Shown here piece by piece: positions 1 to 32,506 of a DNA stretch of 32,506 nt. The notes beneath the pieces are model-generated. The model did no database searches and was not told where the DNA came from. It saw only the letters and a program-made list of their open reading frames with translations. The DNA lies in assembly GCA_934462775.1 (NCBI GenBank), contig CAKSIR010000007.1:1-32506 (forward strand), written 5' to 3'. A program made the position numbers and the translations under genes. Numbering within the stretch: position 1 is the stretch's first letter; each line of letters begins with the position of its first letter. This stretch comes from an uncultured Ruminiclostridium sp. GTDB taxonomy: Bacteria; Bacillota; Clostridia; Oscillospirales; Ruminococcaceae.

Positions 1-45
1 GTAAAATTTTTCTGCGGCGTATATGTAGAGATGCGGGTTTGGGAA

Positions 46-76
46 ATGAAAAATGCGGGGCGCTTTCACCCCGCAC
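46..76 (-). terminator. Duplicate copy of the symporter terminator hairpin
   Basis: Positions 54-60 and 69-75 form a 7-bp GC-rich stem (TGCGGGG / CCCCGCA) with an 8-nt loop. Read on the minus strand the stem is followed by ATTTTTC, the form of an intrinsic terminator. The 31 bases 46-76 are identical to 330-360, directly downstream of the symporter gene, so this is a second copy, placed on the far side of the repeat at 73-285. On the plus strand it also serves as the first hairpin of that repeat. Confidence 0.6.
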
Positions 77-285
77 AGACTGTCGAAAAACTTGCCACCG
101 GCAACTTTTTCGAGGATTATGCTGCGAAAATTTTTCACTTGTGGGGCGCTTTTTTTCTTGAAAAAAGTGCCCCACACCCCTGCAAAAAAGCGCCTTGTGT
201 TAGAGATTCCGACTTCTGCGGAAGTCGGCTTAGGGCGTTGCCCTAAGTACCCACCACTTTTTGAAAAAAGTGGACAAAAACTTTA
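73..285. repeat. Multi-hairpin intergenic repeat, copy 1
   Basis: A non-coding element of about 213 bases with at least five hairpins: 83-113 (8 bp plus 5 bp around a C-C mismatch, loop ACC), 141-175 (15 bp with one G-U pair), 209-228 (8 bp, loop TGCG), 229-247 (8 bp, loop GTT) and 254-273 (9 bp, loop GA). The first 121 bases match 32328-32448 in the same orientation with only four differences, and these are two compensatory base-pair changes. After that the two copies differ in sequence but keep the same hairpin order. It lies between genes and is preceded by the duplicated terminator hairpin. Possible roles are terminator, transcript stabiliser or small mobile repeat; function unknown. Small reading frames across it are not credible genes. 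Confidence 0.85.
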
Positions 286-329
286 AATTTGATTTTTCAA
301 CAGCCAGTATGGCGATATTGCTTTTTGGT

Positions 330-360
330 ATGAAAAATGCGGGGCGCTTTCACCCCGCAC
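330..360 (-). terminator. Intrinsic terminator of the symporter gene
   Basis: Directly downstream (minus strand) of the symporter stop codon, TGCGGGG and CCCCGCA pair across an 8-nt loop, followed on the minus strand by ATTTTTCAT. The position, GC-rich stem and T-run fit a rho-independent terminator. The sequence is identical to 46-76. Confidence 0.75.
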
Positions 361-367
361 TGTTATA

Positions 368-1933
368 TTATTCCTCGTTCTTTACCGCCTCTGCGTATTC
401 CGCCTGAATTTCAGGTATTACGGAAAGCACCGGCTCTACGTCTTTTTTCCGTATCTTACGGTCAACATAGTTCTTTGTTATCTTCATAACCACAGGCGAC
501 AGCGCAACCACGCCTATAAGGTTAGGAATCATCATCAGTCCGTTGAACGTATCGGAAATATCCCACGCGATTGTGGAGGTCATAACTGCGCCCGACATAA
601 TCATCAGCACGAAAATGACCTTATAGACCTTTGCTGCCTTGATGCCGAACAGGTACTCAACGGATTTCGAGCCGTAATGGGACCAGCCCAAAACCGTCGT
701 AAACGCGAACATGAGCATTGCGACCGCAACGAACATTTCCCCCGGCGCGCCGAAAACATTGCCGAAGGCGGACGCAACCAATGTCGCGCCGTCCCCGTCG
801 CCGATCATGTGACCTGTGCTGAGGTCGATCTGTCCCGACGAGAGAACGACAATAGCTGTCATTGTGCAGACAACTATCGTGTCGGCGAAAACCTCGAAAA
901 TGCCCCACATACCCTGCTGGACGGGTTCCTTAACGTTAGAGGCGGAGTGAACCATTACGGACGAGCCAAGACCCGCCTCGTTGGAGAAAACGCCGCGCTT
1001 GCAGCCCTGGGTGATTACCGTTGAAACGGCGATGCCCGCTGCGCCGCCTGCCACTGCGTCAACGCCGAATGCGAAGCGGAAAATCGAGGTGAACATATCG
1101 CCTACCGTATTGATATTGATACAGAAAATAACGATGCAGCCGATTATGTAAGCGCACGCCATGAACGGAACTACCTTTTCGGCGGTTGCGGCGATTCTCT
1201 GAAGTCCGCCGAAGATGATTACTGCGCCTAAAATCATCAGTACAAGACCGATAGCGATGGAGGTCCACTTAACGTCGCCGAAGGCGTAGCAATCGTTAAA
1301 CGAGGAGAAGAACGCCGACTCAAGGTTAAGGGTGATTTTGTTGATCTGACCGCAGTTGCCGATACCGAACGACGCAAGGATCGCGAAGATCGAGAAGAAT
1401 ATCGCAAGCACCCTGCCCGCTGTTTTCATGTGCTTATAGCCGCCAAGACCGTACTGTAAGTAGTACATTGCGCCGCCCGACCACTCGCCCTTTGCGTTTT
1501 TGCGGCGGTAATAGATACCGAGCACGTTTTCTGAGAAGTTGGTCATCATTCCGAAGAACGCAGCCAGCCACATCCAGAAAACGGCGCCGGGTCCGCCCAC
1601 TGCGATAGCGGCGGCAACGCCTGCGATGTTGCCTGTGCCGATTGTTGCGGCAAGGGCTGTGCAAAGCGCCTGAAACTGGGAAACAGAGCCTTTTCCCTCT
1701 TTTTTGTGCGCCTTTTTGCTGAACATTCCGCCTATGGTGGAGGTCCACCACGTTTTCAAGTGCGAAATCTGGAACACTTTTGTGAGAACGGTCATCAGAA
1801 TACCCGTACCGATAAGCAGGATAAGACCGATTTTTACCCATACAAAGTCGTTTATGGCGCTGTTGACGTCAACCAGCGCGTCAATGAAGCTCTGCCCTTC
1901 GTTTTCTGCAAGAGCTTTTATAAATTCTCCCAT
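368..1933 (-). CDS. Sodium:alanine symporter family (AGCS) amino-acid carrier
   Basis: A polytopic inner-membrane carrier of the alanine/glycine:cation symporter family, importing small neutral amino acids (usually alanine or glycine) with sodium. At 521 residues it has the family's usual length, about ten hydrophobic segments, and the conserved N-terminal block GTGNIAGVAAAIAVGGPGA followed by FWMW. An in-frame GTG at 1942 would add three residues, but AAAGGTGA sits 5-6 bases before the ATG at 1933 and overlaps that GTG, so I chose ATG 1933. It is monocistronic, with a promoter at 1976-2004 and a terminator at 330-360, and is transcribed away from the polysaccharide operon. It appears to be an unlinked housekeeping neighbour. 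Substrate is inferred from family only. Confidence 0.93.
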   Translation of the reverse strand: MGEFIKALAENEGQSFIDALVDVNSAINDFVWVKIGLILLIGTGILMTVLTKVFQISHLKTWWTSTIGGMFSKKAHKKEGKGSVSQFQALCTALAATIGTGNIAGVAAAIAVGGPGAVFWMWLAAFFGMMTNFSENVLGIYYRRKNAKGEWSGGAMYYLQYGLGGYKHMKTAGRVLAIFFSIFAILASFGIGNCGQINKITLNLESAFFSSFNDCYAFGDVKWTSIAIGLVLMILGAVIIFGGLQRIAATAEKVVPFMACAYIIGCIVIFCININTVGDMFTSIFRFAFGVDAVAGGAAGIAVSTVITQGCKRGVFSNEAGLGSSVMVHSASNVKEPVQQGMWGIFEVFADTIVVCTMTAIVVLSSGQIDLSTGHMIGDGDGATLVASAFGNVFGAPGEMFVAVAMLMFAFTTVLGWSHYGSKSVEYLFGIKAAKVYKVIFVLMIMSGAVMTSTIAWDISDTFNGLMMIPNLIGVVALSPVVMKITKNYVDRKIRKKDVEPVLSVIPEIQAEYAEAVKNEE

Positions 1934-1975
1934 TCCTGTCACCTTTTCTGTTATAAATTTGAAAACACGATGATA

Positions 1976-2004
1976 ATTATAACAGCATTTTCCTCATTTT
2001 TCAA
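1976..2004 (-). promoter_or_regulatory. Sigma-A-type promoter for the symporter gene
   Basis: On the minus strand TTGAAA (2004-1999) and TATAAT (1981-1976) are separated by 17 bases, a near-perfect sigma-A promoter. Transcription would begin around 1969, leaving a leader of about 35 bases before the ATG at 1933. Confidence 0.75.
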
Positions 2005-2200
2005 CAATTTGCAGCACCTTTGTATAAATTACCAATTTTGCATTTATTTTTTTGTAAAATTGCATAATACAGTGACGCATTAAAGTCAAGCTGACAATTC
2101 GCTCCGCTTTTTGGTTTTCTCACCAAACCAAATCGTGAAAAGTTAAGAAAAATATATGCAGAAATTACAGAAAAGCCCAGATATTGCAATGCCGCTGACG
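2005..2200. other. Intergenic spacer between divergent promoters
   Basis: This A/T-rich spacer separates the symporter promoter from the manC promoter. The only structure I see is an inverted repeat at 2110-2132 (TTTGGTTT / AAACCAAA, 7-nt loop). It lacks a T-run and could be an operator or chance. A 68-residue minus-strand frame here overlaps the promoter area and has no convincing start site, so I do not call it. Confidence 0.4.
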
Positions 2201-2229
2201 TTGACATTATATAATTAAAGTGTTATAAT
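2201..2229 (+). promoter_or_regulatory. Consensus extended -10 promoter of the polysaccharide operon
   Basis: TTGACA (2201-2206), a 17-base spacer and TATAAT (2224-2229) form an exact sigma-A consensus, and TG at 2221-2222 adds an extended -10 element. Transcription would start near 2236, about 39 bases before manC. No terminator-like hairpin was seen between here and 24711, so this promoter probably drives all 20 plus-strand genes. Confidence 0.85.
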
Positions 2230-2274
2230 TATGTAGATTGGGACTATGTCCAAATATAATTATGAGAGGTAACT

Positions 2275-3348
2275 ATGAAAATTACAGCGGTTATAATGGC
2301 AGGCGGACGCGGAGAGCGTTTTTGGCCAAAAAGCAGAAATAATTTTCCTAAGCAGTTTTTATCACTGACTACCGATGGCGAAACAATGATTCAGAAAACA
2401 GTTTCCCGCTTATCGTCGCTTGTTGCAATCGAGGACGTATTTGTGGTAACAAACGCAAATTACGTTGATATAGTTAAAAACCAGCTGCCCGATATGCCCG
2501 CAGAGAACATTCTTGCCGAACCTGCCGCAAGAAACACAGCTCCCTGCATAGGTCTGGCCGCTGCTGTTGTTCAAAAAAAATATGAAGACGCAATAATGCT
2601 TGTTTTGCCGTCAGATCACCTGATAAAGTTTAACCAGATGTATATTGACACGCTGAAACAGGCTATTTCTGTTGCGGAAGAAGGCAGCAATCTGGTTACA
2701 ATAGGTATTACTCCTACCTATCCCGAAACAGGCTACGGCTACATTCATTTCGGAAAGGACGACAACACGTCGGTGGGCGTTTATAACGTGCGCCGCTTTG
2801 TTGAAAAGCCGAACATTGAGCTTGCAAAGGAATACGTAAATTCGGGCGAATACCTCTGGAACAGCGGTATGTTCACATGGAAGGCGTCCTCCATTATGGC
2901 AAACCTGAACAAGTTTATGCCTGAAATGACAGAGGGGCTTGCAAAAATCAGAGAAAGCTACGGAACGGATCTCTTTGACGACGTGCTTAAGCAGGTGTTC
3001 CCTACATTCAAATCCGAGTCGGTTGACTTCGGCATTATGGAAAAGGCAAGCGGAATTTACACTATTCCCGGCAACTTCGGCTGGGATGATGTCGGAAACT
3101 GGCTTGCTCTTGAGAGAATCAACAAGACAAATGAATTCGGCAACATGATTCACGGCGACGTTATCAGCATAAATACAAAGAACACCACTGTAAGCGGCGG
3201 CAAAAAGCTTATCGCAACAGTGGGTATTGAGAACCTGATCATAGTAGACACAGACGACGCTTTGCTTGTGTGTGCAAAAGACAGCACCCAGGACGTAAAA
3301 AAGGTAATCGAAAACCTTAAAATCTGCAACAGAAACGAGTTAGTATAA
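2275..3348 (+). CDS. manC: Mannose-1-phosphate guanylyltransferase
   Basis: Cytoplasmic enzyme making GDP-mannose from mannose-1-phosphate and GTP, the first step toward GDP-D-rhamnose here. The nucleotidyltransferase signature GGRGERFWP at residues 10-18, followed by P25-K26-Q27, and the later FVEKPN block identify the family. At 357 residues it is the short, single-activity form, without the phosphomannose isomerase domain of the roughly 470-residue proteins. GAGAGGT lies 4 bases before the ATG. It is the first gene of the operon, immediately before a GT4 gene and near gmd/rmd. No phosphomannomutase is present, so mannose-1-phosphate must come from an enzyme encoded elsewhere. Confidence 0.95.
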   Translation: MKITAVIMAGGRGERFWPKSRNNFPKQFLSLTTDGETMIQKTVSRLSSLVAIEDVFVVTNANYVDIVKNQLPDMPAENILAEPAARNTAPCIGLAAAVVQKKYEDAIMLVLPSDHLIKFNQMYIDTLKQAISVAEEGSNLVTIGITPTYPETGYGYIHFGKDDNTSVGVYNVRRFVEKPNIELAKEYVNSGEYLWNSGMFTWKASSIMANLNKFMPEMTEGLAKIRESYGTDLFDDVLKQVFPTFKSESVDFGIMEKASGIYTIPGNFGWDDVGNWLALERINKTNEFGNMIHGDVISINTKNTTVSGGKKLIATVGIENLIIVDTDDALLVCAKDSTQDVKKVIENLKICNRNELV

Positions 3349-4509
3349 TTGAAGATTTCCGTTAATATTCAGCCTCTGCTGCACAGCGACAAATCGGGAA
3401 TCGGTTTTTACGAGGCCGAGCTTATCAAGGCAATGGGCAGGCTGGATAATGAAAATGAGTATGTACTTGATTTTTTTTCGCTGAAAAACTCAGACGACAA
3501 AATAAAAACGGCTGAAAAATATGCGGGCAAAAACATAAAGCTCAATCCCTGCAAGTGGTTCAGCGCAACGGTATATCAGCTGCTGTGGGCGGTTATCCCG
3601 ATTCCGTACAGGCTGTTCTTTAGGGAAAAATCAGACGTTTCCCATTTTTACAATTACTATGTTCCGCCCTTTGCGCGCGGAAAAAAGGCTGCTGTTATTT
3701 ACGACGCTGTAATAAAGGATTTTCCTGAAACGGTGCGCTTTAAAACAAAGCTTATGCTCAGGCTGACGCTTAAAAGCTCGATCAGACGCGCTGACAGGAT
3801 CATAACCATTTCGCAGTTCAGCAAGCAGCAGATAATAAAGCACTTCGGCGTTCCTGCGGAAAGGATCGACATAGTTCCCTGCGGCGTTAATTTTGACGTT
3901 TTCAGACCTGATTACGACAATAAGCTTATATCTGACGCAAAAAGCAAATACGGCATTAACGGCGATTACATTCTCTATCTTGGAACCCTTGAGCCGCGAA
4001 AAAATATCGAAAGAATAATTGAAGCCTATTCGGTTATGCTGAGCAGAACCGAAGCTCCGCCGCTGCTTGTTCTTGCAGGAGGAAAGGGTTGGCTGTACGA
4101 GTCGATTTTTGAAAAGGTCAAGACCTTGGGGCTTGAGGACAAGGTAGTTTTCACGGGCTATGTGCCGGACGGCGATGTGCCGCTGCTTATGAAAGGCGCT
4201 ATGATTTTCTGCTTTCCGTCAATTTACGAGGGATTCGGAATGCCGCCTCTTGAGGCAATGGCCTGCGGAACTCCCGTTCTCACCTCAAACAGCACCGCGC
4301 TCCCCGAGGTGGTTGGCGACGCCGCCATACAGGCTGACCCATATTCGGTGGAGGAGATCGCGGAGGGCATGATAAAGCTTACCGAAAGCAGTGAGCTTCG
4401 CCGCCGGCTGTCGGAAAAAGGGCTTGAGCAGTGCAGAAGGTTTACATGGGAAAAAAGCGCAGCTGAAATGCTTGATGTTTATAAGAGATTAGTCAATGAA
4501 AAAAATTAG
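3349..4509 (+). CDS. GT4-family glycosyltransferase (mannosyl/rhamnosyl type)
   Basis: A retaining GT-B-fold transferase of 386 residues, predicted to use GDP-mannose or GDP-D-rhamnose to start or extend the lipid-linked chain at the cytoplasmic membrane face. The N-terminal SGIGFY loop (residues 16-21) and the C-terminal E294-GFGMPPL-E302 (EX7E) motif are intact. The start is TTG directly after the manC stop codon, with no spacing and no strong ribosome site, which suggests translational coupling. The TTG is supported because the protein begins MKISVNIQPLLHSDKSGIG, the normal family N-terminus. The 3' end overlaps the next gene by 14 bases. Its context resembles the WbpY-like transferases of D-rhamnan loci; the acceptor cannot be read from sequence. 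Confidence 0.88.
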   Translation: MKISVNIQPLLHSDKSGIGFYEAELIKAMGRLDNENEYVLDFFSLKNSDDKIKTAEKYAGKNIKLNPCKWFSATVYQLLWAVIPIPYRLFFREKSDVSHFYNYYVPPFARGKKAAVIYDAVIKDFPETVRFKTKLMLRLTLKSSIRRADRIITISQFSKQQIIKHFGVPAERIDIVPCGVNFDVFRPDYDNKLISDAKSKYGINGDYILYLGTLEPRKNIERIIEAYSVMLSRTEAPPLLVLAGGKGWLYESIFEKVKTLGLEDKVVFTGYVPDGDVPLLMKGAMIFCFPSIYEGFGMPPLEAMACGTPVLTSNSTALPEVVGDAAIQADPYSVEEIAEGMIKLTESSELRRRLSEKGLEQCRRFTWEKSAAEMLDVYKRLVNEKN

Positions 4510-5632
4510 GGTTTTACAGGTAAACAAACTTTATTCTCCGTGGATTGGCGGTATTGAAACGGTCACACAGGACATAGCCGAGGGGCTTGGCTCGGCGGTT
4601 GACATGAACGTTCTCGTTTGTCAGCCAAAAGGCAGGGGCGCAGAGGAAACAGTCAACGGCGTTAAGGTAACGCGTGCAGGAAGCCTTGGCATATATTTTT
4701 CAATGCCCGTTTCCTTTTCTTTTATCCCCAAGCTGCGGAAAATGTCTAAAAACGCTGATATTATCCAGCTGCACGACCCAAATCCCTTAGGCGATTTGGC
4801 GCTGCTTCTGTCGGGGTACAAGGGGAAAGCGGTTGTCTGGTGGCACAGCGACATTGTAAAGCAGAAAAAGCTGCTGTTCTTTTTTAAACCCATTATGAAC
4901 CGCTTCCTAAAACGTGTCGACAGAATAATAGTCGCTACCGAGGGACATATAACAAGTTCCAAATACCTCGGAAAATACAAGGAAAAGTGCGCAGTTATTC
5001 CTTACGGAATAAAGGTCGACGAATATCTGAACAATCCGCGGCTGCCTGTTCTTACCGAAATGCTGACGGATAAGAGCAGAAAAAAGGTGCTGTTCACGGG
5101 CAGGCTTATATATTATAAAGGTATAGAGGTTCTTGTCAGGGCATTTGAGAATATAAACGGCGCGGAGCTTTTTATTATCGGCACAGGCTCTGAGGAAAGC
5201 AGAATGAGGGAGCTTGTATCCGAAAAAAATATGTCCGGCAGGGTTCACTTCCTTGGAAATCTGCCAAAGGACAGGTTGAGAGCGGCGTTTGCCGACTGTG
5301 ATTTTCTGGTGCTTCCGTCGGTTGCCAACAGTGAGGCGTTCGGACTGGTTCAGCTTGAGGCGATGGTTTACGGCAAGCCGGTAATAAACACCAACCTCCC
5401 TACCGGAGTTCCCTTTGTCAGTGTCGGCGGAAAAACAGGCGTAACCGTTCCGGTAAACGATGTTGCAGCTCTTGCGGAGGCAATACAAAAGCTGACGGAC
5501 GACAGCGCGCTGAGAGAAGAGTACGGCAGAAATGCCGCAGAGAGGGTAAAGCAAAAATTCGATGTAAATAAAATGGCAGAATCCGTTCTGTCTGAATATA
5601 AAAAATTATTGAATATTTCGGAGGACTTATAA
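4496..5632 (+). CDS. GT4-family glycosyltransferase (WbpZ-like type)
   Basis: A 378-residue GT-B transferase. The N-terminal glycine loop WIGGIE (16-21) follows LQVNKLYSP, as in WbpZ/MtfC-type mannosyl- and rhamnosyltransferases. The donor-binding region has TGRLIYYKG (201-209), and E280-AFGLVQL-E288 is the EX7E motif. It overlaps the preceding GT gene by 14 bases and gmd by one base. It is clearly paralogous to the minus-strand gene at 28381-29538: both carry an LH-x-PNP motif, a WH-x-DI-x-KQK segment and an EKC-x-VIP block. It probably adds an early GDP-sugar residue to the rhamnan chain. The exact linkage is unknown. Confidence 0.88.
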   Translation: MKKIRVLQVNKLYSPWIGGIETVTQDIAEGLGSAVDMNVLVCQPKGRGAEETVNGVKVTRAGSLGIYFSMPVSFSFIPKLRKMSKNADIIQLHDPNPLGDLALLLSGYKGKAVVWWHSDIVKQKKLLFFFKPIMNRFLKRVDRIIVATEGHITSSKYLGKYKEKCAVIPYGIKVDEYLNNPRLPVLTEMLTDKSRKKVLFTGRLIYYKGIEVLVRAFENINGAELFIIGTGSEESRMRELVSEKNMSGRVHFLGNLPKDRLRAAFADCDFLVLPSVANSEAFGLVQLEAMVYGKPVINTNLPTGVPFVSVGGKTGVTVPVNDVAALAEAIQKLTDDSALREEYGRNAAERVKQKFDVNKMAESVLSEYKKLLNISEDL

Positions 5633-6681
5633 TGAAAAGAGCTCTTATTACAGGTATAACAGGACAGGACGGTTCATACTTGGCCGAACTCCTGCTTGAA
5701 AAGGGATACGAGGTTTACGGCCTTGTAAGACGCAAGTCGAAGCTGGATTTCGGCAACATGGAGGGTCTTGCCGCAAAGGAAAAGGTCCACTTTATTTTCG
5801 GCGACATAACAGATATGGCTGCAATGATAAATGCAATCAAGGAAGCTCAGCCGGACGAGGTATATAATCTTGCCGCGCAGTCCTTCGTTGCGCAGTCGTT
5901 CAGAGAGCCTGTCGCCAGCGCCAACATCACAGGCGTTGCCGCAGCAAATATTCTTGAGGCAATCAAGACAATCAAGCCCGACGCAAGATACTATCAGGCA
6001 AGCACGTCGGAAATGTTCGGCGGCTGCCGCGAGGATCAGGAGGAGAATTTCGGCGGATACACTGAAAAAAGCTTTTTCCACCCGCGCAGCCCATACGGCG
6101 TAGCAAAGCTTTACGCTCACTGGATTACAAGAAATTACCGCGAAGGCTACAATATGTTTGCCTGCTCAGGTATCCTGTTCAACCACGAAAGCGAAAGACG
6201 CGGACATGAATTTGTTACCAGAAAGATTACTGACGCAGCCGCACGAATCAAGCTGGGCGTACAGGATCACCTGGAGCTGGGCAATATGGACGCAATGCGC
6301 GACTGGGGTCATTCAAAGGATTATGTAAGAGCTATGTGGCTGATGCTTCAGCAGGACAAGCCTCAGGATTATGTAATCGCTTCTCACGAAACACATACGG
6401 TACGCGAGTTTGTGGAATTATCCTTTGCCGCCTTGGGAATCACTGTAAAATGGCAGGGGGAGGGCGTTGATGAAATCGGTATCGACAGCGCAACCGGAAA
6501 GACAATCGTTAAGATAAATCCTAAATTCTACCGTCCCGCAGAGGTCGACCTTCTTCTCGGCAACCCTGCAAAAGCTGAAAAGGAGCTTGGCTGGGTGAGA
6601 GAAATCTCGTTTAAGCAGCTTGTTGAGAGAATGGTAAATAACGACAAGGCTCTTGTCGAGGCTGAAATAAAGAATAAGTAA
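5632..6681 (+). CDS. gmd: GDP-mannose 4,6-dehydratase
   Basis: Cytoplasmic NADP-dependent short-chain dehydrogenase that converts GDP-mannose to GDP-4-keto-6-deoxymannose. The 349-residue protein has the Gmd-type nucleotide loop GITGQDGSY (8-16), the RRKSKLDFGNM region that follows it, the STSE block with T125 and E127, and the catalytic Y155-GVA-K159. By alignment with known Gmd these correspond to the catalytic Thr, Glu, Tyr and Lys. GGAGG lies 7 bases before the ATG, which overlaps the previous stop codon by one base. Together with the next gene it commits GDP-mannose to GDP-D-rhamnose. Confidence 0.96.
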   Translation: MKRALITGITGQDGSYLAELLLEKGYEVYGLVRRKSKLDFGNMEGLAAKEKVHFIFGDITDMAAMINAIKEAQPDEVYNLAAQSFVAQSFREPVASANITGVAAANILEAIKTIKPDARYYQASTSEMFGGCREDQEENFGGYTEKSFFHPRSPYGVAKLYAHWITRNYREGYNMFACSGILFNHESERRGHEFVTRKITDAAARIKLGVQDHLELGNMDAMRDWGHSKDYVRAMWLMLQQDKPQDYVIASHETHTVREFVELSFAALGITVKWQGEGVDEIGIDSATGKTIVKINPKFYRPAEVDLLLGNPAKAEKELGWVREISFKQLVERMVNNDKALVEAEIKNK

Positions 6682-6700
6682 TCTGATTCGGAGGGACTCT

Positions 6701-7648
6701 ATGAAAGCGCTGATAATAGGAGCTGCCGGCTTTGTCGGAGGCTATTTAATTGAACATCTGGCGGACAAATGCCATTGGGAAGTCAGCGCTACAAAGCTGC
6801 CTTCCGAGAAAATCGAGCAGGAAAGCTGCACGGTTTACGACCTTGATATACTTGACGAATCTGCAATCACGGCTTTGCTTGAAAAGGTAAAGCCTGACTG
6901 CATTTTTCATCTTGCGGCGCAGAGCTCGGTTGCGGTTTCGTGGAAAAAGCCTGCCCTCACTGCACAGATTAACATTGTTGGCGCAATAAACCTGCTTGAA
7001 TCGGCGAAGGGTCTGGATTACAAGCCCCGCATACTTCTTATAGGCTCCAGCGAGGAATATGGAATAAATAAGGAAGCCGGCGGTCAGATAAGCGAGGAAA
7101 CAAGAGAAAATCCACAGAATGTATACGCTGTTACGAAACTGACCCAGAATATGCTGGGAAGAGTCTATTCAAATGCGTACGATATGGATATTATATCGGT
7201 TAGGGCGTTCAATCATATAGGTCCGCGGCAGCTTCCGCAGTTTGTGGTATCGGATTTCTGCAAGCAGGCGGTCGAAATTGAAAAAGGGCTCAGAGAACCT
7301 GTAATGCGGGTAGGAAATCTTTCCGCAAAAAGAGATTTCACCGACGTAAGGGACATTGTGGCAGCTTATGAATTGCTGGCGCGCAAGGGAAAAAAGGGCG
7401 AAACCTACAACGTTGGCAGCGGAAAGGCAATTGCGGTAAGCGACATTCTCAGCTTGATCGTAAGCAAGTCCTCTCAGAAAATCAGCGTTGAAATCGATAA
7501 GGGCAAATACCGTCCTATCGACGTTCCGATTATAGAAGCCGATGTTTCAAAGATCAGCCGTGATACCGGCTGGAAGCCGACAATACCGCTCAGTGAAACA
7601 ATTACTGACGTATTTACATATTGGCAGAATGCTTTAACACAGGGGTAA
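6701..7648 (+). CDS. rmd: GDP-6-deoxy-D-mannose (GDP-D-rhamnose) reductase
   Basis: Extended SDR enzyme predicted to reduce the 4-keto group made by Gmd, yielding GDP-D-rhamnose. The N-terminal loop GAAGFVG (7-13), IGSSEEYG (114-121) and the catalytic Y142-AVT-K146 are intact. The RAFNHIGP and RDFTDVRDIV blocks and the overall pattern match my recollection of Rmd from Aneurinibacillus thermoaerophilus, whose S-layer glycan contains D-rhamnose. At 315 residues it has the expected length. GGAGG precedes the ATG. Its position after gmd and before wzm/wzt fits. A fucose-type epimerase/reductase is less likely from these motifs. Confidence in D-rhamnose rather than another 6-deoxyhexose is moderate to high. 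Confidence 0.88.
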   Translation: MKALIIGAAGFVGGYLIEHLADKCHWEVSATKLPSEKIEQESCTVYDLDILDESAITALLEKVKPDCIFHLAAQSSVAVSWKKPALTAQINIVGAINLLESAKGLDYKPRILLIGSSEEYGINKEAGGQISEETRENPQNVYAVTKLTQNMLGRVYSNAYDMDIISVRAFNHIGPRQLPQFVVSDFCKQAVEIEKGLREPVMRVGNLSAKRDFTDVRDIVAAYELLARKGKKGETYNVGSGKAIAVSDILSLIVSKSSQKISVEIDKGKYRPIDVPIIEADVSKISRDTGWKPTIPLSETITDVFTYWQNALTQG

Positions 7649-7651
7649 CTA

Positions 7652-8428
7652 ATGAAAACATTAAAAGAAATTTTTGCGTACAGAGAAATGATATTCAGCC
7701 TTGTCAGAAAGGATCTGCGCGGCAGATACAAGGGCTCTGTCTTAGGCTTTCTCTGGACCTTCATAAATCCGCTTTTCCAGCTGATTATATATACGTTTGT
7801 ATTTTCGGTTGTCTTGCGTTCGGACATAGACAAGTTTTATCTTTATCTGTTTGTCGCTCTGATTCCGTGGATTTTCTTCCAAAGCTCGATTTCGGGCGGT
7901 TCCACATCAATCCTGAGCCAAAAGGATCTTGTCAAAAAAATATATTTCCCCCGCGAGGTTCTGCCAATATCCTATGTTTGCAGCTGCTTTATGAATATGC
8001 TGTTCAGCTTTATAATAATCTTTATAGTTGTTATATTTTCAGGCGTGGGCATAAACCTGACGGCTGTTTTCTGCCTGCCGATTATTATGCTGGTTGAGTT
8101 TATAATGTGCCTCGGAGCGGCAATGATCGCATCGGCGGTTACCGTTTTTTTCAGAGATATGGAGCATATTCTGAGCATTGTTACAATGGCGTGGCTGTAT
8201 CTGACCCCGATATTGTATTCCACAGACATGATTCCCGACAAGCTTAAGCCGATATATTCATTTAATCCGATGACTCCCGTTGTGGACGCGTACAGAGATA
8301 TTCTGTATTATCGCTCTGTGCCAAGTCTGTCCACGCTTTTATGGGCGTTCGCACTCGGAGTGGCTGTAATGTTGATCGGATGCCTCGTTTTTGGTAAATT
8401 GAAGAAGCACTTTGTGGAGGAACTATAA
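7652..8428 (+). CDS. wzm: Polysaccharide ABC exporter, membrane subunit
   Basis: ABC-2 type permease of 258 residues with about six membrane segments. It is predicted to form the channel that moves the finished lipid-linked polysaccharide across the cytoplasmic membrane. The conserved N-terminal block R23-GRYKGSVLGFLW, the FFRD motif near 167-170, YLTPILY (183-189) and NPMTPVVDAYRDIL (205-218) are typical of Wzm/TagG permeases. It starts three bases after rmd, with AGGGGT inside the end of rmd as ribosome site, and overlaps its ATPase gene by one base. The partner's glycan-binding tail points to a Wzm/Wzt system rather than a plain teichoic acid TagGH exporter. Confidence 0.94.
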   Translation: MKTLKEIFAYREMIFSLVRKDLRGRYKGSVLGFLWTFINPLFQLIIYTFVFSVVLRSDIDKFYLYLFVALIPWIFFQSSISGGSTSILSQKDLVKKIYFPREVLPISYVCSCFMNMLFSFIIIFIVVIFSGVGINLTAVFCLPIIMLVEFIMCLGAAMIASAVTVFFRDMEHILSIVTMAWLYLTPILYSTDMIPDKLKPIYSFNPMTPVVDAYRDILYYRSVPSLSTLLWAFALGVAVMLIGCLVFGKLKKHFVEEL

Positions 8429-9777
8429 TGGAGTTAGACAACTCAATTGAAATAATTGACGTAAAAAAGCAGTTCAAGGTATATTTTGACAAAGGTCAGA
8501 GTTTAAAGGAAAGGCTTTTGTTCCACAAGCGCAGCCGCTATGAAAACAGAACGGTTCTTAACGGAATTACTTTCAACGTAAAAAAAGGCGAGGTTGTGGG
8601 TCTTATCGGCGAAAACGGATGCGGCAAAAGCACGCTGCTTAAGCTGATGACCAGGATAATGTACCCTGACAGCGGAACCATTGAAATAAAGGGAAGAGTT
8701 TCAAGCCTTATCGAGCTTGGTGCAGGATTTCATCCGGATATGAGCGGCAGGGAGAACATTTATACAAACGCCTCCATTTTCGGACTGACAAAAAAGGAAA
8801 TAGACGAGCGTCTGGACGATATTATAGAATTTTCGGAGCTTGCCGAGTTTATCGACAACCCTGTAAGAACCTATTCATCAGGTATGTATATGCGTCTTGC
8901 GTTTGCGGTCGCAATCAATGTTGACGCAGATGTGCTGCTGATTGACGAAATACTGGCGGTAGGAGATACAAACTTCCAGGCGAAATGCTTCGACCATTTA
9001 AGACAGCTCAAGTCGTCAGGAATTACTATCGTTATCGTATCTCATGATCTGGGAATGATTGAGAGGTTCTGCAACAAGGCAGTATGGATAAACAGCGGAG
9101 AGATCGCCTCGATAGGAAAATCCGCCGATGTTGTTGACGATTACCTGACGTTTATGAACAACAAGAAAATTGCGCTGCTTGAAAATCAGTCAAAAGCTCA
9201 AATCGAAAGACAGAACATGGATAAGCAGTCGGAGGCTCCGCAGCAGGAAGCAGAGGAAGCAGACGAAGAAGCCGCAGCAAATCCGGAGGAAGGTTCGAGC
9301 AGCAGCCCCGGCATGGACGAACATCTCTATCAGCAGGCGATGGATTACAGCTGCAAGCATTTCGGAACAAAGGAAGCGGTATTGACAAAGGTCGTACTGA
9401 AAAATCACAGGCATGAAGAAACGCTGCTGCTGGAAGCCGGCAAGGAATTTTATATAGATTTCTACTATCATGTAAACAAGCCCATAGACGAATATGTGTT
9501 CGGCATGGGAATATATACCCTTGAGGGCGAGTGGATTTTCGGTACAAATACGCTTTTGGCTCACAAGCAGGTTGTATTAAAGGATACGGACGGAAAAATT
9601 GAGTATAAGGGCAAGGAAATGAATTTGCTCACAAGCAAGTACATTTTGCAGGTATCAATAACAGATATAAACGGAACTCCGCTTGATTTTTACAGAGAAT
9701 ATTATCAATTCGATGTAATAAATAATCATCGTGACGCAGGCATAGTTTATATGGATAACGATTGGGAAATACAGTAA
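8428..9777 (+). CDS. wzt: Polysaccharide ABC exporter ATPase with glycan-binding C-terminus
   Basis: The ATPase that powers Wzm. Residues 1-240 are a complete ABC domain: Walker A GENGCGKST (61-69), signature YSSGM (149-153), Walker B VLLIDE (169-174) and H-loop SHD (205-207). An acidic, Gln/Ala/Glu-rich linker (about 250-297) leads to a beta-rich domain at about 300-445, in the place of the Wzt-C carbohydrate-binding domain. In E. coli O9a that domain recognises the chain end before export. At 449 residues it is much longer than TagH-like ATPases without this domain. The tail implies that the exporter checks the glycan, but no terminal methyltransferase is present to supply the O9a-type signal. 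Confidence 0.94.
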   Translation: MELDNSIEIIDVKKQFKVYFDKGQSLKERLLFHKRSRYENRTVLNGITFNVKKGEVVGLIGENGCGKSTLLKLMTRIMYPDSGTIEIKGRVSSLIELGAGFHPDMSGRENIYTNASIFGLTKKEIDERLDDIIEFSELAEFIDNPVRTYSSGMYMRLAFAVAINVDADVLLIDEILAVGDTNFQAKCFDHLRQLKSSGITIVIVSHDLGMIERFCNKAVWINSGEIASIGKSADVVDDYLTFMNNKKIALLENQSKAQIERQNMDKQSEAPQQEAEEADEEAAANPEEGSSSSPGMDEHLYQQAMDYSCKHFGTKEAVLTKVVLKNHRHEETLLLEAGKEFYIDFYYHVNKPIDEYVFGMGIYTLEGEWIFGTNTLLAHKQVVLKDTDGKIEYKGKEMNLLTSKYILQVSITDINGTPLDFYREYYQFDVINNHRDAGIVYMDNDWEIQ

Positions 9778-9795
9778 CGAGAAAGTAATCATACA

Positions 9796-11586
9796 ATGCC
9801 AAATAAAGATACAAAAAGTAATATCGCTTTCTTTTCAGCGGATTTGACGCCGCAAAAGGGACTGAAAAACCGTATTAAGCTTTTTTTCAAGAAAAAAATA
9901 TATAGCTTGTTTCGGTCTGAAATAGAGCAGCTTAACATGAGCTTAAAGCAGTCTGCCGAGTCTGAGGAAAAGTCGGAAGAAGAGCTGAAAAACAGTATGA
10001 ACGACTTTATTGAGAAACTTGACGGTCTAAAGGCTGAAATGACTGACGCATACGTCAGAATAGACAGTCTTTCCGACGCTTTAAAGGCTCTGGAGGAGTG
10101 CGCCCGACTGCTGGATAAAAAGGCAGAGGAGCTTACTCAGCAGATAGACAGTTTGCGGTCTGAATCAAGGGCGTCGGAACAGCGGCTGAACGCAGCTGTG
10201 GCAGACGTAAGCGGCGCTGTTAAAAACGTTGAGCAAAGCCTTGGCGATTCAGTTAAGAATACCGAGCTTAGTCTGAATAATGCGGTCAAGAAGGTTGAGC
10301 TTAATCTGGATAAGCAGAAAATTATCGTGGAAAATCTTGACGAGTTTAAGGTAAGAGCTCAGAATACGCTCAATTATTTTTCGGATTTTTCGCAGAATTG
10401 TAATTTCAGAATAAACGTCCTTGAGGACAGCTCCAACAAGATAGCAAAAGAGTTTAAAAAAGTCGAAATATCAAATCACTATGCGGTTTCGCCGACTTGT
10501 AATGCACAGTCGGCAGTATATCAGATCGTGCCTGTTTTCAACGATGGCGACGCAGTATGCGATTTCTCGCTGCTTCTGAAAAAACAGTTCGACAGACTGA
10601 ACGTAAAAAACTATATTTACTCGTATCAGAACAACTCGCAGAACAATTTTATAAAGCCGATGTCAGATTTCAAATACCCTGCCTCCAACGACATAATGAT
10701 TCTTCACATGGCGGCAGAAAATGAAATGGCTGATTATATGGGCTTTTTTGGTTGCAAGAGGGTTCTCGTATTTCAGAATGTTACTCCTCCGGAATTTTTT
10801 GCGGATTATAGCGAATTTGCACTGAACTCCGTCAAAAACGGCATTGCGCAGGTTGAAGCGCTGGCAGACAGCGTGGATTATTCGCTGACTGTTTCGGAAT
10901 TTAATAAGGAAACAATGGTTAAATACGGATTTAAACCGGATAGTATTTCCGTTGTGCCGATCCCCTTTGATGAAAGCAGATACGTTTGCGATGCTGACAG
11001 TGAGTTCTCACGGCGGTTCAGCGACGGAAAAACCAACATACTTTTTGTTGGACGGGTTGCTCCAAACAAAAGGCATGAGGATTTAATCGACAGCTTTATC
11101 GCATATCACAACGGCTGCAATCGGAACAGCCGCCTGATTCTTGCCGGAAGATTCGGCGAAAACGACAGGTATTACCTTATGCTTAAGGAAAAGCTTGCCG
11201 ATTTCGACGGCGAGGTTGTATTCACGGGCTATATTACTCAGGCGCAGCTTGTTTCGCTGTACCGTGCGGCGGACGTTTTCCTGTGCTTGAGCGAGCATGA
11301 AGGATTCTGCGTTCCGATTATTGAGGCGATGTACTTTGATGTTCCGATTATAGCGTACAGGTCGACGGCAGTTACAGCCACTCTCGGCGAGAAATGCTTT
11401 TTAATTGATTCAAAACAGCCTGACAATGTTTCAAGATGTATTGATCTGCTGGTAAAGGATGAATCCGAAAGAAAACAAGTAATCGGTAACCAGAGGATCC
11501 AATTTGAGAATTACTCAATGAGCAAATTTGAGGATTCGGTCAGCGCATGGATAAAAAAGATAGAACAGGAAGGAAATAGAAAATGA
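9796..11586 (+). CDS. GT4 glycosyltransferase with long N-terminal coiled coil
   Basis: A 596-residue protein in two parts. Residues 25-40 are basic and amphipathic (KNRIKLFFKKKIYSLF), a possible membrane foot. Residues about 40-225 are predicted coiled coil, including three 11-residue repeats at 141-173 (AVKNVEQSLGD, SVKNTELSLNN, AVKKVELNLDK). From about 235 a GT-B domain follows, with GRVAPNKR (419-426) and E502-GFCVPII-E510. This domain is paralogous to the first domain of the 1089-residue GT downstream: NVTPPEFF versus NITPERFF, and the same NILFVGRV-x-PNK and ADVFLC-x-SEHEGF motifs. It probably adds sugars to the exported chain and may hold or measure it. The ribosome site is weak. It overlaps the next gene by four bases (ATGA). 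Confidence 0.85.
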   Translation: MPNKDTKSNIAFFSADLTPQKGLKNRIKLFFKKKIYSLFRSEIEQLNMSLKQSAESEEKSEEELKNSMNDFIEKLDGLKAEMTDAYVRIDSLSDALKALEECARLLDKKAEELTQQIDSLRSESRASEQRLNAAVADVSGAVKNVEQSLGDSVKNTELSLNNAVKKVELNLDKQKIIVENLDEFKVRAQNTLNYFSDFSQNCNFRINVLEDSSNKIAKEFKKVEISNHYAVSPTCNAQSAVYQIVPVFNDGDAVCDFSLLLKKQFDRLNVKNYIYSYQNNSQNNFIKPMSDFKYPASNDIMILHMAAENEMADYMGFFGCKRVLVFQNVTPPEFFADYSEFALNSVKNGIAQVEALADSVDYSLTVSEFNKETMVKYGFKPDSISVVPIPFDESRYVCDADSEFSRRFSDGKTNILFVGRVAPNKRHEDLIDSFIAYHNGCNRNSRLILAGRFGENDRYYLMLKEKLADFDGEVVFTGYITQAQLVSLYRAADVFLCLSEHEGFCVPIIEAMYFDVPIIAYRSTAVTATLGEKCFLIDSKQPDNVSRCIDLLVKDESERKQVIGNQRIQFENYSMSKFEDSVSAWIKKIEQEGNRK

Positions 11587-12005
11587 TTGAGATAGATAAA
11601 AGCATCATATCCACAAACGAATTGATGGAAAAGCTTCAATTGACCATAAGCAAGTACAGCATTCCTCAGACTGTTTTAAAAACAGAGGAGGATACGGCGG
11701 AAGTATCCTCAAAGCTGCTGCTTAACTACTCTATCATAAACGAAAGCCTTGCTCAGCTTTCCGCAAATATAAAGCAGCTGAACGAAACGTGGTATATTCA
11801 GGATCAGTACATTACTTCCAACAAGAAGGTTATCGGCGGGTTTATCGTGCTGGTGAAAAGGTTTATCAGAAAATGCACATACTGGCTGATTAAGCCTTAT
11901 GTAAACCAGCAGATTGCATTTAACGGCGCTGCAACAAGAGCTATATGCGATATGAAAAAAATTCAGGACCAGATACTTATTGCGCTTAAATCCGACAATC
12001 AATAA
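11583..12005 (+). CDS. Small coiled-coil, membrane-associating protein
   Basis: I do not recognise a named family. The 140-residue protein has a helical N-terminal part with coiled-coil character (about 40-75). A strongly basic amphipathic segment GFIVLVKRFIRKCTYWLIKP (86-105) and VNQQIAFNGA (107-116) follow. As I recall, similar segments (VKR..R....Y..P.V.QQ..FN) occur at the N-terminus of larger methyl- and glycosyltransferases in ABC-type polysaccharide loci. Here the module stands alone. It is translationally coupled to the coiled-coil GT by an ATGA overlap and lies 14 bases before the triple GT. Inference: a membrane tether or scaffold joining the chain-building enzymes. No catalytic motif is visible. 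Confidence 0.75.
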   Translation: MIEIDKSIISTNELMEKLQLTISKYSIPQTVLKTEEDTAEVSSKLLLNYSIINESLAQLSANIKQLNETWYIQDQYITSNKKVIGGFIVLVKRFIRKCTYWLIKPYVNQQIAFNGAATRAICDMKKIQDQILIALKSDNQ

Positions 12006-12019
12006 ACGAGGTAGGAAAA

Positions 12020-15000
12020 ATGAGAATAAATCAATTTCACGACGGTACAGCTTTGGGAGATGCAATTACCAATCAGATGCTGCTGATCAGGGAGCTGCTT
12101 ATTAAGGAGGGGTACGAATCGGACATATACGCCGAGCATATTCCGCCTGAGCTGTCCTCAAAAATAAAAAACATAAACAAATATTCAGCAGATGACGATT
12201 CAATTCTCATTGTGCATCACTCAATGGGATTTGATCTGTTTGATAAAATCGTTTCACTGCCCGGAAAAAAGGCGCTGATTTACCATAACATTACCCCTGA
12301 AAGATTTTTTACCGACGAGGGCACGAAAAAATATATCCGTTTGGGATTATGGCAGACCAAGGAATACAGAAAATACGTTTCCTACGCAATAGCTGCTTCA
12401 AACTATAATCGCAAGCAGATGCTTGAGATGGGATATACGGACGTTGACGTTCTGCCTGTACAAATATCCCTTAACAGATTTGATACCGTAAAGTCATCTC
12501 AGAAATTCCTTGACAGATTCAAAGGCAGAAACAACATTCTGTTTGTTGGACGAGTTGTGCCTAACAAGTGCCAGAACGATGTTATTCGCTCCTTCCACGT
12601 TTACCACAAATATATCAACCCGGAAAGCAATCTGCTGTTTGCGGGCGACCTTAGCTATTATCCTTATGTAGACGAGCTGAAAAAGCTGTGTGCAGAGCTG
12701 GAGATAGAGGACAGCGTTTTCTTCTTGGGAAAAATTTCCGAGGAAGAGCTGAAGGCAAGCTACGAACTGGCAGATGTTTTTCTGTGCATGAGCGAACACG
12801 AGGGCTTCGGTGTGCCGCTGCTGGAAGCGATGAAGATGAAGGTTCCGGTGGTTGCTTTCGACTCATCTGCTATTTCTGAAACCATGAGCGGCGCAGGAAT
12901 TATTGTGAACGAGAAAAGATACGACATTATCGGCGCCCTGATTCACGAGATTATTTACAATAAGATGCTCAGGGACATGATTGTCGAAAAGCAGCTTAAG
13001 AGATTGGAAAAGCTGGAGGCAACCGACACAAGAAAGATACTGCTGAACGCTGTCAACAATATAAAATCGGGCAGCAGGCCGCGCAGAATTCAGATGCAGG
13101 GACCGTTCGAAACCTCATACAGCCTTGCAATAGTAAACCGCAAGCTCATCGAAGCAATGTACAGCGAGCATAAGGCAGATATATCTATTTACTGCACCGA
13201 GGGTCCCGGCGACTATACGCCGAAAAGCTCAGACCTGGCGGACAAGCCGCTGGCAAAGAAATTATGGGAAAAGTCCTTTGACGTTACATATCCTGACGTA
13301 ACAATCAGAAATATGTATCCGCCAAGAGTATCTGACGCAAACGGCGCTCTTAACTTCAGCGCATTCGGCTGGGAAGAGGACAGAATCCCCAAGGAATATG
13401 TGAATGACTTCAATAAATACCTTAGCGGTATCGGCACAATGTCCGATTTCGTTTCGGAAACACTGAAGAAGTCGGGAGTAACAATTCCTGTAAAAACCAT
13501 GGGTCTGGGCGTTGAGCTTTGCCCTGATTATGACAAGCTGAAGCCCTATAAAAAGAAAATCGGAAAGAGGTTTACCTTCCTCCATATCAGCTCTGCGTTC
13601 CCTCGCAAGGGCGTTGACCTAATGCTGAGAGGATATTTTGAGGAGTTCACAGGCGACGACGATGTCTGCCTGCTTCTGAAAACATTTCCGAACCCTCACA
13701 ATGAAACCGTTGAGCTTCTTCAGGAGCTGCGAAAGGAATTCCCTAACCCGCCTGCTGTTGAGCATATAAACTGCGACCTCAAGACAAACGAGCTTTACAG
13801 CCTGTACAAGGCGGCAGACTGCTATGTTCAGATGGCAAGGGGCGAGGGCTTTGGTCTGCCTGTTGCGGAGGCGATGCTTGCCAAAATCCCCGTAATCGTA
13901 TCAAACAACACAGGCATGGCTGATTTTTGCAGCGACGATACAGCAATGGTTGTGGACTACGAAATGGAACCGGCGCATACGCATCTGACCGCTGACAATT
14001 CACAGTGGGCAAAGCCGAATGTTGACACAATGAAAAAGCATATGCGCTATATTTTCGAAAACGGCCGCACGGACGAGATAAACAGGAAGATCGACAACGC
14101 CTATAATCTTATATCCACCAAATTTACATGGCAGGCTGTTGCGGACAGATGGTTCGCGTTTATCGACACTGTTCAGCAGCATCAGGTAAAGCCGAAGGTT
14201 GCAATGGTAACGACATGGAACAGCAAATGCGGCATTGCAGAGTTCACAAGCTTTATAATAGACGAAATGCGCAATTATGTTGATTTTTCTATTTACCCCA
14301 ACTATGGCGTAAAGCTGCTCCGCAGCGATGACGGCATGGTAAAGGAGCGCTTATGGCACAGTGCGTTTGAAGGAAACGCGGACGCGCTTATCGACGCTCT
14401 TAAGGAGTCGGATAACGAGTATGTTCACATTCAGTTCAACTTCGGCTTCTTCAAGCTGTGCGACCTTGCAAAGCTTATCGACACCCTCTCTCCCGAAAAG
14501 AAGGTAATAATCACCTTCCATAAGGTAAAGGACGCAGACGTGGGCGGAAAGATTGTAAGCCTGAAGTCCATAAAGGACAGCCTGAACAAGTGCCATGCAA
14601 TTATGGTGCATCAGGTCAGCGAATGCGACTTGCTCTGTTCGTTCGGCGTTGACAGATCGATTGTGCATTATATCCCTCTCGGTCAGCCGCAGTATAAGGA
14701 CATAGGCAAAAAGGCAGCCAGAAAGGCTCTCGGCATGGACGGCTCACTTATACTCAGCAGCTACGGTTTTTTCCTTCCGCATAAGGGAATAAAGGAAACC
14801 ATATCCGCAGTAGCCATTCTGAAAAAGGAATATCCCGATATTAAGTACATTCCTTCCTGCGCTCTGCATGAATCCCCTGTAAGCAAGAATTATTACGACG
14901 AATGTGTTAAGCTTATAAAAAATCTCGGACTTGAGGACAACGTTAAGCTTTATACCGACTTCCTGCCTAACGAGGAGTCGATGAAGATACTTCAGGCGTG

Positions 15001-15289
15001 CGATATATGCGTAATGCCGTATCTGCCGAGCGAGGAATCCGCAAGCGGCGCAATCCGCTTCTGTGTTGCTGCGAACAGACCTATCATAACTACCGATCAG
15101 TACATTTTCAACGAATTCAAGGATTTCGTATACCAGATAGATAAGTCAAATCCTCAGCTCATTGCTGCCGCCGTTAAGGAGATCATTTCTTCCGGCAAGA
15201 CAGACGAAATGCTGAAAAAGCTTAACGAGTACACTCAGTCTACCAAGTGGGAAAATGTCTGCAAGCAAATATACCAATTATATAAATAA
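12020..15289 (+). CDS. Triple-domain GT4 glycosyltransferase
   Basis: A 1089-residue protein holding three GT-B/GT4 units in tandem, predicted to act at the inner membrane face as the main chain polymerase, by analogy with two-domain WbdA. Unit 1 (about 1-345) has GRVVPNK and E261-GFGVPLL-E269. Unit 2 (about 355-715) has SSAFPRKG and E609-GFGLPVA-E617. Unit 3 (about 724-1089) begins VAMVTTWNSKCGIAEF and ends with SEESASGAIRF, where the second Glu of EX7E is replaced by R1013. Units 1 and 2 look catalytic; unit 3 may be altered or use a different geometry. Unit 1 is a paralog of the GT at 9796-11586. AGGTAGGA precedes the ATG. Donors are probably GDP-D-rhamnose and/or GDP-mannose. Confidence 0.88.
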   Translation: MRINQFHDGTALGDAITNQMLLIRELLIKEGYESDIYAEHIPPELSSKIKNINKYSADDDSILIVHHSMGFDLFDKIVSLPGKKALIYHNITPERFFTDEGTKKYIRLGLWQTKEYRKYVSYAIAASNYNRKQMLEMGYTDVDVLPVQISLNRFDTVKSSQKFLDRFKGRNNILFVGRVVPNKCQNDVIRSFHVYHKYINPESNLLFAGDLSYYPYVDELKKLCAELEIEDSVFFLGKISEEELKASYELADVFLCMSEHEGFGVPLLEAMKMKVPVVAFDSSAISETMSGAGIIVNEKRYDIIGALIHEIIYNKMLRDMIVEKQLKRLEKLEATDTRKILLNAVNNIKSGSRPRRIQMQGPFETSYSLAIVNRKLIEAMYSEHKADISIYCTEGPGDYTPKSSDLADKPLAKKLWEKSFDVTYPDVTIRNMYPPRVSDANGALNFSAFGWEEDRIPKEYVNDFNKYLSGIGTMSDFVSETLKKSGVTIPVKTMGLGVELCPDYDKLKPYKKKIGKRFTFLHISSAFPRKGVDLMLRGYFEEFTGDDDVCLLLKTFPNPHNETVELLQELRKEFPNPPAVEHINCDLKTNELYSLYKAADCYVQMARGEGFGLPVAEAMLAKIPVIVSNNTGMADFCSDDTAMVVDYEMEPAHTHLTADNSQWAKPNVDTMKKHMRYIFENGRTDEINRKIDNAYNLISTKFTWQAVADRWFAFIDTVQQHQVKPKVAMVTTWNSKCGIAEFTSFIIDEMRNYVDFSIYPNYGVKLLRSDDGMVKERLWHSAFEGNADALIDALKESDNEYVHIQFNFGFFKLCDLAKLIDTLSPEKKVIITFHKVKDADVGGKIVSLKSIKDSLNKCHAIMVHQVSECDLLCSFGVDRSIVHYIPLGQPQYKDIGKKAARKALGMDGSLILSSYGFFLPHKGIKETISAVAILKKEYPDIKYIPSCALHESPVSKNYYDECVKLIKNLGLEDNVKLYTDFLPNEESMKILQACDICVMPYLPSEESASGAIRFCVAANRPIITTDQYIFNEFKDFVYQIDKSNPQLIAAAVKEIISSGKTDEMLKKLNEYTQSTKWENVCKQIYQLYK

Positions 15290-15300
15290 GAGGATACAAA

Positions 15301-15840
15301 ATGTCAAAGAAATCAATCATTGTAATCATATTAGTTGTTCTGTCGTTGATATATATGAATTTTTTCGCCAAAAGCCTTAATCAGGCGGTATATTCCGGAG
15401 AGGAATTATCCTCAAACATTGTAGGCGAAGGAGAAAAGAAATATGCCGATGAAAGCACGGGCAAAACAGGGTATCTGACTTACGGACCGTATTATAGGGC
15501 TTTGAACGGCAATGTTGAAATTGATGTATATTATAAAACGGACACCGAAATAAACACGGTTGAAGTATTTGGCACAACACACGAAACCCAGTATGCTATG
15601 TGCCGGCTGTCGCCGTCGCAGAACATCGCTCATTTTTCAATTGACGTTGAGCCGGGCACGGATTATCTGGAAATAAGGACAGCCTATAACGGCGAAGGAT
15701 ACATTCAGATAGATAAGGTATGCTTTTCGCCGCGGGAAAAGGATCTGTATTGTATTATTGTTTTTTATGACGTATGCTTTGTTGTCTGGGCAGTTATTTT
15801 CATTATAGTAAAAAAGAATAAGAGGAAAACAAATGATTAA
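15301..15840 (+). CDS. Two-TM membrane protein with extracytoplasmic beta domain
   Basis: A 179-residue protein of unknown family. A membrane helix at about 5-23 and another at about 150-170, followed by KKNKRK, bracket a roughly 125-residue domain that should lie outside the membrane. Its core contains YGPY (61-64), alternating beta-strand patterns and a closing IDKVCF (137-142). The C-terminal domain of the next protein has the same YGPY start and V-K-x-A-F-like end, which suggests a shared fold, possibly a carbohydrate-binding beta-sandwich. AGAGGAT precedes the ATG, and the gene overlaps the next one by 8 bases. Inference: an accessory subunit of the membrane glycosyltransferase encoded next. 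Confidence 0.7.
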   Translation: MSKKSIIVIILVVLSLIYMNFFAKSLNQAVYSGEELSSNIVGEGEKKYADESTGKTGYLTYGPYYRALNGNVEIDVYYKTDTEINTVEVFGTTHETQYAMCRLSPSQNIAHFSIDVEPGTDYLEIRTAYNGEGYIQIDKVCFSPREKDLYCIIVFYDVCFVVWAVIFIIVKKNKRKTND

Positions 15841-17788
15841 ATACGTTAAGTCGTTAAAAAAATATGAGATCGCTCTGCTGATTGCCAACGCGTTCATTTT
15901 GGCAGGAGTAATATGCTTTTGCTTTACAAAGGCAAATCTGTTCTTTAATTCGGATTCGTCGGCAGCAAATATGCTGGCAAGATGTATGACGGAAAACGGC
16001 AGTCTTTTCCCATCGGGGTGGGTATATTCAACTTCACCGATGGTGTGGTTTTTAAATATTCCTATTGCGTTCTTATCGTTGTTTATGTCCGATCAGCTGC
16101 TGATGCGCTCTATTTCGGTGCTGCTCTTTGTGATTATTGCAGTTGTGTCGATAGTTTTCCTGAGTAGAAGGGTTCTGAAAAACAACGCCTATCTGTACAT
16201 TATGCCGCTAATGATGTGCAGCATATCCAACGATTACAATGAAATGGTTTTTGCGCAGGCTGCATATCTGCCGAGCATTTTCATTATATGCTTTTCAATA
16301 GCCTTTTTCCTTGACGGCGTGGACGAGGACTTCCATATAACAAATAAAAAGAGCTTTGTTGTATTCATACTGCTGATAATAATGTTCTCGTTTTATTCCA
16401 TGAACAATCTTCAGCAGGTGGTATTCCCTATTTTAGGCTCAATTGTAATAAACTACCTGATAAAGCACCCGTCCGTATTTGAGAAGAAGAATTTAATTAA
16501 GACAATTATTACTGTAAGCCTAATTGTTATCGTATCTTTAGCGTGCGTTGTATCTACAAAAATTCTTTCCTCTAAATTTATTGATACATCGAACTACCTT
16601 TCGGAAATAACCAATTTCAACGGCGTTGACGGAATAACGGGCAGAATAGATATGCTGGTCGAGGCGCTGCTGTACAATATGGGAATAGAAGGGGGCGTGC
16701 CGCTGTTCACCGTAGACGGTGTAACAAACCTGGTGCGTATAGTTTTCAGCGCCGTTGTCTTTGTTATTCTGCCGATTTTAAGTCTGGCTAAGTTCAAGAA
16801 GTTCAGCTCTGCCGAAAGATTTATAGTTATTTTTCACTTCGTTTCCCTTGCAGAGGTATTGATAATCGGGCTGTTCTGCGCAATTCCCCACTATATGTCG
16901 CTGGCGAGATATTTGCTGCCGTCTATGTTTTCGAATTTCCTGGTTGCAGGCATATTCATGCACAGATTTATCGGTAAAACGCAGGTTTCAAGGACGGTTC
17001 TCGTTATTTCAATCTGTGTATCGGCAGTTTTATTAACGCTTCCGAAGTTTACCTGCCTCAAGGACTATAAGGAGGAATACAGCAAAAAGTACGCTATAAT
17101 CGACACGCTGGAGGAAAACGACCTGCAATACGGCTACGCTTCATTCTGGAATGCAGGCATATATACGGTTGCGTCGGATTTCAAGCTGCAAATAAACTCC
17201 GTAATATTAGAGGGTCATGATGTCACCCCTTATTATTGGCTGTGCGACAAAAAATACTATAAGGAAGAATATCACAGCGATAAAACGTTCCTGCTTCTCC
17301 AGAACGACGAGTACGAAACATACTACGGAAGCAATTATATGAATTTGGCTTACGGAGAGCCTATTGATGTAATAACCACCGATGCTTACACTATTCTGGT
17401 TTATGACTACAACATTGCCATGAATAATTTCAACGGAAATCCGGAAAAAAATATCATACCGTACATGAGCTGTACAGACGATGAAGCGATGCGGCTGAAT
17501 GACGGCTCTGTAAGCATAGCTCAGGGCAACATACTGTACGGCCCGTACTGGAATCTTGACGCAGGCAGCTACACCGTCGAGATAGAGGTTGAAAAAACCG
17601 ACGGCTGTATGCTTAGAATCACTTACGACTGCGGAAACGGCGAGCTTAAGACGCAGGCTCTGACAGCAGGGACAAACAGTATAGAATTTGATTTGGATCA
17701 GGGCTACTCCAGCGTAGAGTTTGTAATAACCAATTCGGGAGAAAGCCCGACAATAGTAAAAAGCGTAAAGTGCGCTTTTGCTGATTAA
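15833..17788 (+). CDS. Polytopic membrane protein, probable GT-C glycosyltransferase
   Basis: A 651-residue protein with roughly ten membrane segments in residues 11-405 and a soluble region from about 406 to the end. The first extracytoplasmic loop carries FNSDSS (38-43). An acidic residue in this loop is the usual catalytic signature of GT-C enzymes that take sugar from polyprenyl phosphate (ArnT/PMT type). The last 90 residues (about 560-651) form a beta-rich domain with YGPY (569-572), like that in the preceding 179-residue protein. With the GT2 and small flippase genes downstream it would complete an undecaprenyl-phosphate-sugar system acting outside the membrane. It could instead be a Wzy-like polymerase. 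Family assignment is moderate. The region looks more A/T-rich than its neighbours by eye. Confidence 0.68.
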   Translation: MIKYVKSLKKYEIALLIANAFILAGVICFCFTKANLFFNSDSSAANMLARCMTENGSLFPSGWVYSTSPMVWFLNIPIAFLSLFMSDQLLMRSISVLLFVIIAVVSIVFLSRRVLKNNAYLYIMPLMMCSISNDYNEMVFAQAAYLPSIFIICFSIAFFLDGVDEDFHITNKKSFVVFILLIIMFSFYSMNNLQQVVFPILGSIVINYLIKHPSVFEKKNLIKTIITVSLIVIVSLACVVSTKILSSKFIDTSNYLSEITNFNGVDGITGRIDMLVEALLYNMGIEGGVPLFTVDGVTNLVRIVFSAVVFVILPILSLAKFKKFSSAERFIVIFHFVSLAEVLIIGLFCAIPHYMSLARYLLPSMFSNFLVAGIFMHRFIGKTQVSRTVLVISICVSAVLLTLPKFTCLKDYKEEYSKKYAIIDTLEENDLQYGYASFWNAGIYTVASDFKLQINSVILEGHDVTPYYWLCDKKYYKEEYHSDKTFLLLQNDEYETYYGSNYMNLAYGEPIDVITTDAYTILVYDYNIAMNNFNGNPEKNIIPYMSCTDDEAMRLNDGSVSIAQGNILYGPYWNLDAGSYTVEIEVEKTDGCMLRITYDCGNGELKTQALTAGTNSIEFDLDQGYSSVEFVITNSGESPTIVKSVKCAFAD

Positions 17789-17826
17789 GGCAGCCTTGTA
17801 CAGCGGTAAAAGTGTAGGAGAATAGA

Positions 17827-19215
17827 ATGCAGAAAACTGTTTTTCAGCTCATAAACTCTCTGCGGCAAACATCATCAGCCGAGGAGATAAACGAAATTCT
17901 CGGCTGGATCGAAGAAAAAAACAAAAGCCTGAAGGTTTCCATAACAAAAAACAGGCTGTCTGAAAGCGGAAGCTGGTTTTATGACGATGAAAAAGGCGAA
18001 ATCCGAAACCAAAACAACAGCTTTTTCCAAATACGCGGACTTCGCCATTACAAGGACGGCAGGCTTGTCACCGAGCAGCCGATTATGATACAGGACGAAA
18101 TAGGCTATCTCGGAATAATCTGCAGGAATATCGGCGGAGTGCTTCATCTGCTTATGCAGGCTAAAATTGAACCCGGAAACGTAAACAAAATTCAGATTTC
18201 CCCCACCATACAGGCGACCAAGAGCAATTTCACCCGGAAGCATGGAGGAAAGCAGCCTGCCTATCTGGATTACTTCCTTAACGCGGACAGGCATACGGTT
18301 CTGTTTGATCAGATACAGTCTGAACAGTCCTCGCGTTTTCTCGGAAAGCGAAACCGAAACATAATGATAATTGTGGACGAGGAAATCGAGGTTCTGCCAA
18401 GTCACAGGTGGATGACCCTGGGACAAATCAAGCAGCTGATGAAAATAGACAACCTTGTGAATATGGATACGCGTACGGTTTTGTCGTGTATACCCTTTTC
18501 AATGTACAGTCTTACCGAAGAGGAACGCACTGAAATCAAAGCCATGTTTACGGACAAGGCGCTGTTTGAGTCAATGTTCTGCGGTACAGACCGGAATGCC
18601 TTTGTAAGAATTTTCAGATACATAAATAATTATAAAATGCTGTGCGCAGGTGAAAACCGCATAGTTCCGCTTAAGGAGCTTTCAAGCTGGAGCTTCACCG
18701 ACAGCGAAATTTCTCACAGAGATAAGTACCACTTCAAGGTTATTTTTGCCGACATCGAAATAGAGGGCCGCGAGGTCACCCACTGGACGCAGCCGCTTTT
18801 TGAGGCGGTAGGAATGGCGGTTTTTGGACTTATTTCTGCGAATTTTGACGGAAAAACGAAATTCCTTGTGCATTGTCTGCATGAGGCAGGCTGCTTTGAC
18901 AGTATGGAGCTTGCTCCCTCCGTGCAGCTTGAAGCGGGAGCAGATGAAAGCGAATATGACGAAATAGCCCGCTTTTTCTTTGATTGCCTGAAGAATGAAA
19001 GCTGTATTGCTGCAAATGTTGTTCTTTCGGAGGAGGGCGGCCGCTTTTATCGGGAGCAAAACAAAAACATTATAATCAGAACAGACCCGCATAAGGCTCC
19101 GTCACTGCCTGACGGATACTTCTGGGTGGATTACAGAACGCTTAACGAAATGGTGCAGTACAACAACGTTCTGAATATACAGCTTAGAAATTTACTGTCT
19201 TTATTGGAGATTTAA
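17827..19215 (+). CDS. NDP-hexose 2,3-dehydratase (EvaA-like)
   Basis: Cytoplasmic enzyme predicted to remove the 2-hydroxyl of dTDP-4-keto-6-deoxyglucose, giving an unstable 3,4-diketo-2,6-dideoxy sugar that the next enzyme reduces. The 462-residue protein has the family's twofold internal repeat. The first half carries QAKIEPGN (111-118) and SPTIQATKSNFTRKHGG (125-141); the second half carries HWTQPLFE followed by the degenerate equivalent LAPSVQLEAG. AGGAG precedes the ATG. The two ketoreductases follow with almost no gap, and RmlA/RmlB in the same operon supply the substrate. This family is known mainly from antibiotic deoxysugar pathways; here it sits in a polysaccharide operon. Confidence 0.92.
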   Translation: MQKTVFQLINSLRQTSSAEEINEILGWIEEKNKSLKVSITKNRLSESGSWFYDDEKGEIRNQNNSFFQIRGLRHYKDGRLVTEQPIMIQDEIGYLGIICRNIGGVLHLLMQAKIEPGNVNKIQISPTIQATKSNFTRKHGGKQPAYLDYFLNADRHTVLFDQIQSEQSSRFLGKRNRNIMIIVDEEIEVLPSHRWMTLGQIKQLMKIDNLVNMDTRTVLSCIPFSMYSLTEEERTEIKAMFTDKALFESMFCGTDRNAFVRIFRYINNYKMLCAGENRIVPLKELSSWSFTDSEISHRDKYHFKVIFADIEIEGREVTHWTQPLFEAVGMAVFGLISANFDGKTKFLVHCLHEAGCFDSMELAPSVQLEAGADESEYDEIARFFFDCLKNESCIAANVVLSEEGGRFYREQNKNIIIRTDPHKAPSLPDGYFWVDYRTLNEMVQYNNVLNIQLRNLLSLLEI

Positions 19216-19216
19216 A

Positions 19217-20230
19217 ATGAGTAAAATAAAAATTGGCGTGCTTTGCCCGTCGGAAATAGCATTCCGCAGGTTTATGCCTGCATTGAAAACGCTTGACAAT
19301 TTCAGCTATGTAGGACTTTCAGCGGCAACCGAACGGGAATTCAGCGGAGCTGACAGCGACGCGGTCATGGCGTCCGAGCTGGAAAAGGCGGAGAAATTCG
19401 CTGCGGAATACGGCGGAAAGGTTTTTTCCGGCTATGAAACGCTGATAAGCTCGGAGGAAATTGACGCGGTCTATATTCCGCTTCCGCCCGCGCTGCACTT
19501 CAAATGGGCAAAGAAAGCGCTGGAATCAGGCAAGCACGTTCTTCTTGAAAAGCCGTTTACCGCTTCCCTTTCCCATACGAAGGAGCTTATTTCAATTGCC
19601 GAAAGCAAGGGACTTGCCGTACATGAAAACTATATGTTTGCTTACCATACGCAGCTCGACTGGGTCAGGAGGCAAATAGAGGACGGCGTTATCGGCGACC
19701 TGCGGCTTATCAGAATAGATTTCGGATTTCCGTTCCGCGGCGCAAACGATTTCAGATACTGCAAGGCGCTGGGCGGCGGCGCACTGCTGGACTGCGGAGG
19801 ATATACGCTGAAGCTTGCGTCAATGCTGCTTGGCGATACCGCGAGGGTTACAGAATCTCAGCTTTGCGGAAAAGAGGGCTTTGAGGTTGATATTTACGGC
19901 AGCGCAACGCTGAAGAACAGCAATGGACTTACGGCGCAGGTGTCCTTCGGAATGGATAACAGCTATCGGTGCAGCCTTGATATATGGGGCAGCACAGGAA
20001 GCATTTACACAAACCGTATCCTCACGGCTCCTGCAGGGTACAATCCTGTAATGACAATACGAAATGCAGAAGGAGAAAAGACCATTGAGCTTCCGCCGGA
20101 CGACACCTTCAGAAAGTCGATAGCGGCATTCGGCGAGTGCATTTCCGACAGCGGCAAAAGGGCGGAGAAATACAGCGAGATAACAGATCAGAGCAGCTTG
20201 CTCGAAAACGTGCTTAAAGGAAAAGAATAA
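19217..20230 (+). CDS. Gfo/Idh/MocA-type 3-ketoreductase of deoxysugar synthesis
   Basis: NAD(P)H-dependent reductase predicted to reduce the C3 keto group of dTDP-3,4-diketo-2,6-dideoxyglucose. The 337-residue protein has an N-terminal Rossmann fold (MSKIKIGVLCPSEIAFRRFMPAL), the E111-K112-P113 motif with the catalytic-type lysine, and GGGALLDCGGY with Y196 in the place of the proposed acid of KijD10-like 3-ketoreductases. It starts one base after the dehydratase stop codon, with GGAG upstream. The pairing of 2,3-dehydratase and Gfo/Idh reductase is the standard order for 2,6-dideoxysugars. Stereochemistry at C3 cannot be deduced. Confidence 0.9.
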   Translation: MSKIKIGVLCPSEIAFRRFMPALKTLDNFSYVGLSAATEREFSGADSDAVMASELEKAEKFAAEYGGKVFSGYETLISSEEIDAVYIPLPPALHFKWAKKALESGKHVLLEKPFTASLSHTKELISIAESKGLAVHENYMFAYHTQLDWVRRQIEDGVIGDLRLIRIDFGFPFRGANDFRYCKALGGGALLDCGGYTLKLASMLLGDTARVTESQLCGKEGFEVDIYGSATLKNSNGLTAQVSFGMDNSYRCSLDIWGSTGSIYTNRILTAPAGYNPVMTIRNAEGEKTIELPPDDTFRKSIAAFGECISDSGKRAEKYSEITDQSSLLENVLKGKE

Positions 20231-21129
20231 TGTCAAAAGTTTCAATAATCGGCGCTAACGGCTATATAGCCAGAAATTTGTATTATCATCTCAGCGGGCT
20301 AAAGGAAGCAGATGAAATCTATCTTTATGACTGCTTTGATGAATCAGCGGATAAAAATGTAAATTATACCAAGGTTGATATACTGAATCGCGAGGATCTG
20401 TGCAAGGTAAATTTCGACTGCGACTATATTTTTTTCATGGCGGGTAAAACAGGCACGGCGGCAGGCTTTGATAATTACAGAACCTTTATCGGAGTCAATG
20501 AAATCGGGCTGCTGAATTTTATTGACGAATACCGTAAACAGTCCTCCAAGGCGAAGATTGTTTTCCCGTCAACAAGATTGATTTATCGCGGAAGCGATCA
20601 GCTTCTACCTGAGAACGCGGAAAAGGAATTCAAGACGGTTTACTCGATTAACAAATTTGCCTGCGAAAATTACCTTAAGCAGTACAGCGCCATGTTTGGA
20701 ATAAGATACTGCATTTTTAGGATATGCGTCCCTTACGGAACGAGAATAGACGGCGCAAGCTCATACGGAACCGCTGAATTTATGGTGAAACAGGCAATGA
20801 CAAACCGCGAGATCACTTTATACGGCGACGGCAGCATCAGAAGAACATGGACGCATATTGACGATATATGCAGGGCGCTGATTTGCGGAGCGTTCTCGGA
20901 AGCCTGCACAAATGACGTGTTCAATATAGGCGGAGATAATCTCAGCCTTAAGGAGGTTGCGGAAATGATTTGCAGCGAATATAACGCGTCCGTAAAATTC
21001 GTTCCGTGGCCTGAGCAGTCATTGGCAATTGAGTCGGGAAGCACTGTTTTCGATGACTCAAAATTTGTTTCCGCGACGGGATTTAAATATATTCGTCATC
21101 TAAAAAAATGGGAAAGGAATGATTTATAA
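20230..21129 (+). CDS. SDR-family NDP-sugar 4-ketoreductase
   Basis: Extended short-chain dehydrogenase of 299 residues, predicted to reduce the 4-keto group and finish dTDP-2,6-dideoxy-D-hexose. It has the nucleotide loop GANGYIA (8-14), FPSTRLIYRG (112-121) and the catalytic-type Y138-SIN-K142. The gene overlaps the 3-ketoreductase stop by one base. No 3,5- or 5-epimerase is encoded nearby, so the sugar should stay in the D series, for example olivose, oliose or boivinose type. The SDR family also includes epimerases; the reductase role comes from context. Confidence 0.8.
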   Translation: MSKVSIIGANGYIARNLYYHLSGLKEADEIYLYDCFDESADKNVNYTKVDILNREDLCKVNFDCDYIFFMAGKTGTAAGFDNYRTFIGVNEIGLLNFIDEYRKQSSKAKIVFPSTRLIYRGSDQLLPENAEKEFKTVYSINKFACENYLKQYSAMFGIRYCIFRICVPYGTRIDGASSYGTAEFMVKQAMTNREITLYGDGSIRRTWTHIDDICRALICGAFSEACTNDVFNIGGDNLSLKEVAEMICSEYNASVKFVPWPEQSLAIESGSTVFDDSKFVSATGFKYIRHLKKWERNDL

Positions 21130-22060
21130 TATGAAGATTTCTTTTGCTGTTCCCTGTTACAGAAGCGAGCATACTATCAGAAAGGTCGTCGACGAGGTAA
21201 GGGCGGCAATCAGACCGGGCGACGACTATGAAATAGTAATGGTCAGCGATCACTCGCCTGACAATGTTTTTGAGGTTATAAAGGAGCTTTGCCGCGAGGA
21301 TCCAAAGCTCAAGGGAGCTCAGCTGTCAAGAAATTTCGGGCAGCACTGTGCGCTTATGGCTGCGTATTCACTGTGTACGGGGGACGTTGTTGTAACAATC
21401 GACGACGACGGACAGATTCCCGTTGACGAAACATATTCCCTTATTGACAAGATAAACGAAGGGTACGACGTAGTGTACGGCTACTATCACAACAAAAAGG
21501 ACGGATTCTTCCGCAAAATAGGAAGTAAGGTCAACAACAAAATGGCTGAATCGATGATAAGCAAGCCTAAGAACCTCATTGTAACCAGCTTTTTTGCAGC
21601 TAAGAAATACATAATCGGTGAAATGCTCAACTACAAGAATTCATTCCCATATATATGGGGTCTTGTATTCAGAACGACGCAAAATATAGGCAACGTACCT
21701 GTTACTCACCGTAAGAGAGAAGAGGGAAAATCGGGATATACTCTGTCGAAGCTGATTTCGTTGTGGATGAACGGCTTTACGGCGTTTTCGGTTAAGCCTT
21801 TGAGAATTGCTTCCGTGTGCGGTATTATTACCGCTCTCGGCGGATTTGGATTCGGAATTTTCACGATTATCAATAAAATCCTCAATCCTGATATTGCGGT
21901 CGGATACAGCTCGCTGATGGCGGTGCTCCTTTTTATAGGCGGAATGGTTATGATTATGCTCGGTCTGATAGGAGAATACATCGGACGCATCTATATTTCA
22001 ATCAATAATTCGCCGCAGTATGTAATCAGCGAAACGGTAAACATATCAAAAACAGATTAA
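21119..22060 (+). CDS. GT2 polyprenyl-phosphate glycosyltransferase (ArnC/GtrB-like)
   Basis: Membrane-anchored GT-A transferase predicted to move a sugar from an NDP donor to undecaprenyl phosphate on the cytoplasmic face. Residues 1-225 form the catalytic domain, with the DDD motif at D95-D97 (TIDDDGQ). Two membrane helices lie at about 232-254 and 262-288, and the tail contains IGRIY, a typical ArnC/GtrB/DPM1-like layout. Length is 313 residues from ATG 21119, which overlaps the previous gene by 11 bases. ATG 21131 (MKISFAVPCY) is an equally plausible start and matches the usual family N-terminus. The adjacent deoxysugar genes and ArnE/F-like genes suggest that the dideoxyhexose is its substrate. 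Confidence 0.9.
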   Translation: MIYNMKISFAVPCYRSEHTIRKVVDEVRAAIRPGDDYEIVMVSDHSPDNVFEVIKELCREDPKLKGAQLSRNFGQHCALMAAYSLCTGDVVVTIDDDGQIPVDETYSLIDKINEGYDVVYGYYHNKKDGFFRKIGSKVNNKMAESMISKPKNLIVTSFFAAKKYIIGEMLNYKNSFPYIWGLVFRTTQNIGNVPVTHRKREEGKSGYTLSKLISLWMNGFTAFSVKPLRIASVCGIITALGGFGFGIFTIINKILNPDIAVGYSSLMAVLLFIGGMVMIMLGLIGEYIGRIYISINNSPQYVISETVNISKTD

Positions 22061-22103
22061 CCCCAATCGCGCCGTATATCATTGCTTACAGGAGGCAGTA
22101 AAT

Positions 22104-22457
22104 GTGAAAAAGGCAATTCCGTATTTTATTCTGCATTTAATAATTCTTTTTTACTCATTCAGCAGTATCTGCTCCAAATTGGCGTCGTCAAAGGAATTTC
22201 TTTCCTTGGAATGGTGCTTGCTGTATGGACTTGTGATACTTTTTCTCGGAATATACGCCATAGTCTGGCAGCAAATTCTGAGAAAGATAAACCTGAATGT
22301 AGCTTATGCCAGCAAGGCAGTAACGCTGATATGGGGAACGATTTGGGGCGTCTTGATCTTCAAAGAAACCATAACATGGAACAACATTGTTGGCGGAATC
22401 ATTGTTATTGCCGGAGTTATTTTAGTCGGAGTAGGCGGTGATAAAAAGAATGAGTGA
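22104..22457 (+). CDS. Small EamA/SMR-family flippase subunit (ArnE-like)
   Basis: A 117-residue protein with four membrane segments, the size and layout of small multidrug-resistance/ArnE proteins. It ends TITWNNIVGGIIVIAGVILVGV, the typical last helix of the family. It starts at GTG, with GGAGG 8 bases upstream; no in-frame ATG is better. It overlaps the next small flippase gene, as expected for a two-subunit complex. Predicted role: with its partner, flips undecaprenyl-phosphate-sugar made by the preceding GT2 to the outer membrane face. A drug-efflux role is unlikely in this context. Confidence 0.82.
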   Translation: MKKAIPYFILHLIILFYSFSSICSKLASSKEFLSLEWCLLYGLVILFLGIYAIVWQQILRKINLNVAYASKAVTLIWGTIWGVLIFKETITWNNIVGGIIVIAGVILVGVGGDKKNE

Positions 22458-22800
22458 ATTGGCTTTATATTCTCTGATAATGGTTTCAGGCTGTCTGGTA
22501 GCGGCATTTTCTCAGATTATGCTGAAAAAAAGCGCTGAAAAGCAATACGAAAGCAAGCTGAAGGAATATCTGAATCCGCTGGTTATTATAGCGTATATCT
22601 TATTTTTCGGCACAACGTTCATATCCATGTACGCCTTAAAGGTTGTTCCGCTTTCAATGGCGCCGATTCTTGAGGCAAGCGGATATATCTTTGTCGCAGT
22701 GCTGAGCTACATTTTTCTGAAAGAAAAGCTGACGAAAAAGCAGCTTGTAGGCATGGCGCTTATACTTGCGGGCATTGTAGTTTATTCATTAAAATTTTAG
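22450..22800 (+). CDS. Small EamA/SMR-family flippase subunit (ArnF-like)
   Basis: Second four-helix small transporter subunit, 116 residues from ATG 22450. A GTG at 22438 would add four residues. The ATG overlaps the end of the partner gene by 8 bases, and the protein from it begins MSELALYSLIM, like ArnF/EamA proteins. Family-like features are SQIMLKKSA near the N-terminus, P-L-S-x-A-P-I-L-E-A in the third helix, and FLKEKLTKKQLVGMALILAGI in the last. Predicted to pair with the 117-residue protein as a heterodimeric lipid-linked-sugar flippase. Confidence 0.82.
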   Translation: MSELALYSLIMVSGCLVAAFSQIMLKKSAEKQYESKLKEYLNPLVIIAYILFFGTTFISMYALKVVPLSMAPILEASGYIFVAVLSYIFLKEKLTKKQLVGMALILAGIVVYSLKF

Positions 22801-22810
22801 GAGATAATTC

Positions 22811-23689
22811 ATGAAAGGTATAATTCTTGCAGGCGGAAAAGGCACCCGCCTTTATCCAAGCACAATTGCAGTAAGCAAGCAGCTGCTGCCAATATACGAC
22901 AAACCGCTTATTTATTATCCGCTGTCGGTTCTTCTGCTGGCGGGAATAAGGGACATTCTGGTCATTTCAACACCTGAGGACACTCCGAATTACGAGAAGC
23001 TTCTCGGCGACGGCAGCCGCATCGGAATACACATTGAGTACAAGGTGCAGGACACTCCGCGCGGACTGGCGGACGCGTTTATTCTCGGCGCGGAATTCAT
23101 AGGCAGCGACAGCGTGTGTCTTGTTCTTGGCGACAACGTTTTCTACGGACAGGGATTCAGCGCCTACATAAAAAAGGCGGTTTCTCAGATTGAAAACGGC
23201 GGAGCGACAATATTCGGCTATCCTGTTGCAAATCCCAGAGAGTTCGGCGTGGTTGAATTTGATGAAAACAATAAGGTAATTTCAATCGAAGAAAAGCCTT
23301 CGGAGCCAAAGTCCAGCTATGCGGTACCCGGACTTTATTTCTATGACAACAACGTAGTTGAAATTGCAAAAAATGTTACTCCGTCTGCGAGAGGCGAGAT
23401 TGAGATAACCTCGATAAACAATCGCTATCTGACGGACGGAAAGCTTAACGTAACTCTTATGGGACGCGGAATGGCATGGCTTGACACGGGTTCGCCGAAG
23501 GGAATGCTAAAGGCTGCGGAATTTGTGCAGACCGTACAGGATATGCAGGGATTTTACATTTCCTGTATTGAGGAAATCGCGTGGCGCCGCGGATTTATAA
23601 GCACCGAGCAGCTTCGCTTGCTGGGTGAAGAAATGAAAATGACGGCGTACGGCCAATATCTTATAAAGCTTTCGGAGGACAGACAATGA
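22811..23689 (+). CDS. rmlA: Glucose-1-phosphate thymidylyltransferase
   Basis: Makes dTDP-glucose from glucose-1-phosphate and dTTP, opening the deoxysugar branch. The 292-residue protein has [10 protein letters not shown] (7-16) and [14 protein letters not shown] (26-39), with a later VLGDNVFYG block, all standard for RmlA. AGGAGA precedes the ATG by 7 bases. It overlaps rmlB by four bases (ATGA). No rmlC or rmlD follows, so dTDP-L-rhamnose is not completed by genes in this window; the product probably feeds the 2,3-dehydratase branch upstream. Confidence 0.96.
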
Positions 23690-24711
23690 AAATAATAGTT
23701 ACCGGCGGCGCCGGATTTATCGGCGGAAACTTTGTACACTATATGCTGAAAAAATATGAGGATTACAGAATAATCTGCCTTGACTGCCTTACTTACGCAG
23801 GCAATATGGAAACCCTTGCGCCTGTAATGGACAACCCGAATTTCCGCTTCTGCAAGGTGGATATAACCGACCGTGAGGCTGTTTACAGAGTTTTCGAGGA
23901 GGAGCGCCCCGACATTGTTGTGAACTTTGCGGCAGAAAGCCATGTTGACCGCTCAATTGAAAACCCCGGAGTTTTCCTTAATACGAATATTATGGGAACG
24001 GCGGTAATGATGGACGCCTGCCGCAAATACGGCATCAGGCGCTATCATCAGGTTTCCACCGACGAGGTTTACGGCGATTTGCCGCTGGACAGACCCGACC
24101 TTTTCTTTACGGAGGAAACGCCTATCCATACCTCAAGCCCATATTCCGCCTCAAAGGCAAGCGCAGATCTGCTTGTTCAGGCATATCACAGGACTTTCGG
24201 ACTGCCTGTAACAATTTCCCGCTGCTCGAACAATTACGGTCCGTATCACTTCCCTGAGAAGCTTATTCCGCTGATGATTGCCAACGCTCTGAACAACAAG
24301 CCGCTGCCTGTTTACGGAGAAGGGCTCAACGTCCGCGACTGGCTTTATGTTGAGGATCACTGCCGTGCCATTGACCTTATCATTCATAAAGGAACGGTAG
24401 GAGAGGTATACAATATCGGCGGCCACAACGAAATGAAGAACATCGACATTGTAAAAATAATCTGCAAGGCGCTGGGCAAGCCCGAAAGCCTTATTACCTA
24501 CGTTGCCGATAGAAAAGGGCACGATATGCGCTATGCAATCGACCCGACCAAAATACATAACGAGCTTGGCTGGCTGCCCGAAACGAAATTCGCCGACGGT
24601 ATTAAGAAAACAATTCAGTGGTATCTTGACAATAAGCCATGGTGGGAGCATATCATCAACGGCGAATATCAGGAATATTACAAAAGAATGTACGAAAACC
24701 GCAATGCATAA
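23686..24711 (+). CDS. rmlB: dTDP-glucose 4,6-dehydratase
   Basis: Converts dTDP-glucose to dTDP-4-keto-6-deoxyglucose, the substrate of the 2,3-dehydratase in this operon. The 341-residue SDR protein has GGAGFIG (7-13), the catalytic T125-D126-E127 within VSTDEVYGD, and Y153-SAS-K157, all as in RmlB. It is the last gene of the plus-strand operon and ends three bases before the bidirectional terminator shared with the convergent flippase gene. Confidence 0.96.
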
Positions 24712-24713
24712 TA

Positions 24714-24746
24714 AAAAAGAACGCTCTATTTCGGAGCGTTCTTTTT
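24714..24746. terminator. Bidirectional terminator between convergent operons
   Basis: A perfect 13-bp inverted repeat (24714-24726 with 24734-24746, core AGAACGCTC / GAGCGTTCT, 7-nt loop), flanked by a T-run on each strand. It follows rmlB on the plus strand. On the minus strand it overlaps the last codons of the flippase gene, whose TAG stop (24726-24728) sits at the stem-loop junction. It should end both operons. Confidence 0.9.
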
Positions 24747-26171
24747 GCTATGAATAAACGATTTAAGCTCTGACACAAGCTCCTCTTTCAAGAGCAGCAG
24801 CACTGCAAAATACACGGCTGCTCCGACTGCTATGTCCAGCAGCACAGATGCCGCTCCGCCAAGCGGTATGAGCAGATGTACCGCAAGCAGCGCTGCCGCC
24901 ATGCACAACGTTCCCACAACGTATTTCCATGCCTTGTCCAGCAGACTGAACGAGTATTCGCTTTTCTTCAGCAGCCTTATCTGAAGCAGGCAGGAAACAG
25001 CCTCGGCGGCAACCGACCCCGCAATGGCTCCTGCCGAGTAAAAGTACGGAATAAGCAGCAGGTTCAGAACCACATTAACCAACGCCGAAATCAGATAAAT
25101 GCAGGTCATTTGGTTTTGCTTGCCGGTTGGAATAAGGTATTGCATACCTACAAAGTTGCCTACGCACATAAAGATTAGCAGCGGACCTGACATTTTCAGC
25201 AATGCGGCGGCGTTTGCAAATTCGGCTCCGAAAAACCATACGGTGAAGCTGTCGGCGGCAAAAAACATTCCCGCAGCAACCGGCAGCGACATCAGGAGAA
25301 TAAACCGAAAGCACTTTTTGTAGCAGCCTATTATCGTTTCCTTTTCGTTTTTTGCAAACAGGTTGGAAACCCGCGACATCATTACGTTGTTCAATGATAT
25401 TGCAATTCCCACAACCAATGATACTATTTTTCTTGACTGCTCATAATAGCCGTTTTCCGAAATATCCGAAACAATAAATCCAAGCATGATTTTGTCGAAC
25501 TGGGAGTAAATCTCCACCGCGATCAGCGGAACGAAAAACTCGGCAATTCCCTTTGCGTGCCTGAAAATATTCAGCGAACGCAATTTTACACGGGTAAGGG
25601 ATTTTTTCAGATACGGAATAAAAAAAACATTGCTTACCAGAACTGACAGCGAATTTATAAGTATGTACAGACCCGTGTCTGATTCGTTTTTTACGAGCAC
25701 AAACACAAGCACCAGCGCCGAAAGCTTTACTGCAATGCTTTGCAGCGCCACAATACGGAAATTCTCAAGTCCCTGATAATACCAGGCGATGTCAAACGCC
25801 ACGGACAGAATGATAAAAATCTGGTCGAATAGGTAGGTGGTGTATTCCTTGTATATAATCGAGAAAACAATATACACGGCAAGCGTAATCAGCGTAGTAA
25901 TCGAGCGAAAAAGGAATATTTCCCAGAAAACCCGGCTCCTTTTCTGTGCGTCGTCCTGAATGTACGCAATTTCACGCTGACCGTATGAAGCAACGCCGAG
26001 AGCGGCAAAGGTGGAGAAAGCAATGGCTATCGTGTAAGTATAGCTGTAAATCCCCACACCTGACGAATGGAGCACTCTCGAAACGTACGGAGCCGTTATA
26101 AGAGGTACCAGTACAGCCAGCAGCTTGTACACTATGCTGTATAAGTAATTTTTTACTACCTTTTTGTCCAT
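24726..26171 (-). CDS. wzx: Wzx-type polysaccharide flippase (MOP superfamily)
   Basis: A 481-residue integral membrane protein with about 12-14 hydrophobic segments. It begins MDKKVVKNYLYSIVYKLLAVL and continues with PYVSRVLHSSGVGIYSYTYT, the characteristic start of RfbX/Wzx-like oligosaccharide flippases. It is predicted to flip undecaprenyl-diphosphate-linked repeat units. AGGAGAT precedes the ATG. It is last in the minus-strand operon, after three glycosyltransferases. No Wzy polymerase is present, and a Wzm/Wzt exporter is encoded opposite, so it probably handles a different glycan or a non-polymerised oligosaccharide. Confidence 0.92.
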   Translation of the reverse strand: MDKKVVKNYLYSIVYKLLAVLVPLITAPYVSRVLHSSGVGIYSYTYTIAIAFSTFAALGVASYGQREIAYIQDDAQKRSRVFWEIFLFRSITTLITLAVYIVFSIIYKEYTTYLFDQIFIILSVAFDIAWYYQGLENFRIVALQSIAVKLSALVLVFVLVKNESDTGLYILINSLSVLVSNVFFIPYLKKSLTRVKLRSLNIFRHAKGIAEFFVPLIAVEIYSQFDKIMLGFIVSDISENGYYEQSRKIVSLVVGIAISLNNVMMSRVSNLFAKNEKETIIGCYKKCFRFILLMSLPVAAGMFFAADSFTVWFFGAEFANAAALLKMSGPLLIFMCVGNFVGMQYLIPTGKQNQMTCIYLISALVNVVLNLLLIPYFYSAGAIAGSVAAEAVSCLLQIRLLKKSEYSFSLLDKAWKYVVGTLCMAAALLAVHLLIPLGGAASVLLDIAVGAAVYFAVLLLLKEELVSELKSFIHSKKNAPK

Positions 26172-26197
26172 GGTATCTCCTGCCCTTTGTTGCGAGG

Positions 26198-27286
26198 TTA
26201 TTCTTTCGCCTGATTTTTTACGATTTCAAAAAGCATTTCAGCGCTTTTTGCCCAGCTGTATTTGTTTAGAACGGCGCTGTTGTCCTCTTTGCTGACGCTC
26301 ATTATTTTCTCAAGGTCGATGCTGCCGTAATCCGTAGGGTCAATGTACCGGACAGAGTCTCCGTACACTTCAGGCAGCGAGCTTACATTTGACACAATGC
26401 AGTCCGCCCCGACGCTCATTGCTTCCATAGGCGGTATACCGAACCCCTCGTACAGCGACGGCTGTATAAAAGCCTTGCAGTGCTTCATAAGCGCCTTGAC
26501 TTCGCCGTCCGTAAGGTAGCCGGAGAAAATAACGTTGTCGGGAGCGCTTTTTTCAGCGTCTGAGGGGCTGCTGAAATACGAGCCGGTCACAACAAACCTT
26601 TCGGACGGATTCTGCCTTGCAGCGGCAATTATCCACTTTTCGTTCTTGTGTTCGAAATGGCTGCCCAGAGAAAAGAAATATTCCTTGTCCTTTAATGAAA
26701 ACTTATCGAGGATTTTTTCGTCCTCCTCTATCCGTTCAAAATGCTGCCATGCGCAGGGGATTACCGCTATTTTGTCCTTATCGGTATTGTACAGCCTTGA
26801 AATATCCTCCTTTGCGCAATTGCTGTCAGTGAGGATAATCTGCGATCTTTTTGCAGCTCTTTGCAGATTCTTTCTCATTATCAGCCTGTACAGCCTGCCG
26901 CTGAACGATGAGTAAAACTGCGGAAACAGGTCGGGGATACAGTCATAAATCATGGTGGCGTCGCAGACTCTGCGAGGGAATATATGCAGCATATCCACAG
27001 AAACAGCGCCGCTCTTTTTCACATAGCGTGGAAACAGGAGGTTTTTCCATATCAGCTTGTAAACTCTGCCCACATTTCTGTCGGACGATTTCGGCAGCGA
27101 GTCTAACTCAACCACCTTTATATTTTCAAATTCGGGCTTTCTGCTGCCGTTTGCGGGGATAAGAACCTCCACCTGCTGATCTGTTATAAGCTTGTCAAGC
27201 TCCTTCAGTATCTCATAAGTGTTCCTCTGTATTCCGTAAATTTCTTTCTGAACCAGAGAATAGCCTATAAAAACAATCTTTTTCAT
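26198..27286 (-). CDS. GT4-family glycosyltransferase
   Basis: A 362-residue GT-B transferase that starts directly after the upstream gene's stop codon with no gap. GIQRNTYEIL (18-27) forms the N-terminal donor/acceptor loop region. DKIAVIPCAWQH (171-182), FSLGSHFEHKN (205-215) and E280-GFGIPPM-E288 (EX7E) are intact. It is paralogous to the neighbour at 27287-28351, with the same IPC-x-WQH, KN-x-KWII and P-S-x-YEGFGIPP-x-EAM blocks, so the pair arose by duplication. Predicted to add a sugar to the lipid-linked intermediate flipped by Wzx. Donor sugar unknown. Confidence 0.88.
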   Translation of the reverse strand: MKKIVFIGYSLVQKEIYGIQRNTYEILKELDKLITDQQVEVLIPANGSRKPEFENIKVVELDSLPKSSDRNVGRVYKLIWKNLLFPRYVKKSGAVSVDMLHIFPRRVCDATMIYDCIPDLFPQFYSSFSGRLYRLIMRKNLQRAAKRSQIILTDSNCAKEDISRLYNTDKDKIAVIPCAWQHFERIEEDEKILDKFSLKDKEYFFSLGSHFEHKNEKWIIAAARQNPSERFVVTGSYFSSPSDAEKSAPDNVIFSGYLTDGEVKALMKHCKAFIQPSLYEGFGIPPMEAMSVGADCIVSNVSSLPEVYGDSVRYIDPTDYGSIDLEKIMSVSKEDNSAVLNKYSWAKSAEMLFEIVKNQAKE

Positions 27287-28351
27287 TTAGGTTTCCTGCT
27301 TCTTTTCAGGGATTTCAGTCATCAGCTTATACAGCGCCTCTGCCGATTTCTTCCAGCTGTATTTCTCAAGGACAGTTTCCGAGCTTTCTATCGGTTCATT
27401 TAACAGTTCGGACAGGTTTACGCTGTAATCGTATGGGTCGATATAATGCACGCTGTTTCCGAAAATTTCGGGCAGGCAGGTCGCGTTTGAAACGATTGCC
27501 TGAGCGCCCAGCGCCATTGCTTCCAGCGGCGGAATTCCAAATCCCTCATATATTGACGGAAACAGAAACGCGCGGCAGTTCGTTATCAATGCGCAAACGT
27601 CCTCGTCGCTGACAAATCCGACCATGTACACATTTTCAGGGATATTGCCCGTGTCCGCCTCGTACTTCTTTCCTGCCAGCACGAATTTCATGTCGGGGTT
27701 ATTGCGGGCGGTTTCAATTATCCATTTAACGTTTTTATTTTTTGCAAGCGTTGACAGGGAGAAATAATAGCCGTCTTTTTCCAAAAACGGGTATCGTTCC
27801 TTCCAGTCTGCGGTGGGAGCGCAATTTAGAATGTGCTGCCAGCCGCACGGAATTACGGTTATTTTTCCCTTTGCGGAGGGATAGTGCTTTTCGATGTCGC
27901 TTTTGCTGTAAAGGCTGTCGGTGACTATGGCTTTTTCGTGCTTAGAAATATATCTGTACTGAAAAACGTGCCACAGTCGGGATATTTTGTTTCTGAATGT
28001 TGTGAAGTGGGACGGGTTTACTTTATACATTATGTCGTGTATAACGGTAATTCCCGGCTGCGCTCCAAGCGGCACGATGTTGCACAGGTTTACGCATACA
28101 GAACCTTTGTCAGACTTTACATATTTTCTGAGGTCGGTCTGTTCCCATTTTACGCCTGTATTTTTTCCGAGCCGCTCTGCCTTGATATTTTTGTATTGCG
28201 GTATATCTGCGGCATTGGGCGGGACTGCGATTACAACCTCCGTATCGCCGCCGACAAGCAGGTCAAGCTCCTTTGTGATTTCGCGGGCATATCTTACAAT
28301 ACCCTGCATTCTTTCTCCCAGAAATTTTCCGTTTATTATGTATTTTCTCAT
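27287..28351 (-). CDS. GT4-family glycosyltransferase
   Basis: A 354-residue GT-B transferase, middle gene of the minus-strand GT trio. The N-terminus MRKYIINGKFLGERMQGIVR carries the G17-IVRYARE loop. KITVIPCGWQH (163-173) and E269-GFGIPPL-E277 are conserved. A 29-base gap separates it from the upstream GT, with a GGAG-like ribosome site, and it abuts the next gene. It is close in pattern to the following GT but clearly diverged, so the two probably make different linkages. Predicted cytoplasmic, peripheral to the membrane. Confidence 0.88.
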   Translation of the reverse strand: MRKYIINGKFLGERMQGIVRYAREITKELDLLVGGDTEVVIAVPPNAADIPQYKNIKAERLGKNTGVKWEQTDLRKYVKSDKGSVCVNLCNIVPLGAQPGITVIHDIMYKVNPSHFTTFRNKISRLWHVFQYRYISKHEKAIVTDSLYSKSDIEKHYPSAKGKITVIPCGWQHILNCAPTADWKERYPFLEKDGYYFSLSTLAKNKNVKWIIETARNNPDMKFVLAGKKYEADTGNIPENVYMVGFVSDEDVCALITNCRAFLFPSIYEGFGIPPLEAMALGAQAIVSNATCLPEIFGNSVHYIDPYDYSVNLSELLNEPIESSETVLEKYSWKKSAEALYKLMTEIPEKKQET

Positions 28352-28380
28352 TATTCCGCTCCGATTTTGCTGACGCGTAA

Positions 28381-29538
28381 TTACAGGTCTTTCAACAGTC
28401 TGCCGATATTATCCTTAAACCGAGGGAACAGGAAATTATCCTCAACCCTTTTTCTTGCCGCCTCGCCGTAATCTTTGCGCAGCCCGTTATCTGCCGCCAG
28501 CTTTCTTACAGCTTCGGCAAAGGCGTTCACATCGCCGTTCGGGCACTCTATTCCCGTTACCTTGTCAAGGCTTACATAATTTACGCCGCTGCCTTTAATT
28601 GTAAAGGTTACGGCAGGCTTACCGAAATACATTCCCTCTGCCAGCGCAATTCCGAAAGCTTCGTTTTTGGTTATGGACGGAAAGGCAAAAATGTCGCAGG
28701 CGAGGTAGTATGCAATAAGGTCGCTGTCGCTGATTCTTCCGGGGAAAACCACCTTTGGATCGTTCTTTGCTTCCTCGGTGAGAGATTGAGTGAGGGGACC
28801 TTTTCCGCCTATAATTATCTGAAAGCTGTCATCAAGCAATTTTGACGCCCGGACAAGGCAGCCCATTCCCTTGTAGGGAACGTGCCTGCCCACGGCAAAG
28901 CAGACGGTTTTCCCGCTGTATTGCTCGCGTATTTCCTGCGCTTTGCGGCGGATTTCTTCTGTGACGGCAAGCCTTTCGGTTCGGATACAGTTGGGTATAA
29001 CTGTGCATTTTTCCCTGAACCTGCTGAGAAACGGGCTTCCGTCAATATAGTTTGGGCTGGTTGCAGCTACTTTGTCCGCCCTCTTGAGCAGCTTAACCGT
29101 CTGTCCGCGGAACAGCCTTCCGAGAATTTTCTGCTTTGTTATGTCAAGATGCCAGTAAAGCACAAGCTTTGTATTTTTAGGCAGTAACGGCAGAAGGAAG
29201 CTTGAAACGTAGGGGTTGGGGTAGTGCAGTATTACAATGTCGGGCTGAAAGCCCTTGAAAAGCTTTTTCAGCTCCGACGGATAGCTGAGGGAGAGAGACT
29301 GGGACGCAGCCTTTGCAAAGCAGCCGCAGCGTATAACCTCGACTCCGTCAAGGCAGTCGTGAACCGTTTCGCTTCTGCGGCAGGTCTTTTCACCGTCGCT
29401 TGCGTCCTCGTTGAAACAGATTATTTTCTGGATTACGGATTCATTTTCCGCCAGCGTATCGGCAATATCCCTTGCGACCTGCTCAATGCCGCCGATATGG
29501 GGATATATGTAGTTTGAAATCTGGAGTATTTTTTTCAT
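28381..29538 (-). CDS. GT4-family glycosyltransferase (WbpZ-like type)
   Basis: A 385-residue GT-B transferase, first gene of the minus-strand operon. HIGGIEQ (14-20) is the N-terminal glycine loop, YWHLDITKQK (128-137) and VGRHVPYKG (216-224) are donor/acceptor region blocks, and E293-AFGIALA-E301 is EX7E. It shares a distinctive set of motifs with the plus-strand GT at 4496-5632, so the two operons have drawn on the same GT subfamily. AAGGAAGAG lies 6-7 bases before the ATG. Likely donor is GDP-mannose or GDP-D-rhamnose; not proven. Confidence 0.88.
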   Translation of the reverse strand: MKKILQISNYIYPHIGGIEQVARDIADTLAENESVIQKIICFNEDASDGEKTCRRSETVHDCLDGVEVIRCGCFAKAASQSLSLSYPSELKKLFKGFQPDIVILHYPNPYVSSFLLPLLPKNTKLVLYWHLDITKQKILGRLFRGQTVKLLKRADKVAATSPNYIDGSPFLSRFREKCTVIPNCIRTERLAVTEEIRRKAQEIREQYSGKTVCFAVGRHVPYKGMGCLVRASKLLDDSFQIIIGGKGPLTQSLTEEAKNDPKVVFPGRISDSDLIAYYLACDIFAFPSITKNEAFGIALAEGMYFGKPAVTFTIKGSGVNYVSLDKVTGIECPNGDVNAFAEAVRKLAADNGLRKDYGEAARKRVEDNFLFPRFKDNIGRLLKDL

Positions 29539-29573
29539 ATCGGCTCTTCCTTATGGATATTTTTTCTTAGATA

Positions 29574-29602
29574 ATTATACCAATTGAAGCCTGCTTTGTC
29601 AA
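29574..29602 (-). promoter_or_regulatory. Consensus promoter of the minus-strand GT/flippase operon
   Basis: On the minus strand TTGACA (29602-29597), a 17-base spacer and TATAAT (29579-29574) form an exact sigma-A consensus. Transcription should start near 29567, about 29 bases before the first GT gene. It overlaps a possible plus-strand promoter. Confidence 0.85.
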
Positions 29603-29612
29603 ATCCTATAAG
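29584..29612 (+). promoter_or_regulatory. Possible promoter of the deacetylase gene
   Basis: TTGAAG (29584-29589) and TATAAG (29607-29612) are 17 bases apart on the plus strand, overlapping the opposite-strand promoter, so the two operons could compete for polymerase. Each hexamer has one mismatch with consensus. The leader to the ATG at 29687 would be about 68 bases. Confidence 0.45.
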
Positions 29613-29686
29613 CAGCCGCATCTGCGCATTATTTCCGCCAAACAAGCATATATTCTACCAAAAACAACCGTGAAAGGACAGATACT

Positions 29687-30781
29687 ATGCTTGCTTTTAC
29701 TTCAAACAAAAGGCGGACGCTGCAGCTTGTTATGGTAGCCCTTGCGCTGCTGTGCGGAATCGCAATCGGCGTTACCGCCATACTTAACGCCATAAACGCC
29801 GCCGCAGACGAGCCAATGCTGCCGATTTACTGCGTGGACAGAGGGGACAACAAAATCGCTTTGACCTTCGACTGCGCCTGGGGAAACTCCAACACCGACC
29901 GACTGCTTGAAATACTCGACGAAAACGGCGCTAAGGCGACATTTTTCGTAACCGGGGAGTTCTGCGACAAATTTCCCGAGGACGTGAAGAAATTCGCCGA
30001 CGCGGGGCATGAAATCGCAAACCATTCCGACAGGCACCCTCACGTTGCAGGAATGAACATTACCGACTTTATTTCCGACACCAAATCCTGCGAAAACAAG
30101 ATAACGGAAATCACAGGCAAAAAGCCCACGCTGTACCGCGGACCCTACGGCGAGTACGACGACAATATGCTGACAAGCGTGAGCGGAATGGGATATACCG
30201 CGGTGCAGTGGAGCGTGGACAGCATCGACTGGCAGGAGCCTGACGCCCCCACTATCTGCAAACGCATTATGGATAACACCGAAAGCGGCTCTATACTGCT
30301 GTTCCACAACGACCTCGAAAACACTTCCGAGGCGCTGCCTGAGCTGCTGCTGAAGCTTCGGCAGCAGGGCATGGATTTCGTCACCGTTTCCGAGCTTATC
30401 TACCATGACAGTTATCACATTGACCACACGGGAAAGCAGATTTACGACGTGAACGTCAGCGAATCCGCCTTTATCAGCTGCGCAGATCAGGCGATTGCCA
30501 TTGCCGCCGCAAACCTTACTCCTGAGGATTTCGCAGCCCTTTCGGAGGGCGACGCTTCCGCAATGGCAAAGCTTATACCGCTGCTTTCAGCAGAGCAGCT
30601 TGAAGCGCTGTCCGCCCTTTCCCCCGCCGAGCTGCTGAGCCTTTACAATGAGCTTGCCGCAAGGGAAACCGCAGCCTACGGCGACAGTACAGAAACGGAA
30701 ATTTCCGCCGAGGAGCGGGAATATCCGCCCCTTTATCCCAACGGAAATGCGAATGGTGAAAAAGAGCCTGAAGTGAAATAG
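29687..30781 (+). CDS. Polysaccharide deacetylase (CE4, PdaB-like)
   Basis: A 364-residue, membrane-anchored or secreted metal-dependent deacetylase acting on peptidoglycan or another wall glycan. A hydrophobic segment at about 13-37 is a signal anchor. CE4 motifs are present: TFDCAWG (60-66), H113-SDR-H117 for metal binding, RGPYG (151-155), DSIDWQ (178-183) and LLFHND (204-209). Motif 1 is TFDCAW instead of TFDDG, as in PdaB-type proteins where the second Asp is absent. A C-terminal tail (about 255-364) is Ala/Glu/Leu-rich and helical, including LTPEDFAAL, SAEQLEALSAL and SPAELLSLY repeats, and looks like a separate scaffold or interaction region. GAAAGGAC precedes the ATG. Confidence 0.92.
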   Translation: MLAFTSNKRRTLQLVMVALALLCGIAIGVTAILNAINAAADEPMLPIYCVDRGDNKIALTFDCAWGNSNTDRLLEILDENGAKATFFVTGEFCDKFPEDVKKFADAGHEIANHSDRHPHVAGMNITDFISDTKSCENKITEITGKKPTLYRGPYGEYDDNMLTSVSGMGYTAVQWSVDSIDWQEPDAPTICKRIMDNTESGSILLFHNDLENTSEALPELLLKLRQQGMDFVTVSELIYHDSYHIDHTGKQIYDVNVSESAFISCADQAIAIAAANLTPEDFAALSEGDASAMAKLIPLLSAEQLEALSALSPAELLSLYNELAARETAAYGDSTETEISAEEREYPPLYPNGNANGEKEPEVK

Positions 30782-30835
30782 CCTGCGTGAAATTTATTAC
30801 ATCTCAGTAAATTTATGGAAAATCGCCCAAAATCT

Positions 30836-30864
30836 TTGACAAATGGAACAAAATATGCGACAAT
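30836..30864 (+). promoter_or_regulatory. Promoter of the lysozyme gene
   Basis: TTGACA (30836-30841) and GACAAT (30859-30864) lie 17 bases apart, with TG at 30856-30857 as an extended -10. AAGGAG at 30892-30897 is the ribosome site for the ATG at 30904. The gap from the deacetylase gene (30782-30903) shows no terminator hairpin. Confidence 0.65.
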
Positions 30865-30903
30865 AGAAGAAAAGCTTAACAACTACGGAAAAAGGAGCGT
30901 CAA

Positions 30904-32301
30904 ATGAAATTTGTTCAGAGATTTGCGGCGGCGTTTGTAGCTGTCGTTACGGCAATGACCTTTCTGGTTTTCCCCAGTTCCGCCGCAAAGGTGCTTGAAT
31001 GGGACGGAAAAGCGGAGCTGGTTTCGGGAAATAAATACATAGTGTCGTCGGATCTGCGGGTGCGGAACGATTTCGTAATCCCTGAGGACGCAAAAATTAT
31101 CGTCAAGGACGGCGCGTCCATGGTTATCGGGCTGAACGTCCGGGCGCAGATTTACGGCGAGCTTTCGGCTGCAATCGGCGGCTCGATTACAAATTCGGGC
31201 GACATCGTGGTGGAAGAGGGCGGACAGCTTAACGCCTACGGCGAGTTTTTGTCGTCGGTAAGCGCTACTTTGAAAATCAAGGGCGCCTTCAGCGTCTACA
31301 ACCACGGAAGCTCAAAGATTTCTTCCGCGGTAAGCCTGTTCAAGACAGGCTCGATCTACAATAAGGGCAGAGTGGTGTTCACCAAGAGCAGCGACTCCAA
31401 ATTCTCCGCGCCAATCACAATAACCTCCAAGGGCGAAATGCACTTCCAGGGAAACGCGGCGGTAACGGTCAGCGGCTCGGTCGACTGCTCCGGCTACATG
31501 ACGGTAGGCAAGGTGGGAACGCTGAAAATCAGCGGCTCGGTAACGCTTCAGCGCAAGGCGGACTATAACCGTTTCGGTACGGTTGAAACCACCGTAAGCG
31601 GTACGTTCACCGATAAGCGCGACGGCACAAACTACCGCAAATACACCGTTGAATCCATTGTCGACGAGACGGACGTAACTCTCAGGGGCGTTGACGTTTC
31701 CTACGCTCAGGGCAATATAAACTGGGAAAAGGTTGCCGCAAGCGGAATAGATTTTGCAATAATCAGAGCGGGCAGAGGTCAGGCAGGCTCAAAGCCGATG
31801 AAGGAGGACGATTACTTCGCAAGGAACATTCAGGGCGCGCAGGCGAACGGCATTGACGTAGGCGTATATTTTTACAGCTACGCGACTTCCGTCGAGGAAG
31901 CGAAAGCGGAGGCTAAGTTCTTTGTAAGCATTATCCAAAACTATGAGATAACCTATCCCGTTATCCTTGACATGGAGGAGGAAATGCAGTCGGGTCTGTC
32001 CAAGGACGAGCTGACCGACATGATAGACGCATTCTTCAAGCAGGTTATGCGGGCGGGATATTACCCCATGCTCTACTCCTACAAGTCGTGGATAGAGAGC
32101 AACCTTGACATGAGAATACTGGACAAATACGCGGTATGGCTGGCTCAGATTTCGTCAGCGCCAAGCTATGACGGCGCATTCTATATGTGGCAGTATTCGT
32201 ACAAGGGCAAGGTAAGCGGAATAAGCGGAGCGGTGGATATGGACATTGCGTACAGGGACTTCCCAAGCATTTTCAGACGAAAAGGAATAAATAATTTATA
32301 A
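30904..32301 (+). CDS. Secreted GH25 lysozyme with N-terminal beta-repeat domain
   Basis: A 465-residue secreted muramidase predicted to cleave peptidoglycan glycan strands. A signal peptide covers about 1-28 (hydrophobic core 8-23, cleavage near SSAA). Residues about 30-245 are Gly/Ser/Val-rich short strands with recurring S-G-x-V/I and G-x-L patterns, suggesting a parallel beta-helix that could bind the wall or surface glycan. Residues 260-460 are the GH25 domain: GVDVSYAQG with D264, ILDMEEE (354-360) with the catalytic-type D356 and E358, and VDMDIAY with D445 and D447. It lies beside a wall deacetylase and a surface-polysaccharide locus, so a role in wall remodelling or autolysis is likely. 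A prophage endolysin is less likely, as no phage genes are near. Confidence 0.92.
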   Translation: MKFVQRFAAAFVAVVTAMTFLVFPSSAAKVLEWDGKAELVSGNKYIVSSDLRVRNDFVIPEDAKIIVKDGASMVIGLNVRAQIYGELSAAIGGSITNSGDIVVEEGGQLNAYGEFLSSVSATLKIKGAFSVYNHGSSKISSAVSLFKTGSIYNKGRVVFTKSSDSKFSAPITITSKGEMHFQGNAAVTVSGSVDCSGYMTVGKVGTLKISGSVTLQRKADYNRFGTVETTVSGTFTDKRDGTNYRKYTVESIVDETDVTLRGVDVSYAQGNINWEKVAASGIDFAIIRAGRGQAGSKPMKEDDYFARNIQGAQANGIDVGVYFYSYATSVEEAKAEAKFFVSIIQNYEITYPVILDMEEEMQSGLSKDELTDMIDAFFKQVMRAGYYPMLYSYKSWIESNLDMRILDKYAVWLAQISSAPSYDGAFYMWQYSYKGKVSGISGAVDMDIAYRDFPSIFRRKGINNL

Positions 32302-32306
32302 TAGGT

Positions 32307-32331
32307 GTGCCGTCCGTTCTGCGGACGGCAC
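32307..32331 (+). terminator. Hairpin after the lysozyme gene
   Basis: A 10-bp GC-rich stem (GTGCCGTCCG / CGGACGGCAC, loop TTCTG), 5 bases after the stop codon. It is not followed by a T-run, so termination is uncertain. Its 3' arm is also the first part of the repeat element, in the same place as hairpin 54-75 of copy 1. Confidence 0.55.
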
Positions 32332-32506
32332 AGACTGTCGAAAAACGTGCCACCGGCACCTTTTTCGAGGATTATGCTGCGAAAATTTTTCACTTGCGGG
32401 GCGCTTTTTTTCTTGAAAAAAGTGCCCCGCACCCCTGCAAAAAAGCGCTTTACAAAGGGAATTTCATCCTCTGCGGAGGACGACCAAAGGCTCTGCCTTT
32501 GGAATC
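32328..32506. repeat. Multi-hairpin intergenic repeat, copy 2 (cut by window end)
   Basis: Bases 32328-32448 match 73-193 without gaps and with four substitutions, all in paired positions and all compensated. Hairpins are 32338-32368, 32396-32430, 32467-32480 (loop TGCG) and 32484-32502 (CCAAAGGC / GCCTTTGG). The last two differ in sequence from copy 1 but match in order, size and loop type. The final hairpin seen in copy 1 would lie beyond the window. Confidence 0.85.

What the first reader, a model, noticed from the sequence alone, without database searches (positions are those of the whole stretch)
73..285. Two intergenic repeat copies whose only differences are compensatory base-pair changes
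Over 121 gap-free bases, copy 1 (73-193) and copy 2 (32328-32448) differ at four positions. T92/A104 becomes G/C, and T142/A174 becomes C/G. Each pair faces itself in a hairpin stem, so all the divergence preserves pairing. Beyond this the copies have different sequences but the same series: a stem with a TGCG loop, then an 8-bp stem with a 3-nt loop (CTTAGGGC/GCCCTAAG versus CCAAAGGC/GCCTTTGG). This indicates selection on RNA or cruciform structure and may be an undescribed structured repeat family.
Basis: seen in the sequence. Interest (0 to 1): 0.8.

Follow-up and report, generated by a model that had tools for sequence, protein, structure and literature searches.

The report
Terminator-targeting hairpin mobile element (IS1182-type)
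The two repeats are copies of a short, gene-less jumping DNA element that lands in the stop signals at the ends of bacterial genes and leaves a copy of that stop signal on both of its sides; its hairpins do keep their pairing while their sequence changes, but the evidence points to DNA-level behaviour rather than to a new RNA gene.

Summary
Observation confirmed exactly: 4 differences in 121 nt, two facing pairs in two stems. A related draft genome (G001; symporter 91% identical) holds 17 further matches. On 15 copies, 22 of 55 stem pairs change on both sides yet stay paired (0 of 500 shuffles reach this). No Rfam match at gathering threshold.

It is a mobile element. Its ends read CAGNNNGTCGAAAAA...TTTTTCGACNNNCTG and abut terminator palindromes, which are duplicated on both sides (window 46-75 = 330-359): 7 of 10 testable short elements clearly, 1 weakly. 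Full-length IS1182-family insertion sequences in the same taxonomic family have the same ends; 8 of 13 with both ends found carry a 20-39 bp duplication exactly at both. So the window copies are most likely MITE-like elements moved by an IS1182-type transposase, though none was found in G001.

RNA-level selection is not supported: G-U and A-C mismatches are about equally rare, stem S3 is 255 of 256 Watson-Crick with no G-U, both orientations occur at gene 3' ends, and stem alleles change in blocks. The hairpin chain also occurs in relatives without these ends; its movement there is unexplained.

The parts
46..75 (.). left copy of the duplicated target: terminator palindrome
   Evidence: 30-bp exact repeat of 330-359, null maximum 10; terminator-like on the - strand
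76..307 (+). element copy 1, 232 bp, MITE-like, downstream of and antisense to the Na:alanine symporter gene (368-1942 -)
   Evidence: R2 128.1 bits at 76-185; R1 100.9 bits at 206-284; symporter
76..90 (+). left terminal inverted repeat CAGACTGTCGAAAAA
   Evidence: same form as the ends of IS1182-family elements
83..113 (+). hairpin S1 (83-96/100-113); holds pair 92/104; terminator-like on both strands
140..176 (+). hairpin S2 (140-155/161-176); holds pair 142/174
209..228 (+). hairpin S3, TGCG loop
229..247 (+). hairpin S4, 8-bp stem, 3-nt loop
254..273 (+). hairpin S5 (254-262/265-273)
293..307 (+). right terminal inverted repeat, decayed (TTTTTCAACAGCCAG)
330..359 (.). right copy of the duplicated terminator palindrome, 22 nt beyond the element end
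32308..32330 (.). palindrome (9-bp arms) abutting copy 2 on its left, after the GH25 gene (30904-32301 +)
32331..32506 (+). element copy 2, cut by the window end; S1 32338-32351/32355-32368, S2 32395-32410/32416-32431, S3 32464-32471/32476-32483, S4 32484-32491/32495-32502
   Evidence: 129.1 bits; 50.6 bits, cut at 3'

Best explanation
The two repeats are copies of a roughly 230-bp non-autonomous (MITE-like) mobile element that uses the ends of an IS1182-family insertion sequence. A DDE transposase of that family, supplied in trans, most likely joins the element at the feet of the stem-loop of a gene's intrinsic terminator, so that the whole stem-loop ends up on both sides (shown: the ends, the site and the duplication; inferred: the transposase acting in trans, and the strand chemistry). 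The element's interior is a chain of five hairpins. Their pairing is kept on both DNA strands alike while stem sequences are replaced in blocks and shuffled between copies; I infer that template switching between arms (palindrome correction) and recombination between copies do most of this, with selection against lost pairing as a helper. S1 looks like a terminator on both strands, so the insertion probably leaves transcription termination intact and nearly harmless (inferred).
For: Ends: 30 matches to CAGNNNGTCGAAAAA in G001 against 1 for the reversed control. Site: 17 of 31 ends (29 from G001, 2 from the window) have a perfect inverted repeat of at least 7 bp abutting them, against 21 of 2000 random positions. 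Duplication: 7 of 10 testable short elements of two unrelated interiors share these ends and a duplicated palindrome, 1 more weakly. Autonomous partner: a complete IS in G278 codes a 498-aa IS1182-family transposase (NF033551, 391.2 bits, cut-off 270) between such ends; among 30 loci of relatives of that protein, 13 had both ends and 8 of these carry exact 20-39 bp palindrome duplications at both ends, element lengths 1496-1583 bp. Mobility: in relative L001 the region downstream of the orthologous symporter lacks the element. DNA-level pairing. Literature: IS1272/TnSha1 of the IS1182 family target terminator hairpins (PMC4923244, passages and part of the Discussion); the model of Wan et al. 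[quoted passage not shown] template switching makes multibase compensatory changes (PMC8794818, abstract and start of the text).
Against: No IS1182 transposase was found in G001 (no match), and the window's own genome is not held. The five full-scoring IS1182 matches in G001's genus (L151-L155) have no convincing ends of this type within 2 mismatches; only gene fragments there (L158, L159, L161) do. Of the genomes richest in the end pattern, G449, G376, G069, G442, G371, G238, G214 and G201 gave no DUF772 match and were not examined further. Copy 1's right end is decayed and 22 nt lie between it and the second palindrome. L107 and L125 lack the duplication; 5 of the 13 full IS do too. The same hairpin chain in G057 and other species lacks these ends, and none of 10 distinct testable copies shows a flanking repeat above its null. 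The DNA-level reading of the covariation rests on small mismatch counts.
Confidence: 0.8

Rival explanations
1. A structured RNA (3'-UTR element, sRNA or riboregulator) kept by selection on the folded transcript.
For: 22 of 55 pairs covary; conserved loops (TGCG in S3) and linkers; five hairpins in constant order across species.
Against: G-T 9 against A-C 13 among 709 cells; no G-U in 256 S3 pairs; either orientation relative to the gene that reads into it; the interior is bounded by transposon-type ends and a target duplication; block changes of four adjacent pairs in S2 (L094, L097) without intermediates among the other rows.
Confidence: 0.08
2. A structure-bearing DNA repeat (REP/BIME-like hairpin chain) that spreads by its own, unknown route, and which in the window's lineage only later acquired or was captured by IS1182-type ends.
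For: The right half of the chain occurs in 32 of 71 genomes of the genus, often many copies (G002 66, the scoring cap), mostly not with the left half (7 of 71); G057, G026, G027, G066 and G075 copies that I read lack the ends; none of 10 distinct testable copies has a flanking duplication; some two-hairpin units occur as inverted pairs (L214, L215, L217).
Against: In the window and G001 the ends and duplications are explicit. Boundaries in other species were placed crudely. No convincing link to a Y1/RAYT transposase: Y1_Tnp in 5 of 10 genomes, absent from G001 and G002, with only 5 weak model matches (16-25 bits) in 4 of the 7 loci, not examined.
Confidence: 0.3
3. Cruciform or single-stranded DNA structure is selected because the transposase or a host protein reads the hairpins.
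For: Pairing is kept equally on both strands.
Against: Full-length IS with the same ends and the second short element type lack the S1-S5 chain as read, so the chain is not needed for end recognition as such. No direct test.
Confidence: 0.15
4. Convergent tandem duplication or assembly artefact, not a mobile element.
For: The window is a contig-like record with copies at both ends, and several G001 contigs end inside copies.
Against: Many dispersed copies with different flanks and target duplications; contig breaks are what a high-copy repeat would cause.
Confidence: 0.02

Closest known systems
IS1182 family (IS1272, TnSha1) insertion sequences
   Same: Ends as in full-length IS1182-family members of the same taxonomic family; insertion at palindromic terminators (PMC4923244 and PMC5678879, passages).
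   Different: No transposase gene. [quoted passage not shown] PMC4923244 Discussion, part).
Bacterial MITEs (review PMC10969869, passages only)
   Same: Short, non-coding, terminal inverted repeats, target duplication, many copies, transcripts able to fold.
   Different: The target duplication is a 23-30 bp terminator palindrome rather than the few bp given there (7-9 bp for QMITE2), and the interior is a chain of covarying hairpins.
REP/BIME/REPIN palindromic repeats (recalled)
   Same: Extragenic hairpin units, some as inverted pairs in relatives.
   Different: No Y1/RAYT link found; the window copies have DDE-type ends.
SPRITE of Streptococcus pneumoniae (named in PMC10969869, passage)
   Same: Repeat that looks like a Rho-independent terminator.
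   Different: Not compared by sequence here.

Membership tests
IS1182-type MITE | terminal inverted repeats matching an autonomous IS1182-family element | tested here: met
   CAGNNNGTCGAAAAA ends on window copy 1 left, copy 2 left and G001 copies; same ends on IS with NF033551 transposase. Right end of window copy 1 is decayed. Exact same-species partner not available.
IS1182-type MITE | target is a palindrome/terminator | tested here: met
   17 of 31 ends against 21 of 2000 random positions
IS1182-type MITE | duplication of the target at both ends | tested here: met
   7 of 10 clearly, 1 weakly; 8 of 13 full-length IS; in window copy 1 with 22 nt extra on the right
IS1182-type MITE | no coding capacity of its own | tested here: met
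   Longest listed ORFs overlapping copy 1 are 77 and 81 aa, running through hairpins and beyond the element; none of at least 90 aa there
IS1182-type MITE | transposase available in the same genome | tested here: inconclusive
   none found in draft G001; window genome not held
IS1182-type MITE | demonstrated transposition | not testable with these tools
   only presence/absence: region after the symporter in L001 lacks it
structured RNA family | significant covariation | tested here: met
structured RNA family | strand-specific tolerance of G-U pairs | tested here: not met
   9 G-T against 13 A-C; S3 0 G-U in 256; small counts
structured RNA family | constant orientation to its transcript | tested here: not met
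   of 12 window and G001 copies, a gene reads in from the 5' side in 6 and from the 3' side in 8, both in 3 (mechanical ORFs)
Rfam families | match at gathering score | tested here: not met
   0 matches; best sub-threshold near copy 1 24.3 bits against 37
REP/RAYT | association with a Y1 (RAYT) transposase | tested here: inconclusive
   Y1_Tnp in 5 of 10 genomes, not in G001 or G002; 5 weak model matches in 4 of 7 loci, not examined

The most novel reading that the evidence does not exclude
A family of extragenic hairpin chains in these Clostridia shows textbook covariation across species without any RNA function: stem alleles are rewritten at DNA level (template switching between arms, allele swapping between copies), and in one lineage the chain has become an IS1182-type passenger whose transposition duplicates the whole target stem-loop, the branch that Wan et al. 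drew for IS1272 but did not report seeing.
Probability: 0.4. Interest if true: 0.65.

Novelty: new variant of a known kind. Interest (0 to 1): 0.5.

Why it matters
It shows, with many copies, an IS1182-type element whose insertion duplicates the complete target stem-loop; in the two papers seen, IS1272 replaces it, and duplication is only one branch of a proposed model. That makes the target chemistry directly testable. It also warns that compensatory changes, the usual proof of a functional RNA, can accumulate in a mobile DNA palindrome; the near absence of G-U and the lack of strand bias offer a practical test to tell the two apart. Contigs that end in such repeats explain part of the fragmentation of these metagenome assemblies.

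Tried and rejected
Exact 19-mer core: 0 in viral contigs and 0 in genome contigs; no phage or plasmid match. The whole-element DNA search beyond G001 gave only one-off weak hits (1 weak match each in G006, G022, G032). IS1182 by PF13751 in G001: none. The 3-kb pair of end motifs in G402 was rejected: the right one lies inside an ORF, and the left belongs to a tiny element. Group II intron reverse transcriptase reading frame in L134 is an insertion within an IS, not part of the element. RAYT link: not supported. Rfam low-score matches: judged chance. Literature: 'IS1182 + target site duplication + hairpin' returned 0 papers; searches showed no listing of such a MITE in this library, which lacks most subscription journals; the reviews of Siguier et al. 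are not held and are known to me by recall and through citation in PMC4923244 and PMC5678879. My recollection that ISfinder gives IS1182 direct repeats of 0-60 bp comes from no call.

Rows dropped: of 17 G001 matches, 4 partial ones (L093, L095, L096, L098) were left out of alignment A1. In one search only elements with both ends recognisable were tested (11, of which L084 has no right flank); G001 copies with decayed or missing ends (for example L083, L087, L088, L089, L090, L097) were not. In one search the first 43 of 59 aligned rows were used, duplicates removed, S5 not counted, and the alignment had been fitted to the model. In one search, L210 and L257 are the same place and L213 had no left flank, so 10 distinct copies were testable. 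In one search, 17 of 30 loci had no pair of ends; L272 is the same place as L141.

Full report
What is there. Rfam has no match in the window at gathering threshold. The window is chromosomal in character: of ten proteins scanned with Pfam, nine had matches, among them a sodium:alanine symporter, sugar nucleotide transferase, glycosyltransferases, a Wzt-type ABC protein, polysaccharide deacetylase and a GH25 lysozyme-like protein. Copy 1 lies beyond the 3' end of the symporter gene and antisense to it; copy 2 lies beyond the 3' end of the GH25 gene and in sense.

A family of copies. No whole genome is held for the window. The symporter led to a close relative, contig CAMDZU010000019.1, an uncultured Clostridia bacterium, 91% identical. 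Its draft genome (G001) has 17 DNA matches to the repeat at E up to 0.01. Among 71 genomes of that genus the DNA search found 3 with a match, two of them single weak ones. The region downstream of the orthologous symporter in L001 has no copy (by reading; by model).

Covariation. On an alignment of both window copies and 13 of the 17 G001 matches (four partial ones left out), a five-stem structure has 95.8% of 709 cells paired, 22 of 55 pairs with a change on both sides (shuffled mean 10.6), 56 such cells (14.1), none of 500 shuffles reaching any of these values; sliding the partner strand by 1-3 columns gives 0-4 such pairs. One pair in S1 and one in S3 show all four Watson-Crick types.

The element and its ends. 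Copies begin with CAGNNNGTCGAAAAA and, where complete, end with the reverse complement of the same form. This end occurs 30 times in G001 against 1 for the control pattern, and some matches belong to a second short element with an unrelated interior. Just outside the ends there is a terminator-like palindrome: 17 of 31 ends (29 from G001 and both from the window) have a perfect inverted repeat of at least 7 bp abutting them, against 21 of 2000 random positions in the same loci. The palindrome recurs on the other side of the element. Of 11 elements with both ends recognisable, 10 had both flanks; 7 show the duplication clearly (L081 29 bp, L085 30, L091 48, L105 25, L108 23, L094 14 exact and 27 with one mismatch by eye, window copy 1 30), L116 weakly (11 exact), L107 and L125 not; shuffled flanks gave at most 9-11. 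In the window the repeat is 46-75 and 330-359, the second 22 nt beyond the decayed right end of copy 1.

The partner. In G278, a genome of the same family, a complete insertion sequence of about 1.58 kb with the ends CAGCCTGTCGAAAAA and TTTTTCTACAGGCTG carries a 498-aa protein that NCBIfam names IS1182 family transposase (391.2 bits, cut-off 270; Pfam DDE_Tnp_1_6 and DUF772). Its relatives were found in 36 of 396 genomes of the family. Of the 30 loci returned, 13 show both ends; 8 of these have an exact palindrome duplication abutting both ends: L273 29 bp, L276 39, L278 31, L280 25, L281 22, L283 32, L284 20, L290 25, with element lengths of 1496-1583 bp; four have different palindromes on the two sides and L292 only 8 bp. 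This ties ends, target and duplication to an IS1182-family transposase. Against it stand the absence of such a gene in draft G001, the lack of these ends on the five full-scoring IS1182 copies of the genus (L151-L155; only fragments L158, L159 and L161 have them), and the fact that several genomes with the most end-motif matches (for example G449 with 94 and G376 with 78, controls 0) gave no DUF772 match. Those genomes were counted, not examined.

Wider occurrence of the hairpin chain. Two covariance models, R1 for the right half and R2 for the left half, were run over the genus: R2 in 7 of 71 genomes (24 matches in G001, 8 in G057, 2 in G050, one each in four others), some of them reverse-strand matches of the same hairpins; R1 in 32 of 71, with 66 in G002, which is the scoring cap. 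Over 299 genomes drawn from the phylum, R1 found G001 and one other at 1e-5, with 15 candidates scored per genome. The copies that I read from G057, G026, G027, G066 and G075 keep the order of hairpins but have other stems and no CAG/CTG ends, and 10 distinct testable copies show no flanking repeat above chance, with boundaries set crudely. So the chain is broader than its IS1182-ended form.

What keeps the pairing. If one RNA strand were under selection, G-U should be commoner than A-C on that strand. The counts are 9 and 13 among 709 cells, 5 of the 13 at one outermost pair and 3 at a pair disturbed by a nested insert. In a wider set S3 is Watson-Crick in 255 of 256 pairs with no G-U; S4 in 273 of 300, with 7 G-T and 5 A-C. 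Four adjacent pairs of S2 are changed together in L094 and L097, with no intermediate in the other rows. S3, S4 and S5 alleles combine freely between copies: the window copies carry different S4 alleles, each shared with several G001 copies. Elements lie at gene 3' ends in either orientation: among 12 window and G001 copies a gene reads in from the element's 5' side in 6 and from its 3' side in 8 (3 of them both), and in 11 of 12 at least one does (mechanical ORFs). This fits template switching between arms, described as able to make multibase compensatory changes in one event (PMC8794818, abstract and start of text), plus recombination between copies. It does not exclude selection on DNA structure.

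Mechanism. Shown: ends, site, duplication, partner family. Inferred: the transposase acts in trans, and its strand transfer at the two feet of an extruded target stem-loop gives the duplication. Wan et al. drew this as one branch of a model for IS1272, whose actual insertions replace the stem-loop (PMC5678879, abstract and passages). TnSha1/IS1272 targets were confirmed as terminators by RNA-seq in another paper (PMC4923244, passages and part of the Discussion). S1 has a T-tract after its stem on both strands and scans as a terminator both ways, so the insertion may leave termination intact.

Verdict. A real, strongly covarying repeat; most likely an IS1182-type MITE-like element that duplicates its terminator target, built on a hairpin chain that is older and wider than this form. 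Not good evidence for a new RNA.

Noticed in passing
L088, L089, L091, L093, L094, L096, L098, L085: Small palindromic modules of about 30 nt sit inside hairpin loops of the element (AGAGTGGAATTGC.AAGCAATTCCACAGAGC; TTGGTACTATTGCGAAGCAATAGTACAGAGC; GCGAGGAATTTGGCAAGCCAAATTCCTCATAGGC), as if hairpins were inserted into hairpins.
   Followed up: no
L105-L109, L111, L116 (G001): A second short element with the same ends begins with a 33-bp near-perfect palindrome (CAGCTTGTCGAAAAAGTATTTTTCGACAAGCTG) and has its own interior; also flanked by duplicated terminators in L105 and L108.
   Followed up: partly
L214, L215, L217, L256 (G002, G018, G003): Two-hairpin units of the S4-S5 kind occur as inverted pairs with their 3' sides facing, REPIN-like, in high copy in G002.
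   Followed up: partly
L134 (G278:C4): A group II intron-type reverse transcriptase reading frame lies inside an IS with the same left end.
   Followed up: no
L251 (G057:C95:1-600): Another short element with ends CAGACTGTAGATAAA...TTTTTCTACAAACTG and a duplicated terminator lies next to a hairpin-chain copy that has no duplication (by reading).
   Followed up: partly
family of G001, e.g. G449, G376, G069, G442, G371: Very high counts of the end motif CAGNNNGTCGAAAAA (94, 78, 74, 40, 37) against 0, 0, 13, 0, 3 for the reversed control; suggests large unexamined populations of such elements.
   Followed up: no
window 2275-29538: Most of the window looks like a surface polysaccharide gene cluster (GMP-type nucleotidyltransferase, glycosyltransferases, Wzt-like ABC protein, epimerase).
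   Followed up: no
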